64,000 nt of DNA, taken from NCBI GenBank assembly GCA_026386955.1, contig JAPLMQ010000312.1, positions 1 through 64,000 on the forward strand, in the 5' to 3' direction. Below, in pieces: positions 1 to 64,000 of this stretch. The notes under the pieces are model-generated. The model ran no database searches and was not told the origin of the DNA. It saw only the letters and a list, made by a program, of their open reading frames with translations. Both the position numbers and the translations under genes were made by a program. The first letter of the stretch is position 1. Each line of letters begins with the position of its first letter. The DNA comes from Planctomycetota bacterium. Its GTDB lineage: Bacteria; Planctomycetota; Phycisphaerae; Phycisphaerales; Phycisphaeraceae.

Positions 1-1119
1 GTCGTTGAGCCAGAGATAGATCGGGATGCGCTTGTCGGGCGGATCGGGGGAGAGCACGGCCTTGATGCGGAGCTGGACGACAGGCGCCAGCTTCTTCACC
101 TCGCTCAGCCCCGAGTAGACATAGGCGTGCATGTTGCCGGGCGCGATGGAGTACCAGCGGCGGCGGAGATCCCCGGTGACCGCCTCAAACTCCTGGGGAC
201 TGGCGGCTCCCTTGCCCGGGTTCGGCAACGCCCTGCGTAGCTCGGCGAGCTTCGCGGCGAACGCCTCTTCGTACGCCTTGGGGTTGGGCTGCGATGGGCT
301 GACGGCCTCACGGGCCGCGAGCACCTCGCTGAAAAGCGCCAAGCGGTCGGTCTCGCCGCGGTCGGGGCCCATGGCGAGCATGCGGGCGCCCACGTAGATG
401 CCCACGCCCGACACCGAAAGCAGCAGCAGGTCGAGCAGGGCGATCCCCAGCAGCTTGCCCACGAGGTATTGCAGCCTGCCCACGGGCTTGGTCATCGTGA
501 GGTAGATCTGCCCGTTCTTGATCTCCCCGCAGATCGTGCCGCAGGCCAGGAAGATCGTCAGGAGGCTCAGGAGCAGCGCGGTGCCGGTCAGGGACCAGTT
601 GAGCAGGAACTGCATGCGGTACTGGATGCGCTCGGTGGGGTCGAGCACCAGGGGCAGGACGGGGATGAGCAGGGCCAGCCCGATGATGAAGATCAAGGCG
701 ACCTTCATGCGGATGGCCTCGTCGATGAGGGTCCTCGCGACGCCCAGGACGGGATGCCCGGGCATGAGCAGCAGGCGGATGAACGCCAGCCCGGCGAGGA
801 ACGAGGCGAGCATCAGCCACACGCCGGTGAGCCCGATGGCGGTCGACGGCGCGTGGGCGTATCTCCACAAGAGGAAGCTGGAGGTCAGGACGACGCCGGT
901 GACGGCGAACGCCGCTCCCACGCGGCGGACCCACGGCTTGTCCCGCCAGACCCAGGCGCCGCGGCAGATCCAGGCATAGGCGGCGAAGAGGTCGAGCAGG
1001 ATGACCCATTGGCCGGCGACACGGGCGTGTTGCCCGACGAGCAGCCAGCCGACACCCTGCCCGACGGCAAGGATGGCGACGAGGATCAGGAACCAGCGGA
1101 CGGAGCGTTTCTCGAACAC
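1..1119 (-). CDS. ABC-2 type transporter permease (C-terminus cut by window edge)
   Basis: The reverse frame encodes a hydrophobic protein with about seven membrane segments and the ABC-2 permease feature LTMTKPVGRLQYLVGK, where the transporter is loaded onto the cytoplasmic loop. It is probably the membrane part of an exporter whose ATPase is encoded just upstream (1536-2393). The likely start is a GTG at 1117-1119, because the TGA that ends the preceding frame lies only 2 bp away, the spacing of translationally coupled genes. The end of the gene lies outside the window. Its last visible part is a soluble stretch rich in charged residues, probably an extracytoplasmic loop. The substrate is unknown. 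A second permease with a similar SKPVSRP motif lies at 7408-8379. Confidence 0.8.
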   Translation of the reverse strand, partial: MFEKRSVRWFLILVAILAVGQGVGWLLVGQHARVAGQWVILLDLFAAYAWICRGAWVWRDKPWVRRVGAAFAVTGVVLTSSFLLWRYAHAPSTAIGLTGVWLMLASFLAGLAFIRLLLMPGHPVLGVARTLIDEAIRMKVALIFIIGLALLIPVLPLVLDPTERIQYRMQFLLNWSLTGTALLLSLLTIFLACGTICGEIKNGQIYLTMTKPVGRLQYLVGKLLGIALLDLLLLSVSGVGIYVGARMLAMGPDRGETDRLALFSEVLAAREAVSPSQPNPKAYEEAFAAKLAELRRALPNPGKGAASPQEFEAVTGDLRRRWYSIAPGNMHAYVYSGLSEVKKLAPVVQLRIKAVLSPDPPDKRIPIYLWLND

Positions 1120-1121
1120 GG

Positions 1122-1496
1122 TCAGTTGCTCCGGTTGGTCTTGTCGCCCTCGGCGGGGGGCTGGCCCAGGAGGCTCTGCAGAAGGTCGTTGTCGGGCTTC
1201 TCTTCCGGAGGCGCGGCCGGGGCGGCGGAGGGCTTGGCGGCCGGGGTGGGCTCGGGCTTCGTGAGCTGGTCGAGCACCGCGTTGGCGGGCTCGGCGGCCG
1301 GGGCGGCGGGCGCCGCGGTTCCGGCCGGGCCGGTCGTGGCCGCGGGCGCCGCTTCGGCGGCAGGCGCCATCAGCTGGTTGAGCACGCGGTCGGCCTCGGT
1401 AGCGGGCTTGCCGTCGGGGCCCAGGAGGAATTGGGCGATCTGACCGCCGGACTTGGCCCCGGCGGTGGTGAGCCCCTCGGCGTGGGCCTTGGTCAC
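1122..1496 (-). CDS. Detached C-terminal tail of the ABC ATPase, downstream of an in-frame amber codon
   Basis: This frame is the direct in-frame continuation of the ATPase at 1536-2393 after its TAG at 1536-1538. The residues just after the stop (QPRQKLESLFLDIV) look like the C-terminal region that many ABC-2 ATPases carry (a LExLFL-IV pattern) and not like the start of a protein. The first possible restart is a GTG at 1494-1496 without a convincing ribosome-binding site. The rest is an alanine- and proline-rich tail with the repeated motif VL(N/D)QL. The frame overlaps nothing and ends 2 bp before the permease start. It could be a readthrough product, a restarted fragment or the sign of a nonsense mutation or sequencing error. 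As an independent gene it is doubtful. Confidence 0.5.
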   Translation of the reverse strand: MTKAHAEGLTTAGAKSGGQIAQFLLGPDGKPATEADRVLNQLMAPAAEAAPAATTGPAGTAAPAAPAAEPANAVLDQLTKPEPTPAAKPSAAPAAPPEEKPDNDLLQSLLGQPPAEGDKTNRSN

Positions 1497-1535
1497 GATG
1501 TCGAGGAAGAGCGACTCGAGCTTTTGCCGCGGCTG

Positions 1536-2393
1536 CTAGACGCGCTCGATGTGCTTCCCGCGGGCCTCGAGCAGGTTCTCGATCTCCTCGATGGTCTGCA
1601 CGTCGAGGGCCTCGGTCTGGATGGTGGTCATGTCCTGGCGGACGAGCAGTTCGTCGCAGGTGCCCAGGGCGCGGACCTTGCCGCCGAACATGATCGAGAC
1701 GCGGTGGCAGACGTCCTCGACGTCGGAGAGCAGGTGCGAGCAGAGGAGGATCGTCTTGCCCGGCTTCCCGTTGCGGGGCCTCGCGAGCTCGATGATCAGG
1801 TCCTTGATCTGGCGGGTGCCGATGGGGTCCATGCCCGTGGTGGGCTCGTCGAGGATGAGCAGGTCGGGGTCGTTGATCAGGGCCTGGGCCAGGCCGATGC
1901 GGCGCTGCATGCCCTTGGAGAACTCGCCGACGGCGCGGTTGGCGACGCCGTCGAGCCCGACCATGGTCAGGAGCATGTCGATGCGGCGCTTGCGTTGGAG
2001 GCGGTCCTGGTGGAACAGCCGGCCGTAGTAGTCGAGCGTCTCGCGGGCGGTCAGGAAGCGGTAGAGGTAGGACTCCTCGGGGAGGTAGCCGATGCGTTGC
2101 TTGGTGGCGACGTCCTCGGGCCGCTTGCCGAAGACGGCGATCCGCCCGGACGTGGGGTAGAGCAGCCCCAGGATCATCTTGATGGTGGTGGACTTGCCCG
2201 AGCCGTTGGGCCCCAGCAGGCCGAAGACCTCGCCCCTGCGGATCTCCAGGTCGATCTTGTCGACGGCGCGGACGCGCGGACGGAACCAGAAGTCGCGGTA
2301 GATCTTGGTCAGCCCGGCGCACTTGACGACGGCTTCCTGGGTGGAAGGCGCCTGAAGTTCGACGACGGCGGCGTTCGCGGGATTCGCGCTCAT
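1536..2393 (-). CDS. ABC transporter ATP-binding protein, ended by an internal amber codon
   Basis: The protein is a 285-residue ABC ATPase. It has the Walker A motif GPNGSGKST, a Q-loop region, the ABC signature FSKGMQRR (a variant of LSGGQ usual in ABC-2 ATPases), Walker B LLILDEPTTGMDP and the switch histidine in LLCSHLLSDVE. It would energise the permease at 1-1119 and perhaps also that at 7408-8379. I chose the ATG giving MSANPANAAV because the longer frame begins with low-complexity residues. The frame ends at TAG 1536-1538, but the same frame then continues with sequence typical of this family's C-terminus, so the protein looks prematurely cut. The catalytic core is complete upstream of the stop. 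The gene lies 25 bp downstream of the third SPFH gene, which suggests one operon. Confidence 0.88.
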   Translation of the reverse strand: MSANPANAAVVELQAPSTQEAVVKCAGLTKIYRDFWFRPRVRAVDKIDLEIRRGEVFGLLGPNGSGKSTTIKMILGLLYPTSGRIAVFGKRPEDVATKQRIGYLPEESYLYRFLTARETLDYYGRLFHQDRLQRKRRIDMLLTMVGLDGVANRAVGEFSKGMQRRIGLAQALINDPDLLILDEPTTGMDPIGTRQIKDLIIELARPRNGKPGKTILLCSHLLSDVEDVCHRVSIMFGGKVRALGTCDELLVRQDMTTIQTEALDVQTIEEIENLLEARGKHIERV

Positions 2394-2418
2394 GGGTGAT
2401 TCCGGGGGACGGCTTGGG

Positions 2419-3792
2419 CTACTTCGGCTTGCTGGCGTTTCGCCGATCGATGAGGAGCTGCTCCTGCCGCTTGGCGTTGACCAGCGGGTCGCGGCTGAGC
2501 TCAAGGTACTTCAGGGCCGAGGCGGGCATGCGGATGGTCTCGACGTCGCCGCCGAAGATCGCCTCGCGGGTGTCCTGGGTCAGGCGCCCGATCACGATGC
2601 GGCGCATCGCGTCGTTGCCGTTGTAGACGCCGTAGAGGCTCTCGAAGGTGTTGGCCTCCGCCTGGAGGGTCGCGACGATCGAGCTGCGGTAGTTCTGGGC
2701 CTCGTTGATCTGCTCGGCGACCTTGCCGCTGACGGCGATGCCGCCATGGCTTTCCGGCAGCTTCAGGTCGCGGAAGACCTCGTCGAGGCGCTTGAGCTGG
2801 GCGTCGCGGGCCTTGACGGCCGCGGCGTCGGCGTCGGGGGCGTCGGCCTTGGTGAAGGCCCGCTCATACTCGCGGATCAGACTCCACAGGGGCTTGTGCG
2901 CCTCGCCCGCGGTCTCGCCCATGATCTTGTCGTGCTCCTGCTGGGCGGCCTCGATGTTCTGGGCCTTTTCGCTCTCGGCGGTGAGGACCGCCTTGTAGGC
3001 CTCCTTGACCGGGCCGGGCATCGCCTGCTGCCTGAGCTGCAGCCGGTCGATCTTCAGGCCGGTGGACATGTCGTCGAGGACGCGTTGGATGCGCTGGACC
3101 GTCGCGTCGGTGCTGACCTGGGCGCGGATGACCTGGTCGGCCTCGAGCTGGGCCAGCGCGAAGACGATCGCCTCCTGCGTCGCGCTGGAGATCAACTCCC
3201 TGGCGAGATTGGGGTCGTTGACGTGGGTGAAGTAGTCGACGGGCTTGTCGATCTTGAAGTGCACGCTCCATTGCGTGTGGACGACGTTCTTGTCGCCGGT
3301 GATGTTCGCGCCGTCCTTCTCGGGTGTGAGCGGACCCATCTTGGCGGGGGCGGTGTCGGGGTCCATCCCGGGAGGCGTCTCCCACCAGAATTCGTTCCTC
3401 AGGTCGATCTGCTGCGGGTTGACCGGGACGCGCAGGACCTGCTCGAAGGGGTAGGGCATCGCGAAGTGCAGGCCGCCGGTCCTGATGACCGCGGCCTCGC
3501 CTTCGCCCACGATCCTCCCGAAGCGCAGGCGGACGGCGACCTCCTGCGAGGAGACGCTGAAGACGTTGGAGAAGACGTAGGCCACCGCCATGACGGCCAT
3601 GAACAGCTTGAGCACCATGAAGCTGACCTTCAGCGCGTCGGCGAGGCTTTGCTGCGCCGGGTCGAACTGTTCGTCGGGCTCGTGGTGATGGTCGTGGTCG
3701 TGGTCATGACCGTCGTGACCATGGTCGTGGTCGTGGTCATCCCCCGGGCCGTGGGGCTGGTGGCGGAACGGGTTGACGATCTTCTGCGACAT
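2419..3792 (-). CDS. SPFH/band-7 membrane protein with a His/Asp-rich N-terminus (HflK-like)
   Basis: The protein has 457 residues. The N-terminal 35 or so are packed with His and Asp (runs such as DDHDHDHGHDGHDHDHDHHH), followed by one membrane segment at about 45-70 and an SPFH domain that begins with SSQEVAVRLRFGRIV. A long charged helical stretch follows. Proteins of this kind form large rings on the membrane; HflK and HflC sit around the FtsH protease. It is the third SPFH gene of a co-directional set (5025-7172, 3906-4853, 2419-3792), so a three-component assembly is possible. The His/Asp tract may bind divalent metal, but this is only inferred from composition. The start is the ATG of MSQKIVNPF; an upstream extension has no family features. 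Confidence 0.85.
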   Translation of the reverse strand: MSQKIVNPFRHQPHGPGDDHDHDHGHDGHDHDHDHHHEPDEQFDPAQQSLADALKVSFMVLKLFMAVMAVAYVFSNVFSVSSQEVAVRLRFGRIVGEGEAAVIRTGGLHFAMPYPFEQVLRVPVNPQQIDLRNEFWWETPPGMDPDTAPAKMGPLTPEKDGANITGDKNVVHTQWSVHFKIDKPVDYFTHVNDPNLARELISSATQEAIVFALAQLEADQVIRAQVSTDATVQRIQRVLDDMSTGLKIDRLQLRQQAMPGPVKEAYKAVLTAESEKAQNIEAAQQEHDKIMGETAGEAHKPLWSLIREYERAFTKADAPDADAAAVKARDAQLKRLDEVFRDLKLPESHGGIAVSGKVAEQINEAQNYRSSIVATLQAEANTFESLYGVYNGNDAMRRIVIGRLTQDTREAIFGGDVETIRMPASALKYLELSRDPLVNAKRQEQLLIDRRNASKPK

Positions 3793-3905
3793 AGGCGAAT
3801 TTCCGCGGGAATCGGGCTGCGGCGGGGTTCGTTTCCCCGCGGCGGGCCGGGGCATGGACGGCATCGGCGAACGGACTCACTCCACGTCGTGCGGGGGACC
3901 CCGCC

Positions 3906-4853
3906 TCACTTCTTGTCGGACGCGGCCGGGAGCTTCGAGAAGATGCCCTCGGGCTTGAGGTCCTGGCTGTCGATGACGAACGTGGTGTTGTGCGAGAGGA
4001 TCTTCTTGAGCGCGTCGGACTGGCGGAGGAAGATCGCGAACTGCTCGTCCTTCTCGAAGACCGAGTAGTACTCCGCCGCCTTGCGGTCGCCCTGGGCGCG
4101 GATGGCCTCGGCGCGGCGGAGGGCGAAGCTCAGGATGGTCTTCTGGGCGCTGTTGGCCTCGGCGCGGATGGCGGCCGCCCGGGCGAGCCCGTCGGCGCGG
4201 GCGCCCGCCGCGAGGCGCTCGCGCGTCGCCTTCATGCGCTCGAAGACCTTGCTGGTGGTCGATTCGGGCAGGGCGATCTGCCGGATGCCCACGTGCTCGA
4301 TGTGGATGCCGTACTTGGGGCTGGTCTTGGAGAGGCGGTCGCTGAGGGTCTTCAGGGCGTCGGCCTCGATCTGGTCGAGCTGCAGCTTCTCGGGGTCGGT
4401 GTTGACCATCTGGTCGAAGCGGTACTTGCCGATCACGCCGCTGACCTCGCGGAGCAGCGAGTGCAGCTGCTTGCTGGCCTTGTCGATGTTCTCCAGGCTC
4501 ACGAAGAAGGCGTGCGGGTCCTCGATGCGCCAGGTGACGTACGACTTGACGATCACCGAGAAGCCGTCCTTGGTCTGCTTCTCCTCGGCCTGGTCCTCGA
4601 GGATCTGCAGGCGGGTCGGGTAGCTGTGGACCTTCTGGATCGGCCAAGGCAGCTTGAAATAGGGCCCGGGATTGAGCTTGAGGCTGCCGGGGTGTTCGGC
4701 GTCGATCTGCCCGTCCTTGTACTCCGGCGGCGTGGCGCGGTCGAAGGTCGTGAGCACCGCCACCTCGTCGTAGCGCACCTGGAAGGCGAACATGTACGAC
4801 AGCAGGAAGACGACCACGATCAAGGCGACCAGCAACGTCAGGCGATTCTTCAT
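3906..4853 (-). CDS. hflC: SPFH protein, HflC-like protease modulator
   Basis: The protein has 315 residues, close to the usual HflC length. It has one N-terminal membrane segment (about 6-24), then an SPFH domain beginning with VRYDEVAVLTTFDRA and containing the HflC-type features GPYFKLPWPIQKVHSYPTR and VGIRQIALPEST. A helical region ends in ERLAAGARADGLARAAAIRAEA. In other bacteria HflC pairs with HflK and regulates FtsH at the inner membrane. Here it lies between an unusually large HflK-like protein upstream and another SPFH protein downstream. The ATG at 4851-4853 has a GGAG 11 bp upstream; a GTG directly before it is the only alternative. Confidence 0.85.
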   Translation of the reverse strand: MKNRLTLLVALIVVVFLLSYMFAFQVRYDEVAVLTTFDRATPPEYKDGQIDAEHPGSLKLNPGPYFKLPWPIQKVHSYPTRLQILEDQAEEKQTKDGFSVIVKSYVTWRIEDPHAFFVSLENIDKASKQLHSLLREVSGVIGKYRFDQMVNTDPEKLQLDQIEADALKTLSDRLSKTSPKYGIHIEHVGIRQIALPESTTSKVFERMKATRERLAAGARADGLARAAAIRAEANSAQKTILSFALRRAEAIRAQGDRKAAEYYSVFEKDEQFAIFLRQSDALKKILSHNTTFVIDSQDLKPEGIFSKLPAASDKK

Positions 4854-5024
4854 CACAGGTGGGACTCCGATTGCAGGACTTGGGCGGTTGGGTTTCGGCG
4901 GTTGGGCTTGGGCGAGGGACTCTCGCCGTTCCTGTTCCAGTTCTCGATCGCGGCTCCGGGCGGACTTCGACGGGCTGCCCGCACCTGGGCCCCGGACGCC
5001 TCGCGCGGAGGCGGTCCACAGGGC

Positions 5025-7172
5025 TCATTTCTCCGACATGATCCCTTCGAGCGAGCTCGTCGCGTCCTTGAAGTCCATGCGGATCGTCGGGGGGAGGTCC
5101 GACGAGCCCGCGAGCACGTATTTGCGCGGCTTGTCCATGCTCTCGGCGAGCACTTCCAGGTAGCGACGGTTGCGATACAGGCTCGGCGCCTGCTTGTAGG
5201 AGTCGAGCTGCGCGGAAAAGCGGTCCGCCTGGGCGCCTTCCGTCATGGCGCGCTCCCATCGGTACGCACGGGCCTCGAAGATCTTCTCCGCCGCCAGGCC
5301 CTGGGCGCTGGCGAGCAGGTCGTCGATCTCCGCCTCCTTCTCGATCAACGCCTGCTTCCTCGACTTGGCGGGGGCCCCGTCCTTGCCTTCCTTCGGCTGC
5401 CCGGCCGAGCGCTCGACGTTGTTCTGCAACGCCTCGAGCTCGGCGATGGCCTTGAGGATCTTCTCGGCCTGCTCCTGCGAGCCGGCGACCCGCGCGAGCG
5501 TCTCGATCTTTGAGCGCATGGCCTTCTCGATCTCGGTCTGACTGTCCTGCAGGACGTTGACCTGCTCCTGGAACGAGGCCGCGACGCCCCCGTCGCTGGG
5601 CGGGTGGGCCGCGGCGAGGCCGACGTATTCGATCTTGAGCCCCAGCTTCTGTTCTTCGGCGTCATTCTGGATCTGGGTCTGCAGGAGCTTGCCGCCCTCG
5701 ATGGCGCCGGGGCCGACAAGGCTGTCGATGTCCTGGGTCACCAGATATTGCGACAGCCGGCGCTCGACGATGCAGCGCAGCAGTTCATCGGGGTCCGAAG
5801 CGGACTTGATGTACTGCAGGATGCCCTTGTCATTGTCGTCGTTGACGATGCGGTACTGCATCACGACCTGAAGGCCCACCAGGCCGGTGCCGGGCGTCTT
5901 GTCCTTGGCGGTCTGGGTGTCCTCGTCTTCGTCGACGCCGTTGACGGAGGTCATCGCCGTGGGGGCGGTGACGAGATAGGACTCCTTCTCCTCGGCGGTT
6001 CCCTCGGCGTGGGTGTTGGTCCAAAGGATGGCCTTGGTGCTGCTCAGCCCCTTGCTCGCCGATCCCAGCGAGAGGGGGATCAGGCGGCCGACGGGCACGT
6101 TCTCGGAGGCGCCGATGGGCCAGGGCATCTTGAAGTGCAGGCCGGGGCCGACGATCCGGGAGATGCGTCCGCTGGAGGTGATGACCGCCTTTTCGTGGGG
6201 CTGGACGATCACGATCGTGCTCATGAGGAGCAGCACGACCAAGCCGAACGCGATCAGGGGGGTGATCGCCTGGGAAAGCAGGGTGTAGAACCAGCTCCGC
6301 GAGACCTCGAAGCCGAACTGGTAGTTGATGGCGTCGCTGAGGGCCTTGGCGAGGCTCTTGGGGCTGGTGAGCAGGCCCAGGATGCGGCTGTCGAAGGCGG
6401 GACGGGGGGTTTCGCCCGGCCGGCGGGGCCGGTAGGCGCCCAAGACGAAGCTCAGGAGCATCTCCAAGCCCAAGAGCATCATGATCACCGGGATCACCAT
6501 GCCCATGGTCCCCAGGACCCGGACGTTGTCGAAGAGCACGAACCCCAGGCCCGCCGAGATGAGGGCCATCATGACGAAGTTGCCCATCAGGAAGGACGCC
6601 CCGCCGCGGAGGAGCTGCCATTCGCTGATGCGGGTCATGCCCGCCTCGTAACGGGCGACGATGAAGGCGATGAAGGCGATGGCGATGGAGAGGCAGAGGA
6701 CCAGTCCGACGGAGGCCCCGGGGTGGATGGCATGGAGGAAGGGGTTGATCCCCTGTCCGCTGAGGGCGAAGAATTTGAAGTAGAGGTTGAGCCCGCCCGC
6801 CACGAGCATACAGACGGCCACGCCCAGCGAGACGCCATTGAGGCCCCACTTGTAGAGGATCTTGAGCCGGCGGCTGGCGATCTGCAGGTCGATGCCGTGT
6901 TCGTCGAAGATCGCGGCGGTGCCGGCGTCGGCGCGGGAGAGCTGCTCGGCCTCAAGGGCCTCGATGCGCTCGAGGCGGTGTTGGTTGAAGAGCAGCGCGA
7001 GCACGATCCAGATCGGCAGGCCCGCCAGGAAGGCCCAGGTCGCCGACCGGATGGCGGGGCTGTCCGACTCCAGCCCGGCGATCGCCAGGACGAAGGTCAG
7101 AGTCGTCTGCACCGCCAAGCCCGCGAGGGCGGCATTGGTGGCGCGTCGGTAGGTTTGTTGGTCCTGAGCCAT
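5025..7172 (-). CDS. hflK: Large HflK-like SPFH protein with a seven-segment membrane domain
   Basis: The protein has 715 residues against about 350-420 for ordinary HflK. The first 300 or so hold about six hydrophobic segments (near 15-34, 45-62, 108-135, 152-173, 196-216 and 223-245). A seventh at about 300-323 leads directly into an SPFH domain (VQPHEKAVITSSGRISRIVG, then GPGLHFKMPWPIG). The second half contains long charged helices of the HflK type. The start is fixed by GGAAAGAG just upstream of the ATG at 7170-7172; the open frame runs 29 codons further upstream without family sequence. It is the first gene of the SPFH-ABC set. By homology the role is membrane-protease control or lipid-domain scaffolding. 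The purpose of the extra membrane domain is unknown. Confidence 0.85.
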   Translation of the reverse strand: MAQDQQTYRRATNAALAGLAVQTTLTFVLAIAGLESDSPAIRSATWAFLAGLPIWIVLALLFNQHRLERIEALEAEQLSRADAGTAAIFDEHGIDLQIASRRLKILYKWGLNGVSLGVAVCMLVAGGLNLYFKFFALSGQGINPFLHAIHPGASVGLVLCLSIAIAFIAFIVARYEAGMTRISEWQLLRGGASFLMGNFVMMALISAGLGFVLFDNVRVLGTMGMVIPVIMMLLGLEMLLSFVLGAYRPRRPGETPRPAFDSRILGLLTSPKSLAKALSDAINYQFGFEVSRSWFYTLLSQAITPLIAFGLVVLLLMSTIVIVQPHEKAVITSSGRISRIVGPGLHFKMPWPIGASENVPVGRLIPLSLGSASKGLSSTKAILWTNTHAEGTAEEKESYLVTAPTAMTSVNGVDEDEDTQTAKDKTPGTGLVGLQVVMQYRIVNDDNDKGILQYIKSASDPDELLRCIVERRLSQYLVTQDIDSLVGPGAIEGGKLLQTQIQNDAEEQKLGLKIEYVGLAAAHPPSDGGVAASFQEQVNVLQDSQTEIEKAMRSKIETLARVAGSQEQAEKILKAIAELEALQNNVERSAGQPKEGKDGAPAKSRKQALIEKEAEIDDLLASAQGLAAEKIFEARAYRWERAMTEGAQADRFSAQLDSYKQAPSLYRNRRYLEVLAESMDKPRKYVLAGSSDLPPTIRMDFKDATSSLEGIMSEK

Positions 7173-7407
7173 GTCTCTTTCCGTGATGCCGCGTTCCAAG
7201 GCGGGTAGGCCGCCCGAGCCCGCGATTTTCAAGCCGTCATTCCGCTGAACACCAGCCAAGCCCTTCTCGCAACCCCGGGCACTTTCAAGCGATCAAACCC
7301 GCAAACCCAAAGGCGTCCGCCGACGTATCATGGGGGTCGTTCGGTTGAAACCGACCCACCGCGGGTCAAAACCCGATCAAGCTCCACCTGATCCCCGAGG
7401 CATCGAC

Positions 7408-8379
7408 ATGATCAACGCCACCCGACAACTCCTGACCATCGGGCGCAACACCTTCATAGAGAGCATACGTCAGCCGATCTTTTCGGTTCTGACTCTTGTA
7501 GCAATCATGGGGCTGATCCTCAACCCGATGTTGGCGATGTTCACCATCGACGACGACAACAAGATCATGATCGACATGGGCTTGAGCACGCTCTTCATCG
7601 CCGGGCTGCTCCTCGCGGCCTTCACCGCCACCGGCGTGCTGGCCCACGAAATCGAGAACAAAACCGTACTGACGGTCGTCAGCAAGCCCGTTTCCCGCCC
7701 CGTCTTCGTGCTGGGCAAGTACGTCGGGGTGGTGGGCGCCATCGCCCTGGCTTACTGGATCCTCGCCATCGTCTTCCTCCTGGGCGTCCGCCACGGCGTC
7801 ATGCAGACCGCCGCGGAGGGCCTCGACGGCCCCGTGCTTAGCTTCGGCGTGGCCGCCGGCGCGGGGGCCCTGCTCATCGCGGCGTTGGCGAACTACTTCT
7901 ACCACTGGTCCTTCACCTCGACCCTCGTCTCGCTTCTGGGCCTTTTCCTCACCGGCGCGGGGCTGTTCGTGGGCTTCGTCGACAAACATTGGGATCCGCA
8001 GTCCTTCAACCTCGCCGAGTCGTCCCTGGCCTGGGGCCTGTTCCTGATCTTCCTGGGCTTGATGGTCCTCACCGCGGTCGCCATCGCCGCCTCGACCCGC
8101 CTGGGCCAGATCATGACCCTGATCATCTGCACCGGAGCCTTCTTCCTGGGCCTGATCTCCGACTTCATGTTCAGCCGCGGCATGTCGGGCAACCGGCTGG
8201 TCGAACTCCTCTACCGCATCACCCCCAACCTCCAAGCCTTCTGGACCGCCGACGCCATCACCGAAAAGAACCCCTTCACGCTGGGCTACATGGGCTGGAC
8301 CGCGGCCTACGCCGCCTGTTTCATCGCTGCCCTGCTCAGCCTCGCGATTGCCCTCTTCCAGACCCGCGAAGTGGGCTGA
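7408..8379 (+). CDS. ABC-2 type transporter permease
   Basis: The protein has 323 residues with six or more hydrophobic segments and the ABC-2 permease signature VLAHEIENKTVLTVVSKPVS followed by RPVFVLGKYVGV. It has no ATPase domain of its own. The nearest ATPase is at 1536-2393, in the divergent set on the other strand, so the two permeases could share it. The ATG at 7408 is preceded by GAGG with 8 bp spacing; the longer frame from 7330 is unsupported. The gene is transcribed away from the SPFH genes across an intergenic stretch of 235 bp and ends before the terminator hairpin at 8427. The substrate cannot be read from the sequence. Confidence 0.82.
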   Translation: MINATRQLLTIGRNTFIESIRQPIFSVLTLVAIMGLILNPMLAMFTIDDDNKIMIDMGLSTLFIAGLLLAAFTATGVLAHEIENKTVLTVVSKPVSRPVFVLGKYVGVVGAIALAYWILAIVFLLGVRHGVMQTAAEGLDGPVLSFGVAAGAGALLIAALANYFYHWSFTSTLVSLLGLFLTGAGLFVGFVDKHWDPQSFNLAESSLAWGLFLIFLGLMVLTAVAIAASTRLGQIMTLIICTGAFFLGLISDFMFSRGMSGNRLVELLYRITPNLQAFWTADAITEKNPFTLGYMGWTAAYAACFIAALLSLAIALFQTREVG

Positions 8380-8426
8380 TCAGTCTCGCCAACGAAGAGT
8401 CGCACATCACGAGTCGGATTCTCATG

Positions 8427-8456
8427 GCCCAGGCACCGCAGTGCCTGGGCTTTTTT
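8427..8456 (+). terminator. Rho-independent terminator, CCCAGGCAC family
   Basis: A perfect 10-bp stem (GCCCAGGCAC / GTGCCTGGGC, loop CGCA) is followed by six T. It lies between the converging permease (7408-8379) and metal ATPase (8602-10650). The same stem recurs at 18801, 31674, 31755, 33588 and 37172. Confidence 0.88.
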
Positions 8457-8601
8457 CATCGCGGGTTGGAGAGCAAGGGGGAGGGGGAAAAGAGCCTCGT
8501 CGCGACGTTTCGACCCATACCTCAGCCCAGTCGACGCCGCACCCGGCGTATCGCCTCTGCATCCTGCATCCAAGCCCCGTCGCACCCACTTCAGGCCGAA
8601 C

Positions 8602-10650
8602 TCAGGCCGTAACCACCTTGGGCGAGACCGCGGGGGCCGCCGCCGTGACGCCACGCGCCGAACGGGCCGCGGCGTCGGCGGCCTCGGCCTCGGCCATCTC
8701 GATCTCCTCACCCGAGCGAACCAGCCGGGCGGAGTTGAAGATCACCACCAGGCCCGAGACGACGTGCAGGATCGCCGCCATGACGGGGCTGACGTAACCG
8801 GCCGCGGAAAGCCCCATGAAGACGGTGATGAAGACGCCGCCGATGACGAGGTTCTGCTTCACCACCGAGCTGGTCGCCTTGGAGAGGCGGATCAGGAACG
8901 GGATGCGGTTGAGGTTGTTGTTCATCAGGGCGATGCTGGCGGAGTGGATCGCCACGTCGCTGCCCGCCGCGCCCATCGCGATGGAGATGTCGCCCGCCGC
9001 GAGAGCCGGGGCGTCGTTCACGCCGTCGCCGACGACCGCCACGCGGTGCCCCTTGGCCTTGAGCTCATCGACCATCTCCAGCTTCTGGTGCGGGAGCACC
9101 TCGGCCTTGTAGTCGGTGTGCATCTGGGCGGCAACACGCTTGGCGACGCTCTCGCGGTCGCCAGTGACGATGATCAGCCGCTTGAGGCCCAAGGTCCGCA
9201 GATCATCAATGGCGCTCGCCGCCTGGGCGCGGGTGTTGTCCTCAAGACCCACCCAGCCCATCAGGGCTCCGTCGCGAACGATGAACAGAAGGCTGACGCC
9301 ATCGGACTCGGGGGCGGCTTGCGCCGTGGTGATCGCCTCGGCCGAGGCGGCGTCGACCTTCACGGCCCCGCCATCGGTCAGCCACTTGGCCCGCCCGATG
9401 AAGACCTGCCTGCCTTCGATCACGGCCCGAACGCCGCGGCCGGAGATCTCCTCGAACTCCGTCGGCTCGCGCAGGGCCAGCTTCGCCTTGCGGGCGACGT
9501 CGGTCACGGCCTTCGCCACCGGATGCTTCGAGTGTTGCTCCGCGCTCGCGCAGGTGCGGAGCAGGTCGGCCCCGTCCACCCCCGCGGCGGGGGTCAGGCG
9601 GGTGACCTGGAGCTGGCCGGTGGTCAGGGTGCCGGTCTTGTCGAAGACCATCGCGGTCAGGTTGCGGGCGCCTTCGAGGTCGACCACGCTCTTGACCAGC
9701 ACGCCCAATCGGGCGGCGGCGGAAAGGGCGGCCACCATGGCGGTGGGGGTCGCGAGGATCACCGCACAGGGGCAGGCGACGACCAGCATCGCGATGGCGC
9801 GCTGCCACGGGTCTCCCTCGGTCCCCATCCGGATCGTGAAGAAGAGGACGATTGCGATGACCATCAGCACCGTGGGGGTGTACCACCCGGCGTAGCGGTC
9901 GATCATGCGCAGGATCGGGATGCGGGTTCGCTCGGCCTGGAGGATCAGGTCCTTCACCCGGCCCAGCGTGGTGTCGGTACCGGCCTTGAGGACCTCGATC
10001 TCCATCACGCCGGTGAGGTTGATGGTGCCGCCGAAGACCTCGTCGCCCTCGTTCTTGTCCGCGGGGATCGATTCACCGGTGATGTTGGCCTGGTTGACGG
10101 TGCTGGAGCCCTTGGCCACCTTGCCGTCGGCGGGGATGTTGTCGCCGGGACGGACGCGGACGATGTCGCCGGGCTTGAGGTCCTTGGCGTCGACCTCGGA
10201 TTCTTGCCCGCCCGAGAGCCGATGGGCCCGCGTGGGGGTGATGCGCACGAGGGACTCGATGCTCGCCTGGGCGCCCAAGGCGGTGCGGTTCTCAATGAGG
10301 ACCGAGATGATCATAAAGAACGCAATGGCAGCGGCTTCGGTGTATTGACCGATGGCGAAGGCGGCCAGGACCGCCAGCGCCACCAGCTCGTTCATGTGCA
10401 TGTGCCCCTCGGCCAGCTCCTTGAGCGAGACCCAGACCAAGGGCGCGCCCAGCAGCAGGGCGGCGACGAAGGCCAGCAGCGTCGCGGGGAAGTTGGCTTC
10501 GAACTCGGAGGGCCCCGCCCCGTAGATCCAGTCGGCGGCGACCGAGCAGATCAACAGCGTGCCGCCCAGGAGCGTCGCGAGGATCTCCAAGCTGACCCGC
10601 CCGGTTTGGGATTCGACCGACAACTGATCCTTGACGTAGTCGTGAGCCAT
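8602..10650 (-). CDS. P1B-type heavy-metal-transporting ATPase
   Basis: The 682-residue protein carries every key P-type ATPase motif: TGES in the actuator domain (near 200), the membrane CPC metal site in VACPCAV (near 308), the phosphorylation site DKTGTLTTG (near 350), the His-Pro of SKHPVAKA (near 395) and GDGVNDAPALAAGD (near 560). CPC indicates a soft-metal pump (Cu/Ag or Zn/Cd/Pb class). The sequence does not settle which metal, though the last membrane pair resembles the Zn/Cd/Co group more than CopA. It lacks the usual N-terminal CxxC metal-binding domain and begins with a short soluble segment and membrane helices. GAGG lies 7 bp before the ATG at 10648-10650. No metal regulator gene is adjacent. 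Confidence 0.92.
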   Translation of the reverse strand: MAHDYVKDQLSVESQTGRVSLEILATLLGGTLLICSVAADWIYGAGPSEFEANFPATLLAFVAALLLGAPLVWVSLKELAEGHMHMNELVALAVLAAFAIGQYTEAAAIAFFMIISVLIENRTALGAQASIESLVRITPTRAHRLSGGQESEVDAKDLKPGDIVRVRPGDNIPADGKVAKGSSTVNQANITGESIPADKNEGDEVFGGTINLTGVMEIEVLKAGTDTTLGRVKDLILQAERTRIPILRMIDRYAGWYTPTVLMVIAIVLFFTIRMGTEGDPWQRAIAMLVVACPCAVILATPTAMVAALSAAARLGVLVKSVVDLEGARNLTAMVFDKTGTLTTGQLQVTRLTPAAGVDGADLLRTCASAEQHSKHPVAKAVTDVARKAKLALREPTEFEEISGRGVRAVIEGRQVFIGRAKWLTDGGAVKVDAASAEAITTAQAAPESDGVSLLFIVRDGALMGWVGLEDNTRAQAASAIDDLRTLGLKRLIIVTGDRESVAKRVAAQMHTDYKAEVLPHQKLEMVDELKAKGHRVAVVGDGVNDAPALAAGDISIAMGAAGSDVAIHSASIALMNNNLNRIPFLIRLSKATSSVVKQNLVIGGVFITVFMGLSAAGYVSPVMAAILHVVSGLVVIFNSARLVRSGEEIEMAEAEAADAAARSARGVTAAAPAVSPKVVTA

Positions 10651-10968
10651 GAGCAATCCTCTAATACGTGCTTTCAAGCGTGCATCGCGCGCGGAAATGG
10701 AGTCCTTCTAAGCTACGAGCGCGGGCCCGCGGGGTTCGGCCCGGACCGGAGAATTTTCATCTTCCCCTCAACGCGGCAGGTTCGCAACCGACCCGGCAGA
10801 GCGGAAGAGCTTATGCACGGGGAGTTAGGGATTTGTGGTGCCCGGCACGTGGCTCCGCATCCGTCGCCCCGATCTTTCGACCTCTGCACAGGCGAGCGTT
10901 ATGCTATCGCTGTCAAATTCGCCATGGTCTGACGGCGCTTCGTTCCGAACCCTCTTGCCACGAGGCTC
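10651..10968. other. Divergent intergenic region, no gene seen
   Basis: This stretch separates the metal ATPase (leftward) from the flippase (rightward) and should hold both promoters. It contains a short GC-rich palindrome (GCGCGGGCCCGCGG, near 10719) but no promoter hexamers that I would commit to, and no small gene. Confidence 0.6.
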
Positions 10969-12378
10969 ATGTCCGTGTCCACCGACCCGACGGCCAGCAG
11001 TGACATCGGCTCAAGGGTCCACGGCCTCTCCCAGCGGCCGATGGTCCAGAACTTCTTTGCCCTCTCCGCCGTCCAAGCCGCCAACTTCCTCCTCCCCCTC
11101 GCCACGATCCCCTACCTCACCCGCACGCTCGAGCCCTTCGCCTGGGGACGCGTCTGCCTCGCCCAGGCCTTCGCCCAATACATGATCCTCCTGATCGAGT
11201 ACGGCTTCATCTATTCCGCAACCCGCCAAGTCGCCCAATGCCGCGACAAGCCCAACGAATTGGCCGACCTCGTCGCGGGTGTCATGGGGGCCAAGACGCT
11301 CCTGGCCTGCGCCGCCCTGATCCCCACGCTCCTGCTCTGGTGGCTTCACCCCGTCTTCCACGAATACTCGAAGATCCTGTGGGTCGCGCTTTTCTACGCG
11401 GTGCTCTTCGCCTTCCATCCGCTCTGGTTCTTCCAGGGCATCGAGCGCCTCCGCGTCATCGCCACGCTCGACGTGATCGCCAAATCGGTCACCACGCTGG
11501 GCGTCTTCCTGGTCGTCCGCCACCCCCGGGACGCCTGGAAGGTCCTCGCCCTCTACGCTCTGGGGGCCTCGATCTCCACCGTCGTGGGGCTGATCGTGGT
11601 CTATCGCAACGTCCGGCCGCGCCTCCCCTCGGCAGGACTCGTCCGCGACGCCCTGCGCATGGGCTTCACCATGTTCGTCTTCCGCTCCGCGGTGAGCCTC
11701 TACGCGGTCAGCAACGCCTTCATCCTGGGCATCTTCAAGTCGACCGAGATCGTCGGCTTCTACGCCACGCCCGAGAAGATCACCCGCGCGATCCTCCAGC
11801 TCATGACCCCGCTCACGCAGACCTTCTACCCGCGCATCGCCTCCCTCCTCCAGCAGGACCGCGCCCAAGCGGCCTCCCTCGCCCGCAAGGCGCTCTACCT
11901 CTTCGGCTTCGCCGGCGTCGTCGGGGGCGGGCTGGTCTTCCTGCTGGCGTACCCGATCATCCACCTCGCGATGGGCAAGCATTACGTCGCCAACGCCGTG
12001 CCTGTGCTGCAGATCCTCGCCCTGACCATCCCCATGATCGCCCTCTCGACGATCCTGGGCGTCCTCTGGATGCTCCCCCTCCGGCTCGACGTGCCCTTCA
12101 ACGCCATCATCCTCTCGGCGGGGCTCCTCAACGTCACCATCGCCCTCTTCACCGCCCCGCACTACGGCGAGACGGGCATGGCCTGGACCGTCGTCCTCTC
12201 CGAAGCGGTGGTGACCGTCGCCATGTTCGTCGTCCTCCGCCGCAAGCGCCTCGACCCTCTCTCCTTCGCCAAGGTCGACGCCCACGCCGTCATCGTCGAA
12301 CCCGCCCGCCCCCCCGAGGGCACAGCGGTCCCCGGCCCCGGCCCCGCCGCCGCGAAGTCGCCCGCGGCGCCGTTCTGA
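10969..12378 (+). CDS. Polysaccharide/oligosaccharide flippase (Wzx/RfbX-like, MATE fold)
   Basis: The protein has 469 residues and about twelve to fourteen hydrophobic segments. Its N-terminal motif, ANFLLPLATIPYLTRTLEP, is the hallmark of the RfbX/Wzx O-antigen flippase family, and LWFFQGIERLRVIA is also family-typical. Such proteins move lipid-linked oligosaccharides across the cytoplasmic membrane for export. The C-terminal 40 residues are Pro/Ala-rich and probably cytoplasmic. No glycosyltransferase is adjacent. The nearest related gene is the UDP-galactopyranose mutase at 22495, which would make galactofuranose precursor, but a shared pathway is only a guess. The start is the ATG at 10969; the next in-frame Met (MVQNFFAL) would also preserve the first helix. 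Confidence 0.85.
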   Translation: MSVSTDPTASSDIGSRVHGLSQRPMVQNFFALSAVQAANFLLPLATIPYLTRTLEPFAWGRVCLAQAFAQYMILLIEYGFIYSATRQVAQCRDKPNELADLVAGVMGAKTLLACAALIPTLLLWWLHPVFHEYSKILWVALFYAVLFAFHPLWFFQGIERLRVIATLDVIAKSVTTLGVFLVVRHPRDAWKVLALYALGASISTVVGLIVVYRNVRPRLPSAGLVRDALRMGFTMFVFRSAVSLYAVSNAFILGIFKSTEIVGFYATPEKITRAILQLMTPLTQTFYPRIASLLQQDRAQAASLARKALYLFGFAGVVGGGLVFLLAYPIIHLAMGKHYVANAVPVLQILALTIPMIALSTILGVLWMLPLRLDVPFNAIILSAGLLNVTIALFTAPHYGETGMAWTVVLSEAVVTVAMFVVLRRKRLDPLSFAKVDAHAVIVEPARPPEGTAVPGPGPAAAKSPAAPF

Positions 12379-12408
12379 GACGCGGCGCGTCTCGCCTTCA
12401 TCACTTGG

Positions 12409-14658
12409 ATGCTTCACATGACCACCACCCCGCGCCCCGCCCGCGTCGGCGAGCGCTTCGACCATTCCTTCGGCCCCGCCCGCCTCGCCTCCGACCCCGC
12501 CGCGAATCCCTACGACACGCGCGAACTCCGCGCCTGGGCCGATATCCGCCTTCCCGACGGCAGCACCCGTCGCTGGCCGCTCTTCGCGACGCAGGACTGC
12601 GCGCTCGACCCGAACGCCACCGACCCGCACCGCACCGAGAAGGCCACGCTGCTTGACCCGCTTCCGGGGGCGCCGCCCCAATGGCGCCTGCGCTTCCTCC
12701 CCACCACGCCCGGCACGCACAGCCTCAACGCCTTCGTCAGCCTCCGCGGCGGCGCGCCGACCTCGCTCGGCCAACACGCCTTCATCGTCGAGCCCGCCTC
12801 CGCCCCCTTCCCCGGCTACATCCGCTTCGGCCCCAACCAGACCCACTTCGCCACCGACGACGGCCAGCTCTTCTTCCCCATCGGCGCGAACTTCTGCTGG
12901 TCGAACATGACCAAGGTCTTCCACGGCCAAAAACTCAGCGACCTCTTCCTCATGCTCCGCCGGCTGCGCGACGCGGGCGGCAACGCCTACCGCCTCTGGG
13001 TCAACGCCCACTGGGCCGGCCTCACCCTCGACTGGGCCGACCCCGCCGACGGCAGGCCGCTCCCCTTCGGCCAGATCAGCCAGACCGGCGCCGCCAAGCT
13101 CGACGCCATCGTCGAGGAGTCCGAGCGCCTCGGGCTGGGCATCATGTTCTGCATCGACAACATGAACATCTGGTCGGGCGACCAGATCGGCTCATCCTCC
13201 TACGCCCGCGCCCAGGGCGGCCCCTGCGACAAGTCGGCCGACTACTTCAACCTCCCCGCCGCCCGCGCCATGACCCGAGAGAAGATGAAGTACCTCGCCG
13301 CCCGCTGGGCCCACAGCCCCGCCATCTGGTGCTGGGAATTCTGGAACGAGATCGACGGCGTGGGGCTCGACAAGGTCTCCGCCCACTCCATGCTCGCCTG
13401 GCACCAGGAGATGGCCCACGCCCTCCGCGGAGCCGACCCCGTCGGCCACCTCGTCACCACCTCCACCGGCCACCCGCTCGACTTCCCCGCGATGTGGCAG
13501 ATCCCCGAGATCGACTTCACCCAGACCCACCACTACGGCTACAAGGACAGCGTCGACGACATCGTCCCCCTGCTCCGCGGCTTCCACGCCGACGCCATGC
13601 GCCTCTGGCGCAAGCCCCACATGTTCGGCGAGCTCGGCATCTCCTGGTGCGGCCCGGGCCACGCCGGCGGTTGGGAGCACGACGGCCGCACGCTCCACAA
13701 CGTCCTCTGGAGCACCACGCTCCTCCCCGGCTCCTGCGGCGTGGGCCTCTACTGGAACTGGGACGACTACATCCACGCCAACGACCTCTACCACCGCTTC
13801 ACCGGCCTCTCGAAATTCCTGGCCGGCGAACGCTGGCATGAACTCGCGCCGGCGCACCAGCCCGTCGAACTCCTCAACGCGCCGGTGCAGGCGTTCGACC
13901 CGCCGATCGACATGAAGATCCCCACCTGCCTCTCCGGCACCGATTACTACCAATCGGTCTTCACGCTCCAACGCGACGGCACGGTGCTCATCCCCAACCT
14001 CTTCCACGGGCTTGACCAGCCGAACTACCGTTTCCGCATCACGCTCCACGTGGACTACACGCGCGAGGGCGACTTCACCGTCATGGTCTGGGGCGGCGGG
14101 CCGAACCTGTCGGGCGGAGCCCACGCGGCCGCGGGGGCAAGCGCAGCGCCGGCCGACCCTGTCGCCGAACTGCGCCTCGACGGCCAAGTCGCGCTCTCGC
14201 GCCCCGTGGTCACGACCAAGCCCAAGGAGGCAAAGACCGACTACTGCGACCGCCTGACCCTCCGGGTCCCCGCCGGCCGGCACGAGATCGCGATGGAGAA
14301 CATCGGCGACGGCGTCTTTCACACGGGGCACTACATCCTGCAGGCCGGGCAAGACCGCAAGACGCTCGCCGACGCCCAGGCCGTCCGCGCGGGCGCGGCC
14401 GCGTACCTCTGGGTCCGCCATGTGGAGCATCAGTGGGTGAGTTATCTGCAGAAGCGCGAACTCCCGCCGCTCGCGGGCCTGCGCGCCAAGCTGCCGGGAT
14501 GGAAGCCCGGGCAACGGCTCAGTGTGGAATGGTGGGACACCGTCGCGGGGCGGGTCACGCAGACCGCCGCCGTCGCCGCGGACGCCAAGGGCGTGGCGAC
14601 GATGGACGTGCCGACGTTCCAAAACGACGTCGCGGCGAAGGTCCGGCCGATGGTGTGA
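12409..14658 (+). CDS. Glycoside hydrolase, GH5/GH-A clan type, with N-terminal DUF5060-like domain
   Basis: The protein has 749 residues and no obvious signal peptide. Residues 15-130 or so resemble the beta-sandwich (DUF5060-like) domain that often precedes GH-A barrels. The barrel follows, with FFPIGANFCW, a likely acid/base glutamate in CWEFWNEIDG and a likely nucleophile glutamate in HMFGELGIS. The C-terminal part looks like beta-sandwich modules, with a proline/alanine linker near residue 570. The substrate is unknown; beta-mannan, cellulose-like or other plant or algal polymers are all possible. The start may be the ATG at 12409 or the next one at 12418. It follows the flippase by 30 bp on the same strand. 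Confidence 0.75.
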   Translation: MLHMTTTPRPARVGERFDHSFGPARLASDPAANPYDTRELRAWADIRLPDGSTRRWPLFATQDCALDPNATDPHRTEKATLLDPLPGAPPQWRLRFLPTTPGTHSLNAFVSLRGGAPTSLGQHAFIVEPASAPFPGYIRFGPNQTHFATDDGQLFFPIGANFCWSNMTKVFHGQKLSDLFLMLRRLRDAGGNAYRLWVNAHWAGLTLDWADPADGRPLPFGQISQTGAAKLDAIVEESERLGLGIMFCIDNMNIWSGDQIGSSSYARAQGGPCDKSADYFNLPAARAMTREKMKYLAARWAHSPAIWCWEFWNEIDGVGLDKVSAHSMLAWHQEMAHALRGADPVGHLVTTSTGHPLDFPAMWQIPEIDFTQTHHYGYKDSVDDIVPLLRGFHADAMRLWRKPHMFGELGISWCGPGHAGGWEHDGRTLHNVLWSTTLLPGSCGVGLYWNWDDYIHANDLYHRFTGLSKFLAGERWHELAPAHQPVELLNAPVQAFDPPIDMKIPTCLSGTDYYQSVFTLQRDGTVLIPNLFHGLDQPNYRFRITLHVDYTREGDFTVMVWGGGPNLSGGAHAAAGASAAPADPVAELRLDGQVALSRPVVTTKPKEAKTDYCDRLTLRVPAGRHEIAMENIGDGVFHTGHYILQAGQDRKTLADAQAVRAGAAAYLWVRHVEHQWVSYLQKRELPPLAGLRAKLPGWKPGQRLSVEWWDTVAGRVTQTAAVAADAKGVATMDVPTFQNDVAAKVRPMV

Positions 14659-14751
14659 AAAATGGCGAAATGCATGAACCGCCCCGCCCCGGCGCGCATA
14701 GAGTTCATGTGTACGTCTCGCACGCTTCACGTCCATGGTGAAAGGCGATTC

Positions 14752-15099
14752 ATGCGTATCCACATCCTCGGCGACCACCTTCCCCTCACCACCGAAATCT
14801 CCAATTACGCCCGCAAGCGGCTGGACACCGCCCTGGGCAAGTTCGACCGACGCATCCAGGACGTCACCGTCCGCCTCTGCGACGTCAACGGCCCCAAGCA
14901 CGGCGACTACAAGCGCTGCCGCGTCGCCATCAACGTCCTGCGCCTCGGGGGCGAGCCCATCCTCGTCGAGCACGTCGCCAGCGACCTCTACGCCGCGATC
15001 GACGCTGTCGCCTCCCGCGCCAAGCTCGCCCTCGTCCGCCGCGTGCAGAAGGCCAAGTCCTTCACGCACGACAGCGCCAGCGGCTTGCCGGCGATGTGA
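14752..15099 (+). CDS. hpf: Ribosome hibernation/modulation factor, HPF/RaiA family
   Basis: The protein has 115 residues, the length of short HPF/RaiA (S30EA) proteins. It begins with the family pattern MRIHILGDHLPLTTEISNYA, followed by LDTALGKFDRRIQDVTVRLCD and the basic strand RCRVAINVL. These proteins bind the small ribosomal subunit in stationary phase and block translation. AAAGG lies 8 bp before the ATG, which is why the shorter frame was chosen over the one opening at 14662. No rpoN or PTS gene is nearby, unlike in proteobacteria. The repeat element at 15137 follows directly. Confidence 0.87.
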   Translation: MRIHILGDHLPLTTEISNYARKRLDTALGKFDRRIQDVTVRLCDVNGPKHGDYKRCRVAINVLRLGGEPILVEHVASDLYAAIDAVASRAKLALVRRVQKAKSFTHDSASGLPAM

Positions 15100-15136
15100 G
15101 TGCGCCGGACGCTCCATTGAGAGGCCCTGTCTGAGT

Positions 15137-15364
15137 CTGATCAGAGACGGCGACTGTGTCGCCGAAGATCGGGCGAAAGCGGTACTCCGCTCGCGCGACG
15201 TGCCGGCGTCGTTGACGCCACCAAGCGTGCGTGACGCATTCGCAAAAATGGCTTTGGCGCAGCGTTCAACGAGAATCCCGGCGGGTGACGGCGTCCGGCG
15301 ATTCGCGCGGGCGGAGTACCGCTTTCGCCCGATCTTCGGACACACAGTGTCCATCTCTGATCAG
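15137..15364. repeat. Long inverted-pair element, family B copy 1 (CTGATCAGAG termini)
   Basis: The element begins CTGATCAGAGACGG and ends with its inverse. About 60 bp at each end are near-perfect inverted copies, including ATCGGGCGAAAGCGGTACTC at the left and its complement at the right. The ends also hold an ACTGTGT / ACACAGT core. The middle is not symmetric. A related copy lies at 26750-26966 and a solo terminal palindrome at 62947-62985. It fills the gap between hpf and the gene at 15426. Confidence 0.85.
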
Positions 15365-15425
15365 GCTGCGCCTGATGCGATAAACTCCGCTCGTCGCGCC
15401 GTTCACGCGACGACGGAATCGCCGC

Positions 15426-17147
15426 ATGACCCTCCCCGACAAGTCCGACAAGTGGCTCGGCCTGCCCTTCTGCGACCGCCCGCTCATCGACCCCGCCCAC
15501 CCCATCGACGACGGCAGGCCCACGCTCTGGCGCACCGATTTCTCGCGCTGCCGCCCCGCCGCCGCGCTGGGCTCGGGGGTCGGCGCAGCGCTCGGCCAAT
15601 GGTCTCTCATCGACTACGCCACTGAGCGATTCAGCGGCAAGCTCCTCCACGCCCCGCGCGACAATCCCGCGCCGGAGCTTCAGCTCGCCCTCGACGCCCC
15701 CGGATGGCACGCCCTCTTCGTCTGGCTCATGGGCGGCGACGTCGACACCGAGAAGCAATTCCCCGCCGACTTCGACAGCGTCTATTCCCAATCCCCCGGC
15801 CCCGCCCTGCGCCTCTCGAACGACAGCCATTTCGCCTGCCACTTCAAGACGCTCTCGCATGACCGCATGATGTGGCCCGGCCTCGAATGCTGCTTCTGGA
15901 AGTACGCCGACCTCACCGGCCAGTCGCTGATCATCCGCCACCAGGGCGGCGCGGTCTACCTCGGCGCACTGCAGCTCGTCCCGCTCTCGCCCGCGGAAGT
16001 CGAAGCGGTGCAACGCGACCGCGCCGACGCCTCCCGCCGCCGGCTGATCGTCAAGGGCGACATGTACAGCCCGCGCGAGTCCGACGCGATGGCGGAGCAA
16101 CTGCGCGACCGCGACGTCAAGGCCTGGATCGTCGGCTGCGAAGACTCGGCCGACCTCATGCGCGAGGGCGGCTCGACCAAGATCTCCGCCTTCGCCCAGG
16201 CCTGCGACCGCATCGGCGCCGCCTGCTGGGTCTGCGACCGCCCGAGTCTCTGGAGCCTGCACGTCCACTGGCCCGACGCCCGGGCCCGCTGGTTCGAGCA
16301 GCACCCCGAGCTGCACGCCCGCGACCGCGACGGCACGCCCACGCACCAGGCGAGCTTCGCCGAGCCGGCCGTGCAGGACTACATGCTCAGCCGCGCGCGG
16401 GCGGCGCTGAACACGCCGGGCGGCATCGACGCCTTCGGCCAATTCTTCAACCGCGACCCGGGCCTGGTCCTCTTCGAGCCCGCCGCCGTGCGCGGCTTCG
16501 CCGAACGCCACGGCGTCGACCCGCTCACGCTCCCCGACCGCGACGAACGCCTCCTCGACTGGCGCGCCGACATCATCACCGGCTACATGCGCCGGCAGCG
16601 CGCCGTGCTCGACGAAGCCCGCCCGCGCTCATCCGCACAGAAGCGCGTGCAGAGCGTCGCCGTGGTCTTGGGCGACCCGGCCGCGAACCGCTTCTTCGGG
16701 CTCGACGTCGAGCGCTGGGTGCGCGAGGGGCTGGTCGACGCGCTGCTGCTCTACCCGTGGGCCGACTACCCCGACCGCTGGCTGGCCCAAGGCTTCGTCG
16801 AAGCCGACGTGAAGTGGTTCGCGTCGGCCGTGAAGGGGACGGACGTGAAGATCTATCCGATGTGGCTCGCGGGCGTCTGGCGGACGCACTGGACACCCGA
16901 GCACGTGCGGATGAACGAGTATTTCACCAAGGCGATGCGCGACTACGCCGACGGGGCCGACGGAATTTCCGCGTGGGACGGCGTGGGCCTCGACGCCGCC
17001 TTCCGCTCCGACCGCTGGCTGCGCCTGGGCCACCGCGACCAGCTCGCCGCGTGGGCCCAACACGATTTCCCGCTCCCGCCCAAGCTCCGCTTCACCCGCT
17101 ACGCAGGCAAGACGCCGGACAGGTATCCCGTGGGGACGGGCGGGTGA
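15426..17147 (+). CDS. Hypothetical carbohydrate-active protein, possibly a TIM-barrel glycosidase
   Basis: The protein has 573 residues and no signal peptide or membrane segment. I do not recognise a named family with certainty. The first 190 residues look like a beta-rich domain. From about residue 210 to 520 alternating strands and helices fit a TIM barrel, with motifs such as AWIVGCEDSADLM, FGQFFNRDP, LLLYPWADYPDRW and ISAWDGVGLD. Features of this sort occur in family-10-like or alpha-amylase-type glycosidase groups of unknown substrate. The neighbours (a CE7 esterase downstream, a GH-A hydrolase upstream) favour a role in polysaccharide use. The start is the ATG after a repeat element; no strong ribosome-binding site is visible. 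Confidence 0.65.
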   Translation: MTLPDKSDKWLGLPFCDRPLIDPAHPIDDGRPTLWRTDFSRCRPAAALGSGVGAALGQWSLIDYATERFSGKLLHAPRDNPAPELQLALDAPGWHALFVWLMGGDVDTEKQFPADFDSVYSQSPGPALRLSNDSHFACHFKTLSHDRMMWPGLECCFWKYADLTGQSLIIRHQGGAVYLGALQLVPLSPAEVEAVQRDRADASRRRLIVKGDMYSPRESDAMAEQLRDRDVKAWIVGCEDSADLMREGGSTKISAFAQACDRIGAACWVCDRPSLWSLHVHWPDARARWFEQHPELHARDRDGTPTHQASFAEPAVQDYMLSRARAALNTPGGIDAFGQFFNRDPGLVLFEPAAVRGFAERHGVDPLTLPDRDERLLDWRADIITGYMRRQRAVLDEARPRSSAQKRVQSVAVVLGDPAANRFFGLDVERWVREGLVDALLLYPWADYPDRWLAQGFVEADVKWFASAVKGTDVKIYPMWLAGVWRTHWTPEHVRMNEYFTKAMRDYADGADGISAWDGVGLDAAFRSDRWLRLGHRDQLAAWAQHDFPLPPKLRFTRYAGKTPDRYPVGTGG

Positions 17148-17157
17148 CGCCTTGTCT

Positions 17158-17334
17158 GGTGCCACATGTCATCGTAATCGTGACATGTGTCTGGAGAGGC
17201 CGTGAATCCAACGTTTGACGGCAGCGCCGAATCCCTTGAATCGCGGCGCTCCCGCGAGATTGGGTTGAGCCGTCGAGACACCCTGGCGCTTCGGTTGACA
17301 GGCACATGTCACGAGTACGATGACATGTGGCACC
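17158..17334. repeat. REPIN-like element, family A copy 1
   Basis: Two inverted copies of a palindromic arm face each other. The left arm is at 17158-17189 (GGTGCC, then CACATGTCA-N9-TGACATGTG) and the right arm at 17303-17334 (the same palindrome, then GCACC). The spacer of about 110 bp is unlike that of the other copies at 29575 and 36415. Each arm can fold on its own, and the whole element can fold as one long hairpin. The left spacer base differs (TCGTAATCG against TCGTACTCG elsewhere). Confidence 0.9.
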
Positions 17335-17402
17335 CAGAAAAAGCCGCGTTTCCGCACGCGCCGCACTCGTGTTTGTTCAACAAGATCGGCAATGAACCGC
17401 CC

Positions 17403-18356
17403 ATGACCTTCCCCCTCACCCACACCTTCCCCTTCGACCCGACCTACGGCTACTCGCGCGAGCAGCTCCTCGCCATCGCGCCGCCGCCCGCGCCGCCCGA
17501 CTTCGACGTCTTCTGGCGCGCCACCTTCGCGGAGACCGCTTCGGCTTCGCTGCGCCTCGAGACGCGCGAGAGCAAGGTCAATCCGCCCGGTTACACCACG
17601 CGCGAGGTCTACTTCGACACGCTCAACCGCCGGCGCGTCGGGGCGTGGATCATGATTCCCACCGACGGGAAGGTCGTCCGCGGCATGGTCGTCGGCCACG
17701 GCTACGGCGGGCGCGAAGCGCCCCCGTGGGAGCTCCTGCTCCCGCAGACGGCCGCGATCTTCCCCAGCGCCTTGGGCTTCTTCATCTCGGCCGCGGAGGG
17801 GCTGCCCTCGGCCCCCGCCCGGCATGTCATCCACGGGATCGACTCGCGCGAGACCTACCTCATCCGCGACTGCGTCGCCTCGATGTGGTCGGCCGCCTCG
17901 GCGCTCATCGAACTCTGCCCCGACGCCGCCCGCGCGATCTCCTACGACGGCGGCAGCTTCGGCGGCGGGCTCGGCGCGCTGGCCATCCCGTGGGACGCGC
18001 GCTTTGCCCGCGCCCACCTGGCGGTGCCCACCTTCGGGCACCATCCCATCCGCCTGCAATGCCCCTGCAACGGCAGCGGCGACGCCGTGCGCGTCTATCA
18101 CCAGCATCACCCCGAGGTCATCGAGGTGCTCCGGTATTTCGACGCCGCGACCGCCGCGACGCGCACCACGATCCCCGTCCTCGCCTCGCCCGCGCTCTTC
18201 GACCCCTCGGTCCCTCCGCCCGGGCAGTTCGCCGTCTGCAACGCGCTCGCCGGCCCGAAGAAGTTGCTCATCGCCCGCGCGGGCCACTTCCCCTATCCCG
18301 AGCAGGCGGCCGAGGAAAAGGCCCGGTTCGAGGCGCTGCGGGAGTGGTTCGCCTGA
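17403..18356 (+). CDS. Acetyl xylan esterase / cephalosporin deacetylase-like (CE7 family)
   Basis: The protein has 317 residues, the usual CE7 length, and no signal peptide. The alpha/beta-hydrolase triad is readable as Ser185 in YDGGSFGGG, Asp267 in ALFDPSVPPPGQ and His295 in ARAGHFPYPE. CE7 enzymes normally have GGSQGGG, so the glutamine after the serine is replaced by Phe here. They remove acetyl groups from short xylo-oligosaccharides and similar esters in the cytoplasm. The frame is open upstream across the REPIN element at 17158-17334, but homology begins near the ATG at 17403 (FDPTYGYSREQLLAI), so the longer start was rejected. The carbohydrate genes on either side fit. Confidence 0.83.
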   Translation: MTFPLTHTFPFDPTYGYSREQLLAIAPPPAPPDFDVFWRATFAETASASLRLETRESKVNPPGYTTREVYFDTLNRRRVGAWIMIPTDGKVVRGMVVGHGYGGREAPPWELLLPQTAAIFPSALGFFISAAEGLPSAPARHVIHGIDSRETYLIRDCVASMWSAASALIELCPDAARAISYDGGSFGGGLGALAIPWDARFARAHLAVPTFGHHPIRLQCPCNGSGDAVRVYHQHHPEVIEVLRYFDAATAATRTTIPVLASPALFDPSVPPPGQFAVCNALAGPKKLLIARAGHFPYPEQAAEEKARFEALREWFA

Positions 18357-18476
18357 CGGGTTTATCCGGCCTGGGCAAACTGGGTGATTGGCATTGTGGG
18401 ATGGTTTGATAGTCTCCCAACGAACCGTTTGGTAGTCCCGTTGCGAGGGACATCATGTCTGTGACTGATATTCCGA

Positions 18477-18761
18477 TTGGGCAAGGGTGGCCTCCGGGAA
18501 AGCCCTGTTCGCCCAGCTTGTCTCGGGCACTCCCGAATCGCGATTCCGGATCGCGGCCTCGACGCCGGCCCCTCGCACTCCCACTACGACGTCAACCTCA
18601 CCAGCTCCAGCTCCATCAGCATCGTCTGGGGCCCGGACTGGAACACCGGCGTCGACAACATCACTTTCGAGGCCGACAAGCGCAACGTCCCCGAGCCGGC
18701 AAGTTTCGGGCTCATGGGCTTGGGCGCCGCCGGCCTGCTGCTCCGCCGCCGCAGGGCGTGA
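18477..18761 (+). pseudogene. C-terminal remnant of a PEP-CTERM exported protein
   Basis: The frame ends in a clear PEP-CTERM sorting signal (VPEPASFGLMGLGAAGLLLR and three more basic residues), preceded by about 35 residues of secreted-protein character (SSSISIVWGPDWNTGVDNIT). No signal peptide or proper start precedes it; the frame opens with a TTG and reads unlike protein before about 18590. Sequence in another frame (from 18487, ALFAQLVSGTP) looks more natural there, which suggests a frameshift as well as loss of the 5' part. It is therefore called a decayed gene. The terminator at 18801 remains. Confidence 0.6.
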
Positions 18762-18800
18762 GCAGGCCGCTCCGTTCGCCTCGAGATCCTGAAAACAAAA

Positions 18801-18829
18801 GCCCAGGCACGCGTGCCTGGGCATTTTTT
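18801..18829. terminator. Bidirectional terminator, CCCAGGCAC family
   Basis: A perfect 10-bp stem (GCCCAGGCAC / GTGCCTGGGC, loop GC) is followed by ATTTTTT on the plus strand and preceded by AAAACAAAA (T-rich on the minus strand). It separates the PEP-CTERM remnant from the converging SDR gene. Confidence 0.88.
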
Positions 18830-18860
18830 CATTGGTGCCGTGGCCGCGTCGCCCGTCGGC

Positions 18861-19634
18861 TCAGCGCAGGAACCTGCCGCCGCTCACGTCCAGCAGCGCC
18901 CCGTTGGTGAAGGCCGCGGCGTCGCTCGCGAGGTACAGCACCGCGGCCGCGACCTCCTCGGCCGTGCCGTTGCGCCTCAGCGGCGTCTCCCTGCGGTATT
19001 CCTCCATGCGCTGGGGCGAGGTGTGCTTGGCGTGGTGCTCGGTCTCAATCACGCCCGGGCAGACCGCGTTGGTGCGGATCTCCGGCGCGAGCTCGCGGGC
19101 CAGCGTGCGCGTCATCACCTGCAAGGCGCCCTTCGCGGCCGCGTAGGCCCCGCCCCCGTTGGCGCCGCCCGTCTGCGTCGAGAGCGAGAGGATGTTGACG
19201 ATCGCGCCGCGGCCGGTGGCGCGGAGATGCGGGATCGACCGGCGGGTGACCAGGAAGGCGCTGGTCGCGTTGACGTCGAAGGTCTTCCGCCAGAGTTCGA
19301 GGGAACAATCCTCCAGCCGGCTGCGCTGCACCAGCGCCCCGGCGTTGTTCACGAGGATGTCCAGCCGTCCCGCCCGTGCGACGAGTTCGTCCACCACACG
19401 CGAGGCCTGCGCCTCGTCGGTCAGGTCGGCCTGGAGCAGCATCCCCCGCTCGGGCCCGCCGACCTTCGCCAGCGTCTCCCGCGCCGCGGCTTCGCTGGAA
19501 TGCCAATGAATGCCGACGAACGCCCAGGCCCGGGCGAGCGCGATTGCCGTCGCCTGCCCGATGCCCACGCCGGCCCCGGTGACCAGCGCCACCCGCCCGC
19601 GGAGACCCGCGCCCTCCGCTGTGCCCTGTTCCAT
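18861..19634 (-). CDS. Short-chain dehydrogenase/reductase (SDR)
   Basis: The 257-residue protein is a classical SDR. It has the nucleotide-binding TGAGVGIG (19-26), NNAG (96-99), and the catalytic Ser150 or Ser152 with Tyr164 and Lys168 in AYAAAKGAL. AVCPGVIETE follows as expected. It should be a cytoplasmic NAD(P)H-dependent oxidoreductase of the FabG-like type; the substrate is unknown. The start is the ATG of MEQGTAEG; the frame extends 37 codons upstream through non-conserved sequence. Histidines around the substrate loop (TEHHAKHT) are noticeable. It is transcribed alone between two terminators (18801 and 19723). Confidence 0.88.
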   Translation of the reverse strand: MEQGTAEGAGLRGRVALVTGAGVGIGQATAIALARAWAFVGIHWHSSEAAARETLAKVGGPERGMLLQADLTDEAQASRVVDELVARAGRLDILVNNAGALVQRSRLEDCSLELWRKTFDVNATSAFLVTRRSIPHLRATGRGAIVNILSLSTQTGGANGGGAYAAAKGALQVMTRTLARELAPEIRTNAVCPGVIETEHHAKHTSPQRMEEYRRETPLRRNGTAEEVAAAVLYLASDAAAFTNGALLDVSGGRFLR

Positions 19635-19722
19635 GAATGCATGCCCTCGCGCCAAGTTGGGTCGTTGCGACATCCACGGGCATGATGCCAGCGGGATCGT
19701 CCAATTCAAAGCGGCCGCGTGG

Positions 19723-19756
19723 AAATTAAAAGGCCCCGGAAGCATGTTCCGGGGCC
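19723..19756 (-). terminator. Rho-independent terminator of the PEP-CTERM gene
   Basis: On the minus strand a perfect 10-bp stem (GGCCCCGGAA / TTCCGGGGCC, 5-nt loop) is followed by TTTTAATTT. It lies 30 bp beyond the stop of the gene at 19787-20824. Confidence 0.85.
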
Positions 19757-19786
19757 CTTGGAAACTGTAGCGAGGAGAGAGGGCTT

Positions 19787-20824
19787 TCAGCGGCGGCGAC
19801 GCAGGAGCACGGCCATGGCGCCAAGGCCCAGGAGCGTCGCCGAAGCGGGCTCCGGGACGTTGTTGGGCAGCGGCGCCAAGTTCAGGGCGATGTTCTGCCC
19901 GCCGATGAACCCGCCCACCGTGGCCGAGAGGTTGTTGGGGTCGGGGGTGTCCAGGAGGGCCTCGCCTTCGGCGCTGTAGGAGCCGACGTATTTGTAGAAC
20001 TCATAGCGGCAGGTGGCGGCCTTGGAGTCTGGGAGCAGGTCGTTCTGGCCGCTGTCGAGCTTGTCGGCGAGGTTCTTCTGGAGCAGCACCCATTCGGTCT
20101 CGACCGTGTTCGACAGGTCGGGATTGCCGACCAGCAGGTCATTCAACGCCACGGCGTGGTCGCGGCTTTCCGTCGTGAAGACCTTGGCCCAGATGGCCGG
20201 GCCGAACTGCGCGCCGGCGAACTCGGGGTCCGGAGCCGGCACGACGATCTGGACCGCGGCCGGTGCGGCGGGGTTGCCCACGGGGGGCGCGGCGGTGAAG
20301 ACCGGGGTCGGAATGGAGACGTTGCTCCCCGCCACGGTCAGATGGCCCGCGTTGTCGCCCGTGAGCCAGCGGTAAATGGTGTTGGTTGGCGTGCCGGTGA
20401 GTCCAAGGCCGAAGTGGTCGCCAGGCACGCCGGCGCCTTTGAGCGGATAGTTCGGGTCGCCGCCGGTCCAGAACTGGTGGCCGCCGGTGGTGATCGGGGT
20501 GGTGGCGAAGGGGGTGTAGGTCGACCAACCGCCGCCCGAAAACGTGGCGGCGTAGTCAAGCACCACGCCGCCGGTGATGGAACGCTTCACGGGATCGCCG
20601 TAGCGGTTGTAGGGGCTGCCGAAGGTGTAGTTGATGTCGCTGGTGGTGATCCCGTCGAGTTCGATCTCAAAGCCGTTGCAGACCTGCCCAGTGTCGTTGA
20701 CGGCGTCGAAGTTGCTCAGCGTGCCGTAGATCACCGGCCCGGCGAACGCCTGCGCGCCGCCGGCCAACAGGGCCACCGCAGGGATCAACGCCTTCCAGAA
20801 CCTTCTCTTCGTGAATCGTTCCAT
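19787..20824 (-). CDS. PEP-CTERM sorting-domain exported protein
   Basis: The protein has 345 residues. It begins with a signal peptide (basic start MERFTKRRF, hydrophobic core to about 27, AFA before GPVIYG) and ends with a PEP-CTERM tripartite signal: VPEPAS, a hydrophobic segment, then RRRR. Such proteins are exported and then processed at the tail by an exosortase, usually for surface or extracellular matrix placement. The body is Gly/Thr/Pro-rich with no catalytic motif that I recognise; a signature is NGFEIELDGI. A strong GGAGG lies 7 bp before the ATG at 20822-20824 and settles the start. No exosortase is in the window. Confidence 0.88.
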   Translation of the reverse strand: MERFTKRRFWKALIPAVALLAGGAQAFAGPVIYGTLSNFDAVNDTGQVCNGFEIELDGITTSDINYTFGSPYNRYGDPVKRSITGGVVLDYAATFSGGGWSTYTPFATTPITTGGHQFWTGGDPNYPLKGAGVPGDHFGLGLTGTPTNTIYRWLTGDNAGHLTVAGSNVSIPTPVFTAAPPVGNPAAPAAVQIVVPAPDPEFAGAQFGPAIWAKVFTTESRDHAVALNDLLVGNPDLSNTVETEWVLLQKNLADKLDSGQNDLLPDSKAATCRYEFYKYVGSYSAEGEALLDTPDPNNLSATVGGFIGGQNIALNLAPLPNNVPEPASATLLGLGAMAVLLRRRR

Positions 20825-21055
20825 GCCGCATCCTCCGTGTTGAGTGATCGGACCAACCTGCCCCGGCCGAAACGGGGCGCGCGGACGCCGCGAGCCTGTC
20901 CCGATTATAAAGGACAATTTTGTCTTTTTCAATGGCTTGTGGTTAATCCCCCGCGCGGGGACGACCATTTCATTCCCCGTCCACCGACCTTGGGGGTTTG
21001 GGGAATCCCGCGCGGCATCGAGTCCGGCCCCGGACCCCGCTCCGCCCCTCCGCGC

Positions 21056-21874
21056 TCACCGGCTCAGCAACGTGCGGAACGCACCCGGCTCGATCTTCTC
21101 CTGGCTGCCCAAGTACCACTCCCACATCTCCCGCCTCAGCTCCCACTCCTTGTAGTAGTCCGAGCAGTAGTGCTGGATCGGGCCGACCATCGACGCGGTC
21201 TTGTTGATGATGATCTGGTCGGCCGCCTTCGCGTCGTGCCGCCAGCTCGGCCGGCCCACCAGCGGGGCGCTCTTGCGGTTGAAGAGGAACTTGAGCATGT
21301 ACCGCGGCCGGTCCGACCTGCTCAGCGTCGCGGCGTGCCAGAGGTCGTAGTGCGTGATCGCCACCGTCCCGGCCCTCACGGTCAGGAACTCCGTGCCCTT
21401 GATGTTCCCGTAGTTCGACATCGTGTCGGTCGGGGCGTTGCGCAGGTGCGTGCCGGGGAGGACCGCCGTCGGGCCCATCTCGGGCGTGACGTCCTGCGGG
21501 TAATACATCGCCAGGCAGCACCACGTCTGGTGGTGGCGGACGTTCGTGCCGTCCTGGTGCCAGGTCTGGCTGCGGGGCGTGTGGGGCTTGACGGTGTGCA
21601 GGTGGCGGTGGCCGTCCATCTCCACGTCCTTGCCCAGCACGCTCATCAGCGGGCCCAGCACGCGCGGGTTGTCGTAGATCTGCTTCAGCTCGGGCACGGC
21701 GTCGAGGATCCCGTTCCCGGGGTTCGACTTGATCTGGTCGAGCTTCGCGACGATCGAGGCGTGGAAGCCCTCGGGGAAGTCGCCCGCCTGCGGCTCGACG
21801 AGGTGGTAGCCGCGGGCGATGAAGTCGAGCAACTGGGCGTCGTCGAGCAGATACTTCGGGGCGATGGCTGGCAT
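21056..21874 (-). CDS. Phytanoyl-CoA dioxygenase (PhyH) family protein
   Basis: The 272-residue protein has the Fe(II)/2-oxoglutarate dioxygenase facial triad: His106 and Asp108 in QTWHQDGTNV, and a distal histidine in ITHYDLWHAA (His175 or His180). MYYPQDVTPEMGPTAVLPGT is the family's conserved strand after the first pair. It should be a soluble oxidase of an unknown small substrate. GGAGAAG precedes the ATG at 21872-21874 with suitable spacing; the frame upstream of it is low-complexity. It follows the unknown gene 21981-22370 on the same strand by about 100 bp. Two further PhyH genes lie at 27058 and 30774, but they are clearly not recent copies. Confidence 0.87.
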   Translation of the reverse strand: MPAIAPKYLLDDAQLLDFIARGYHLVEPQAGDFPEGFHASIVAKLDQIKSNPGNGILDAVPELKQIYDNPRVLGPLMSVLGKDVEMDGHRHLHTVKPHTPRSQTWHQDGTNVRHHQTWCCLAMYYPQDVTPEMGPTAVLPGTHLRNAPTDTMSNYGNIKGTEFLTVRAGTVAITHYDLWHAATLSRSDRPRYMLKFLFNRKSAPLVGRPSWRHDAKAADQIIINKTASMVGPIQHYCSDYYKEWELRREMWEWYLGSQEKIEPGAFRTLLSR

Positions 21875-21980
21875 GGGCTTCTCCAATTCCGGGGGCAATT
21901 CCGGGGGCCGGGACGAGGACAGGAATTCCGTGTGGTGGACGTGGACCAACGCTCCGTCGGCCGGCGCTCCGTCGGCCGAC

Positions 21981-22370
21981 TCAGGCCGGGGGCTGCAGCT
22001 TCTCGAGGATGAACTCGTACCCGACGACGTCGATCTCGCGGTCGTCGAAGGCGTCGCGCTGGTTGGGGAAGTGGATGACCCGCCACCCGTCGCGGATCGC
22101 CTCGTGGACGCTCTTGTAGGGGATCGGCTTGGCGAGCGGGTCCAACTGCGGGACCTTGTCCGGCGCCGGCTCGTGCAGCGTGGCGCTGAGCGTCTCGGCG
22201 TGGATGCTCGGGTGGGCGGCGTGGATGTAGAGGATCCACTGCTTGCCCGACCCGCACGAGGCCGAGGCGGCTGACGCGACTGACGCGACCAAAGCGTCGA
22301 GGTCGGCCGGGGTGAGCTTGCCTTGGGCGAGCTTGGTCTTGGCGAGCGTGAGCGTTTCGGCGCAGGACAT
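21981..22370 (-). CDS. Conserved-looking hypothetical protein
   Basis: This is a 129-residue cytoplasmic protein of no family known to me. An alanine-rich helical first third (TLAKTKLAQGKLTPADLDAL) is followed by a compact beta-type region (QWILYIHAAHPSIHAETLSA, WRVIHFPNQRDAF) and a C-terminal strand VVGYEFILEKL. Its base composition and wobble-position use match neighbouring genes, which supports coding. It lies upstream of the PhyH gene on the same strand and divergently from the UDP-galactopyranose mutase. The interval between it and PhyH contains short GC-rich direct repeats (CCGGCCGACTCAGGCCGG region). Confidence 0.65.
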   Translation of the reverse strand: MSCAETLTLAKTKLAQGKLTPADLDALVASVASAASASCGSGKQWILYIHAAHPSIHAETLSATLHEPAPDKVPQLDPLAKPIPYKSVHEAIRDGWRVIHFPNQRDAFDDREIDVVGYEFILEKLQPPA

Positions 22371-22494
22371 CGTTTGGGTTTCCGTGGTTTGGCTGCGGGC
22401 TTTCCGGGGGCCTTCCGGAGTTTCCGGCCCCGCATTCGGCCCATCAGTGTACCCCGTCGATCCCGGCGGGTGAATCTGCTATAAACCCCCGACC

Positions 22495-23931
22495 ATGGCC
22501 GAATCACCCCGCGTCCTGATCCTCGGCGCAGGCCCCACCGGGCTCGGCGCCGCGTGGCGTCTCCACGAGCTGGGCCACACCAACTGGCGCCTCCTCGAAG
22601 CCTCCGAGCAGGCGGGCGGATTGGCGATGTCCGTCGTCGACCCCGCCGGCTTCACCTGGGACTTGGGCGGCCACGTCGTCTTCTCCCACTACCAATACTT
22701 CGACGACCTGCTCGACTCCCTCCTGGCCGAGTGGGTCGAGCACGTCCGCGAGTCGTGGGTCTGGATGCGCGACCGCTTCATCCCCTACCCGCTCCAGCAC
22801 AACATCTGGCGGCTGCCGCCCGAGGACCTCTGCAAGTGCTTCGACGGGTTCCTTGAGGTCCACAAGGCCCTCGCCGCCGCCGGGCCCGCGGGCGTCCCCA
22901 AGCCCATCCACTTCCGCGACTGGATCCTCAAGTCCTTCGGCCAAGGCCTCGGCGAGGTCTTCCTCTACCCGTACAACTTCAAGGTCTGGGCCTACGACCC
23001 CGCTCGCCTCGCGGTGAACTGGATGGGCGAGCGCGTCCCCACCGCCGACCTCCGCCGCAGCCTCCACAACCTCATCCACCAGCGCGACGACGTCTCCTGG
23101 GGCCCCAACGCCCGCTTCCGCTTCCCGCTCCACGGCGGGACCGGCGCGATCTGGCGCGCCCTCGCGAACCGCCTGCCGAAGCAGAACGTCCATCTCAACG
23201 CCCGCGTGACCCGCATCGACTCCGCCGCGAAGCGCATCCACCTCGCCGACGGGACGACGCACGAGTACGACTGGCTCATCACCACCATGCCGCTCGACGA
23301 CACGCTCCGCGCCCTCTCCGACCGCCCGGACCTGAAGGCCCAGGCCGGCAAGCTCGTCTACAGCAGCACGCACGTGGTGGGCATCGGCATCGACGCCCCG
23401 GCCGTGCCCTCGCTCAAGACCAAGTGCTGGATGTATTTCCCCGAGCCCGAGCTGCCGTTCTACCGCGTGACGGCCTTCTCGAACTACTCGCCCAACAACG
23501 TCCCCGTCCCGGGCAAGCAGTCGTCGCTCATGGCCGAGATCGCCGAGTCGCCCGACAAGCCGGTCGACCAGAAGACCGTCGTCGAGGAGACGCTGCGCGG
23601 CCTGCGCGCCGCGGGCCTCATCGCCCCCGACGCCCCGATCATCAGCAAGTGGCACCGCCGGCTCGAGCACGGCTACCCCACGCCGTTCCTCGAGCGCGAC
23701 TCGATCATCAACCCCGTCGACCGCGAGCTCAAGGCCCTGGGCATCCTCAGCCGAGGCCGCTTCGGCGCGTGGAAGTACGAGGTCTCGAACCAGGACCACT
23801 CGACGATGCAGGGCGTCGAGGCGGCCGACTTCATCCTCTCCGGCTCGCTGGAGACGACCTACTACGAGCCCGAGACGGTGAACCAGAAGGACAAGCGCCC
23901 GCTGCCGGCGAGGCCGAAGGTCAAGGGTTGA
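22495..23931 (+). CDS. glf: UDP-galactopyranose mutase of the eukaryotic sequence type
   Basis: The protein has 478 residues; typical bacterial Glf has about 370-390. It begins with the FAD-binding Rossmann motif LILGAGPTGLGAAWRL (GAGPTG at 11-16) and continues with GGHVVFSHYQYFDDLLD, PYNFKVWA, WMGERVPTADL, FRFPLHGGTGAIW, SSTHVVGIG, KCWMYFPE, FYRVTAFSNYSPNN, HRRLEHGYPTPFLERD and SRGRFGAWKYEV. From memory these blocks match fungal and protozoan UDP-galactopyranose mutases closely and the bacterial enzyme poorly. The reaction converts UDP-galactopyranose to UDP-galactofuranose with reduced FAD. The product would feed a surface glycan. The ATG at 22495 overlaps no other gene, and the gene converges with the DUF2314 gene with 8 bp between. 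Confidence 0.85.
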   Translation: MAESPRVLILGAGPTGLGAAWRLHELGHTNWRLLEASEQAGGLAMSVVDPAGFTWDLGGHVVFSHYQYFDDLLDSLLAEWVEHVRESWVWMRDRFIPYPLQHNIWRLPPEDLCKCFDGFLEVHKALAAAGPAGVPKPIHFRDWILKSFGQGLGEVFLYPYNFKVWAYDPARLAVNWMGERVPTADLRRSLHNLIHQRDDVSWGPNARFRFPLHGGTGAIWRALANRLPKQNVHLNARVTRIDSAAKRIHLADGTTHEYDWLITTMPLDDTLRALSDRPDLKAQAGKLVYSSTHVVGIGIDAPAVPSLKTKCWMYFPEPELPFYRVTAFSNYSPNNVPVPGKQSSLMAEIAESPDKPVDQKTVVEETLRGLRAAGLIAPDAPIISKWHRRLEHGYPTPFLERDSIINPVDRELKALGILSRGRFGAWKYEVSNQDHSTMQGVEAADFILSGSLETTYYEPETVNQKDKRPLPARPKVKG

Positions 23932-23939
23932 GGCGAGCC

Positions 23940-24518
23940 TCACGGCTGCGCGAACATCGCCTTGTCCTTCGCCACCTCTTCCGGCGTCATCAGGTGGAAC
24001 ATCGCCCGCAGCGTGACGTTCCCGTAGATCTTCCCGTCGATCTTGTATTGCCAGTCGGCGATGTCGGCCTCGCGCACCTCGACGCGCTGTCCGAGCTTCA
24101 CGCACTTGACGGTGTCGGGCTCGTCGTCGATCACGCCGAAGATCTTGCCTCCCGCGCGCTCGATCTGCGTCACCCAGAAATACTCCGTCCCGTTCTCGTC
24201 GGCGATCTTCACCTTGAGCTCGAAGTCGGTCTCGCCGCGCTGGGGCTTGGCGAAGATCGCCCAGAACTCCGGGAGCGTCCGCCGGGCCTTGGCGACCGCG
24301 GCGACCATCTCCGGGTCGTCGTCGTCGACCTCGATGGTCGCGTCGGCCCGCTCGCTCGCGATCGACTCCGTCGCCGGCTCCGTGGCCGGGGGACCCATCG
24401 GCGCGGGCCCGGGCGGGACTGTCACGACGACCGGGGCGGCGGTCGTCAAGCCCCAAAAGAACATCACCGCCAGCCCCACGCCGAGCATCAGCAACATGGC
24501 CATCGCGTATCGCAGCAT
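23940..24518 (-). CDS. Membrane-anchored DUF2314-like protein
   Basis: The protein has 192 residues. A membrane segment at about 5-25 (MLLMLGVGLAVMFFWGL) is followed by a Pro/Ala-rich linker and a C-terminal domain with the DUF2314 layout: FWAIFAKPQRGETDFELKVK, TEYFWVTQIER, VIDDEPDTVKCVK and ADIADWQYKIDGKIYGNVTL. The function of that family is unknown. It is the last gene of a leftward row (25986, 25440, 24946, 24553, 23940) with short gaps. The start is the ATG of MLRYAMAML, placed directly before the helix; the longer frame was rejected. Confidence 0.72.
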   Translation of the reverse strand: MLRYAMAMLLMLGVGLAVMFFWGLTTAAPVVVTVPPGPAPMGPPATEPATESIASERADATIEVDDDDPEMVAAVAKARRTLPEFWAIFAKPQRGETDFELKVKIADENGTEYFWVTQIERAGGKIFGVIDDEPDTVKCVKLGQRVEVREADIADWQYKIDGKIYGNVTLRAMFHLMTPEEVAKDKAMFAQP

Positions 24519-24552
24519 CGTCGAAGACTCCGCGCCCTTCGCCGTGGGCCGA

Positions 24553-24912
24553 TCACCAAGCCGTGTCCCACTCAACCTTCACTTCGCCATGCCAAGGAGT
24601 CGGCTGGCCGCACACGCACACCCAGCCTTGCCGCTCTTGCCCGTCGGCGTCGCGCACGCGCACGCGGAAGACCGTGTTCCATTTTCCGACCTTCATCCCG
24701 AACGGGCCCATCGCAGTCCAATGCCGCGAGGCCGCGAGGAGTTCGAGCCCTTCGCCTTCCGCCCATGCGGTCACCCGCCTGCGGGACCACTGGGAATGCT
24801 GCCGGACGACGAACACGAGGGCGCCGACGATGACCAGGCCGCCCAGGACGAAGACGAGCGGGGATTCCGCGGGCAGCGAGGCGGAGGCGAAAGTGATTGC
24901 GTCTCGTAGCAT
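24553..24912 (-). CDS. Small membrane protein, paralogue of the gene at 24946
   Basis: The protein has 119 residues with one hydrophobic segment at about 18-38 (PLVFVLGGLVIVGALVFVV), then a soluble domain with tryptophans. Its second half aligns with that of the next gene: GPFGMKVGKWNTVFRVRVRD against GPFQSRTGRWQSVYRVIARA, then GWVCV(C)GQ against GWACVGG and EVKVEWD against QVMVEWD. The function is unknown and I know no family name. The pair probably arose by tandem duplication. Confidence 0.7.
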   Translation of the reverse strand: MLRDAITFASASLPAESPLVFVLGGLVIVGALVFVVRQHSQWSRRRVTAWAEGEGLELLAASRHWTAMGPFGMKVGKWNTVFRVRVRDADGQERQGWVCVCGQPTPWHGEVKVEWDTAW

Positions 24913-24945
24913 GATGCCGGGGCCGTGCCGCGCCTTCGCGCGCCG

Positions 24946-25413
24946 TCAGCCTTGATCCCACTCGACCATCACCTGCCCGTTCCACGGGCCGGCCATCCTC
25001 CCGCCCACGCAGGCCCACCCGCGGCGGATCACGCCGTCCGACGCGCGTGCGATCACCCGATAGACCGACTGCCAGCGACCGGTCCTGCTTTGGAACGGCC
25101 CGCGCCGCCACCAGCGACGCTCGGCGTCGATGATCTCCAGCTTCGCCTCGTCGGCCCAGCGCGACAGGCTCTCACGTGCCCGCGCCCAATGCCTCGCGAT
25201 CGCGAAACCCACGATCCCCATCATCAGCAAAGGGAGAATCAGCACCGCCGCCGGCGGCAGCATCGCGCCTCGGTGCGTGACCTCCACCGGCGAAAACCCC
25301 GGCATCCGCGGCATGTCGAACGGCGTGGACGGGGCCTCGAACGACGCCAACCACGCGCCCACATCCACGACCACCCCAATGATGGCGTACATCATGGCCG
25401 ACTCCTTCCCCAT
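24946..25413 (-). CDS. Small membrane protein, paralogue of the gene at 24553
   Basis: The protein has 155 residues. It has a first hydrophobic stretch at about 9-20 and a second at about 55-75 (AAVLILPLLMMGIVGFAIAR), followed by a basic helix and the domain shared with the gene at 24553 (GRWQSVYRVIA, GWACVGGRMAGPWNGQVMVEWD). The start is the ATG of MGKESAMMYA, since the frame upstream runs into the 2H-phosphoesterase gene. The function is unknown. The soluble domain follows the membrane part, so it probably lies in the cytoplasm by the positive-inside rule (RHWARARESLSR after the helix). Confidence 0.7.
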   Translation of the reverse strand: MGKESAMMYAIIGVVVDVGAWLASFEAPSTPFDMPRMPGFSPVEVTHRGAMLPPAAVLILPLLMMGIVGFAIARHWARARESLSRWADEAKLEIIDAERRWWRRGPFQSRTGRWQSVYRVIARASDGVIRRGWACVGGRMAGPWNGQVMVEWDQG

Positions 25414-25439
25414 GATTATCGCTCCCCCGGAGGAAGCCG

Positions 25440-25964
25440 TCACGCCCCCAGCGGGAACGCCTTCTCCAGTCGCCAGACCCCCGCGATCTTCGAGTAGAGG
25501 CAAACCTCTCGCGCCTCGACGAGCCAAGGCATCTTCCCGCTGAACTCGCGCAGGAACTCCGCCTCCACCTCGTCGAGCTTCTCCGCCGGGCCGCCCTGCG
25601 CGATCGTCACGTGCATCACCGGCTCGCGCCGGTCGGGCCCCGCCGCGGGAAAGGCCGCGCCGATCTTCCGCCCCAGCGCGAGGAACGGCTCCGCCGGCTC
25701 GGGCGCGAGGTAGAGCACGCCGCCTTGCTGGAACCGCCCCGTCTTCCCCAATGCATGCGAAAACCGCGGCAGGCCCGCGAACAGCTTCGCCAGCCCCGCA
25801 CGCACGGCGTCGTCCACCTGCTCGGGCGGCAGGAACGGATAGAAGACCGTCACGTGCGGCGGCAGCTTCGTCGCCGAGCTGCGCAGATGCTTGTCCCGGA
25901 ACGGGCGCAGCGCCGGCTCGAGCTCATGCACGGGCACCAAAATCGCGGTGATGTCGCCTGCCAT
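25440..25964 (-). CDS. 2'-5' RNA ligase-like / 2H phosphoesterase family protein
   Basis: The 174-residue protein has the two H-x-T motifs that define the 2H superfamily: His37-Val-Thr39 in PPHVTVFYP and His118-Val-Thr120 in VMHVTIAQ. Members act on cyclic phosphodiesters or RNA ends. The shortness and the spacing of about 80 residues between motifs fit the bacterial LigT/YjcG-like group. The substrate cannot be told. The ATG at 25962-25964 lies 21 bp from the end of the carbonic anhydrase gene, so the two are probably co-transcribed. Confidence 0.83.
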   Translation of the reverse strand: MAGDITAILVPVHELEPALRPFRDKHLRSSATKLPPHVTVFYPFLPPEQVDDAVRAGLAKLFAGLPRFSHALGKTGRFQQGGVLYLAPEPAEPFLALGRKIGAAFPAAGPDRREPVMHVTIAQGGPAEKLDEVEAEFLREFSGKMPWLVEAREVCLYSKIAGVWRLEKAFPLGA

Positions 25965-25985
25965 GTTCAGTCCACGCTTTCCCGC

Positions 25986-26582
25986 TCACGCCTTCCGCGC
26001 GGATTCCGCGGCAGCCTTCAATTCCGCGTAGCCGTCGATGAGCAGGTCCAGCAGGCCCGTCTCGGGCGAGATCAGCAGCCCGTGCACCGGGATGTCGCGC
26101 GGGAGCAGCGGGTGGTTGCGCACGACCTGCACGCTCTGGCGCACGCCGTCCTCGGGAGACTCGAACCCGCGCAGCCAGCCCTTCAGGTCGATCCCCGCGC
26201 TGCGCAGCGTCTGGATCAACTGCGGCTCGACCCCGCGGGCGATCGCCTTCTCCAGCACGCGCTCGCAGCTCAGCCCGGTCATGCCGCACCCATGGTGCCC
26301 CACGACCGCGACCTCCGCCGCCTGCAGCTCGTAGACCGCGACAAGCAGGCTGCGCATCACGCTCCCGAAGGGGTGCGAGACGATCGCCCCGGCGTTCTTG
26401 ATCACCTTCGCGTCGCCGTTGCGCAGGTTCATCGCCCGCGGGAGCAGCTCCACCAGCCTCGTGTCCATGCAGGTCAGGACGACCAGCTTCTTGTCCGGGA
26501 TGTTGGTGGCGCGGAACGGCTCGTACTCTTTGCGGGCCACGAACTGCGTGTTGTGGCCGAGGATTTCAGTCAGGATCGACAT
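25986..26582 (-). CDS. Beta-class carbonic anhydrase
   Basis: The protein has 198 residues. Zinc ligands are Cys38, His96 and Cys99; the Asp40-Arg42 pair is in the motif CMDTR, and the second site is GHHGCGM. VIKNAGAIVSHPFGSVMRSL is the family's conserved helix start. It hydrates CO2 to bicarbonate in the cytoplasm. The sequence looks like the short type seen in Firmicutes-like beta enzymes (with LTCMDTRLVELL), not the plant/E. coli Can type. The start is the ATG of MSILTEIL; an upstream in-frame start adds only non-conserved residues. It is first in the leftward row that ends at 23940. Confidence 0.9.
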   Translation of the reverse strand: MSILTEILGHNTQFVARKEYEPFRATNIPDKKLVVLTCMDTRLVELLPRAMNLRNGDAKVIKNAGAIVSHPFGSVMRSLLVAVYELQAAEVAVVGHHGCGMTGLSCERVLEKAIARGVEPQLIQTLRSAGIDLKGWLRGFESPEDGVRQSVQVVRNHPLLPRDIPVHGLLISPETGLLDLLIDGYAELKAAAESARKA

Positions 26583-26749
26583 GCGTGCATTGTAGGGTGG
26601 GATGGGCGCACTCGCGAAGCGCACCGTCGGACGAAGTCCGAACTAATCCGGGGGCAGAGCCGGGGACTGTGAGCCTGTGAATTTATTGGTTTGGACCCCC
26701 TCTGGCGCTTTAGAAACGCGGCTTTTCAGGCCAATTTTCGGATAACTTC

Positions 26750-26966
26750 ACAGTCTCTGTGTCCCCGTCGATCGGGCGCGCAGCGGCACTCCGCTCGCGC
26801 GAAGTGCCGGCCTCGCGGGGGCGTTCCGATCTTGATCCTGGCTCCATCGACAGCATCCGCCGATGGCGTCCCGCGCTTCTCGCGCCGCGAGGGCACCCGA
26901 CGAGACGCGCGAGCGGAGTACCGCGGCGCGCCCGATCGACGGACACACAGTGTCCGGCTCTGATCC
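26750..26966. repeat. Inverted-pair element, family B copy 2
   Basis: The left end (ATCGGGCGCGCAGCGGCACT, then CCGCTCGCGCGA) and the right end (its inverse, with GGACACACAGTGTCC and GGCTCTGATC) repeat the design of the element at 15137-15364. The shared arm is about 50 bp with scattered differences. The middle differs from copy 1. Confidence 0.82.
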
Positions 26967-26976
26967 AGACAAACCT

Positions 26977-27002
26977 CCGTCGCCGGCGCGTCCCGCCAAC
27001 AA
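26977..27002 (-). repeat. Degenerate family C arm
   Basis: CCGTCGCCGGCGCGTCCCGC followed by CAACAA is a slightly mutated complement of the arm TTGTTAGCCGGACGCGCAAG at 29507, 36325 and 45079. Confidence 0.7.
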
Positions 27003-27057
27003 TGCCCCGTGGTAGATTGGCCCGGCCGCACATCACCCCCGCCCGAAGGACCGCCCC

Positions 27058-27843
27058 ATGCCCGCCGAAAATCTCCCCGCCGACTTCCAGAAGAACCTCG
27101 ACGCCCTCGTCTCCGACGGCTTCCTCCTCCTCCGCGGCGCCCTCGACCCCGCGGCCATCCAAGCCTGGCGCGACGCCTTGCAGAGGCAGTACGACGCCAA
27201 GGCCTGGGACATCCGCAACAACGTCGGCAACGTCGCCTTCGACCGCCTGCTTGAGCGCGAGCCCGCCCTCGCCCGCCCGCTCGTCGGCCACGCCAGCGTC
27301 GCCCCTTACTTGAAGGCCCTCCTCGGCAGGCAATGCCAGCTCCGCAGCCTCCGCGCCCACGTCAATCCCGCGGCCTACACGCAGGAGTGGCACATGGATT
27401 TCTACAGCTATTGGAACCAGGAGAACGAGGGCAAGTTCGCCGTCCGCGGCCTCTGCGTGAACACCACCTTCTACCTCACCGACAACACGCCCGAGACCGG
27501 CCGGCTGACTTTCCTCAAGGAATACCGCAACCGCCCCGTCCCCGCGGAGTTCAAGGACAACCAGTACTACACCGAGGACCGCAACAACCCGTTCCAGAAA
27601 TGGTGCGACGCCCAGCCGCAAACCCACCTGCACCCGCTGGCCGGCGACGTGGTGGTCTTCCTCAGCCACGTCCCGCACCAGGGCGCGAAGCTGCGCGACG
27701 ACGCCCCGGGCACGATGCGCTCCAACGTCGTGCTCCACTACCAGACCAACCCGATGTACCCCGGCGCGGCCTTCGTCAGCTCGCCCCACGCAGCCGTGGC
27801 GGCGCTGGGCTTCGAGGGCACGTTCCCGTTCGCGGGGAGGTGA
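27058..27843 (+). CDS. Phytanoyl-CoA dioxygenase (PhyH) family protein
   Basis: The 261-residue protein has the Fe(II)/2-oxoglutarate dioxygenase motif His112-x-Asp114 in EWHMDFYSYW, and a distal histidine in FLSHVPHQGAK (His204 or His207). LCVNTTFYLTDNTPETGRLT is the conserved strand that follows the first pair. It differs strongly from the PhyH proteins at 21056 and 30774. The substrate is unknown. The ATG at 27058 follows an untranslated stretch rich in repeats. The next gene starts about 50 bp after its stop. Confidence 0.85.
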   Translation: MPAENLPADFQKNLDALVSDGFLLLRGALDPAAIQAWRDALQRQYDAKAWDIRNNVGNVAFDRLLEREPALARPLVGHASVAPYLKALLGRQCQLRSLRAHVNPAAYTQEWHMDFYSYWNQENEGKFAVRGLCVNTTFYLTDNTPETGRLTFLKEYRNRPVPAEFKDNQYYTEDRNNPFQKWCDAQPQTHLHPLAGDVVVFLSHVPHQGAKLRDDAPGTMRSNVVLHYQTNPMYPGAAFVSSPHAAVAALGFEGTFPFAGR

Positions 27844-27894
27844 ATGGCGGCGCGTTCAAGCCCCTTCGGGGCTGCGGAGCGAGAGGGGATGTCC

Positions 27895-28509
27895 ATGAAG
27901 CGGCAATGGGCCCGAGCGGAATGGGTGGCCATCACTTCGTTTCTGCTCCTCGCGATTTACGTTGGCGCCTATTTCGCGACGGTCAGGCCAGCCTATCCGT
28001 CTGCGTGGAGCACGCTCTTCAAGACTCGCATGAAAGATGACTATTCGTTTGCACCTGAGCTGTCGCGTTACGTCTTTTTTCCGATGAACTCCCTCGACCG
28101 TGTGATTCGCAAGGACACATGGCTTTTCCAGATTCGATTCGCGAGCGCTGAGGATATTCCCCGCGAACTGCTTCTTGTGCCGACCACTTCAGCGGAATCG
28201 CCCACGACACAGCGCGCCGGGAGCGACGACGCGGATCCCGCGAACGACGGCCAGACCCACACGAAGCCTCTGAACAACCCAAGCAAGCCCACTGATCCCG
28301 ACGGCACGCCGTCGGGTTCGGTGGGGTCCGCCTCCCACAGCACAACGCCCGCACCGCTTGAAACAAGGGCTTTCCTGGCCGGCAACGACAACCAAGACCC
28401 CACGGAACCCGCTGCTGCGGGATCCGTGGGCTTGGGGCGAGAGATTGCTCAAAGGCGTCACATGGCCGCCACCACAACCCGCCCCGCGGCGCAACCCAAC
28501 GGAGCTCCC
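27895..28509 (+). CDS. Small membrane protein frame that runs without a stop into the downstream hydrolase
   Basis: GAGAGGGG lies about 6 bp before the ATG of MKRQWARAEW, which is followed by a hydrophobic segment (SFLLLAIYVGAYFATV, about residues 11-27). The next 70 residues (PELSRYVFFPMNSLDRVIRK) look like a short unnamed membrane protein common in this type of genome. No stop follows. The frame passes through about 260 bp containing two hairpin repeats (28287-28325, 28398-28430), translated as Pro/Thr/Ser/Gly-rich sequence, and continues in phase into the hydrolase at 28510. This first part is less GC-rich than its neighbours. It may be one fused protein, or two genes whose separating stop was lost when repeats were inserted. 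Confidence 0.5.
28287..28325. repeat. Hairpin repeat, family G (CCGACGG/CCGTCGG core)
   Basis: The imperfect palindrome CCCACTGATCCCGACGG-cacg-CCGTCGGG...GTGGGG resembles those at 39438-39475 and 51449-51487. This copy lies inside an open reading frame. Confidence 0.75.
28398..28430. repeat. Hairpin repeat within the fused frame
   Basis: CCCACGGAACCCGC-tgct-GCGGGATCCGTGGG is a nearly perfect palindrome (one mismatch in the stem) about 75 bp after the family G copy. Both are translated in phase. Confidence 0.7.
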
Positions 28510-29475
28510 ATGCCCGACCGTGCCGAAATTCTCAAGCGGATGCACCTGGTGCTGGGCGATTGGCCGGCGGGAAACTCATCCGGGGGCGATCGCCGCGTCC
28601 CGCTCGACGTCAAGACGCTCGAGGAGACGCAGGAGGGCGGGATCGTCCGCCGGAAAATCACCTTCGCCGTCGAGCCGGGCGACCGCTGCTTCGCCTGGCT
28701 GCTCATCCCCGCGCCTGATCCCGCGGCCAACAGCAAGCGCCGCCCCGCCATGCTCTGCCTCCACCAAACCACCGGCCTGGGCAAGGGTGAGCCCGCCGGC
28801 CTCGGCGGAAACCCCAATTACCACTACGCCCTCGAACTCGCGAAACGCGGCTACGTCACCCTCGCCCCCGACTGCGAGAACTTCGGCGAATACAAGGTCG
28901 ACCTCCACGCCCTGGGCTACGCCAGCGCGACGCTCAAGAACATCTGGAACCACATGCGGGCCGTCGACCTGCTCGCCTCGCTCCCCGAGGTCGACCCCGA
29001 ACGCATCGGCAGCATCGGCCACTCGCACGGAGCCCACAACTCGGTCTACCTGGCCGCGTACGACCCGCGCGTGAAGGTGGTCGTCTCGAGCTGCGGCTTC
29101 ACGAAGTTCACCTGGAACGACAACGAGGGGCGCGGGAAGCCCGGCGACATGCACGACTGGGCGGGCCCGCATTACATGCCCCGCATCGCCGAGCGCTACG
29201 GCAACCGCGGCGAGAAGATGCCCTTCGACATGGACGAGGTGCTGGCCCTGATCGCCCCGCGGGCCCTCTTCGTCAACGCCCCGACGAAGGACGCCGTCAG
29301 CCGGCTCGAGGGCGTGAAGGAATGCGAGGCCGCAGTGAGGCCGATCTACGCGAAGGCGGGGCGCGACACCTCGCTGGTCTTCGAGCACCCCGTGGGCGGC
29401 CACGACTTCCCGCCCGCCGTCCGGCAGCGGGCGTATGAGTTCATCGACAAGGCGATGGCGATGCCGGGCCGCTGA
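28510..29475 (+). CDS. Alpha/beta hydrolase, dienelactone-hydrolase-like esterase
   Basis: From the ATG at 28510 the protein has 321 residues. Its triad is readable: Ser172 in GHSHGAHNS, Asp261 in APTKDAVSRL and His298 in VGGHDFPPAV. LCLHQTTGLGKGEPAGLGG forms the oxyanion region. Related planctomycete proteins are often annotated as acetyl xylan esterases or dienelactone hydrolases. GGAG lies 5 bp before this ATG, which supports internal initiation even though the frame is open for a further 615 bp upstream (see 27895-28509). There is no signal peptide at this start; the fused form would be membrane-anchored with the hydrolase on one side of the membrane. Confidence 0.8.
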   Translation: MPDRAEILKRMHLVLGDWPAGNSSGGDRRVPLDVKTLEETQEGGIVRRKITFAVEPGDRCFAWLLIPAPDPAANSKRRPAMLCLHQTTGLGKGEPAGLGGNPNYHYALELAKRGYVTLAPDCENFGEYKVDLHALGYASATLKNIWNHMRAVDLLASLPEVDPERIGSIGHSHGAHNSVYLAAYDPRVKVVVSSCGFTKFTWNDNEGRGKPGDMHDWAGPHYMPRIAERYGNRGEKMPFDMDEVLALIAPRALFVNAPTKDAVSRLEGVKECEAAVRPIYAKAGRDTSLVFEHPVGGHDFPPAVRQRAYEFIDKAMAMPGR

Positions 29476-29506
29476 CACAACTCCGCGCGACACGGGGACG
29501 CCCGTC

Positions 29507-29532
29507 TTGTTAGCCGGACGCGCAAGCGACGG
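29507..29532 (+). repeat. Family C arm, solo copy
   Basis: TTGTTAGCCGGACGCGCAAG followed by CGACGG matches the arms at 36325-36348 and 45079-45104, and inversely 45176-45201. Confidence 0.85.
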
Positions 29533-29574
29533 ATGCGCGATCCAAATCTCGCCGGAACGAATGGGTCTTGTCTG

Positions 29575-29758
29575 GGTGCCACATGCCATCGTACTCGTGG
29601 CATGTGCCGATCCACCCAAGCCGTCCGGCCTCGCGACGAGCCCACGATGGATGCGGCCTGTCAAAATCGCCTTGTTTTGCAGGGCTTCGCGTTCATCGGC
29701 GCCGGGACATGCCGCCCAGCCGAAGACACATGCCACGAGTACGATGGCATGTGGCACC
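29575..29758. repeat. REPIN-like element, family A copy 2 with compensatory stem changes
   Basis: The left arm is GGTGCC then CACATGCCA-N9-TGGCATGTG (29575-29606); the right arm is the inverse at 29727-29758. Compared with copies 1 and 3, both arms carry ATGCCA / TGGCAT in place of ATGTCA / TGACAT, so base-pairing is kept by paired changes at all four positions. The spacer sequence is unrelated to the other copies. Confidence 0.9.
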
Positions 29759-29761
29759 CGA

Positions 29762-30661
29762 TCACCGCGCCCCCGCCCACGGCTGGGCCTGTTCGCGGTA
29801 CTGCAGCGGCGAGAGACCCGTGCAGCGGCGGAACGTGCGGCTGAAGGTGAACGGGTCGGCGACGCCCACGCTCGAGGCGACCTGCTTCACCGGCAAATCC
29901 GTCTCGCCCAGCAGCCGCCGGGCGGCGTCGCAGCGCAGGTGGGCGATGTAGCGGGCGGGCGGCAGGCCGGTGATCTGCCGCACGCGCTGGCGCAGGAGCG
30001 AATAGCTCATCGCGTGCCGCCTCGCGAGCGCGGGCAGGTCGATCGGCTGGGCGAAGTGCAGCCTGCAATGGTCGAGCACGGCCTCGATCGCGGGGTTCCC
30101 CGCGCGGGCTTGGGCGACGTCGGCCCGGGCGTGGTGCAGCTCCAGCAGCAACGATTGCGTGGCCAGTCCCGCGCGGTCGAGGTCGCCGGGCTGGCCGCGC
30201 TTGAGCACCGCGATCAGGCCGCGCCACGCCTCGACCAGTTCGCCGATCTTCGAGACCGGGCGGACCGAGCCGTCGTCGAAGAGCCAGCCCGCCTTGAGCA
30301 GCCGGCGGGTGCCGGGCCCGGTGAGGCAGACGAAGTATTCCTCCCAGGTCGTGCCCGGGTCGGGCCCGTAATGGAAGCGCGGGCCGGGGAAGACGGCGAA
30401 GGCGCAGCCGGGCTCGATGCGCCGAACCACGTCAGCCCCCGAGCCATCCTCCACGCGGTAGGAGCCGCGCCCGGAGACGACCAGCCCGATCGCCCAGATG
30501 GTGAAGCAGTGGTGGATCCAGTCGCGCTTGGCGGGGATGTGGCCCGCCCCGGCCGACTGGATGTCGCCGCCCGCGGAGGGCTGCAACAGCGGGACGGAGC
30601 CGCGGATCGGTTGCTCGGGGACCTTTGTCATTTTGGCCATGGGACCTGTCACGTTGGCCAT
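29762..30661 (-). CDS. AraC-family transcriptional regulator
   Basis: The 299-residue protein has an N-terminal cupin-like sensor region (GLVVSGRGSYRV, FAVFPGPRFHYGP) and a C-terminal double helix-turn-helix (IDLPALARRHAMSYSLLRQR, then VKQVASSVGVADPFTFSRTF) ending in the family motif FRRCTGLSPLQYR. It is divergent from the PhyH gene at 30774 with about 110 bp between, the usual arrangement of an AraC regulator and its target. The ligand is probably a sugar or a related small molecule. The first ATG gives MANVTGPMAK; a second in-frame ATG 7 codons later lies in a very similar sequence context (a repeated TTGGCCATGG). Confidence 0.87.
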   Translation of the reverse strand: MANVTGPMAKMTKVPEQPIRGSVPLLQPSAGGDIQSAGAGHIPAKRDWIHHCFTIWAIGLVVSGRGSYRVEDGSGADVVRRIEPGCAFAVFPGPRFHYGPDPGTTWEEYFVCLTGPGTRRLLKAGWLFDDGSVRPVSKIGELVEAWRGLIAVLKRGQPGDLDRAGLATQSLLLELHHARADVAQARAGNPAIEAVLDHCRLHFAQPIDLPALARRHAMSYSLLRQRVRQITGLPPARYIAHLRCDAARRLLGETDLPVKQVASSVGVADPFTFSRTFRRCTGLSPLQYREQAQPWAGAR

Positions 30662-30773
30662 GGTTCGCCTTGATTCATCGGATATTCTATGTTGGTTCCG
30701 TCTCCGGGCGCGTTGTCAATCGAGTGCGATCGCCCCGGCCGCCTGCCCACCGCAAACCCAAGGGAAATCGTCC

Positions 30774-31604
30774 ATGCCGCTCACGCAAGCCCAGGTCGAC
30801 CAGTTCAAGACGAACGGCTTCGTCGCCGTGCCCAACTTCTTCGGGCCCAGCGAGGTCCGGGCGATGCAGCTCGAGACCGAGCGCTTCAAGCGCGACGGGC
30901 TCCTGCGCAACGTGCGCACCGAGGGCGACGGGAAGACGGCCTCCACGGCCGCCCGCAACCTGCAGATCTGCCCGATGTTCCACCGCAGCTCGCTCTTCCG
31001 CGCGCTGCCCTTCGAGCCCAAGGTCGTCGAGGCCGTCACGCAGCTCATCGGCGGGCCGATGATCCTCCACCTCGACCAGATGTTCCTCAAGCCCGCCGGC
31101 GACGGCGACGGGACCAACTGGCACCAGGACAACGCCTACTTCCGCATCGCCGACCCGCTCAAGGGGACCGCGATGTGGATCGCCGTGCATGACGCGACGA
31201 TCGCCAACGGGACGATGAACCTCATCCCCAACAGCTTCAAGGAGACGCTCCCGCACGAGCGCGACCCGATGAGCGACCACCACATCCGCTGCTGGCCCGA
31301 CGAGAACAAGCAGGTTCCCGTCGAGCTCGCGGCGGGGGGCGTGATCTTCTTCTGCTACGGCACGCCGCACTGCACCCGCGCGAACCGCACCGAGCGCGAC
31401 CGCGCCGGCGCGGCCTTCCACTTCCTTCATGCCGAGTACGCCCAGCTAGAGTTGATCAACGACGCGCGGCAGGACCGCCCCTACCTCACGGGCCCCAAGG
31501 CCACGGGCGGGATGCGCGAGTACGGGCAGACGATCGCGGGGACGTGGCCGATCGAGCTGTCGAAGGCGCTCTCGCTGGAGGCGGAGTTGGCGCTGGCGCG
31601 GTGA
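30774..31604 (+). CDS. Phytanoyl-CoA dioxygenase (PhyH) family protein
   Basis: The 276-residue protein has the Fe(II)/2-oxoglutarate dioxygenase site His117-x-Asp119 in NWHQDNAYF, with the distal His199 in CYGTPHCTRAN and a probable 2-oxoglutarate-binding arginine close after it. It is of the larger PhyH group that includes ectoine-hydroxylase-like and sugar-modifying enzymes. AAGGGAAA precedes the ATG at 30774; the longer frame from 30498 covers the AraC gene and was rejected. The divergent AraC regulator at 29762 probably controls it. Two CCCAGGCAC hairpins follow it. Confidence 0.87.
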   Translation: MPLTQAQVDQFKTNGFVAVPNFFGPSEVRAMQLETERFKRDGLLRNVRTEGDGKTASTAARNLQICPMFHRSSLFRALPFEPKVVEAVTQLIGGPMILHLDQMFLKPAGDGDGTNWHQDNAYFRIADPLKGTAMWIAVHDATIANGTMNLIPNSFKETLPHERDPMSDHHIRCWPDENKQVPVELAAGGVIFFCYGTPHCTRANRTERDRAGAAFHFLHAEYAQLELINDARQDRPYLTGPKATGGMREYGQTIAGTWPIELSKALSLEAELALAR

Positions 31605-31673
31605 GGCGGGCGGCTGCGCGCACATCGATGTGCACGTGAAGGCGCTGACGATCGTCGTTGAATGAACCCAATG

Positions 31674-31700
31674 CCCAGGCACTGCGTGCCTGGGTTTTTT
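31674..31700 (+). terminator. Rho-independent terminator, CCCAGGCAC family
   Basis: A perfect 9-bp stem CCCAGGCAC / GTGCCTGGG (loop TGC) is followed by six T, 70 bp after the PhyH stop. Confidence 0.88.
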
Positions 31701-31754
31701 GATGGAGACGTTTCGTCGTGCGGACGTGCGCCTGTCTTGAAGTCGAAAGAAAAA

Positions 31755-31775
31755 CCCAGGCACGCAGTGCCTGGG
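31755..31775 (-). terminator. Second hairpin of the CCCAGGCAC family, serving the opposite strand
   Basis: This is a perfect 9-bp stem with loop GCA. On the minus strand it follows the ankyrin lipoprotein gene by 36 bp and is succeeded by TTTTTCTTTC. With the hairpin at 31674 it forms a face-to-face pair between converging genes. Confidence 0.85.
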
Positions 31776-31810
31776 CTTTGGGGTCTGTTCGAGTCCAGAC
31801 CAGACTTCGC

Positions 31811-33445
31811 TCATTCACTGACGCCGACTTTCTTGAGCGCCTCGACGAGCTTGGCGTAGTTCGCTTTCCGCAAGGCGGACGCGCCGGGCTGGTTGGCGCC
31901 TTCGCGGGCCACCTCCAGCCCGGTCTTGCCATTGAAGGGCTTCTTGATGTCGGCGCCGTGCTGGACCAGCAGGACGGCGCAGTCGGCGTCTCCCCCCACC
32001 GCCGCGGCGAAAAACGGCGTCCGGCCTGGAATCGCCTCGGCCAAGTTGGGCTCGGCGCCGTGGTCGAGGAGCCATCGCAGGTTCTCGGGCTTATGGGAGT
32101 CGACCGCGTTCATGGCCGGCGTCCTCCGGTCCGGGTCACTGGCGTTGACGTTCCCCCCGTGCTTGCTCAGCAGTTCCAGCATCTCCGGGGTGGCGCGACC
32201 CGCGGCGATCTGCATGGCGACCCCGATCGCGGCCTTGTGCTCGAGCAAGGCCGCCGCGACCTCCAGGTGATTCTCGCCGCAAGCCGCCTCGAGCGCGGTG
32301 CCGCCGCGGCCTAGCATCTTCGCATCGACGTCGGCGCCGTTGTCCAGAAGATCGTGCACGGCCTTGAGGTCTCCGCTCCGCGCGGCCGCGATCATGGCGT
32401 CCCCCGTCTTGCGGTCGCCTTCGGCCTTGGGGGATTCGCCTCGGTCGACCATCGTCGGCATGCCTTTTTCATCCCTGCCGATGAAGGCGGCGCGAACCGT
32501 GCCGTCCTTGGCGATGTGGAACTCGACGCTGTGGAAATCCTCCTCTTTCTGGGGCGGAACGATCAGCGAGGCGACCGGCGTCACCACCGAGTGCGATTGC
32601 CCGTCCGCGGACTTCCAGGTGACCGTCGCTTCCGGGGGGAAGGGGCGGTGGAACGGGCCCATGGTCCCCGAGTTGTCGCCATCCCCCAACGCGCCGCACG
32701 TCTCCCGGGCCTTTCCGAAAGCCGCCGTGACCTGGTCGATGGCCGCCCCGGTCTGATTGGTCCAGGCGATGGAGAACATCGGGTTCGGGCCGGTGCGGAG
32801 CTGGCGGATGGCTGGGGGCGGTGTGCTGGGCCCCCGCCGGGCGGGGGCGGGGGCGGCGGCTGTGGCCTTGGGGGATTCAACCGGCTCGGTCGTGGTGGGG
32901 GCGCCGCCGCTGCCCATGTCCGGAAAGACCGTCTTGACCGTGCCGTCCTTGGCGATCTGGAACTCAAAGCTGTCGAAATCCTCCTCCTTCTGGGGCGGCG
33001 TGATCATCGAGGCGACCGGCGCCACCACCGAGTGGGCTTGCCCGTCCGCAGACTTCCAACTGACCGTCGCCTCCGCGGGGAAGGGGCGGCGGAACACGCC
33101 ATAGTTCGTGTTGTCGCCGTCCTTCAACGTGCCGCCCTCGGGCGAGGCCTTGCCGAAGGTCGCCATGACCTGGTCGATGGTCGCCCCGGTCTGGTTGGTG
33201 CAGGAGACCGTGAACATCGTGGTCGCCCCGGCGAGGCGCGGACGTGCGGCCGGGGGCGCAGCGGGCTTGGCCGACGACGGCTGCGTCGCCGCCGACTGGG
33301 TCGCAGCGGGCGGAGCCGTGGGTGGAGCGGTGGGCGTCGCGGCCGGGGCCGCGCCCGAGGAGGGCGGTGCCGAAGACTGGCCACAGCCCATCAGCATGAT
33401 GAGCGCCGCGAAGGCGAGAGTTGCGAGCCGAAGCCTTGAAAACAT
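31811..33445 (-). CDS. Lipoprotein with a duplicated domain and ankyrin repeats
   Basis: The protein has 544 residues. A lipoprotein signal ends at the lipobox LMGC (Cys21), followed by a long Pro/Ala/Ser/Thr linker. Two copies of a domain of about 110 residues come next, each with a T(N)QTGA(T/A)IDQV start, FRRPFPAEATVSWKSADGQ-like core and PPQKEEDF end; copy two reads FHRPFPPEATVTWKSADGQ. About five ankyrin repeats follow (TALEAACGENHLEVAAALLE, TPFFAAAVGGDADCAVLLVQ). It should sit on a membrane facing the periplasm and bind a protein partner. I know no name for the duplicated domain. The start is the ATG of MFSRLRLATL; a stretch of non-coding sequence precedes it. Confidence 0.83.
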   Translation of the reverse strand: MFSRLRLATLAFAALIMLMGCGQSSAPPSSGAAPAATPTAPPTAPPAATQSAATQPSSAKPAAPPAARPRLAGATTMFTVSCTNQTGATIDQVMATFGKASPEGGTLKDGDNTNYGVFRRPFPAEATVSWKSADGQAHSVVAPVASMITPPQKEEDFDSFEFQIAKDGTVKTVFPDMGSGGAPTTTEPVESPKATAAAPAPARRGPSTPPPAIRQLRTGPNPMFSIAWTNQTGAAIDQVTAAFGKARETCGALGDGDNSGTMGPFHRPFPPEATVTWKSADGQSHSVVTPVASLIVPPQKEEDFHSVEFHIAKDGTVRAAFIGRDEKGMPTMVDRGESPKAEGDRKTGDAMIAAARSGDLKAVHDLLDNGADVDAKMLGRGGTALEAACGENHLEVAAALLEHKAAIGVAMQIAAGRATPEMLELLSKHGGNVNASDPDRRTPAMNAVDSHKPENLRWLLDHGAEPNLAEAIPGRTPFFAAAVGGDADCAVLLVQHGADIKKPFNGKTGLEVAREGANQPGASALRKANYAKLVEALKKVGVSE

Positions 33446-33587
33446 GGAGCATTCCCCCAAAGACCGGGTCGGTGCGTGGACCTTCCTGCGCGGACGTTCT
33501 GAGGAATATACCCCACCCCGCCCGGCAGTTGCGGCGTAGTCGCGATGCCATCGCGACCCGGCAGGGATGCCTTCCACAAAACAAAAA

Positions 33588-33610
33588 GCCCAGGCAGCGC
33601 GTGCCTGGGC
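33588..33610 (-). terminator. CCCAGGCAC-family hairpin after ftsK
   Basis: GCCCAGGCA-gcgcg-TGCCTGGGC forms a 9-bp stem. On the minus strand it is followed by TTTTTGTTTTGT, and it lies 34 bp beyond the TAA at 33644-33646 that ends the displaced FtsK tail. Confidence 0.85.
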
Positions 33611-33643
33611 TTTGTGGTTTCACATCGGAATCCGCCGCGAGCC

Positions 33644-33787
33644 TTACTGCTTGTGCTCGCCGTCGAACTCGTCCGGCACGCCCTCGTCATCGTCTTCCGA
33701 CGACGACGCCTCCGCGCCGCCCTCGCCCGACGCCGAGGCGTCGGCCTCGGCCTGGGCCTTCATCGCCTCCCACTCCTCGAGCGTGAT
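33644..33787 (-). other. Displaced C-terminal coding tail of FtsK
   Basis: In the frame +1 to FtsK this stretch encodes 47 residues (ITLEEWEAMKAQAEAD, then an acidic tail ending DGEHKQ) closed by TAA. It matches the acidic extreme end expected of FtsK and has no start of its own. It is best seen as the surviving 3' end of the original gene. Confidence 0.7.
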
Positions 33788-36065
33788 CGTCGTCCACCAG
33801 CGTGCCCTGGGCACGCGTCAGCTTGCTCGTCCGCGGCGAGAGATACAGCATGTCGCCCTGCCCCAGCAAAAGCTCCGCGCCCTTCTGGTCGAGCACGATC
33901 CGGCTGTCCATCCCGCTCGCGACCTTGAAGCTCACGCGGCAGGGCATGTTGCTCTTGATCAGGCCCGTCACGACGTTCGCCTGCGGCCGCTGCGTCGCGA
34001 GGATCAGGTGCATGCCGACGGCGCGCGACTTCTGCGCCAAGCGGACGATGAACCCCTCGACCTCCTTGTTGGTCATCATCAGGTCGGCCAACTCGTCGAT
34101 GATGAACACCAGGTACGGCAGCTTCTTGGGGATGCGGGCTTCCTCTTCCTCGTTCGCAGGGGCGAAGCGCTCCTTGAGCTCGTCCCACGTCAGGTTGTTG
34201 TAGCTCGCGACGTCGCGGACGCCCGCCTCGGCCAGCAGCTCGTAGCGCTCGTCCATCTTGGTGGTCGCCCACTCGAGGATCGCCGCGGCCTTGCTCATCT
34301 CGGTGACCACCGGGCACATCAGGTGCGGGATGTCCTTGAACTGGCTCATCTCGACCATCTTGGGGTCGACCAGGACCATCTTCATCTGGTCGGGGCGCTT
34401 GGTGAACATGAACGACATGATGATGCTGTTCATGCAGACGCTCTTGCCCGAACCGGTCGTGCCCGCGATGAGCATGTGGGGCATCGCGGCCAGGTCGGCG
34501 ATCAGGGCGTTGCCCGAGGCGTCCTTGCCCAGGAACATCGGCAGCGCCATCTTGGCGACCTGGTCGGCATTGCTGGTCATCAGCTCCTTGAGCCGGACCT
34601 TCTCCTTCACCAAATTGGGCACCTCGATGCCGACGGTGTCCTTGCCCGCCATGTTGGGGACGATGCGGATGTTGTGGGCCTTGAGCGCGCGGGCAAGGTC
34701 GCTCGAGATCGCCGCGAGCACCGAGACCTTGGTGCCCGGGGCGAGGCGGACCTCATAGAGCGTGATCACCGGGCCCGAGTCGATGCCGACGACGTTGCCC
34801 TCGATGCGGTACTGCTGGAGGGCCGACTCAAGGTGCATCGCCTGCTCCTTGACCATGCGCTCCATCTCGTCGGTGAAATTGCTCTCGGGCTCGATGAGGA
34901 TGTCGAGCGGGGGGAAGGCGTAGCCGTCGAGGTCGATGGAGGGCGAGGCCGCGCCGGGCAGGCCGCCCACGCCCGCGGCCTTGGGGCGCGGGGCGAAGTT
35001 GATGGGGAGCTGCTTGATGCGGGCCCGCAGGGCCTCGGGGTCGAACTGCCGCTTCTGGGCGACATAGGCGCCCGGCGCGTCGCCGGCCTCGTCGTCCTCT
35101 TCTCCGGGGGTCTTGGCCTCTTCCGTGTCGTCGTCCTCAGGCTCGACTTCCGCGTCGACGCTCTCGCCGGGCTTCGCGCTGGCCAGGGCGGCCTTCTCCG
35201 CCTTGGTCACGGCGTCGCCCGTCTTGTCGGCCTTCTCGGCCTTGCCCTTGCGACGGCTCGTGGCAGCGTCGGGGTCGAAGGATTCCGTCGCCCCCAGCCC
35301 GCCCGCGTCCTCGTCGATCGGGCCGTCTTCGTCCTCCTCGGCCACGCCCACCGCGGCCGCCTTGTTCCGCCGCCCGCGCGGAGCGGTCTCCTCCGCATCG
35401 GCGTCGTCCGCCTGGGCCTTTCCGCCCCAGAGCTTCTGCATCGGGAAGCGCCCGACCAGCACCGGCTTGGGCACGCTGAACTTCGGCAGGCTCGCGATCG
35501 CCTTGCCGATCAGCTTCGGCACCGCCAGCACGATGTGGTCGATCGCCAGCAGGGCCCCGACCCAGAAGATCACGCCCAGGATGATGAACGTGCCGAGGGT
35601 GTTGAAGCGGTCGCCCAGCTCGCCGTTGATGAAGATCGCGACCAGCCCGCCACTGCCCTGGGGCGCGTTGGTGAAAGTGGGCATGCCCAGCCCGATCATC
35701 GCGCTGACGGTCAGCGTCATGATGATCACGCCGATCAGCCGCAGCACCGGCTGCGTGACCGGCTTCTGGCGGGCGGTGGAGACCAGGGCGATGAGCATCG
35801 CCGTCATGAAGATCCAGACGCCCGGCCCGATCATGAGGTAGATCTGGTCGGCGAAGTAGGCTCCGTAGCGCCCGATCCAGTTGTGGAAGTTCTTGTTGTG
35901 CGGCGCGATGCTGCGCCCCGGCCAATCGGCGGCGTCGTAGCTCACCAGCGCGAAGGTCAGCAGCGCCCAGGCGACGGCCCCGAGGCCCCAGCCGACGTGG
36001 TGGAGCAGCTCAAGGGGCTCGACCTGATTGACGCGCGGGGGCGAGATCTTCGGCTTCCTGGCCAT
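33687..36065 (-). CDS. ftsK: FtsK/SpoIIIE DNA translocase lacking the gamma domain, with a frameshifted end
   Basis: The frame encodes 792 residues. The first 200 or so hold four membrane segments; an acidic, lysine-rich linker follows, then the alpha/beta motor with Walker A GTTGSGKSV, Walker B YLVFIIDELADLM, and the conserved ATQRPQANVVTGLIKSNMP and DMLYLSPRTSKLTRAQGT. After GTLVDD the frame becomes low-complexity Gly/Arg sequence and stops at 33687. In the +1 frame from 33787 the sequence reads ITLEEWEAMKAQ and ends at TAA 33644-33646; that resembles the tail which in FtsK follows the gamma winged helix (after REV). About 100 residues, including the DNA-orienting gamma domain, therefore seem deleted. 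The start is the ATG of MARKPKISPP. Role: chromosome segregation at the septum. Confidence 0.9.
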   Translation of the reverse strand: MARKPKISPPRVNQVEPLELLHHVGWGLGAVAWALLTFALVSYDAADWPGRSIAPHNKNFHNWIGRYGAYFADQIYLMIGPGVWIFMTAMLIALVSTARQKPVTQPVLRLIGVIIMTLTVSAMIGLGMPTFTNAPQGSGGLVAIFINGELGDRFNTLGTFIILGVIFWVGALLAIDHIVLAVPKLIGKAIASLPKFSVPKPVLVGRFPMQKLWGGKAQADDADAEETAPRGRRNKAAAVGVAEEDEDGPIDEDAGGLGATESFDPDAATSRRKGKAEKADKTGDAVTKAEKAALASAKPGESVDAEVEPEDDDTEEAKTPGEEDDEAGDAPGAYVAQKRQFDPEALRARIKQLPINFAPRPKAAGVGGLPGAASPSIDLDGYAFPPLDILIEPESNFTDEMERMVKEQAMHLESALQQYRIEGNVVGIDSGPVITLYEVRLAPGTKVSVLAAISSDLARALKAHNIRIVPNMAGKDTVGIEVPNLVKEKVRLKELMTSNADQVAKMALPMFLGKDASGNALIADLAAMPHMLIAGTTGSGKSVCMNSIIMSFMFTKRPDQMKMVLVDPKMVEMSQFKDIPHLMCPVVTEMSKAAAILEWATTKMDERYELLAEAGVRDVASYNNLTWDELKERFAPANEEEEARIPKKLPYLVFIIDELADLMMTNKEVEGFIVRLAQKSRAVGMHLILATQRPQANVVTGLIKSNMPCRVSFKVASGMDSRIVLDQKGAELLLGQGDMLYLSPRTSKLTRAQGTLVDDDHARGVGGDEGPGRGRRLGVGRGRRGGVVVGRR

Positions 36066-36105
36066 GGAGAATCCTTTTTCCGACGGAGGCTGATGCAGAG
36101 GCGGG

Positions 36106-36172
36106 CACGAATGCGGAACCGAATGCAGGACCGAGTGCGAGGCCGAATGCGATACCGAGGCGCAGGGCGAGG
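36106..36172. repeat. Imperfect 12-bp tandem repeats upstream of ftsK
   Basis: Units related to CGAATGCGGAAC (CGAATGCAGGAC, CGAGTGCGAGGC, CGAATGCGATAC, CGAGGCGCAGGG) follow each other about five times. They lie 40-110 bp upstream of the FtsK start, in its probable leader. Confidence 0.7.
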
Positions 36173-36324
36173 CCGGGCCGCCGAGGATGAAGAGGCAGAC
36201 AGGCCGCGCCGCCTCGGTTTTATCGGCGAGGGGGCGGACGGCGGAAGAAACTTCCGGAGGGAGGATAGAGAGGCGGGAATGAGCGCGAATGGTCGATGGG
36301 CCGTCGCGACTGAACACGGCTCGT

Positions 36325-36348
36325 GTTAGCCGGACGCGCAAGCGACGG
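36325..36348 (+). repeat. Family C arm, solo copy
   Basis: GTTAGCCGGACGCGCAAGCG followed by ACGG is identical to the arms at 29509 and 45081. Confidence 0.85.
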
Positions 36349-36414
36349 CTTGAACCATCCGACACCGATGAAATGACCCAATTACAGAAGGCCGACGTCA
36401 GGATCGTCTTGTCT

Positions 36415-36601
36415 GGTGCCACATGTCATCGTACTCGTGACATGTGCCGGTGAACGGAAGTCGCACCTCGGCCCGACAACCTCACAAACCGATCAAAAAC
36501 CCCTTGATTCGCGTGATGACGAGGGGTTCCACCGCCTATGTCCGACGTCGATTTCACGCCCTCTCAAGACACATGTCACGAGTACGATGACATGTGGCAC
36601 C
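36415..36601. repeat. REPIN-like element, family A copy 3
   Basis: The left arm (36415-36446: GGTGCC, CACATGTCA-TCGTACTCG-TGACATGTG) and the inverse right arm (36570-36601) are separated by 123 bp. The symmetry extends outward (TGTCTGGTGCC against GGCACCAGACA), so this is the least decayed of the three copies. Confidence 0.9.
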
Positions 36602-36632
36602 AGACATCGTTCATTGCCGCCCCGAACCCCAT

Positions 36633-37091
36633 TCACCGTCCCGTATGCCCAAACCCGCCAGCCCCGCGCTGCGTCGAGGGCAGCTCCGCCACCTCGTCCC
36701 ACTCCACCCGCGGCACCGGCAGCACCAGCATCTGCGCGATCCGCATCCCGCGCTCCACCACGAACGGCTCAGACCCGTGGTTGATCAGCGGCACCATCAC
36801 CGGGCCGCGGTAGTCGGCGTCGATCGTCCCCGGGGCGTTGGGCATCGAGATCGCATGCTTCGTCGCCAACCCCGACCGCGGGCGGATCTGGGCCTCGAAG
36901 CCCTCCGGCACCGCCATCGCGAAACCGCAGGGCACCAGCGCCACCTTTCCGGGCGGGATCGTCACCGGCCCGGGGACCGCGGCGTGCAGGTCCATCCCCG
37001 CGGCGTGGGCGGACTGGTAGGCGGGCAGGGGCAGCCCCTCGCCGCCGGGGAGACGCTGGATCGCGACGCGAAGGATCGTGGAGGTCGACAT
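36633..37091 (-). CDS. dut: Deoxyuridine 5'-triphosphate nucleotidohydrolase (dUTPase)
   Basis: The 152-residue protein shows the five trimeric-dUTPase motifs in order: AAGMDLHAA, RPRSGLA, GTIDADYRG, GMRIAQMLV and the P-loop-like RGAGGFGHTGR that closes over the substrate. It hydrolyses dUTP to dUMP and keeps uracil out of DNA. The length and motif spacing are normal. Three ATGs are possible within 12 bp (37089-37103); the third, giving MSTSTILRVAI, fits the family start. A CCCAGGCAC hairpin lies about 80 bp upstream. Confidence 0.93.
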   Translation of the reverse strand: MSTSTILRVAIQRLPGGEGLPLPAYQSAHAAGMDLHAAVPGPVTIPPGKVALVPCGFAMAVPEGFEAQIRPRSGLATKHAISMPNAPGTIDADYRGPVMVPLINHGSEPFVVERGMRIAQMLVLPVPRVEWDEVAELPSTQRGAGGFGHTGR

Positions 37092-37171
37092 GCGGGGCAT
37101 CATACTCAGAAGGCTTCGAACCCATTTCGATCGTGCCAAAAACCGACGTTCCTGATTCCACAACCGCAAAG

Positions 37172-37193
37172 CCCAGGCACTGCGGTGCCTGGG
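37172..37193. repeat. CCCAGGCAC hairpin without a T-run
   Basis: CCCAGGCAC-tgcg-GTGCCTGGG has a 9-bp stem and is followed by ACTTTGG. Unlike the other members it lies between divergent genes (dut and the entericidin-like gene), so a terminator role is doubtful here. Confidence 0.75.
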
Positions 37194-37349
37194 ACTTTGG
37201 ATGCACGACGAACCCCTCACAAGCCGTTGCAGAAACTCGACCCGCTCTGCCGACATAAGTGGACGGGGCGCGTTGAGGTTGTGCCAGCCGCGCCCCGAGG
37301 TTCGACACCGCCGCAGGACGAGGAACGCCTGCATTCGAGGAGTGAAGCC

Positions 37350-37538
37350 ATGCGCTACATGATGATGCTCGTCGCCGTCGCCGGCCTGATGCTGCCCACC
37401 CTGTCGATGACCGGCTGCAACGCCGTCAAGGGCGTCGGCAAGGACATCCACGACGCCTCGCAGAACGTCCAGACCTGGATGGAGAGCAGCGACGAGAACC
37501 GCGAGCGGCTGAGCGACAGCACGGTCCCGCAGCGCTGA
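37350..37538 (+). CDS. Entericidin-like small lipoprotein
   Basis: The 62-residue protein has a lipoprotein signal peptide with lipobox SMTGC (Cys23) followed by NAVKGVGKDI, the hallmark of entericidin A/B family proteins (CNTVxGxGKDI in the known members). The remainder is a short helix with DASQNVQTWME. In E. coli these lipoproteins are linked to stationary phase and envelope stress; here the role is unknown. GAGGAG precedes the ATG at 37350 with good spacing and fixes the start, within a longer open frame that was rejected. Confidence 0.8.
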   Translation: MRYMMMLVAVAGLMLPTLSMTGCNAVKGVGKDIHDASQNVQTWMESSDENRERLSDSTVPQR

Positions 37539-37570
37539 GCGAGCCAAGCTGAGCACGTCGAATGGCCTCG

Positions 37571-37710
37571 GGTGCCACGGGCGGCTTGCCCGCCCGTGGA
37601 GGATGGCCGTGGGCCGTGCCGTGTCGCGGATGAGGCTTGAGAAGCCCTTTTCCCGAAGCCCTTGCGTCACCGTGCGTCCCACCACGGGTGGACAAGCCAC
37701 CCGTGGCACC
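37571..37710. repeat. Inverted-pair element, family F (TGCCACGGG arms)
   Basis: The left arm GGTGCCACGGGCGGCTTGCC with CGCCCGTGG (37571-37599) faces the right arm CCACGGGTGGACAAGCCACC with CGTGGCACC (37682-37710). Each arm is a palindrome, and the two are inverse to each other. The spacer is about 80 bp. Confidence 0.85.
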
Positions 37711-37721
37711 CGCCGCGATCG

Positions 37722-38582
37722 TCAACCCCACGCGCCGCTGAGCAGCTTGCGGATCGCATGCGCGACCCCCGCCTCGGCGCAGTCGAGCGTGACGTGGTCC
37801 GCCACCGCCTTCACCGCGGGCACGGCGTTGCCCATCGCGATCCCGCACCCCGCCGCCTGGATCATCGCCACGTCGTTGATCTCGTCGCCGATCGCCGCGA
37901 CGGCCTCGGCCTCGATGCCCATCTGGTCCGCCAGCCAACGCAGCCCGCGCCACTTGTCCACCCCGCTCGCGAAGATCTCCAGCACGTGCATCGCGCCGGT
38001 CGTCCCGGGCATCTGCACCGCCGCGAAGCTCTGCATCACCACCCGCGAGGCGAACCGTTCGCGCATGTCGCGCGTCACGGCCTCCATCCGCCCCGTGTCG
38101 CTCACGATCCCGATCCGCAGCGCGTGCCTCAGGTCCTCCTGCGTCACCGTCGCCTTGAAGACGGGCGTGGCCTTGGTGAACTCGAACCACCAGCGCGTGT
38201 TCGCGCTCAGCTCGCCCCGCCCCGTCACAAGATAGTCGTGCCCCGCCAAGGCCGCGTCCTGGAAGACCAGCACGGCCTCGGGCAGGTGGAAGAGCGCGTC
38301 GACCAATTCCATCGCCACGTGCGGCTCGAAGACCGCCAGGTCGAGCGACCGCCCGGTGGCGATCTCCGACACGGCGGCCCCGCCCACGAAGACGCCGCGG
38401 TCCAGCCCGCTGACGTCGCGCAGCAGCGGGCTGGCCTCGCTCCAGGCCCGCCCCGTGCAGGGGACGACCACGACGCCCGCCGCCTGGGCCTGGGCGATGG
38501 CGGCGCGGTTCTCCTCGCTCACCCGGCCGCGCCGGTCGAGCAGCGTGCCGTCCATGTCGATGCCGATCATCCGATAGCGCAT
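37722..38582 (-). CDS. HAD-superfamily phosphatase, Cof/YidA type
   Basis: The 286-residue protein starts with motif I GIDMDGTLLD (Asp9, Asp11), has motif II in CTGR, a conserved lysine in the C-terminal part and motif IV GDEINDVAM. The insert between motifs II and III places a cap domain there, as in the Cof (IIB) subfamily. These enzymes dephosphorylate sugar phosphates, nucleotides or cofactors. The specificity cannot be read. The start at 38580-38582 places motif I at the usual distance. It lies just downstream of the family F repeat on the other strand. Confidence 0.88.
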   Translation of the reverse strand: MRYRMIGIDMDGTLLDRRGRVSEENRAAIAQAQAAGVVVVPCTGRAWSEASPLLRDVSGLDRGVFVGGAAVSEIATGRSLDLAVFEPHVAMELVDALFHLPEAVLVFQDAALAGHDYLVTGRGELSANTRWWFEFTKATPVFKATVTQEDLRHALRIGIVSDTGRMEAVTRDMRERFASRVVMQSFAAVQMPGTTGAMHVLEIFASGVDKWRGLRWLADQMGIEAEAVAAIGDEINDVAMIQAAGCGIAMGNAVPAVKAVADHVTLDCAEAGVAHAIRKLLSGAWG

Positions 38583-38716
38583 GGGGGCAGTTTAGGGGAG
38601 CCGCGACGACGTTGCAGGGAGCGCAACAGGCGCGACCCGAATCGCGATGCCGCGCCGGCCCGGCGAGCCGATGGTATTTCTATAGAGCCCCGACTTCCGC
38701 CTGAGGATGGCCACGC

Positions 38717-39412
38717 ATGGTCTTCGCCCCGCGCTCGTTCCGTGTAGATCCACCTCGTCGCCGCCGCCGGCTCAAGGGGCCCACGTTCTGGGCCGCCGCC
38801 GGCCTGCTCGTCGCGGCCGCGGCCTCCATGGCCTTTCTCGCGGCCCGCTCGATCTGGCCTCCGCCTCGCCGCGCGCTGCCCAGCCTCTTCGACCAGCAGA
38901 CGGCCTTGGGTCCGGCCATCCGCGCCAATGGCTCCGGCTCCGCGACGGGGAATGAATCGGGCGCTTCCAGCGGTGGACGGACGAGCCCGCTCGCCGGGCG
39001 CGGGGAGAATATTTCCGCGCCCATCGCCCCGCGCCGCCTGGGCGAGGCCGGCCCCACGACCAAGCCCTCCGCCGGCGGCGCGACGTCGGGCTCCTCGACG
39101 GCGACCGCCTCGCGCGCCCCGGTCGTGAAGTGGGACGCCGCCGACCGGCAGATCGGCGCCACCGTCGCCGTCGAGGGCAAGGTCATCGACGCCCACGACA
39201 CGGGCAAGGTCTGCTTCCTCAACTTCACCCGCGAGACGCGCGGCACCTTCTACGTCGTGATCTTCCGCGAGGCCAACGCCGGCTGGCCCCAGCCGCCGCA
39301 GACCTGGTTCCTCAACAAGACCGTGCGCGTCACCGGGCGCGTGACCACCTACGAGGGCCGCCCGCAGATCCGCGTGAAGGCGGCCAACCAGATCGAGATC
39401 GTGAAGAAGTGA
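38717..39412 (+). CDS. Membrane-anchored protein with an OB-fold-like domain
   Basis: The 231-residue protein has a basic N-terminus, one membrane segment at about 24-45 (FWAAAGLLVAAAASMAFLAA), a long low-complexity Ser/Gly/Thr/Ala linker, and a C-terminal domain of about 95 residues. That domain has the strand pattern of small OB-fold nucleic-acid-binding proteins: TVAVEGKVID, KVCFLNFTRE, FYVVIFRE, KTVRVTGRVTTYEG, PQIRVKAANQIEIV. These are often found in secreted nucleases or helicase partners. It probably faces the periplasm. The first ATG (38717) was used. Function is unknown. Confidence 0.72.
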   Translation: MVFAPRSFRVDPPRRRRRLKGPTFWAAAGLLVAAAASMAFLAARSIWPPPRRALPSLFDQQTALGPAIRANGSGSATGNESGASSGGRTSPLAGRGENISAPIAPRRLGEAGPTTKPSAGGATSGSSTATASRAPVVKWDAADRQIGATVAVEGKVIDAHDTGKVCFLNFTRETRGTFYVVIFREANAGWPQPPQTWFLNKTVRVTGRVTTYEGRPQIRVKAANQIEIVKK

Positions 39413-39946
39413 CCCGTCCGGGTCGCGCGGGCGAAACCCCATCGATCGCGACGGCGTACCGTCGCGATCGATGGGCTTGTTGCGTGGTCCCCAAGGGTGA
39501 AGGCAAGAGCGTCGATTGCATGGCGCGCCCCATCCATTGCCTTCGTCTCGGAGGGGCGGAAGGGGTCGATCTCAAGTAAGCCCCAACGGGGCGGATTTGA
39601 GCCCCCTCCTTATATAGAAGATCGCCCGGCTTCCGGCCGCTACCCATCAGGCGAAGCCTGAGGAAATGCAGGCCCCCACAGCCCCTTTGATATTCACCTC
39701 ACAACACCGGCGCCGGTTGTTCCGTCTGGGCAAGAGGGGCAACCTGTTCCGTTCATAGTCTCTTGGGAGAGTGGCAAACAACGGCCCGCGGCAGGACCGT
39801 CACAGCTTGCCAAGCTTGTCGTTTCGGCGTGAAACAAGGGTTTTGCGTCTCTGGCGGGCCATGGGTTCGGGTCTATATTTCGCTCGTTGCTAAGGAGGGG
39901 GGACACACCCCCAAACACCGAACCACCCTTTAGGAGTTTCCGAGTC
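39413..39946. other. Intergenic region upstream of a PEP-CTERM gene
   Basis: It contains the perfect hairpin at 39438-39475, a 12-bp palindrome ACCGGCGCCGGT near 39707, and a TATATT near 39875 that may be a -10 box of the downstream gene. The leader GGAGGGGGGACACACCCCC (39895-39913) forms a small hairpin-like stretch near the ribosome-binding site. No gene was seen. Confidence 0.6.
39438..39475 (+). repeat. Perfect hairpin repeat, family G
   Basis: The 17-bp stem CCCATCGATCGCGACGG with the tetraloop CGTA and its exact complement lies 26 bp after the OB-fold gene. It is followed by CTTGTTG and may also act as a terminator. Relatives are at 28287 and 51449. Confidence 0.85.
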
Positions 39947-40873
39947 ATGAAGAAGATCCTCGCCCACACCGCCGCGGTCGCCATGTTCAGCCTGGCAGCC
40001 GTGGCCGCGCAGGCCGGCGTCAACCTGCCGACCAGCACCGAAGCCACCGCCATCCGTTTCGACGGCGGCCTCACGGTGTTCGACCTCACCGTCGACCCGA
40101 CGTACAACGCCAACACCAACGAGGTCCTCCTCGGCGGCGGCAACCTGATGGCGTTCGGCGACGTGATCAACGTCGTCAACCACGCCACCTCGGCCCCCGG
40201 CCCGGGCAGCCCCGACCGCGGCTCGATCGACCCCACCACCCAGCTCACCTTCGCCCTCACCGGCTCGCTGACCAACATCCACATCCCCTCGGTCACCACG
40301 ACCGTCGCGGGCGCCAAGAAGGTCCACATCGACGCCGACCTCATGGGCCTCGACCAGCGCACCGGCCCGTCCCTCACGCTGTTCGAGAAGGACCTGAACC
40401 TCGGTTCGGGCCTCAACACCCAGTCGCTGATCGGCAAGAGCACCGCCGCCGTCGCCACGAACGCCGCGGCCGTCCTCGCCACCGCCAGCGCGAACTCGAC
40501 CGTCTATCTCGACTTCAGCGACATCCAGGGCGCCTCGGTCTCCATCGACGTCCTCTTCGAGAAGACCGCCGGCTCCTCGACCTTCAACAAGCGCACCGTG
40601 ACCTACAGCTTCTTCGCCGACTTCTTCCCCGTCACCGGCGGCAGCGCCGCGGGCCTCTTCAGCGAGGCTGAGTACGTCCGCGGCATCCAGGGTCCCAAGT
40701 ACGTCACCACCGTCGCCAAGGGCGCCACGGTCGGCAACGACGACCACTGGATCGAAGCCAACACCGCGCTGGTCGTCGACCGCACCGTTCCCGAGCCCGC
40801 CAGCCTGGCGATGGTCGGCCTGGGCGCTCTCCTGATCGGCTACCGTGGCCGTCGCGAGCACACGAACGCCTGA
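39947..40873 (+). CDS. PEP-CTERM sorting-domain exported protein
   Basis: The protein has 308 residues. The signal peptide (MKKILAHTAAVAMFSLAAVA, cleavage near AQAG) is followed by a beta-rich body without cysteine or catalytic motif, and the tail VPEPASLAMVGLGALLIGYR plus basic residues is a PEP-CTERM signal. It should be exported and handled by an exosortase. The body contains Ser/Thr-rich strands (LTFALTGSLTNIHIPSVTTT), which suits a surface or matrix structural role. It differs in sequence from the PEP-CTERM protein at 19787. TAGGAG lies about 11 bp before the ATG. A strong terminator follows at 40930. Confidence 0.88.
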   Translation: MKKILAHTAAVAMFSLAAVAAQAGVNLPTSTEATAIRFDGGLTVFDLTVDPTYNANTNEVLLGGGNLMAFGDVINVVNHATSAPGPGSPDRGSIDPTTQLTFALTGSLTNIHIPSVTTTVAGAKKVHIDADLMGLDQRTGPSLTLFEKDLNLGSGLNTQSLIGKSTAAVATNAAAVLATASANSTVYLDFSDIQGASVSIDVLFEKTAGSSTFNKRTVTYSFFADFFPVTGGSAAGLFSEAEYVRGIQGPKYVTTVAKGATVGNDDHWIEANTALVVDRTVPEPASLAMVGLGALLIGYRGRREHTNA

Positions 40874-40929
40874 TTCCCCCGAAGCAACCGGTTACGGGTT
40901 GAGTTCGACCCGAGCCGCCCTCCTCCAAG

Positions 40930-40963
40930 GCCCACCATCCCCAACCGGATGGTGGGCTTTTTT
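40930..40963 (+). terminator. Rho-independent terminator of the PEP-CTERM gene
   Basis: A perfect 11-bp stem (GCCCACCATCC / GGATGGTGGGC, loop CCAACC) is followed by six T, 57 bp after the stop. Confidence 0.9.
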
Positions 40964-41176
40964 CATGGATCGCTCTTGGTTGGCGACATGGAGGCTTCAG
41001 GGTGATGTCCCGCGGGGCCTTCGTGGGGCTTGGGGGGGACGTTGATGGAGCGGTTGTAGGCCAAGAGCGGGCCATTTTCGACCTCTTTTTGCGCGCATCG
41101 CCCCTGCAATCGCCAGCACGAGTCGGTCTCCATTGATTAAGCTCTAGAGTTAGTAAATGGCGTGACTTACAGGTTT

Positions 41177-41196
41177 TTGTCCGGATTTGGCCGGAC
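41177..41196 (+). repeat. 20-bp repeat with a GTCCGG hairpin
   Basis: TTGTCCGGATTTGGCCGGAC is the exact complement of 61536-61555. It contains a 6-bp stem (GTCCGG / CCGGAC) with an ATTTGG loop. It lies 159 bp before the Rrf2 start. Confidence 0.75.
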
Positions 41197-41251
41197 GCTT
41201 GTGCGGGTATACAGGGAGGCGCACTTTTTTATGCTGAATCGAGGGGTCGGC

Positions 41252-41279
41252 TTGACAAACCCGACCGGTTCGGTAAATT
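41252..41279 (+). promoter_or_regulatory. Probable sigma-70-type promoter with internal palindrome, upstream of the Rrf2 gene
   Basis: TTGACA (41252-41257) and TAAATT (41274-41279) are 16 bp apart. The spacer contains CCGA-CCGGT-TCGG, an inverted repeat around the 6-bp palindrome ACCGGT, where a repressor could bind. It lies 76 bp before the ATG. Confidence 0.6.
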
Positions 41280-41354
41280 ACGACCGCGTTTGTCGTGATT
41301 AGTTGGAATACGATCGACTCTGTGACGGTTGACCAAGCGTCGCTGGACCGACCC

Positions 41355-41819
41355 ATGAAGCTCTCGATGAAAAGCGATTACGCCTTGCGGGCGCTCTTCA
41401 CGTTGGTGGAGCATCACGGGCGCGGACCGATCCCGATCCGGGAGCTTGCCCGGCGGAACGACGTTCCCAAGCGGTTCCTCGAGCAGATCATGATCGAGCT
41501 CAAGCGGCAAGGCTGGGTCAAGAGCGTCGCGGGTCGCGACGGCGGATACCAGCTCGCCCAGAGCCCCGAGAAGGTGACGATGGGCGAGGTCGTGCGCCAT
41601 TTCGACGGCGTCTTGTCGCCGATCGCGTGCGTCTCGACCACGCATTACCAGCGCTGCAGCCAGGAGCCGGTTTGCCGTTTTCGCCGTGTTTTGCTGGAGA
41701 TCCGCAACTACACCGTCCGGCTGATGGACCAGGCGACCCTCGCGGCGGTGATGGCGGGCAAGCCGGTGCGGCAGTCCGAAGTGTTCACCGACGAACTGAC
41801 CGCCGGGGCGGGGATCTGA
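41355..41819 (+). CDS. Rrf2-family transcriptional regulator with three cysteines
   Basis: The 154-residue protein is a typical Rrf2 winged-helix regulator. It has MKLSMKSDYALRAL at the start, a recognition helix in PKRFLEQIMIELKRQGWVKS and the wing GRDGGYQLA. Cys92, Cys101 and Cys107 (in the stretch ACVSTTHYQRC and EPVC) lie where IscR and its relatives bind a [2Fe-2S] cluster. Members include IscR (iron-sulfur), NsrR (nitric oxide) and CymR (cysteine/sulfur). Since the next five genes are for sulfate uptake, a sulfur-related role is the best guess. The ATG at 41355 was chosen; a longer frame opens at 41295. Palindromes at 41261, 42026 and 46580 are candidate operators. Confidence 0.87.
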   Translation: MKLSMKSDYALRALFTLVEHHGRGPIPIRELARRNDVPKRFLEQIMIELKRQGWVKSVAGRDGGYQLAQSPEKVTMGEVVRHFDGVLSPIACVSTTHYQRCSQEPVCRFRRVLLEIRNYTVRLMDQATLAAVMAGKPVRQSEVFTDELTAGAGI

Positions 41820-42134
41820 ACCATGATCCGATTCACATCCACCTCGCCTGTCCACCCCTTCGCCTGTCGGGCCTGCATGTGTAGCCCCACCGACGCTCGG
41901 CTGTCCGCCTGATCTCCGCCTGATCCAAGCTGCGACAGCCCGCGACGTCGGCGGCCCGGGACCGAACTCCCCACACCCCGTTTCACAACCCACGCGACAA
42001 CCCACCCCCGCTGGTCACACCACCGGTTTTTAGCCCACGAACTAAAAACGATCGTCCGAGTCGTCATTTAACGAACGCAATCCACGGCCTCGCCGAATCA
42101 TCGAGCGACGCCCATCGAAACCAAGGAACCCACC
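41820..42134. other. Intergenic region between the regulator and the sulfate-binding protein gene
   Basis: It contains the inverted repeat at 42026-42049. The sequence before it is C-rich without a visible gene. The promoter of the sulfate operon should lie close to the inverted repeat. Confidence 0.65.
42026..42049. promoter_or_regulatory. Candidate operator upstream of the sulfate-binding protein gene
   Basis: A perfect 8-8-8 inverted repeat, GTTTTTAG-cccacgaa-CTAAAAAC, stands out as AT-rich in C-rich surroundings, 85 bp before the start codon. An inverted repeat of the same geometry (46580-46603) lies upstream of the porin gene, and both spacers contain CCACG or CACG. Confidence 0.55.
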
Positions 42135-43178
42135 ATGTCACGCAAGTCCTTAACTTTCCTCGGCTTGGGCCTCACCGCCCTGGTCGCCGGCCTGGCCGTC
42201 TTCACCCACGCCCCCGCGGCCCACGCCGCCCCTCCGGCACCGGTGCAACTGCTCAATGTCTCCTACGACCCGACCCGCGAACTCTACGTCGACTTCAACG
42301 CCCTCTTCGCCAAGGAATGGAAAAGCAAGACCCAGCAGGAGGTTACGATCCAGCAGTCGCACGGCGGATCGGGCAAGCAGGCCCGCGCGGTGATCGACGG
42401 GCTCGACGCCGACGTGGTCACCCTCGCCCTGGCCTACGACATCGACGCCATTGCCAAGAACGCCCAACTCCTCCCTGCCGACTGGCAGAAGCGGCTGCCC
42501 AACAACTCCTCGCCCTACACCTCGACGATCGTCTTCCTGGTCCGCAAGGGAAACCCCAAGGGGATCAAGGATTGGAACGACCTCGCCAAGCCGGGCGTCT
42601 CCGTGATCACGCCCAACCCCAATACCTCGGGCGGGGCCCGGTGGAACTACCTCGCGGCCTGGGGCTACGCCCTGCGGAACAACGGGAAGGACGAGGCGAA
42701 GGCGAAGGACTTCGTCGCGGCGATCTTCAAGAACGTGCCGGTGCTCGATTCGGGCGCCCGCGGCTCGACCACGACCTTCGTGCAGCGCGGGCTGGGCGAT
42801 GTGCTGATCGCCTGGGAAAACGAGGCCTTCCTCTCGCTCAAGGAGTTCGGGGCCGACAAGTTCGAGATCGTCTCCCCGCCGACGAGCATCCTCGCCGAGC
42901 CGCCCGTGGCGATCGTGGACAAGAACGTCGCGAAGCACGGGACCAAGGAGGTCGCCGAGGCCTACTTGAAGTTCCTCTACAGCGACGCCGGGCAGGAGGT
43001 GGCCGCGAAGAACTTCTACCGCCCGCGCAACGAGTCGGCGACGGGCAAGGCGGGCGTGGCCTTCCCCAAGATCGAGCTGTTCACCATCGACGAGGTCTTC
43101 GGCGGGTGGACCAAGGCCCAGGCGACGCACTTCGCCGACGGGGGCGTGTTCGACCAGATCGCCAAGGCGGGGAAGTGA
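42135..43178 (+). CDS. sbp: Sulfate/thiosulfate-binding protein of the ABC importer
   Basis: The 347-residue protein has a signal peptide (about 1-32, ending AAHA) and the features of the CysP/Sbp family: [40 protein letters not shown] (the anion-binding loop), [19 protein letters not shown] and [18 protein letters not shown]. It captures sulfate in the periplasm and delivers it to CysTW. AAGGAACC precedes the ATG. It is first in the row sbp-cysT-cysW-cysA and is followed by a stable intercistronic hairpin. Thiosulfate or molybdate cannot be excluded as ligands, but the sequence is most like sulfate binders. Confidence 0.93.
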
Positions 43179-43207
43179 CGCTGAGGTTCCATTGACCGCA
43201 TCCGAAC

Positions 43208-43238
43208 CCGCCCCGGGCTCAAACCGAGCCCGGGGCGG
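43208..43238 (+). promoter_or_regulatory. Intercistronic hairpin between sbp and cysT
   Basis: A perfect 13-bp GC stem (CCGCCCCGGGCTC, loop AAACC) without a T-run follows the sbp stop by 29 bp. Such hairpins between a binding protein gene and its permease genes usually protect the first part of the mRNA and lower the yield of the rest. Confidence 0.75.
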
Positions 43239-43279
43239 TAGGATGCCCGCCTTTCCGCCTTCTCCTTGAAACGCGCCGC

Positions 43280-44116
43280 ATGGCCTTCACATTCAAAAAG
43301 CGATCCGTCCTCCCCGGCTTCGGGCTGACGATGGGCTACACGATCCTCTACATGAGCCTGGTCGTGATGATCCCCCTCTCGGCCCTGGTCGCGAAGACCA
43401 TGACCGTCTCGTGGAGCCAGTTCTGGGAGACCGTCACCGACCCGCGCGTCGTCGCCTCGTACAAGATCACCTTCGGCGCCTCCGCCATCGCCGCGCTGGT
43501 CAACGGCTTCTTCGGGCTGATCGTCGCGTGGACGCTGGTGCGTTACAGCTTCCCGGGGAAGAAGATCGTCGACGCCATGGTCGACCTCCCCTTCGCGCTG
43601 CCCACCGCGGTCTCGGGCATCGCCCTCGCGGCCCTCTACGCCCCCTCGGGCTGGCTCGGCCGATGGCTCGACCCGCTGGGCATCAAAGGCGCTTATTCGC
43701 CGCTGGGCGTGACGCTGGCGCTGACCTTCATCGGGCTGCCCTTCGTGGTGCGCACGCTCCAGCCGGCGCTCGAGGACCTCGACGCCGAGGTGGAGGACGC
43801 CGCCGCCAGCCTCGGGGCCACGCGCCTGCAGACGTTCTGGCGCGTCATCCTCCCGACGGTCTTCCCCGCGCTGCTCACGGGCACGACGCTGGCCTTCGCG
43901 CGGGCCCTGGGCGAGTACGGCTCGGTCGTCTTCATCGCCGGGAACGTGCAGTACAGCACCGAGATCACCTCGCTCTTGATCATCTCCAAGCTCGAGCAGT
44001 ACGACTACACCGGCGCCACCTCGATCGCGGTGGTGATGCTCGTCTCCTCCTTCCTGCTGCTTCTGCTGATCAACATCCTGCAGCGCTGGAGCGGCCGCCG
44101 CCACAGCGGTGCGTGA
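43280..44116 (+). CDS. cysT: Sulfate ABC transporter permease CysT
   Basis: The 278-residue protein has six membrane segments and matches CysT/CysU: VLPGFGLTMGYTILYMSLVV, the DLPFALPTAVSGIALAALYA stretch and the ABC-coupling loop EVEDAAASLGATRLQTFWRV (EAA motif), then FARALGEYGSVVFIAGN. With CysW it forms the sulfate channel. The ATG at 43280 gives the family start FKKRSVLPGFGL. The next gene starts 3 bp after its stop, so the two are translationally linked. Confidence 0.94.
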   Translation: MAFTFKKRSVLPGFGLTMGYTILYMSLVVMIPLSALVAKTMTVSWSQFWETVTDPRVVASYKITFGASAIAALVNGFFGLIVAWTLVRYSFPGKKIVDAMVDLPFALPTAVSGIALAALYAPSGWLGRWLDPLGIKGAYSPLGVTLALTFIGLPFVVRTLQPALEDLDAEVEDAAASLGATRLQTFWRVILPTVFPALLTGTTLAFARALGEYGSVVFIAGNVQYSTEITSLLIISKLEQYDYTGATSIAVVMLVSSFLLLLLINILQRWSGRRHSGA

Positions 44117-44119
44117 ACC

Positions 44120-45064
44120 ATGTCGAACCCAACCCCCACCATCCCCGCCGCCGCTGCCACGGCCGCCTCCTCTTCCGGGGGCGCCCCCGGGCGCACCGCC
44201 GGCCCCGCCTCGCGCCACGCCCGGCGCGACCCCTGGTGGGTCCGGGCCACGCTCATCACCATCACGCTGCTCTTCCTGGGGCTGTTCCTCGCGCTGCCCC
44301 TCGCCTCCGTCATGGCAGAGGCATTGCGCAAGGGCGTCGGCGCCTACTTCGCCAGTTTCAACGACTCGGCAGCCCTCTCGGCGATCTACCTCACGCTGAT
44401 CTCCGCCGCACTTTCTGTCCCCACCAACCTGGTCTTCGGCGTCGCCGCGGCGTGGGCCATCGCCAAGTTCGAGTTCACCGGCAAGAGCCTGCTCATCAGC
44501 CTTATCGACCTGCCCTTCGCCATCTCCCCGGTCATCTCCGGGCTGATCTTCGTCCTGCTCTTCGGCCTGCAGGGCTGGATGGGCCCGTGGCTGCGCGAGC
44601 ACGACATCAAGATCATCTTCGCCGTCCCGGGCATCGTCCTCGCCACCGTCTTCGTCACCTTCCCCTTCGTCGCCCGCGAGCTGATCCCGCTCATGCAGGA
44701 GCAGGGCACCGACGAGGAGCAGGCCGCCCTGGTTTTGGGCGCGAACGGCTGGCAGACCTTCTGGCACGTCACGCTGCCCAACATCCGCTGGGCGCTGCTC
44801 TACGGCGTGATCCTCTGCAACGCCCGCGCGATGGGCGAGTTCGGCGCGGTCTCCGTCGTCTCAGGCCACATCCGCGGGCGCACCAACACGCTCCCGCTGC
44901 ACGTGGAGATCCTCTACAACGAATACAACTTCGTGGCGGCGTTCGCCACGGCCTCGCTCCTCGCCGGGCTGGCGATCCTCACGCTCGTCGCCAAGAGCGC
45001 CGTCGAGTGGCAGGTCGCCCGCCGCCGCAAGGCCAGCGCCGCGGAGAACGCGGCGGAGCATTGA
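44120..45064 (+). CDS. cysW: Sulfate ABC transporter permease CysW
   Basis: The 314-residue protein has six membrane segments and the CysW features DLPFAISPVISGLIFVLLFG, the EAA-loop variant DEEQAALVLGANGWQTFWHV and NARAMGEFGAVSVVSGHIRG, as well as PLHVEILYNEYNFVAAFATA. About 35 residues at the N-terminus (Pro/Ala/Gly-rich) exceed the family length and precede the first helix; they may be a natural extension or point to a later start. It pairs with CysT. A family C repeat pair separates it from cysA. Confidence 0.94.
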   Translation: MSNPTPTIPAAAATAASSSGGAPGRTAGPASRHARRDPWWVRATLITITLLFLGLFLALPLASVMAEALRKGVGAYFASFNDSAALSAIYLTLISAALSVPTNLVFGVAAAWAIAKFEFTGKSLLISLIDLPFAISPVISGLIFVLLFGLQGWMGPWLREHDIKIIFAVPGIVLATVFVTFPFVARELIPLMQEQGTDEEQAALVLGANGWQTFWHVTLPNIRWALLYGVILCNARAMGEFGAVSVVSGHIRGRTNTLPLHVEILYNEYNFVAAFATASLLAGLAILTLVAKSAVEWQVARRRKASAAENAAEH

Positions 45065-45078
45065 GCATTGATTGCGCA

Positions 45079-45201
45079 TTGTTAGCCGGACGCGCAAGCG
45101 ACGGAGGTTAGCCCGTGTCGACATCGACGTCCGAGATTTCCCGCGAGTCCATCTGACACCATCGAAAGAGAACATCCGTCGCTGGCGCGTCCGGCTAACA
45201 A
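45079..45201. repeat. Inverted-pair element, family C, within the sulfate operon
   Basis: TTGTTAGCCGGACGCGCAAG with CGACGG (45079-45104) faces its inverse CCGTCGCTGGCGCGTCCGGC with TAACAA (45176-45201). The arms differ at one position. The inner 70 bp is unrelated to other sequence. The element lies between cysW and cysA and could fold in the mRNA. Confidence 0.88.
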
Positions 45202-45232
45202 GACATCGACAAGACCCCAAAGAAGCACCGCC

Positions 45233-46309
45233 ATGAGCATCCAGGTCCGCCACGTCACGAAAACCTTCGGCCAATACGCCGCGCTCAAGGACGTCAACCT
45301 CGACATCCCCGACGGGGAACTCGTCGCGCTGCTGGGGCCGTCGGGCTCGGGCAAGACCACGCTGCTGCGGATCATCGCCGGGCTGGAGGTCCCCGACGCG
45401 AACCCGGAGACGCAGATCCTCTTCCACGACCAGGACGTCGCCGCGCGAGCGGTGGGCGACCGGCGCGTCGGCTTCGTCTTCCAGCATTACGCCCTCTTCC
45501 GCCACATGAGCGTCTTCGACAACATCGCCTTCGGGCTGCGCGTGCGCCCCCGGGCCAGCCGCCCGAGCAAGGGCGACATCCGGGCCCGCGTGCACGAGCT
45601 GCTCAAGCTCATCCAGCTCGAGAACCTCGGCGACCGCTACCCCTCCGAGCTCTCGGGCGGGCAGCGCCAGCGCGTCGCCCTCGCCCGCGCCCTAGCGATC
45701 GAGCCCAAGGTCCTCCTGCTCGACGAGCCATTCGGGGCCCTCGACGCGAAAGTCCGCCAAGGCCTCCGCCGCTGGCTGCGCGACCTGCACGACAAGATCC
45801 ACATCACCAGCGTGCTAGTCACCCACGACCAGGAGGAGGCGCTCGAGGTCGCCGACCGCGTGGTGGTGATGCGCCAGGCGCGGATCGAGCAGCAGGGCAC
45901 GCCCGAGGAGGTCTTCCATCACCCGGCGAGCGAGTTCGTGATGGACTTCCTGGGCCACGTGAACCTCTTCCACGGGCGCGTCGACGCCGGGCGGGCGGTC
46001 TTCGACGGGCTGGCGGTCGACCACGCCGCGGGCGACGCCGCCAATGGCAAGGCCGCGAAGCTCCTGGTCCGCCCGCACGAGCTGGAGCTGTTCCGCGAGC
46101 CCAACGGGAACCATTCGGTGAAGGCGACGGTCACGCGCGTCCACCGCGCGGGGCCGAGCGTGAAGGTCGAGCTCAACGGCCCCGAGGGGCGGGAGCTCTT
46201 CGTCGAGCTGACGCATGAGCGCTTCGCCCAGGCCCCCGTCGCCGCGGGCGACACGGCCTACGTCTCGCCCCGGGCGACCCGCGTCTTCGTGCAGGACTTC
46301 TCCATTTGA
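45233..46309 (+). CDS. cysA: Sulfate/thiosulfate ABC transporter ATPase CysA
   Basis: The 358-residue protein has Walker [10 protein letters not shown], signature [15 protein letters not shown], Walker [13 protein letters not shown], the D-loop and switch histidine [14 protein letters not shown], and a C-terminal TOBE-like regulatory domain ([26 protein letters not shown]). It starts [20 protein letters not shown] like other CysA proteins. It drives CysTW. It lies 168 bp after cysW, across a repeat element, and ends before the porin control region, so it may be less abundant or separately transcribed. Confidence 0.94.
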
Positions 46310-46511
46310 AACCGAACCTCGAAACTTTCCGCGCTTCCGACACCGCATCCGCGAAAGGAGGTGACGCGTCCACTCGCGGCCACACGCACCGCTGACGTCC
46401 CCCTCCCGCGGCTCTCCGCGGACCTTGGCCGAGCGAACCCACGCAGGCCCCGTCAACATCCAGTAACCCAAACCGCGGCCTTGACCGGACTTCCGGAATC
46501 CCGCGCGTCGG

Positions 46512-46533
46512 GCTGATCCACAGGTGGATCAGC
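46512..46533. repeat. Perfect palindrome GCTGATCCAC-AG-GTGGATCAGC
   Basis: The 10-bp stem has a two-base centre and no T-run. It lies 60 bp before the putative porin promoter and may be an operator or a weak terminator of the cys operon. Confidence 0.6.
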
Positions 46534-46573
46534 GCCAACCGATTTCCAGCCTTCCGATGCAATCGCCCCCGGC

Positions 46574-46603
46574 TTGACCCGTTGTATCGCCACGTATACA
46601 ACG
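46574..46603 (+). promoter_or_regulatory. Putative porin promoter overlapped by an inverted repeat
   Basis: TTGACC (46574-46579) is followed by TATACA at 46595-46600 (15-bp spacing) or TACAAC at 46598-46603 (18-bp spacing). The perfect 8-8-8 inverted repeat CGTTGTAT-cgccacgt-ATACAACG (46580-46603) covers the spacer and -10 region, as a repressor site would. Confidence 0.55.
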
Positions 46604-46663
46604 GACGCGCGGGCAGCCGGAATCGCCAGAATCGGAACCCGGCATCACCTAGGAGACTCTTTC

Positions 46664-48151
46664 ATGCAACGTTCCATCCAACACATCCTGGCCGGGTTCG
46701 CCCTGGCCGGGATTTCCGGGGTATCAGGCGTCGCCTCCGCGGCGCCGAGCAACGAAGACCTCGCCGCCGAGGTCAAGGCCCTGAAGGAAACCGTCCAGGC
46801 CCAGCAGGGCGAGATCCGCCAGCTCCGCAACGACAAGGGCGAGACCTGGCTCAACCAGCAGCGGGCCGAGGAGGTCAAAGCCCTGGTCCGCGACGTCCTC
46901 GCCGACGCCGACACCCGCGCCAGCCTCGCCGGCGACACCACCGTCACCGGCTACAAGAACGGCTTCATCATCGCCTCCGAGGACGGCGGGACCGTCCTGA
47001 AGATCAACGGGCAGGTCCAGGCCCGCTACATCACCAACTTCCGCAACAACTCCACCGGCTCGGGCGGCGGCAGCGGCCCCAAGCTCTCCGACGACGAGCA
47101 GGGCTTCCAGATCCGCCGGGCCCGCCTGATCTTCTCCGGCAACGTCGCCAACCCCAAGGTCGAATACCTCCTCCAGGGCACCGCCAACCGCGACACCGGC
47201 GGCTTCGACATCGAGAAGGCGGAGATCAGCTACGCCCTGCTCGACAACGTCAAGATCGGCGGCGGGCGCTACAAGGAGAACTTCCTCCGCGAGGAGTACG
47301 TCGGCGACGCCAAGCAGACCGCCGTCGAGCGCTCCGTCGTCGACCAGCTCTTCACCGCCAACTACGTCGAGGGCATCTACGGCGTCGTCGACGCCACCGA
47401 CTGGCTCCGCCTGACCACCTCGCTCACCGACGGGCTCCGCTCGGGCGATCCGGGCGGCAGCAACACCGGCTTCCTCAACGGCGGCAACGACTTCCACAAC
47501 GACTCCACCGGCCTCGCCGTCACCCTCCGCGGCGACGTCAAGCTCGCGGGCGACTGGAAGCAGGGCGAGGACTTCGCCGCCTGGTCCAAGGACAAGACCG
47601 GCGTCTTCCTCGGCGGCGCGGTCCACTACGAGCTCGCCAAGGCCGGCGACCTCCAGACCGCCGGCACCACCACCGTCACCGGCCCCTACGAGGACTTCTT
47701 CACCTACACCGGCGACGCCCTGGTCAAGACCGGCGGGCTGAGCCTCTTCGGCGCCTTCGTCGGGCAGAACATCCGCGCGACCGACACCGTCGCCCGCGGC
47801 GACCTCAACAACTACGGCGTCGTCGCCCAGGCGGGCTACTTCGTCATCCCCGACAAGCTCGAGCCCTTCTTCCGCTACGAGTGGATCCGCGTCGATCCCC
47901 GCGTCTCGGGAGCCGAGCAGGTCAACATCCTCACCGCGGGCGCCAACTACTACTTCAGCCCCCGCCACGTGAAGCTCTCGGTCGACGTGGTCTACGCCCT
48001 CCAACCCCTCACCGGCGTGAACACCCTGGGCGCCTCGGGCCCCTCGGGCTCGGGCCAGAGCACGGGCCTGACCGGCCTGGGCCTGCTGGGCGACAACTCC
48101 GGGCGCGACGAGCAAGTCGCGCTGCGGGCGCAGGTGCAGTTGACGTTCTGA
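46664..48151 (+). CDS. OprP/OprO-like outer-membrane porin
   Basis: The 495-residue protein has a signal peptide (to about residue 27, ASAAP), a coiled-coil stretch (about 30-60, EDLAAEVKALKETVQAQQGE), a spacer, and a beta-barrel beginning LKINGQVQARYITNF with FQIRRARLIFSGNVANPKVE, the pattern of the phosphate-selective OprP/OprO family. It ends QVALRAQVQLTF with a C-terminal aromatic residue, as outer-membrane proteins do. The N-terminal coiled coil is of the kind that attaches porins to the cell wall or forms trimers. TAGGAG precedes the ATG 46664. Its position after the sulfate operon suggests an anion (sulfate) channel, but selectivity is not readable. Confidence 0.87.
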   Translation: MQRSIQHILAGFALAGISGVSGVASAAPSNEDLAAEVKALKETVQAQQGEIRQLRNDKGETWLNQQRAEEVKALVRDVLADADTRASLAGDTTVTGYKNGFIIASEDGGTVLKINGQVQARYITNFRNNSTGSGGGSGPKLSDDEQGFQIRRARLIFSGNVANPKVEYLLQGTANRDTGGFDIEKAEISYALLDNVKIGGGRYKENFLREEYVGDAKQTAVERSVVDQLFTANYVEGIYGVVDATDWLRLTTSLTDGLRSGDPGGSNTGFLNGGNDFHNDSTGLAVTLRGDVKLAGDWKQGEDFAAWSKDKTGVFLGGAVHYELAKAGDLQTAGTTTVTGPYEDFFTYTGDALVKTGGLSLFGAFVGQNIRATDTVARGDLNNYGVVAQAGYFVIPDKLEPFFRYEWIRVDPRVSGAEQVNILTAGANYYFSPRHVKLSVDVVYALQPLTGVNTLGASGPSGSGQSTGLTGLGLLGDNSGRDEQVALRAQVQLTF

Positions 48152-48180
48152 GTTCGTGATTCGCCGATCGTGATTCCATC

Positions 48181-48216
48181 AAGGGCGTGGCCACGCGGCC
48201 ACGCCCTTGTCTTCTT
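48181..48216 (+). terminator. Terminator of the porin gene
   Basis: A perfect 12-bp stem AAGGGCGTGGCC / GGCCACGCCCTT (loop ACGC) is followed by the weak T-tract GTCTTCTT, 29 bp after the stop. Confidence 0.8.
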
Positions 48217-48379
48217 CGGGGTCTCCACCGCCCCGCAACCCGCGCGCTGGAATTGCCCGGGCTTGTGCTATGATCGGACGGTCCGGGTGGCTTGAGCCGG
48301 TCGATGGACGGTGTGTTGCGGACCGTGGCCCCCGAGGCCCCATTCTTCGAGTCGATCCAAAACCGCGCGAGGTCGGCGT

Positions 48380-50257
48380 ATGAGCACAGGCGTCTCCGCG
48401 GCCGCCCTTTGGGGGCGCATCGCGCTGCACAACAAGCTGCTGAACGATCAGCAGTGGAAGGAGTGCGTCGAGGTCTTCAAGAAGCTCGGAGGCAAGACGC
48501 CCATTGACCGCATTGCGGTGCACAAGGGCTTCGTGCAGGACAAGCACGCCGAGCTGATCTGCAAGAAGGTCGACGACATCCTCGCCAAGCAGGGCGGCGG
48601 CGAGGCGCCCGCGGCCCCCGACGCCCATCCGCCTGTGCCCCCTCCCTCCGTCGCCTCGGCATCGTCCGCAGCCGCGACGTCGCAGCGCTCGCAATCCCTC
48701 GCCAAACCGCCCCCGGCACCCCCCGCCAAGCCGGCCTCCCCCGCGGAAGACGACGACGAGCCGCTCGAACCTGAGGCAGAACCCGAGGCGGAACCCGAGA
48801 CGGGCGAGATTGACCTCGCCGGCGCCGAGCCGCAGGAAGCGTCGAAAGGCTGGCGGCCCAGCGACGCCGAGTGGGTCGAGGCCGAGCCCGCCGGCGCGGA
48901 GACCGGCAAGAAGGCTCGCTACGTCCTCGACGACGAATCGGTCGCACTCGTGGGCGACGACGAAATCGACGATGGCGGAAGGGCGAAGGCCGACGCTCCG
49001 GCAGGCGCCCCCGGTGAGAAGCCCAAGCCCAAGATCATTGTCCAGGAGATCAACCGGCTGAAGTCCTCGTTCGACGCGCCCAAGCTGCCCGGCGTCAAGC
49101 CGGCGCAGGCCGCCGCCCCGGTCGGCGGCCTGGTGACCGAACCGGCCGAAGGCGAGCGAGCCCCCTGCGAGGTCGCCCCCAACGACGTCCACCCCGACGC
49201 CCTCGAGATCCTCCGCAAGGGCGTCGCCCTGGGCGCCAGCGACGTCCACCTCGCCTCGGGCTCCCCGCCGTTCTACCGGCTGCACGGGCAACTGGTCTTC
49301 ACCGAGCTGCCCAAGCTCACGCCCGAGCTTGCCCGGCGGTACGTCCTGGGCTTCATGGACGACGCGCAGCAGCAGCGGTACCTCAAGCACCACGACCTGG
49401 ACTTCTCCTGGGAGCACCCCGAGATGGGGCGCTTCCGCGCCAACGCCCTCGAGCAATTCCGCGGGCCGGACGTCATCTTCCGCTGCATCGCCGCGAAGAT
49501 CCCCTCGCTCAAGGAGCTGGGCCTGCCCGAGACGCTGGCCCGCCTGACCGAGTGGCACCAGGGGCTGGTGCTCATCACCGGGCCCGCGGGCAGCGGCAAG
49601 ACCACCACCGCCGCGGCGATGGTCGACCTCATCAACTCGACGAGGCAGGACCACGTCATCACCGTCGAGGACCCGATCGAGGTCATCCACCCCTACAAGA
49701 GCTGCAACGTGACGCAGCGCCAGGTTCCGCGCGACACGGGCAGCTTCGCCTCGGCCCTCAAGGCGGCCCTGCGCGAGGACCCCGACGTCATCATGATCGG
49801 CGAGATGCGCGACCTCGAGACCGTCTCGCTGGCGATCCGCGCCGCCGAGACCGGCCACCTGGTCTTCGGCACCCTCCAGACCAAGAGCGCCGCCCGCACG
49901 ATCGACCGCGTGATCGACGTCTTCCCCGCCGACCAGCAGGCCCAGGTGCGCACCATGCTCTCGGAGTCGCTGCGCGGGATCATCTCGCAGCAGCTGATCA
50001 TCCGCGCCGACGGCAAGGGGCGCGTCCCCGCCATCGAGCTGCTCTTCGTCAACAACGCCGTCTCCAACCTCATCCGCGACTCCAAGACGTTCCAACTTCC
50101 CTCGCTGATGCAGACCGGCCGAAAGGTCGGGCACAAGCTCATGGACGAGTCGCTCCAGGAGCTGCTCGCCAAGGGCATCATCACCCGCGAGGAGGCCATC
50201 AAGGCCGCCGAGAGCCCCAAGCACTTCAAGGAAGAGCCCGCCGGCGCCAAGAAATAG
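48380..50257 (+). CDS. PilT/PilB-type secretion ATPase with degenerate His box and long N-terminus
   Basis: The protein has 625 residues against about 350 for PilT. The first 270 residues are a small helical domain (WGRIALHNKLLNDQQWKECV) and a Pro/Ala/Glu-rich linker. The motor follows: ALGASDVHLASGSPPFYRLH, Walker A GPAGSGKTTTAAA, Asp box VITVEDPIEV, Walker B DPDVIMIGEMRDLET. The usual His box FGTLHTNSA reads FGTLQTKSA here, so the His and Asn of the box are replaced. The AIRNLIRE-like signal is present as AVSNLIRDSK. It is directly followed by a PilT with an intact His box (50329). It may act as an accessory (PilU-like) retraction ATPase of type IV pili. The ATG at 48380 opens the helical domain. 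Confidence 0.85.
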   Translation: MSTGVSAAALWGRIALHNKLLNDQQWKECVEVFKKLGGKTPIDRIAVHKGFVQDKHAELICKKVDDILAKQGGGEAPAAPDAHPPVPPPSVASASSAAATSQRSQSLAKPPPAPPAKPASPAEDDDEPLEPEAEPEAEPETGEIDLAGAEPQEASKGWRPSDAEWVEAEPAGAETGKKARYVLDDESVALVGDDEIDDGGRAKADAPAGAPGEKPKPKIIVQEINRLKSSFDAPKLPGVKPAQAAAPVGGLVTEPAEGERAPCEVAPNDVHPDALEILRKGVALGASDVHLASGSPPFYRLHGQLVFTELPKLTPELARRYVLGFMDDAQQQRYLKHHDLDFSWEHPEMGRFRANALEQFRGPDVIFRCIAAKIPSLKELGLPETLARLTEWHQGLVLITGPAGSGKTTTAAAMVDLINSTRQDHVITVEDPIEVIHPYKSCNVTQRQVPRDTGSFASALKAALREDPDVIMIGEMRDLETVSLAIRAAETGHLVFGTLQTKSAARTIDRVIDVFPADQQAQVRTMLSESLRGIISQQLIIRADGKGRVPAIELLFVNNAVSNLIRDSKTFQLPSLMQTGRKVGHKLMDESLQELLAKGIITREEAIKAAESPKHFKEEPAGAKK

Positions 50258-50328
50258 GCCCGAAGCTGGCCCGCCCGCGCCGCCCCGACCACCGCCCTTC
50301 GCTCCGCCCACCGCATGGACCGCCCATC

Positions 50329-51396
50329 ATGGCCAAGATCGACGCCCTGTTTCGGATGGTGAAGGAGAAGAAGGCCAGCGACCTTCACATGCTCCAGGGC
50401 CTGCCGCCCAAGCTGCGCGTCCACGGCGACCTCGAGGCCATCGAGGGCCACCCCATCCTCACCGAAGAGAGCCTCAAGGAATACCTCCACGAGATCGCCC
50501 GCCCCGACCAGATCGCCAAGTACGAGACCACCGGCGACCTGGACTTCGCCTACGGGCTCGAGGGCGTCGCCCGCTTCCGCTGCAACTACCTCAAGCAGGT
50601 CCACGGGCGCGGGGCCGTCTTCCGCCAGATCCCCGACAAGATCCTCACCGTCGACGACCTGGGCATGCCCAAGGCCATCTCCGCGCTGGCCCACCTGCGC
50701 AGCGGGCTGGTGCTGGTCACCGGGCCCACCGGCTCGGGCAAGTCGACGACCCTCGCCGCCGTGATCGACCTGATCAACCGCACCTACAAGAAGCACGTCA
50801 TCACGATCGAGGACCCGATCGAGTTCGTGCACGAGAACCGCAACTCGGTGATCACCCAGCGCGAGGTGGGCTTCCACACCGACGGTTTCGCCGAGGCGCT
50901 GCGGGCCGCGGTGCGCGAGGACCCGGACGTGATCCTCGTGGGCGAAATGCGCGACTTGGAGACCATCAGCCTAGCGCTGACCGCCGCCGAGCTGGGCCTG
51001 CTGGTCTTCGGGACGCTGCACACCAACTCCGCGGCCAAGACCATCGACCGCGTGATCGACGTCTTCCCCGCCAGCCGCCAGCCGATGGTGCGCACGATGC
51101 TCGCCGAGAGCGTCGCGGCGATCGTCTCGCAGTTGCTGCTCAAGAAGAAGGACGGGAAGGGGCGCGTGGCGGCGCTGGAGATCCTGCTCCGCAAGGAAGG
51201 CATGAGCAACATGATCCGCGAAGGCGCGATCTCCAAGATCCTTTCGCTGATGGAGACCAGCCGGGCGGATGGGATGCAGCTCATGGACCACCACCTGATG
51301 ACGCTCTACCGCGACGGCGCGATCGACGGCAACGCCGCCTACATGAAGGCGTTCAACAAGTCGGCGTTCGAGCCGTACCGCACGGCGGAGCTCTAG
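50329..51396 (+). CDS. pilT: Twitching motility retraction ATPase PilT
   Basis: The 355-residue protein is a standard PilT: KKASDLHMLQGLPPKLRVHG at the N-terminus, Walker A GPTGSGKSTT, Asp box VITIEDPIEFVHE, Walker B EDPDVILVGEMRDLET, His box FGTLHTNSAAKTIDR and the C-terminal signal GMSNMIREGAI (AIRNLIRE class). It retracts type IV pili by removing pilin subunits. The ATG at 50329 follows the first ATPase gene by 71 bp. The two proteins probably act on the same pilus motor. No other pilus genes are in the window. Confidence 0.92.
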   Translation: MAKIDALFRMVKEKKASDLHMLQGLPPKLRVHGDLEAIEGHPILTEESLKEYLHEIARPDQIAKYETTGDLDFAYGLEGVARFRCNYLKQVHGRGAVFRQIPDKILTVDDLGMPKAISALAHLRSGLVLVTGPTGSGKSTTLAAVIDLINRTYKKHVITIEDPIEFVHENRNSVITQREVGFHTDGFAEALRAAVREDPDVILVGEMRDLETISLALTAAELGLLVFGTLHTNSAAKTIDRVIDVFPASRQPMVRTMLAESVAAIVSQLLLKKKDGKGRVAALEILLRKEGMSNMIREGAISKILSLMETSRADGMQLMDHHLMTLYRDGAIDGNAAYMKAFNKSAFEPYRTAEL

Positions 51397-51448
51397 CGCC
51401 GTCGATGCCGAGTCTCGCCACGGATTTCACGTGAACACCACAACCAAG

Positions 51449-51487
51449 CCCACCGATCGCGACGGCACCCCGTCGTGTTCGGTGGGG
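51449..51487. repeat. Hairpin repeat, family G
   Basis: CCCACCGATCGCGACGG-cacc-CCGTCGTG...GGTGGGG is an imperfect palindrome related to 28287-28325 and 39438-39475. It lies 52 bp after pilT and may end its transcript. Confidence 0.75.
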
Positions 51488-51591
51488 TGAAGCCGCCCGA
51501 ATTTCGCCTCCCCGCCCCGCCTACAATCTGCCGTCCCAATCCCTGCTCGTCATCTGCCCCTCTCTCCCCCGGCGAACCGGAACGCCCGCCG

Positions 51592-52407
51592 ATGCCGTTC
51601 AACGCCCCGCGCCACTGCCGCCCCGAGGCCTACGCCCTCCTCGCCTCGCAGCTTGAGGTGATCGACACCACCGCGGGCCTGGTCCGCGCGGCCGTGGCGA
51701 TCGCCCAGCACGAGCATCCGCTGGCCGACGCCGACACCGTCAACGTCGAGCTCGACCGGATCGCTGACCTCATCCGCCAGCGCGTCCGCCGTCCGGACCT
51801 TGACGCGCTGCTGGCCCACGCCCACCAGGTGCTCTTCGAGGAGGAGGGCTTCGCGGGCAACATGGAGAACTACTACGACCGGGGCAACAGCTATCTCCCG
51901 CTGGTGCTCGAGACCCGCCGCGGGCTGCCGATCATGCTGGCGATGGTCTACAAGGCCGTGCTGGAGCGGCTGGGCCTGCGCGTGGTGGGCATCAACGCCC
52001 CGGTCCATTTCCTCGCGGGCGTGGTGCTGGCCCCGCCGGTCGATGATGACGATGCGGATCCCAGCGACGCCCCGCCCTTCGGCTTCGCCGCAGGCGCTTC
52101 GAGCAACCCGCCTCGATCCGACGCCGATGAGGCCCACGGCAAGGCGGAAGGCCAAGCCGAGCGCGAGATGATGTTGGTCGACCCCTTCTTCGGCGGTCGC
52201 GTCCTCTCCCGTCGCGAGGCCCTCGAGCAGATCGAGGGCGTCACCGGCCCGATCGACCCCTCGCGGGCCCTCGCCCGCGCGACCCACCGCCAGTGGCTCG
52301 TCCGCATGACCCACAACCTCGAGGCGATCTTCGCCCGCGACGACCGCTACGCCGACGTCTCGGCGATGATCGAGATGCGCAAGCTGTTGGGCGCACCCGA
52401 GGCGTGA
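51592..52407 (+). CDS. SirB1/transglutaminase-like family protein
   Basis: The 271-residue protein has the core of the SirB1 N-terminal (transglutaminase-like) domain: YYDRGNSYLPLVLETRRGLP, IMLAMVYKAVLERLGLRVVG, INAPVHFLAG and MLVDPFFGGRVLSRREALEQ. A low-complexity insert (about residues 150-185, acidic and Ala/Gly-rich) interrupts the domain, which is unusual. The family is probably regulatory or ribosome-related in other bacteria, without a known reaction; the catalytic cysteine of real transglutaminases is not evident. The ATG of MPFNAPRHC was chosen. It ends 1 bp before the converging oxidoreductase gene. Confidence 0.78.
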   Translation: MPFNAPRHCRPEAYALLASQLEVIDTTAGLVRAAVAIAQHEHPLADADTVNVELDRIADLIRQRVRRPDLDALLAHAHQVLFEEEGFAGNMENYYDRGNSYLPLVLETRRGLPIMLAMVYKAVLERLGLRVVGINAPVHFLAGVVLAPPVDDDDADPSDAPPFGFAAGASSNPPRSDADEAHGKAEGQAEREMMLVDPFFGGRVLSRREALEQIEGVTGPIDPSRALARATHRQWLVRMTHNLEAIFARDDRYADVSAMIEMRKLLGAPEA

Positions 52408-52408
52408 C

Positions 52409-53494
52409 TCACCCCTCCGTGCACTCCACCACCCCGCCCTCGACGCTCATCGCCTCGTCCACCGCCACCGCGATGCACTCCGAGCGGTAGGCGTCCTCCG
52501 CCCGTTGCACCGGCGGTTGCCCCGCCGCCATGCGCCTCAAAAACTCCCTGCGACATCCCGCGATGTCGTGGAACGCGTCGTGCGGATTCACCAGCCCCGA
52601 GAAGTCGATCCGCCGCTCGAACTCCGCCTTGAGCGAGTTCGTCCCCGCCGGGCGGGCCTCGTAGCGCAGCACGTCGATCCGCTGCGTCCACCCGTCGGCC
52701 AGCAGCACGCCCTTGGTGCCGGTGAGTATCCACCGCAGCACGTGGTTCTGCGTCGGCCCCTTCACCATGTCCGCGCCGGCGGTGTAGCCCGCCTTGTTGT
52801 GGCTGGTCGTGTAACGCCCCAGCGCGCCGTTGGCGAACCAGATCATGGCCGTCACGTTGTCGGGGAACTCGTAGTGCGGCAGCGTGTTCGGGGCGCTGAA
52901 GGCCTGCACCTTTTTCATCGGCCCGAGCCAGAAGCGGAAGAGGTCGATGTAGTGGATGCCCTCCATCTTCATCATCCCGCTGAACTCCTTCTTCGTGCGG
53001 TACGTGCCCGAGGGCGTGTCGCAGAGCCAGCCGCCGCGGTGGTGCTCGAGGTCGACCTGGCGGATCTCGCCCAGCTCGCCCGAGTCGAGGATCTCCTTCA
53101 CCGCCTTGCCGAAGCGCGAGACGCGGTACTCCAGGTCGACCGCGCAGAACTTCCCCGACTTCCGCTCCGCCTCGAGGATCTCCTTGCCCTGCGCGAGGTT
53201 GATCCCCATCGGCTTCTCGATGAAGACGTTCTTCCCCGCCCCGAGGCAGGCCACCGCGATGTCGCGGTGCGTCGCGTTGGGCGTCCAGGCCACCACCGAG
53301 TCGCAGTTGGGCATCGCGGCGATCTTGCGGAAATCGTCCGTGACGAACATCGCCGGCTCCTCCTTCCGGCAGCGCTCGAGCAGGTCCTGGCGGATGTCGC
53401 ACAGGCCGACCAGCTCGCACCCGGCAGGCAGCGACGCGCGGGCGCCGGCGACGGAGGTGAAGAACCCGATGAGGGCGACGCGATGGGCGGGCAT
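52409..53494 (-). CDS. Gfo/Idh/MocA-family oxidoreductase
   Basis: The 361-residue protein has the two-domain layout of the family. The N-terminal Rossmann domain starts RVALIGFFTSVAGARASL, an unusual form without the standard GxGxxG. It has the conserved VVAWTPNATHRDIAVACL and FIEKPMGINLAQGKEI (EKP motif), and then a C-terminal alpha/beta domain containing GIHYIDLFRFWLGPM. It should be an NAD(P)-dependent sugar or inositol-type dehydrogenase; the substrate is unknown. The ATG of MPAHRVALIG was chosen. The weak Rossmann loop could alter cofactor binding. Confidence 0.83.
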   Translation of the reverse strand: MPAHRVALIGFFTSVAGARASLPAGCELVGLCDIRQDLLERCRKEEPAMFVTDDFRKIAAMPNCDSVVAWTPNATHRDIAVACLGAGKNVFIEKPMGINLAQGKEILEAERKSGKFCAVDLEYRVSRFGKAVKEILDSGELGEIRQVDLEHHRGGWLCDTPSGTYRTKKEFSGMMKMEGIHYIDLFRFWLGPMKKVQAFSAPNTLPHYEFPDNVTAMIWFANGALGRYTTSHNKAGYTAGADMVKGPTQNHVLRWILTGTKGVLLADGWTQRIDVLRYEARPAGTNSLKAEFERRIDFSGLVNPHDAFHDIAGCRREFLRRMAAGQPPVQRAEDAYRSECIAVAVDEAMSVEGGVVECTEG

Positions 53495-53575
53495 GATGAT
53501 TCTCCGGTGGCGTGGATTCGACGAGAGCAGCATAGCGGACGTCGCGGCGGCGATGCGATTATGCGATGCCTTCGT

Positions 53576-53759
53576 CTGCCCCTCTCCCTTCGGGAGAGGG
53601 TGGCACGGATGTACTCATCCGTGACGGGTGAGGGCGTGAGTGGACAAAATCGCTCCGAAATGACCGCTTGCGTCTGTCGTGATGATCGGAAGTCGCCGGT
53701 CACTCACGCCCTCACCCGGCGGGAGTACCCGCCACCCTCTCCCGGAGGGAGAGGGGCAG
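53576..53759. repeat. Inverted-pair element, family E (CTCTCCC arms)
   Basis: The left arm CTGCCCCTCTCCCTTCGGGA with GAGGGTGGC and GGGTGAGGGCGTGAGTG (53576-53643) faces its inverse at 53701-53759. Each arm carries a CTCTCCC / GGGAGAGG hairpin. The arrangement is that of REPIN-type elements known in many bacteria. It lies between the oxidoreductase and the acyltransferase gene. Confidence 0.87.
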
Positions 53760-53824
53760 AGCGGCGCCGCACCCACATATTCAACGGCGCACCCACGGGG
53801 GAGAGGAAAGCCAGATCGCAACGC

Positions 53825-56716
53825 TCAACCCCCGCCCGCCTCCGTCGACCCGCGCAGGTCATACACCGCCCGCACCACATCCTCGCGCCTGTCGGGCGTC
53901 AGCTTGAACCCCATGCGCTCGCTGACGCGCTGCATGGCCAGGTTGTCCGGCAAAATCTCCGCGACCACCCGGCTGATCCCCTCCGCGCGGGCGATCACCA
54001 GCAGCCGGCGGAGCAGTTCCGTCCCCACGCCCTGGCGCTGGTGCTGGTCGCCGATGAGCATCGAGAATTCGGCGTCGTTGGTCCCGTGCACCCGGCTCAG
54101 CCTGCCCACGCCCATCAGCACGCCCTCCCCCGCCCCGGGCCGGGCCAGCTCGACCACCAGCGCCATCTCGCGGTCGTAGTCGACGAAGCACCGCCGGCGC
54201 AGCCGCTCATGGGCGACGCGCTCGCTCAGTTGCAGCATGTTGAAGAAGCGCAGGTAGACCGACCGCTCCGAGAGCGATTCGTGGAAGCGCACCATCGCCG
54301 GCTCGTCCTCCGGGCGGATGGGGCGGACCACGGCCTTCTCCCCGGCCGCACTCGTCCACGCCCAGACGTATTGGTCCGGGTATGGGCGAACCGCCGGGCG
54401 CGGCAACCTCTCGCGCGGGACGGCGGGGTCGTGCAGCAGGATCGTCGCGTCGAGGGCCACGATCCGGTCCGGCCCGGCCAGCAGCGGGTTGATGTCCACC
54501 GCCTGGATCACCGGCTGCTCGGCGATCAAACGGCTGAAGCGCACGAGCAGGCGCTCGAGGGCGTGGAGGTCGACGGCCCGGCGGCGGGTGTCGCCGCGGA
54601 GGGCGGAGAAGATGCGCGTCTGCTCCATCGTCCGCCGGGCGAGCGTGGTGTTGAGCGGAGGCAGCGCCAGGACGTGGTCGTGGTAGACGTCCGCCAGCCG
54701 GCCGCCCGCGCCGAATCGCAGCATCGGGCCGAACTGCGGGTCGACGCCGCTGCCGAAGGTCAGCTCGAAGCTCTCGGCACCGGCGTCGATCATCGGCTGG
54801 ACGATCACCCCGGGGGCGGACGTGTCTGCCGTCTCGCTCTTCGGCGCGGCCTCGTAGGCCGCCATGATCTGTCCCCACGCCTCGCGCACCCCGGCCTCGC
54901 TGCGCACATCGAGGCGCACGCCCCCGACCGCCGCCTTGTGCCGCACCTGCGGCGTGCAGAGCTTGAGCGCCACGGGGAACCCGATCGCGCGGGCGTGCCC
55001 CGCCGCCGCCTCCACGTCGGCGGCGAAGCGCGTGTCGACCACCGGAATGCCGTACGCCGCCAGGACGCGCCGCGACTCGATCTCGTCGAGGCTCACGCGC
55101 CCCCGGCTCCGGGCGGCGTCGAGGATCGCCCCCGCGGCCGCGCGGCTCGCCTCGACACCTGGGTCGTCCGCCAGCCGCGGCGTCTCATACAAGGCCGCCA
55201 GGTTGTAGCTGTAGCGCCACATGAGCGCGAAGAAGCGGGCCGCGGTGTCGGGGTAGTCGAAGGTCGGGATGCCCGCGACGTTGAGGATCGACTGCCCCGC
55301 CGCCACCGCCGCCCCGCCCATGAAGCTCGCGAGGATCGGCTTGCTCGCCGCGTGGGCCAACGCCTTGAGCCGCTCGGCGGTCTGCGTCGGGTCGGTCGCG
55401 GCCTGGGGCGAGAGGATCACCAGAAGCCCGTCGCTCGCGGGGTTTTCCGCCATCGCGGCCGCGGCGCGGGCGAAGCGCTCCGGATCAGCGTCGCTGAGGA
55501 TGTTGAGCGGGTTGGATCGCACCGAAGACGACGATGACGGAGCGGATGACCCAGGTGACGCGGGCAGGATCGCGTCGAGTGCCTGCACCGTCGCGGGCGG
55601 AAGCTCCGCCAGGCGCCCGCCGTGCTCGATCAATGCGTCGGCCGCGAGGACGCCCGGGCCCGCGGCGTTGGTGAGGATCGACAGCCGGTCGCCGCGCGGG
55701 CGGGGCTGCTTGCTCAGCACCTCGGCCATGAAGAAGAGGTCCGACACGCGCTCGACGCGGAGCAGTCCCGTGCGGCGGAAGACCGCGTCGAGCGCCGCGT
55801 CGGACGCGACGCCCTCGCCGAGCGGGTTGCCCGCCCCGTTCGCGTTGCCCATCCCGCGCGACGCGGGCGCGGACCGCCCGGCGTGGAGCACGATGATCGG
55901 CTTCGACATCGCCACCTCGCGCGCCGCCGCGAGGAACGCCCGCCCGTCGCCGATGGTCTCCATGTGGATGAGGATGCTCTTGGTGCGCGGGTCGTCGCCG
56001 AGGTAGTCGATCAGGTCGCCCAGGCCGACGTCGAGCATCGAGCCGACGGTCACGAACGCGCTGAAGCCGACGTTCTCGCGCAGGGCCCAATCGAGCGTGG
56101 CGGTGGCGAGCGAGCCGCTCTGGCTGATGAAGGCCACGCTCCCGGGGCGGGCGACCTCGCGGAAGGAGCTGGCGTTGAGCCCGGTGTGGGGCGACATCAG
56201 CCCCAGGCAGCCGGGCCCGAGCAGGCGGACCGAGCCCGCGCGGGCGGCGGCGAGCGTCTGGCGTTCGAGTTCCAGCCCCGCGGGGCCGAGCTCGCGGAAG
56301 CCGGTGGAGAGGATGATCGCCCCGCGCACGCCCGCGCCGGCGCAGCGGGCGATCGCGCCGGGCACCTCCGCGGGCGAGAGCGCGAGCACCGCCAAGTCGA
56401 CGCGCTCCGGGGCGTTGGCGATGTCGGCATAGGTCTTGACGCCCAGGACGCTCGACCGCTCCGCGTTGATCGGGAAGACCGCCCCGCCGAAGGGGCTGCG
56501 GATGAGGTTCCACATCACGCTCCGCCCGACGCTGCCGGGCAGTTCGCCCGCGCCCAGGACCGCGACGGATCGTGGGAAGAAGAGCGCGTCGAGCCGGGCC
56601 CGGTCGTTGCGGACGACTTGGGGCTCGGGGGATTTCGGGGGTTCCGGGGCCGCGGCCGCATCGGGCGCGGAGCCGCGGGCGGGCTTGTCGGCGGGCGGGG
56701 GAGATGCGGGGGTCAT
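53825..56716 (-). CDS. Protein lysine acyltransferase, Pat/PatZ type (ACS-ADP-like plus GNAT)
   Basis: The 963-residue protein has the Pat layout: CoA-binding domain ([20 protein letters not shown]), CoA-ligase-like domain ([20 protein letters not shown]), a beta ATP-grasp part and a C-terminal GNAT acetyltransferase with the acetyl-CoA loop [14 protein letters not shown]. The catalytic histidine that ADP-forming acetyl-CoA synthetases carry in SHTGALAG is not found at the matching place ([12 protein letters not shown]), as in known PatZ proteins, which supports an acyltransferase role. It would acetylate metabolic enzymes such as acetyl-CoA synthetase. A Ser-rich insert lies near residue 390. 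The ATG of [10 protein letters not shown] was chosen; about 45 disordered residues come first. Confidence 0.86.
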
Positions 56717-56848
56717 GGCCGGGCTCCGGACCATCCGGCCGGGGTGGAACAACTTCACTCGGCCGCGAAGGCATCATATCCCCCGCCGCTACGCCGCGCG
56801 GGGCCGCGGCGATACACTGAACATCCTCAACCGCTTCGAGATCCCTCG

Positions 56849-57661
56849 ATGAACCGCCTGCTCGCCGCCTGCTGCCTCGGCCTCTGCCTGCTCGCGCCCG
56901 CCTCCGGCGCGCCGGCCGCCGACGCGCCCTCCTCACCCGCGGGCCTGCTCGCCCGGCTGGGCAACGAGCGCTTCGACGTCCGCCAGAAGGCGACGCACGA
57001 CCTGCTCAAGGACCCCACGATCACGCCCGACGACCTCGTCGCCCTCTACGCCTCCGCCGCCTCGGCCGAGCAGCGCAGCCGGCTGATGTCGATCGCCCTT
57101 CACCGCACCGTGCGCGACTTCATCAAGGAAGTGCCCGTCGGGACCGAGCGCGGGAGCCTGGGCGTCTCGCTGGCCGGGGGCGTGCGGGCCGAGCAGGTCC
57201 CCGAAGTCCGCCGCGCGGCCGTGCGCGTCGGCACGGTCTACCCCGGCTTCCCCGCGTTCGTCGAACTGCAGAGCGGCGACCTGATCACCGCCGTCAACGG
57301 CGCGACGCTGCCCGACACGCTCGAGACCCCCGCGATCCAGAACGAGTTCGTCCGCCTCGTGCAGGCCAACCCGCCGGGCAAGGAGATCACCCTGGGCGTG
57401 TGGCGCGCGGGCGAGTCGCTCGAGGTCTCGCTCAAACCCGCGCCGTACGATTCGCTGCAACAGCTCTACGAGCCCGGGGCGTTCTCCGCCTCGGGCGTGC
57501 CGCTGGGCGAGGGATTGCGCGAGCCGTTCCAGCAGCGCTGGGAGGCGCTGCGCGGGCAGATGATCTCCAAGGCCAAGGCCCGCCAACTCCCGCCGCTGCA
57601 GGTCGCGATGCCATCCGCGACCCAGCCGGCCTCGAACGCCTTCCTGGGGCCCGTCAATTGA
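56849..57661 (+). CDS. Secreted PDZ-domain protein
   Basis: The 270-residue protein has a signal peptide (MNRLLAACCLGLCLLAPASG, cleavage near GAPA), a helical region (LARLGNERFDVRQKATHDLL, reminiscent of HEAT-like segments), and a PDZ domain with TVYPGFPAFVELQSGDLITA followed by NPPGKEITLGVWRAGESLEV. No protease triad is present. It probably binds partners in the periplasm. The ATG at 56849 fits the signal peptide. It is divergent from the acyltransferase gene and converges with the ankyrin-FHA gene. The function beyond the PDZ domain is unknown. Confidence 0.82.
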   Translation: MNRLLAACCLGLCLLAPASGAPAADAPSSPAGLLARLGNERFDVRQKATHDLLKDPTITPDDLVALYASAASAEQRSRLMSIALHRTVRDFIKEVPVGTERGSLGVSLAGGVRAEQVPEVRRAAVRVGTVYPGFPAFVELQSGDLITAVNGATLPDTLETPAIQNEFVRLVQANPPGKEITLGVWRAGESLEVSLKPAPYDSLQQLYEPGAFSASGVPLGEGLREPFQQRWEALRGQMISKAKARQLPPLQVAMPSATQPASNAFLGPVN

Positions 57662-57748
57662 AGGCCGGCCGGCGCGCCTGTCGGGACGGGCGGCGAAGGA
57701 TGGGCTGAGCCCCAAGCAAGATGAATCGTCGGCACGGCGCCCCGCGCC

Positions 57749-59341
57749 TCAGCGCTTGAACGCGCTGAGCAGGCCGCCCGCGGCCGATTGGTTGGGCGAG
57801 AGCGTGGTGCTCTTGCCGGCCTGGGCGGCGTCGGTGCGCTTGGTCTCCGCGGCCAATTGCTCGGGAGAGAGCTCGCCGTGGATGGGCATGAGGCGGAAGC
57901 CGTCGAAGCGGAACTCGTAGGCCCCCAGCTCGACGACCTGGTTGGGCTTGAGCACCGTCGGCCCGGTGATCTTGATCTGGTCGATGAGGATGCCGTTGCG
58001 CGAGCCCATGTCGGAGATGACGAATCCCTTGCTGGTGCGCTCGACCTTGGCGTGGACGCGCGACAGCGTCCTGCTGAGGTAGCGGACATCGCAGTCGGCG
58101 TCGCGCCCGATGGTGACGGAGCGCTCGCCCAGGGCGATGGGGGCGCTGCCCCACGACACGCGGTCGTCGAGGGCGTTGCCGATGCCCGCGCTGGAGCGGA
58201 TGACGGACTTGCCGGGGATGGCCGGGCCGGTGCGGTTGGGCGAGGCGGTGCCGGTTCCGGGGGCGCTTCCGGGAGCGGAGGCGGGGACAGAGGAGGCCGC
58301 CAGCGGGGCGGGCGTGGGAGCGGAGAGGGCCGCGGCCGTGCCCGAGGCGGGGCCGGGGAGGGACGCGGCGGACAGCCCGGCGGCGGTGCCGGGCTTGATT
58401 CCGGGCTGCACGCCCGATTGCGTGCCGGACTTGACGGCCGCCTGGATTCCGGACTTCGCCCCGGTCTGCGTGCCGGGCTGTGTCCCTGCCTTGGCGCCCG
58501 GCATCGGCGGCGCGCCGGGGACAGGCCTGCCCGCCGGCGTGGTCCGGGCCTGGGCCCCGTGGGCACGGAAGCTGTCGACCAGCCCGCGGTGCGAGGCCAG
58601 CTTGCTCTGCCCGCTGAGGCTCATCAGCAGGTCGAACGCGCCCTCGCCGTTGGCGTCCTGCAGGTTCGGGTCGGCCCCATGTTCGAGCAGGTACTGGATC
58701 AGCACCACCACGAGTTCGGTGTTGACCGGGTGATGGCCGGGGGAGGGCTCGCAGGCGACCACCGCGAGATGCATCGGCGTCCGTCCGCGGTCGTCCTGGG
58801 CGTTGACGTCGGCCTTGGCCTGGAGAAGAAGCTTGACGGTGTCGAGCGAGCCGCAGTAAGTCGCCAGGTGCAGCGCGGAGAGGTTCTCCTTGTTGCGCAC
58901 CGTGGCGGGGGCGTTGCGGGAAATCAGGAGGCGGACGACATCGTCGAAGCCGTGGCTGGCCGCCTCGAAGAGCGGGGTCGAGCCCAGGAGGTCGGCGACG
59001 CTGGGGTTGGCATGGGCGTCGAGGAGCAGCGCGACGATGTCGGCGTGGTCGCCCGCCGCCGCGAGATGCAGGGCCGTCGCGCCAGAAGCCGTCGTGGCGT
59101 CGACATCGACCTTGAGCGGCAGGAGGATCTCGACGACCTCTGCATGCCCGTAGCGTGAGGCGAGGTGGAGGGCCGTGGCGCCTTCCTCGAACTCGGGGTG
59201 CTTCTTGTGCACCGCCGGCGTGACGCGGATGCCGATGAGCGCCACCTTGCGGGCGAGTTGCTCCCGCACCTTGGCGGCGTCCCCGGCGCGGGCGGCGGTG
59301 AACAGCGTCATTTCGGATTTGTGGAGCAGAAAATCGAGCAT
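57749..59341 (-). CDS. Ankyrin-repeat protein with C-terminal FHA domain
   Basis: The 530-residue protein begins MLDFLLHKSEMTLFTAARAG and holds about six ankyrin repeats (TALHLASRYGHAEVVEILL; TALHLAAAGDHADIVALLLD; TPLFEAASHGFDDVVRLLI; SALHLATYCGSLDTVKLLLQ; TPMHLAVV). A low-complexity linker follows with short repeats of the type GTQTGAKSG, and then an FHA domain: TIGRDADCDVRY, SRVHAKVE and DMGSRNGI, with the conserved phosphothreonine-binding Arg and Ser. FHA domains bind phosphothreonine, so it probably links a Ser/Thr kinase signal to ankyrin-bound partners in the cytoplasm. No kinase is adjacent. The ATG of MLDFLLHK was chosen; upstream frame is low-complexity. Confidence 0.86.
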   Translation of the reverse strand: MLDFLLHKSEMTLFTAARAGDAAKVREQLARKVALIGIRVTPAVHKKHPEFEEGATALHLASRYGHAEVVEILLPLKVDVDATTASGATALHLAAAGDHADIVALLLDAHANPSVADLLGSTPLFEAASHGFDDVVRLLISRNAPATVRNKENLSALHLATYCGSLDTVKLLLQAKADVNAQDDRGRTPMHLAVVACEPSPGHHPVNTELVVVLIQYLLEHGADPNLQDANGEGAFDLLMSLSGQSKLASHRGLVDSFRAHGAQARTTPAGRPVPGAPPMPGAKAGTQPGTQTGAKSGIQAAVKSGTQSGVQPGIKPGTAAGLSAASLPGPASGTAAALSAPTPAPLAASSVPASAPGSAPGTGTASPNRTGPAIPGKSVIRSSAGIGNALDDRVSWGSAPIALGERSVTIGRDADCDVRYLSRTLSRVHAKVERTSKGFVISDMGSRNGILIDQIKITGPTVLKPNQVVELGAYEFRFDGFRLMPIHGELSPEQLAAETKRTDAAQAGKSTTLSPNQSAAGGLLSAFKR

Positions 59342-59858
59342 CGTCGCACCCCAACCGGGACCTGGGTCGACACGACAGCGCCGAGCTCCGAGACCAGCTC
59401 GGGACGGGACTGTCACCTTCCGTCCGCGCGGGCGACTGAGTCGCCCTCGCCAACGGACCCTCGGATTCTCTCTCGATTTCCCACTGCAGATGAACCCTCG
59501 GCACCCACCGCCGATGGTCCGTTCGGACTTCCGACGACCGCAGGCTTGGCCGGGGCTCTCACCTCCGGCCGCACTAGCGATCGTGGCGCGCCTGGGACGC
59601 GCCTCGGGACATCGTTCGCAACTGCATCGAGCACGGGCCCCGACACGGCCGCAACCGTCCCCCCTTCCCTTCTGAGTACGCCGACGGAACCGCCGACGTT
59701 TCAACATGCTAAGGACTAATCTTCATCTAATCAATGCATCGGCGGGGCTAGGAAGCAAATTTCAAAGCGAAGGATGTGATTTGACTTATGGGAACTTGGG
59801 CAAAATTCACGCTCGCGGAAACGCTTGGCATCAGGGTTCCCCTGATGCTCTGCCGTCG
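59342..59858. other. Gap with no recognised gene
   Basis: Frames on both strands are long but read as low-complexity Arg/Pro/Ser sequence. A 7-bp hairpin (GGGCGAC / GTCGCCC) lies near 59428. A clearly less GC-rich stretch runs from about 59700 to 59800, where the promoter of the ankyrin-FHA gene is not expected; its role is unclear. Confidence 0.55.
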
Positions 59859-61394
59859 TCATGATTGGATGGGTGATTCAGCGCCCCCCGTCGCCGCCAC
59901 CTCCGCGGCGATCTTCTTAAAGATCGGCACCCAGGTTTTCGCCGCCCACCATGGGATGATTGGCCGAGCCCCGTGGAGCAGGCAAAACCGGTAGGCCGCC
60001 TCCATCTGCCCCCCGGCTTCGCTCGCGTCGCGGATCTGCACCACAAACGGCAGCCCCGGACGCAACCACTGGAACAGCGCGACATCCCCCGCGGTGATCG
60101 CCGGCCCGAACCGGAATCCTCCCGCGCCCGGGGTGCCGTCGACATAGGCGTTGGTGTATCCGCCGATATGCGGGGCCAGCACGTCGACCAACCGCTCGGC
60201 GAACCCCGCGCCGATCCGCCGCTTTGCCCACTGGCTGGCGCGGAGGGCCGCCGTGAAAACCACATCATTGGGGCGCGTGCCGACCTCGTCGCCGTAGATG
60301 AAATCGAAGCCCATGTCGAGGGCGCGGTTGAAGTCGGCGACCAAGGCGTCGATCTCGTCGATCCGCCGGGCCCGCACGCCCGCGGGCATCCCAAGACTCG
60401 CGGGGGCCGACGGATCGGTGACGATCCCGACCCGCGCGCCCAGCCCGACGCGCATCGGCCCCGCGGCGGCGATCAACGCGGAGGCGGCGCGGGCGATCCG
60501 CGCCGGGGCGAACTCTGCGTTCAACATCGTCGGCGGAGCGCAGCCGCCCGGGTCCCACAACACCAACTCGGCGCAGCCCAGGTCGCGGCAGATCTTCACT
60601 TGGTCGAGCGCCCAGGCCGTCGGGGCCTCGCCGGTGAGGTCGTGCCCGCCCTTGTAGCCGAAGGGATTGCCGGGGTTGACCAACCCGGGCTGGCTCATCG
60701 CGAAGGCGGCGACGATTGGCTCGCGCGTCGTCGCGTAGCCGTAGGTGGGGAACCGCCGCCAGTGGGAGTCGCGGTACGGCTCCAGCAGATACCGTTTGTC
60801 GATGCCCCCCGCCATCGCGCTGCAGCGGATCGCGAACCGCAGCGTCGCTGATCCGCCCGGCGCGACCGGCTTGCGCATGAAGAACAAAGGAAACAAATCG
60901 GGAGTGCCGGGCGGGCGGCGGATGAGGTTCTTGGGCGTCTCCTCCTCGCCCAGCGGGCAGAACGACCAGCCGATGCTCTGCCCCGGGGCCTGGCCGACCA
61001 TCGCCCACGCGCCGAGGCGCTGGCGCGTGCCGGGGTGGCCGATGCTCCAGGTGTTGAGGGCCCAGCTCATCTGGATCGCCTCGACGCTCCCGCAGTCGAC
61101 CGGCCCGGGCAGGCGGAGTTGCGGGATCTCAAGCGACAGCCAAGGGAGCGCGAACGAGGGATGGGCGTTGCGGACGGTGAGCGTGCCGATGGCGGTGTCG
61201 CCCGAGACGGACCACACGAGCCGCGAGGTGACGCCGTCCGACGGCTTCTCGACGCTCGGGCGGGCGGGCGACCCCTGCGCGGGCCAGTAGGGCCAGGCGT
61301 CGAGCAGGCGCACGAGGCCGTCGCAGACCGTGACGTCTCCGACGCGGATGAACAGGGCGTTGTCGGGGCGAACGACGATGGTGGTGTCGAGCAT
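59859..61394 (-). CDS. Hypothetical protein, possibly carbohydrate-active
   Basis: The 511-residue protein has no signal peptide or membrane segment, and I do not recognise its family. The first 220 residues are beta-rich (LFIRVGDVTVCDGLVRLLDA; a strand pattern ending VAPGGSATLRFAIRC). The remainder has the alternating strand/helix look of a TIM barrel, with conserved-looking acidic sites in LGCAELVLWDPGG, FDFIYGDEVGTRPNDV and GGYTNAYVDGTPGAG. The layout resembles that of the protein at 15426, but the motifs differ. GGAGAG precedes the ATG at 61392-61394. A glycosidase-like role is only a guess. Confidence 0.65.
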   Translation of the reverse strand: MLDTTIVVRPDNALFIRVGDVTVCDGLVRLLDAWPYWPAQGSPARPSVEKPSDGVTSRLVWSVSGDTAIGTLTVRNAHPSFALPWLSLEIPQLRLPGPVDCGSVEAIQMSWALNTWSIGHPGTRQRLGAWAMVGQAPGQSIGWSFCPLGEEETPKNLIRRPPGTPDLFPLFFMRKPVAPGGSATLRFAIRCSAMAGGIDKRYLLEPYRDSHWRRFPTYGYATTREPIVAAFAMSQPGLVNPGNPFGYKGGHDLTGEAPTAWALDQVKICRDLGCAELVLWDPGGCAPPTMLNAEFAPARIARAASALIAAAGPMRVGLGARVGIVTDPSAPASLGMPAGVRARRIDEIDALVADFNRALDMGFDFIYGDEVGTRPNDVVFTAALRASQWAKRRIGAGFAERLVDVLAPHIGGYTNAYVDGTPGAGGFRFGPAITAGDVALFQWLRPGLPFVVQIRDASEAGGQMEAAYRFCLLHGARPIIPWWAAKTWVPIFKKIAAEVAATGGAESPIQS

Positions 61395-61535
61395 GGCGGG
61401 CTCTCCGGAAATGCCGCGCGGCGGGCGCGGCGTGGGGTGGAATGGGATGGGATGGGATGGAACTGGGGGACGCGTGAAGACGGGCCGAAGGGTGTGACGG
61501 AAAAACAGTGGCCCCCCTGTAAGACCCGCACACGT

Positions 61536-61555
61536 GTCCGGCCAAATCCGGACAA
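61536..61555 (-). repeat. 20-bp repeat with a GTCCGG hairpin
   Basis: This is the exact complement of 41177-41196. It lies 109 bp before the start of the ceramidase-like gene. Confidence 0.75.
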
Positions 61556-61663
61556 GCGGCGAAAAACAAGGGGTTATGGCGCTCCCAGGCGCGTCCGAAA
61601 GAATTATTTTTCGTGGTAGGCTGGCGCGCCCGCGGATGATGCGGGACACGAAAGGGAATTTCC

Positions 61664-62935
61664 ATGACGCTCCAAGCCGGTTTCGCCGAAGTCGACATCA
61701 CGCCCCCCCTCGGCACGAACAAGATCGGCTGGCTCAAGCTGCTGGTGATCGACAGCATCCACGACCCGCTCTACGCGCGGGCGGCCGTCATCGAATCGCC
61801 CGCGGGGCGCGTGGGTTTCATCGCGCTCGACACGCTGAGCGTCCGCTGGTCGACCGTCCGCGCCATCCGCGAGCGCATCACGCGCGAACTGAACTTCCCC
61901 GGCGAGGCCGTGATGGTCGGCGCGACGCACAACCACGGCGGACCCGCGGTGGCGACCATCGGCGAATCCCCGCGCGACGAGAAATACCTGGCCGACCTGG
62001 TCGACAAGTGCGTTCTCGCCTTCGGCCGGGCGATCAAGGCCAGCGTGCCCGCCCGCGTGGCCATGGGCAGCGGCTTCGAGTTCAACATCAGCTTCAACCG
62101 CCGCGTCATCACGCGCAACGGCGTCGTCCGCACCCACGGCACCTTCACCGACCCCGCCTCGCTCTGCCTCGAAGGGCCGATCGACCCCGAGGTCGCCGTG
62201 CTCGCCGCCAAGTCGCTCGACGGCCGGCCGCTGGGGGCGATCGTCAACTTCACCTGCCACCCCACCCACCTGGGCGGCGACGGCACCTGCACCGCGGGCT
62301 GGCCCGGCGTCTACGCCGACGAGATGAAGAAGCGCGGCTGGCCTGTCCCGCTCTTGCTGCAGGGCGCCGCCGGCGAGATCGCGACCGCCGACCCCGCCTC
62401 GGGCAAGTCGATCTCGATGGAGGAGATGGGGGCCGTGCTCGCCGCCGACGCGCAGAAGATCATCGACGCGACGCCCTTCCGCGAGGCCCTCGACCGCATC
62501 GGCTCGGGGCAACGCACCGTCCAACTCCCCTACCGCCAGGCGTCCGACGAGGAGATCAAGGGCACGCTCAAGGGCGCCCAGCGCTTCGTCGACCCGGCGA
62601 TCTACGACCGTGGCATGCCCATGCTGCTCGAGCGCATCCGCACACGGAAGATCCAGCCCGCCGAGGTGCAGGCGATCTTCCTGGGCGAGCGAGCCTACGT
62701 CTCGATCCCCGCGGAATACTTCGTCGGCCCGGGCCTGCGGATCAAGGAGGAGGCCCGCCCGGCACACGCGCTGATCGTCGGCTACGCCAACGGGATGGTC
62801 GGCTACGTCCCCAGCGCCGAGGCCTTTCAGCGCGGGGGCTACGAGACGACCTTCGCGATGTCGAGCAGGCTCGCCCCCGAGGCGGCGAACATCCTCTCCG
62901 ACGCGGCGATCGACTTGGTCAAGCGCGGGGTGTGA
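61664..62935 (+). CDS. Neutral/alkaline ceramidase-like hydrolase
   Basis: The 423-residue protein matches the catalytic part of the neutral/non-lysosomal ceramidase family: AGFAEVDITPPLGTNK at the start, the zinc-ligand motif GATHNHGGP (near residue 87) and the second histidine site FTCHPTHLGGDG (near 200), followed by QGAAGEIATADP. It has no signal peptide and lacks the C-terminal domain of full ceramidases, so it is shorter than animal or Pseudomonas ceramidases. In this type of bacterium, such proteins are common and may hydrolyse amides or esters other than ceramide. The ATG at 61664 gives the family start. A palindrome follows its stop. Confidence 0.82.
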   Translation: MTLQAGFAEVDITPPLGTNKIGWLKLLVIDSIHDPLYARAAVIESPAGRVGFIALDTLSVRWSTVRAIRERITRELNFPGEAVMVGATHNHGGPAVATIGESPRDEKYLADLVDKCVLAFGRAIKASVPARVAMGSGFEFNISFNRRVITRNGVVRTHGTFTDPASLCLEGPIDPEVAVLAAKSLDGRPLGAIVNFTCHPTHLGGDGTCTAGWPGVYADEMKKRGWPVPLLLQGAAGEIATADPASGKSISMEEMGAVLAADAQKIIDATPFREALDRIGSGQRTVQLPYRQASDEEIKGTLKGAQRFVDPAIYDRGMPMLLERIRTRKIQPAEVQAIFLGERAYVSIPAEYFVGPGLRIKEEARPAHALIVGYANGMVGYVPSAEAFQRGGYETTFAMSSRLAPEAANILSDAAIDLVKRGV

Positions 62936-62946
62936 ATAGCTCGCGT

Positions 62947-62985
62947 CTGATCAGAGCCGGACACACAGTGTCGGGCTCTGATCAG
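62947..62985 (+). terminator. Family B terminal palindrome, possible terminator
   Basis: CTGATCAGAGCC faces GGCTCTGATCAG (12-bp perfect stem), with a smaller GACAC / GTGTC stem inside. It lies 11 bp after the stop of the ceramidase-like gene, between converging genes. It matches the ends of the family B elements at 15137 and 26750. No T-run follows. Confidence 0.65.
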
Positions 62986-63013
62986 AAATCATCACAGTCA
63001 TCGCCCGCGGCGA

Positions 63014-64000
63014 TCACTCCGCCCCCGCCGCCGAGACGGCGCTGCCCCCGCGGGTGGCGCGCGACTCGCGCAAAAACTCCGCGACGTTGAGCACGCCCGC
63101 CAGCGCCCCGGCCTCCTTCACCTCATGCCCCAGCGCCCGGACGCCATCCATCAGGGCCGGGCCGGCGTTGGTCGTCATGCTCAGAGGCTCGTTCATCTCC
63201 ACGTGCAGGCGCGGGGCGATCGACGCTTGATGCCCCGTCCACCCGCGGTCGACCATGAGCTGCACCGCGCGGGGCATCACCGAGATGATGATCCGCCCGC
63301 CGGGCAAGCCCAGGGCGGCGTCGCGCGTCGGCGAGGTGAGGAGCAGCGGCGAGGTGTTGTTGAGCGGGCGCTTGCCCGGGGCGATGGAGTTCACCCGCCC
63401 GGGGCGCGGGTCGAGCCGGCACATCCCGTGCCCGAGGATGATGCCCCAGCCCGGCACGGTGACGCACGAGCCGAAGGACATGCCCTGCGAGATCGTCATC
63501 GACGCCAGCCCGCCCCGCGCGTCGGCCGCGGAGACGTGCAGCGTGCCGTTGGGCCCGTCGGTGTCGGCCGGGGGGACGAAGCGGTCGACCTGGTCGGGGA
63601 AGAGGCGCAGCGTCTCGACGCGCCCGGCGTTGTAGTCCTTCGAGAGCAGGCGAGCGATGGGCACGGGCGAGAAATCCGGGTCGGCCAACCACTGGATGCG
63701 GTCGCGCCAGGCGAGCTTGAGCACCTCGCCGAGCAGGTGGAAATAGCGCGGCGAGTCCTCCTTCGGGAAGTCGAGGCATTCGAGCATCTGCAGCGTCTGG
63801 AGCGTGGAGATGCAGCCGTTGGGGAGGATGGCGCCGTGGACCGTTGCGTCACGGTAGGTGACGACATAGGGCTCGGTGACTCGCGGCTGATAGCTCGCCA
63901 TGTCGGCGCGGGTGAGGATCCCACCGAGGGCCTGCACGTGGTCGGCGATCGCGCGGCCGATCTGCCCGTCGTAGAAGTCCCGCCAACCCGCGGCCGCGAC
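63014..64000 (-). CDS. ggt: Gamma-glutamyltransferase family protein, N-terminus beyond the window
   Basis: At least 328 residues of the C-terminal part are visible. They begin AAGWRDFYDGQIGRAIADHV and include the family motifs PNGCISTLQTLQMLE and DGPNGTLHVSAADARGGLAS, where the Thr before the LHVS stretch is the expected autoprocessing nucleophile. The end of the small subunit follows with GLPGGRIIISVMPRAVQLMV. The protein is an Ntn-hydrolase that acts on gamma-glutamyl compounds such as glutathione. The start lies beyond position 64000, so signal peptide and full length cannot be judged. The gene converges with the ceramidase-like gene. Confidence 0.86.
   Translation of the reverse strand, partial: VAAAGWRDFYDGQIGRAIADHVQALGGILTRADMASYQPRVTEPYVVTYRDATVHGAILPNGCISTLQTLQMLECLDFPKEDSPRYFHLLGEVLKLAWRDRIQWLADPDFSPVPIARLLSKDYNAGRVETLRLFPDQVDRFVPPADTDGPNGTLHVSAADARGGLASMTISQGMSFGSCVTVPGWGIILGHGMCRLDPRPGRVNSIAPGKRPLNNTSPLLLTSPTRDAALGLPGGRIIISVMPRAVQLMVDRGWTGHQASIAPRLHVEMNEPLSMTTNAGPALMDGVRALGHEVKEAGALAGVLNVAEFLRESRATRGGSAVSAAGAE

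Follow-up and report, generated by a model that had tools for sequence, protein, structure and literature searches.

UDP-galactopyranose mutases (UGMs) are divided into a 'prokaryotic' and a 'eukaryotic' class (PMC3624792). How, then, can a planctomycete bacterium carry a UGM gene of the eukaryotic type? The gene lies in a stretch of 64,000 nucleotides of contig JAPLMQ010000312.1, from a Planctomycetota bacterium of the family Phycisphaeraceae, and this whole stretch is called the window here. A sequence-only reading of the window had proposed two ways of explaining the gene: either planctomycete-type bacteria hold the ancestral form of the eukaryotic enzyme, or the gene crossed between domains. 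As described below, the window gene belongs to an enzyme class that is already known, and for which the name 'eukaryotic' is misleading.

Assignment to the eukaryotic class of UGM

The gene is an open reading frame of 478 codons on the forward strand, stop-free in its translation of 478 residues, in which the four motif blocks quoted in the sequence-only reading are all found letter for letter. The features on which the assignment draws are as follows.

22495..23931, + strand: UGM gene of eukaryotic type, 478 aa (open frame, PDB matches, predicted model)
22525..22542, + strand: FAD-binding GxGxxG motif, residues G11-G16, GAGPTG (from translation)
22666..22674, + strand: histidine loop G58-G59-H60 (aligned to G60-G61-H62 of the Trypanosoma cruzi enzyme, TcUGM)
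23032..23034, + strand: Arg180, equivalent of TcUGM Arg176, diphosphate/substrate (alignment, the same residue in each of the 92 UGM-type rows)
23464..23466, + strand: Arg324, equivalent of TcUGM Arg327, a residue kept throughout the UGMs (alignment, likewise the same in each of the 92 rows)

The GxGxxG motif is common to all UGMs, and the double glycine in the histidine loop has been described as unique to the eukaryotic ones (PMC3624792); the role of TcUGM Arg176 at the substrate and diphosphate and the conservation of Arg327 in all UGMs are likewise described (PMC4192007). With 478 residues against 484 and 509 in eukaryotic PDB chains, the window protein is within the range of about 480-510. 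A search of PDB sequences gave as its best matches the UGMs of T. cruzi (4dsg, E = 2e-146) and Aspergillus fumigatus (3uka, E = 3e-131), and the next, unrelated flavoproteins appeared only at E = 1e-5. Aligned identity is 49.4% over 451 columns to the former enzyme and 45.6% over 454 columns to the latter, while eukaryotic UGMs share 47-60% identity among themselves (PMC3624792).

Which residues, then, are kept at the active site? Nine residues of TcUGM have a described role, namely His62, Arg176, Asn201, Tyr317, Arg327, Tyr395, Arg423, Tyr429 and Asn433 (PMC4192007), and a further one, the glutamine that binds uracil, is missing from the classical bacterial enzyme, Glf (PMC3624792). In the alignment all ten are identical in the window protein (H60, R180, N205, Y314, R324, Y394, R422, Y428, N432 and Q101) and invariant over the 92 UGM-type rows, each of which also keeps the double-glycine loop. 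An AlphaFold model, for which 44 bacterial sequences served as input, reached a pLDDT of 92.3 and a pTM of 0.91. When this model was searched with Foldseek, ranks 1-34 were exclusively eukaryotic UGM structures, with TM up to 0.93 (4dsg); protoporphyrinogen oxidases followed after them, and classical Glf (Deinococcus radiodurans 3hdq) came 49th. The classical Glf domain PF03275 was found neither in the window protein by Pfam nor in its own genome, in searches whose positive controls worked.

Thus, from the active-site residues, the predicted fold and the absence of PF03275, the window protein belongs by sequence and model to the eukaryotic UGM class, as far as family and active site are concerned, just as the sequence-only reading had proposed. 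Grouping with classical Glf or with another FAD oxidase family, named there as the outcome that would speak against the proposal, did not occur. Its statement that classical bacterial Glf proteins are shorter and strongly diverged also agrees with the literature, in which the two classes share 14-18% identity and the classical enzymes are about 100 residues shorter (PMC3624792).

The window protein might still, with this fold, be a pyranose mutase for a different nucleotide sugar, such as UDP-GalNAc, UDP-arabinopyranose or a deoxy-sugar, and its product would then not be galactofuranose (Galf). Proteins of the fold family that are about 30% identical to it, for which no function has been assigned, retain most of the active-site residues, so that other substrates may exist among them. 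However, the substrate contacts checked here are identical to those of the galactose enzymes of T. cruzi and A. fumigatus and invariant over the 92 rows, and identity to these enzymes is close to 50%, which makes another substrate improbable for the window protein.

Spread among bacteria and the GT2 partner gene

How far does this type of UGM extend among bacteria? When GTDB contigs were scanned, 262 relatives of the window protein emerged, and the best 80 of the 262 (48-59% identity) represent at least 17 named bacterial phyla, among them Bacteroidota, Sumerlaeota, Actinomycetota (Acidimicrobiia), Pseudomonadota, Verrucomicrobiota, Gemmatimonadota, Acidobacteriota, Myxococcota, Planctomycetota and Cyanobacteriota. 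This list of phyla comes from a query-centred search, and unbiased prevalence is given by the class and phylum samples, in which a eukaryotic-type UGM occurs in 21 of 298 genomes of the organism's own class and in 18 of 392 genomes of the phylum sample. Such a patchy spread suggests horizontal movement of the gene among bacteria. In the UGM trees (see below), the clade of the window protein consists of Gemmatimonadota, Acidimicrobiia, Cyanobacteriota/Melainabacteria and one Schlesneria, not of relatives from its own class. Planctomycete-type bacteria as holders of the ancestral form are thus not supported, either by the distribution over at least 17 phyla and a small part of their own class or by the neighbours in the trees. 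Bacterial members of the eukaryotic UGM class were not found described in the literature searched, an earlier notice being possible. As a separate observation, two IMG/VR contigs catalogued as viral (L093 and L094) each contain a full-length UGM of eukaryotic type, and these UGM-bearing contigs may be host DNA or may carry the mutase as an auxiliary gene.

When the flanking genes of 93 UGM loci were compared all against all, one recurrent neighbour emerged: a same-strand gene for a GT2 glycosyltransferase, which touches the UGM gene in 46 of the 93 loci, directly upstream in 45 (often with a 4-bp overlap) and directly downstream in 1. Within the clade of the window protein it touches UGM in each of the 15 other bacteria, and it is also present in Myxococcota, Bdellovibrionota and the majority of Bacteroidota. 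Cultured carriers such as Spirosoma, Siphonobacter and Fibrisoma have the two genes adjacent. Beside the window UGM itself the GT2 is absent, the upstream gene being divergent. A profile search of the window genome detected a homologue on another contig, C68 (12155-12910), with E = 5.5e-90, the next best GT2 being at 1.5e-32. This C68 GT2 is 60-61% identical to a Gemmatimonadota partner GT2, no GT2 of its type scored above 114 bits among 296 genomes of class relatives, and in a GT2 tree it falls with the same species set as in the UGM tree, minus Acidimicrobiia (100/98). From this match, its absence in the class and the concordance of the two trees, UGM and GT2 were probably acquired jointly from another bacterial lineage and separated later.

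The partnership is specific to part of the UGM family: the GT2 was present in none of 9 genomes with UGM outside this set (including Sumerlaeota, Chromatiaceae, Verrucomicrobiota and Omnitrophota), as against 2 of 3 Bacteroidota tested, with a non-adjacent GT2 in L058. Since UGM of this type also occurs in many genomes that lack the GT2, as in Sumerlaeota, Chromatiaceae and Verrucomicrobiota, UDP-Galf must have other uses as well.

Could the window gene be a contaminant from metagenome binning or assembly? The assembly is in 316 contigs, and among the family members searched a eukaryotic-type UGM is found only in the window genome, where it is a single copy. However, the gene lies inside a 64-kb contig stretch with native composition on either side (its GC3 of 0.97 and the local G+C of 0.68-0.69 are both as in the neighbouring genes), contamination is estimated at 1.7%, and the GT2 that goes with it lies in this bin on another contig, so two independent contaminations would be needed. 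Contamination is, therefore, very unlikely.

No glycan or Galf genes were recognised beside the window UGM, whose neighbours are PhyH, DUF2314, SDR and PEP-CTERM genes, nor were recognisable glycan genes seen beside the C68 GT2. Three of the neighbours, within 11 kb, encode PhyH (phytanoyl-CoA dioxygenase) proteins (21056-22507 on the reverse strand, 27058-27843 and 30498-31604 on the forward strand), a PhyH-like open frame also lies near the GT2 gene on C68, and the product of the gene at 19787-20968 on the reverse strand is a secreted protein that bears a PEP-CTERM sorting signal at its C terminus.

What kind of transferase is the partner? In the search with the model of the C68 GT2, fold ranks 1-24 are ArnC, GtrB and dolichyl-phosphate mannose synthase, which its sequence profile likewise matches; each of these makes a sugar-loaded polyprenyl phosphate. 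It shares with them the DxDxQ motif and, downstream, the Arg/Gly/Ser motifs (a conserved Arg...Gly-x-x-Ser on the acceptor side), and its invariant columns are D97, D99, R124, R127, R133, R206, G209 and S212. In contrast, identity to these synthases is 24%, and the C-terminal extension of ArnC and GtrB (about 310 residues in all) with its membrane region is not present in the C68 GT2, which has 251 residues and whose model ends soon after a helix at 215-241, while the target chains in the fold search have about 290-320 residues. Since this extension is missing, a lipid acceptor for the C68 GT2 is a guess by analogy. The C-terminal membrane region is missing in some single-domain relatives of dolichyl-phosphate synthase, too.

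The following course is proposed, with the catalytic mechanism taken from the homologous enzymes of T. cruzi and A. fumigatus. GalE, which the window genome encodes (431 bits against a cut-off of 262), would supply the substrate UDP-Gal. After reduction of the UGM flavin by NAD(P)H, flavin N5 would attack C1 of UDP-galactopyranose and displace UDP; the sugar would open as a flavin iminium and reclose as galactofuranose, and the returning UDP would give UDP-Galf. The main consumer of UDP-Galf is probably the small GT2, adjacent to UGM in the relatives and encoded on C68 here, which would transfer Galf to undecaprenyl phosphate, a similar carrier or another envelope acceptor. Galf bound to a carrier might then be used outside the cytoplasm by a membrane GT-C enzyme. 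Large membrane proteins are encoded near the GT2-UGM pair at several loci (L004 2753-4525, L006 771-2426, L022 7296-9101, L028 7402-9387 and L043 2338-3993), some of them with weak similarity to PMT_2 or Agl23, and they are candidates for such Galf-using transferases. The membrane GT-C that adjoins the pair at one Gemmatimonadota locus gave no match in the window genome, in a search run without a positive control.

Taken jointly, the window protein is very probably a working FAD-dependent UGM of the eukaryotic class, which belongs to a broad, patchily distributed bacterial group, probably delivers its product to a GT2 consumer and was probably acquired together with that GT2. In this account the family, residues, fold, GT2 linkage and co-occurrence come from computation; catalysis, the acceptor of the GT2 and the final glycan are what we infer.

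Relation to the eukaryotic enzymes

How are the bacterial members related to the enzymes of eukaryotes? Two mixture-model trees were made, in which T. cruzi and A. fumigatus are the only eukaryotes and the outgroups are extremely distant. In these trees the two eukaryotes pair together (support 94/88 and 99/89), and the pair is sister to the window protein's bacterial clade (96/91 and 98/93). The T. cruzi UGM is 54% identical to some bacterial members as against 49% to that of A. fumigatus. As both eukaryotic sequences join the tree next to or inside a bacterial subgroup, a UGM gene of eukaryotic type is likely, as far as these sequences tell, to have crossed between domains. The transfer may have run in either direction, the trees having just two sequences from eukaryotes and a root that lies very far away. 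When the root was forced between eukaryotes and bacteria, the tree became only 3.8 log units worse and this rooting was not rejected (AU p = 0.358); when either eukaryote was used singly, its attachment differed from that in the two-eukaryote tree, and A. fumigatus as the sole eukaryote attached elsewhere, without support. A firm nesting of the eukaryotes within the bacteria was considered as well and set aside as too strong a statement, given the long outgroup branches, this AU value and the shift of A. fumigatus alone. Thus, of the two ways proposed at the outset, domain crossing stands as likely, and planctomycete-type ancestry does not.

Did the window gene then come directly from a eukaryote, by a recent crossing into bacteria? 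The enzyme type was described from eukaryotes, the two eukaryotic sequences adjoin the clade to which the window protein belongs, and a forced grouping of this protein with the eukaryotes is 12.7 log units worse and not formally rejected (AU p = 0.118). However, the nearest sequences are bacterial (59% against 49% identity), bacteria stand between the window protein and the eukaryotes in the best tree, the codon pattern is native, and the GT2 partner, common to the 15 bacterial clade members, is a feature of a bacterial operon. Such a direct origin is, therefore, most unlikely.

A more far-reaching proposal starts from the bacterial gene pair. Eukaryotic-type UGM and the ArnC/DPMS-like GT2, in hosts from Gemmatimonadota, Acidimicrobiia, Cyanobacteriota, Planctomycetota, Bacteroidota, Myxococcota and Bdellovibrionota, might form a two-gene module which makes polyprenyl-phosphate-galactofuranose for surface glycans, and the eukaryotic UGM of fungi and trypanosomatids might descend from that bacterial branch. 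We put this forward only tentatively and think it rather doubtful in its entirety.

Annotation and comparison with known systems

What is of most interest here is the breadth of the enzyme in bacteria, its conserved GT2 partner and a link, open to test, with the question of where eukaryotic UGM came from. Annotation follows the prokaryotic/eukaryotic split, by which the window protein is labelled 'Amino_oxidase' or 'hypothetical protein': its best curated domain is Pfam PF01593 (Amino_oxidase), and the best NCBIfam models, PRK07208 'hypothetical protein', reach 179 bits against a cut-off of 380, so that no model fits. That the protein is in fact a redox enzyme of the amine oxidase, protoporphyrinogen oxidase or desaturase type, as PF01593 and these models far under cut-off might imply, is hardly credible, with eukaryotic UGM first in both PDB sequence and fold searches, an E-value gap of about 30 orders of magnitude to the first oxidase and a complete set of UGM substrate residues. 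As the 'eukaryotic' class is widespread in bacteria, galactofuranose synthesis is probably under-called in many of the carrier phyla. The conserved GT2 neighbour offers a handle on a possibly undescribed route of UDP-Galf use, and the bacterial relatives are a well-populated comparison set for the origin of fungal and trypanosomatid UGM, which is a drug target.

Among known systems, the NCBIfam PRK07208 group (NF005545-NF005549) is of the same fold family as the window protein. Class relatives about 30% identical to the window protein, from genomes of the same order (L089-L092) and placed in PRK07208 by similarity, keep 14 of 16 active-site residues of eukaryotic UGM; their only differences there are the two histidine-loop glycines, in place of which they have Ser-Ile. 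Judged by sequence, they may be unrecognised nucleotide-sugar pyranose mutases.

Classical Glf (PF03275) of Klebsiella pneumoniae, E. coli, Mycobacterium tuberculosis and D. radiodurans has the same three-domain FAD fold and presumably catalyses the same reaction as the window protein, whereas it is about 100 residues shorter with another uracil pocket (PMC3624792), and D. radiodurans Glf (3hdq, fold rank as given above) is only 19% identical. UgmA of A. fumigatus (PDB 3uka and the 3ute series), which forms tetramers (PMC3308961), has the same residues and fold at 46% identity, although it exceeds the window protein by about 30 residues. T. cruzi UGM (PDB 4dsg/4dsh) has 49% identity, the same length, identical active-site residues including the GGH loop and a model TM of 0.93; it differs in working with eukaryotic Golgi-type Galf transferases, whereas the window protein, with its predicted activity, has a bacterial host and a GT2 partner gene.

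Follow-up and report, generated by a model that had tools for sequence, protein, structure and literature searches.

Two neighbouring genes in the 64,000-nucleotide stretch of Planctomycetota DNA analysed here (the window) encode PilT-family ATPases, A and B, whose altered residues lie on opposite sides of the ATP site that the family forms between adjacent subunits. We consider that A and B probably build one mixed PilT-type motor, most likely an alternating hexamer in which only the ATP site of B, completed by A, would be intact, and we put the probability of this reading at about 0.6. What is new here, judging from the sequences, is a pair of PilT-family subunits with apparently complementary half-sites, and the His-box change of A appears as one part of this larger pattern.

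The genes are tandem PilT-family ORFs, both intact and on the + strand with 71 bases between them, in a draft assembly of 6.47 Mb and 316 contigs. Their features are as follows, with the family's residues numbered here and below as in Geobacter metallireducens PilT:

48380..50257, + strand: gene A, PilT-family ATPase with N-terminal extension, 625 aa
48380..48598, + strand: N-terminal helical domain of A, aa 1-73 (AlphaFold2 pLDDT ~90; HMM of 21 copies)
48599..49192, + strand: low-complexity linker of A, about aa 74-271, predicted disordered (pLDDT <50 over most of 73-256)
49205..50221, + strand: PilT core of A, aa 276-614 (TIGR01420 match; Foldseek match to PilT4, 6ok2, E 8e-40)
49580..49603, + strand: Walker A of A, GPAGSGKT, read from the sequence; the T133 equivalent is Ala403, codon 49586
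49841..49882, + strand: His box of A, AAETGHLVFGTLQT; T491 and H493 kept, second His replaced by Gln500
50329..51396, + strand: gene B, PilT-family ATPase, 355 aa, start ATG at 50329
50722..50745, + strand: Walker A of B, GPTGSGKS, standard
50983..51024, + strand: His box of B, AAELGLLVFGTLHT; T221 and H223 equivalents are Leu222 and Leu224, second His (His231) kept

The original prediction of paired PilT-type ATPases is borne out by the two tandem intact ORFs, both of which pass the curated TIGR01420 pilT_fam cut-off of 319.1 bits (A, 431.6; B, 437.9), and its extension of about 270 residues on the first protein agrees with a PilT core in A that begins near residue 276. The Walker A Lys, the Walker B Glu and the Asp-box Glu are all present in both proteins. 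The two-histidine His box of the TIGR01420 family is found in neither, A being without the second His and B without the first; A and B score as members of the family, yet by sequence they are not canonical PilT. Upstream of the pair is an ORF of the phosphate-selective porin O/P family (46574-48151; Pfam Porin_O_P), and before this are ORFs that by eye resemble an anion ABC transporter (42135-46309).

The typical PilT His box is AETGHLVFGTLHT, and the corresponding sequences are AETGHLVFGTLQT in A and AELGLLVFGTLHT in B. The FGTLQTKSA of A, to which attention had been drawn together with a proposal to check its conservation, lies at 49865-49891 with the Gln codon CAG at 49877; TLQTKSA is present in 9/9 same-family A orthologues, which rules out a private mutation, and because both genes are intact and conserved in 9 genomes a sequencing error or pseudogene is ruled out too. 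A further change in A had been missed, in that its Walker A is GPAGSGK and not the usual GPTGSGK (Ala for Thr, codon 49586). The second protein had been described as standard, and this proved incorrect: B reads AAELGLLVFGTLHTNSA at the site where PilT has AAETGHLVFGTLHT, its T221 and first-His equivalents both being Leu (codons 50992 and 50998) and conserved in orthologues, such that B keeps the second histidine but not the first, nor the threonine that precedes this by two residues. The remaining catalytic residues compared are unchanged in both proteins. Because both subunits are altered, and on opposite faces of one interface, the picture of a degenerate helper beside a normal PilT is wrong; the earlier suggestion of a weakly active or regulatory A in a mixed motor stands as to the mixed motor and a plausibly weak or non-catalytic A, but not as to one degenerate and one normal subunit.

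The positions of these residues can be read from structures of related motors. In closed PilT interfaces H230-T221 and T221-T133 contacts are made between chains, and a proton shuttle E204-H230-T221 has been proposed, in which a proton leaving the catalytic Glu would reach the T221 of the adjoining subunit by way of H230 (PMC6858323). In PilB, H420 (the H230 equivalent) is in contact both with the gamma-phosphate and with T411 (T221) of the neighbouring subunit (PMC5424180). The DotB interface is formed likewise, CTDn contributing its Walker A region and His260 (H230), which meet Thr251 (T221) and His253 (H223) of CTDn+1 (PMC6153414). T133 and H230 therefore make up the ATP side, and T221 and H223 the neighbour side.

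As the structures of PilT, PilB and DotB show, an ATP site of this family is shared by two neighbouring subunits, with Walker A (including T133), the catalytic Glu and H230 coming from the subunit that holds the ATP, and T221 and H223 supplied by the next one. If A and B alternated around the ring (A-B-A-B), each of three B sites would be completed by an adjacent A and so possess the full set of residues, while each of three A sites, with a B as its neighbour, would be without T133, H230, T221 and H223 together. ATP would be hydrolysed at the B sites, with the A sites binding nucleotide and hydrolysing it slowly or not at all, and rings of A only or B only would be unable to function normally. 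An alternating ring is the simplest account of changes on one face in A and on the opposite face in B, and since A loses H230 and B the neighbour side, a homohexamer of either protein from the window's family would contain no complete site. The job of such a motor is likely the retraction of a type IV pilus-like filament, going by family membership only.

The same mirrored losses are seen in relatives of the two proteins. Proteins were classified with profiles in which the trait columns had been masked, giving 46 unique A proteins, 43 unique B proteins and 179 unique other PilT-like proteins, a set that may contain a few extension-type ATPases. On the neighbour side, T221 and H223 are each kept in 46/46 A proteins, and on the ATP side T133 is lost in 44/46 and H230 in 12/46 (nine Gln, two Pro and one Ala). 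The B proteins present the reverse, with T133 kept in 42/42 and H230 in 43/43, H223 lost in 43/43 (to 11 different residues) and T221 lost in 34/43. The other PilT-like proteins (n = 179) retain T221 in 173, H223 in 168, H230 in 175 and T133 in 153. The alteration of B is thus older and wider than the loss of H230 in A (43/43 versus 12/46), which has occurred independently three times within A, to Gln (as in the window), to Pro (G150 and G170) and to Ala (G113).

Trees were built without the trait columns; they leave out fragments and near-copies, one also leaving out 16 among the standard same-family loci and another L021-L037. A and B form two separate single clades (SH-aLRT 98 and 97). Letter changes counted on a tree of this kind are confined within A to T133 (14) and H230 (three), with zero at each of T221 and H223, and within B to H223 (16) and T221 (five), with zero at each of T133 and H230. 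The tree-counted changes on the ATP side versus the neighbour side are therefore 17 versus 0 in A and 0 versus 21 in B, a division with a chance of 1/C(38,17) = 3.5e-11 were the changes dealt randomly. The losses of opposite halves in A and B, across several phyla, suggest one mixed ring over two separate rings.

An unbiased scan of columns points to the same interface. Among 59 columns at least 93% conserved in 97 other PilTs, a comparison with 21 A and 17 B rows showed seven at which A or B departs from the rest: E178, T221, H223, H230, Q252, L261 and M314. E178, T221 and H230 are named as inter-subunit contacts in PilT (PMC6858323), and the H223 equivalent of DotB is likewise described as one (PMC6153414), matching the H223 of the scan. 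T133 is missing from the deviating columns because it varies among the other PilTs, 26/179 not having Thr. Loss of H223 by itself is weakened as a mark of a heteromer, as it is found in 11/179 other PilTs too (e.g. L249 and L222), and for this reason the case for a heteromer is built on the mirror-image changes of all four sites; two such proteins, those of G152 and G124, had no recognisable complementary partner in the set of PilTs read. These variations at T133 and H223 outside the pair are themselves points against a mixed ring. We also noted that A133 is V, I or L in 8/9 pairs in which B221 is T and in 0/30 others, although this covariation is suggestive and not significant in a test that lacked power, with 3/3 informative independent pairs concordant (p 0.25) and the trait picked after seeing the table.

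The variability of H223 would also suit an unlikely alternative, in which the Gln of A is a tolerated substitution, the changes in B mark relaxed positions, and the two are ordinary, independent PilT paralogues. The Walker A Lys and the Asp-box E160 and E164 are kept in 46/46 A proteins and the same positions are kept in B, and the Walker B catalytic Glu is present in 44/46 A proteins (Asp in two) and is Asp in 1/43 B proteins, all in favour of this alternative. Against it, H229A (the H230 equivalent) abolished twitching in P. aeruginosa (PMC6858323), and A has also changed H230 to Pro and Ala; H230 is lost in 0/43 B proteins and T221 or H223 in 0/46 A proteins.

A more serious, though still doubtful, competitor is that each protein makes a homohexamer of its own and both rings act on the same platform in the manner of PilT and PilU, A being the principal motor of most lineages and B a degenerate accessory to it. 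T221, H223 and H230 are all kept in the 34/46 A proteins that retain H230, such that in the majority of lineages A may be active by itself. The published work on PilT and PilU, which describes them as separate homohexamers (PMC6821130, PMC6762196), favours rings of one subunit type. Neither ring would have an intact site, however, in the window's family, in f52 (G150 and G170) or in one G113 pair, where the genes are nevertheless conserved, and the location of the changes on opposite faces is left without a reason. The analogy with a PilU helper, raised in the original prediction, does not hold here: the PilU proteins of V. cholerae and P. aeruginosa keep both contact sides (T218/H227 and T220/H229, respectively; PMC13142100), whereas A is without the His of this contact and B without the Thr.

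The distribution of the two genes bears further on the mixed motor. Pairs of A and B were found in Planctomycetota, in Verrucomicrobiota and in two contigs labelled Nitrospirae. In the window's family A is present in 9/51 genomes and B in the same 9, with B at 75-100% identity in 8/9 and the B of G049 a fragment running off a contig end; all of the readable B genes carry ELGLLV. Across the phylum A and B occur together in the same 19/79 genomes, and among the matches read in this sample, which took in some but not all of the weaker ones, no single-partner genome was classified. There are 39 unique adjacent pairs with A first in all; the adjacency script sought only same-strand pairs in which A precedes B, and the locus listings show none in the opposite order. 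In G106 and G130 the two genes are on different contigs at or near contig ends, while in G101 and in one G113 set they are on different contigs away from contig ends, and the unlinked genes of G101 and G113, together with a ratio of two A to one B in RI_212 (G063), are points against a mixed ring. In this last genome (Phycisphaera sp. RI_212, L042:3912-9076) three consecutive PilT genes comprise a B-type gene and a pair of A-type genes, and both A proteins retain the second His (TLHTKSA).

The window's genome has further PilTs with an intact His box (L007 and L166), and these could perform retraction if the pair were instead a nucleotide-sensing regulator with the N-terminal domain of A as its output. 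No pilus genes were recognised by eye beside the pair in the ORF lists of 12 loci, which would agree with such a role. We regard it as very improbable, since B keeps every catalytic residue and A its trans residues, and selection should not hold these in a regulator that does not hydrolyse ATP. Returning to the mixed motor, the chances seem to us about even that the pairs represent a new and widespread kind of PilT motor, an obligate heterohexamer with split sites, in which B would hydrolyse ATP only with the T221 and H223 of A in trans, and A would be purely structural in some lineages, as its three losses of H230 suggest.

The N-terminal extension of A begins with a helical domain, modelled by AlphaFold2 with helices at 3-17, 23-35, 42-48 and 54-71, that is common to most Planctomycetota A proteins and doubled in G059, G063 and G071. 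A Pfam search with the extension gave no match at 0.05, and an HMM of it weakly matches the N-termini of long T2SSE-type ORFs (best 1.4e-4, L102; 0.02 for L006 of the same genome); the N-terminal domain type compared is T2SSE_N/MshEN. Foldseek with the A model gave PilT/PilB/DotB-type motor chains only, among the matches listed, and is uninformative on the N-terminal domain. A copy of the domain (E 4e-8) is seen in a 297-residue ORF upstream of A in G099 (L186:2452-3342). A docking or regulatory function for it is a guess; on its long flexible linker it might, speculatively, place such a module on every second subunit of the ring.

Compared with known systems, A and B share with the PilT retraction ATPases (PilT4 of G. 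metallireducens, 6ok2; P. aeruginosa, 3jvu) the fold and family, the Walker A Lys, the Walker B Glu, the Asp box and the arginines, and the core of A is 45-49% identical to PilT chains among the matches listed. Known PilT is a homohexamer with both interface halves in one chain, whereas A and B carry one half each. PilT and PilU resemble them as two retraction-type ATPases encoded side by side, but the losses in A and B are mutual and complementary. The DotB protein of the Dot/Icm system has a homologous interface, with the first His and the Thr assigned to the neighbour (PMC6153414), but it is a single gene product that alternates in conformation and not in sequence. The behaviour proposed for A and B is like that of the alpha/beta ring of F1-ATPase, in which catalytic and non-catalytic homologous subunits alternate; the families are unrelated and this is an analogy only.

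Several other unusual PilT genes were seen. A Cloacimonadota pair outside the A and B clades (L105:4959-6038 and L105:6023-7102) is in the reverse order, the first gene being B-like (AEMGNLV..TLHT) and the second A-like (AETGHLV..TMHT, with Ser at T133), and is a possible independent origin of the same split. G098 (L223/L283) and G129 (L221/L284) each have an unlinked PilT with a changed neighbour side (AEVGTLV or AETGQLV) and TLHT kept, and also one PilT with AETGHLV..TMQT, where the second His is Gln; these are possible unlinked complementary partners. With the Cloacimonadota pair they raise the prospect that subunits divided the work in this way on several separate occasions. Two Omnitrophota PilT-like ORFs (L050:4893-6548 and L117:2403-4049) are without both His-box histidines (ETGILVFATMAT and EAGTLVIGTMPT), and the one in L050 adjoins a standard PilT. 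In L151:2-1147 and L154:207-1490 a second gene beside a standard PilT has an odd box (EN-YLVLSTYQ and EN-YLVLATFQ), apparently another kind of degenerate pair.

A literature search with subscription papers and preprints outside its scope found no description of such a complementary PilT pair. Mixed rings of type IV filament ATPases have been argued for, as possible in this ATPase superfamily (PMC6711533), and against (PMC6821130, PMC6762196). A natural pair with opposite contact halves lost makes this question testable using two genes. If the mixed motor proposed here is correct, it would also test the E204-H230-T221 proton shuttle, as three of its six sites would naturally be without it, and the stepping order of the motor would be readable with the sites fixed.
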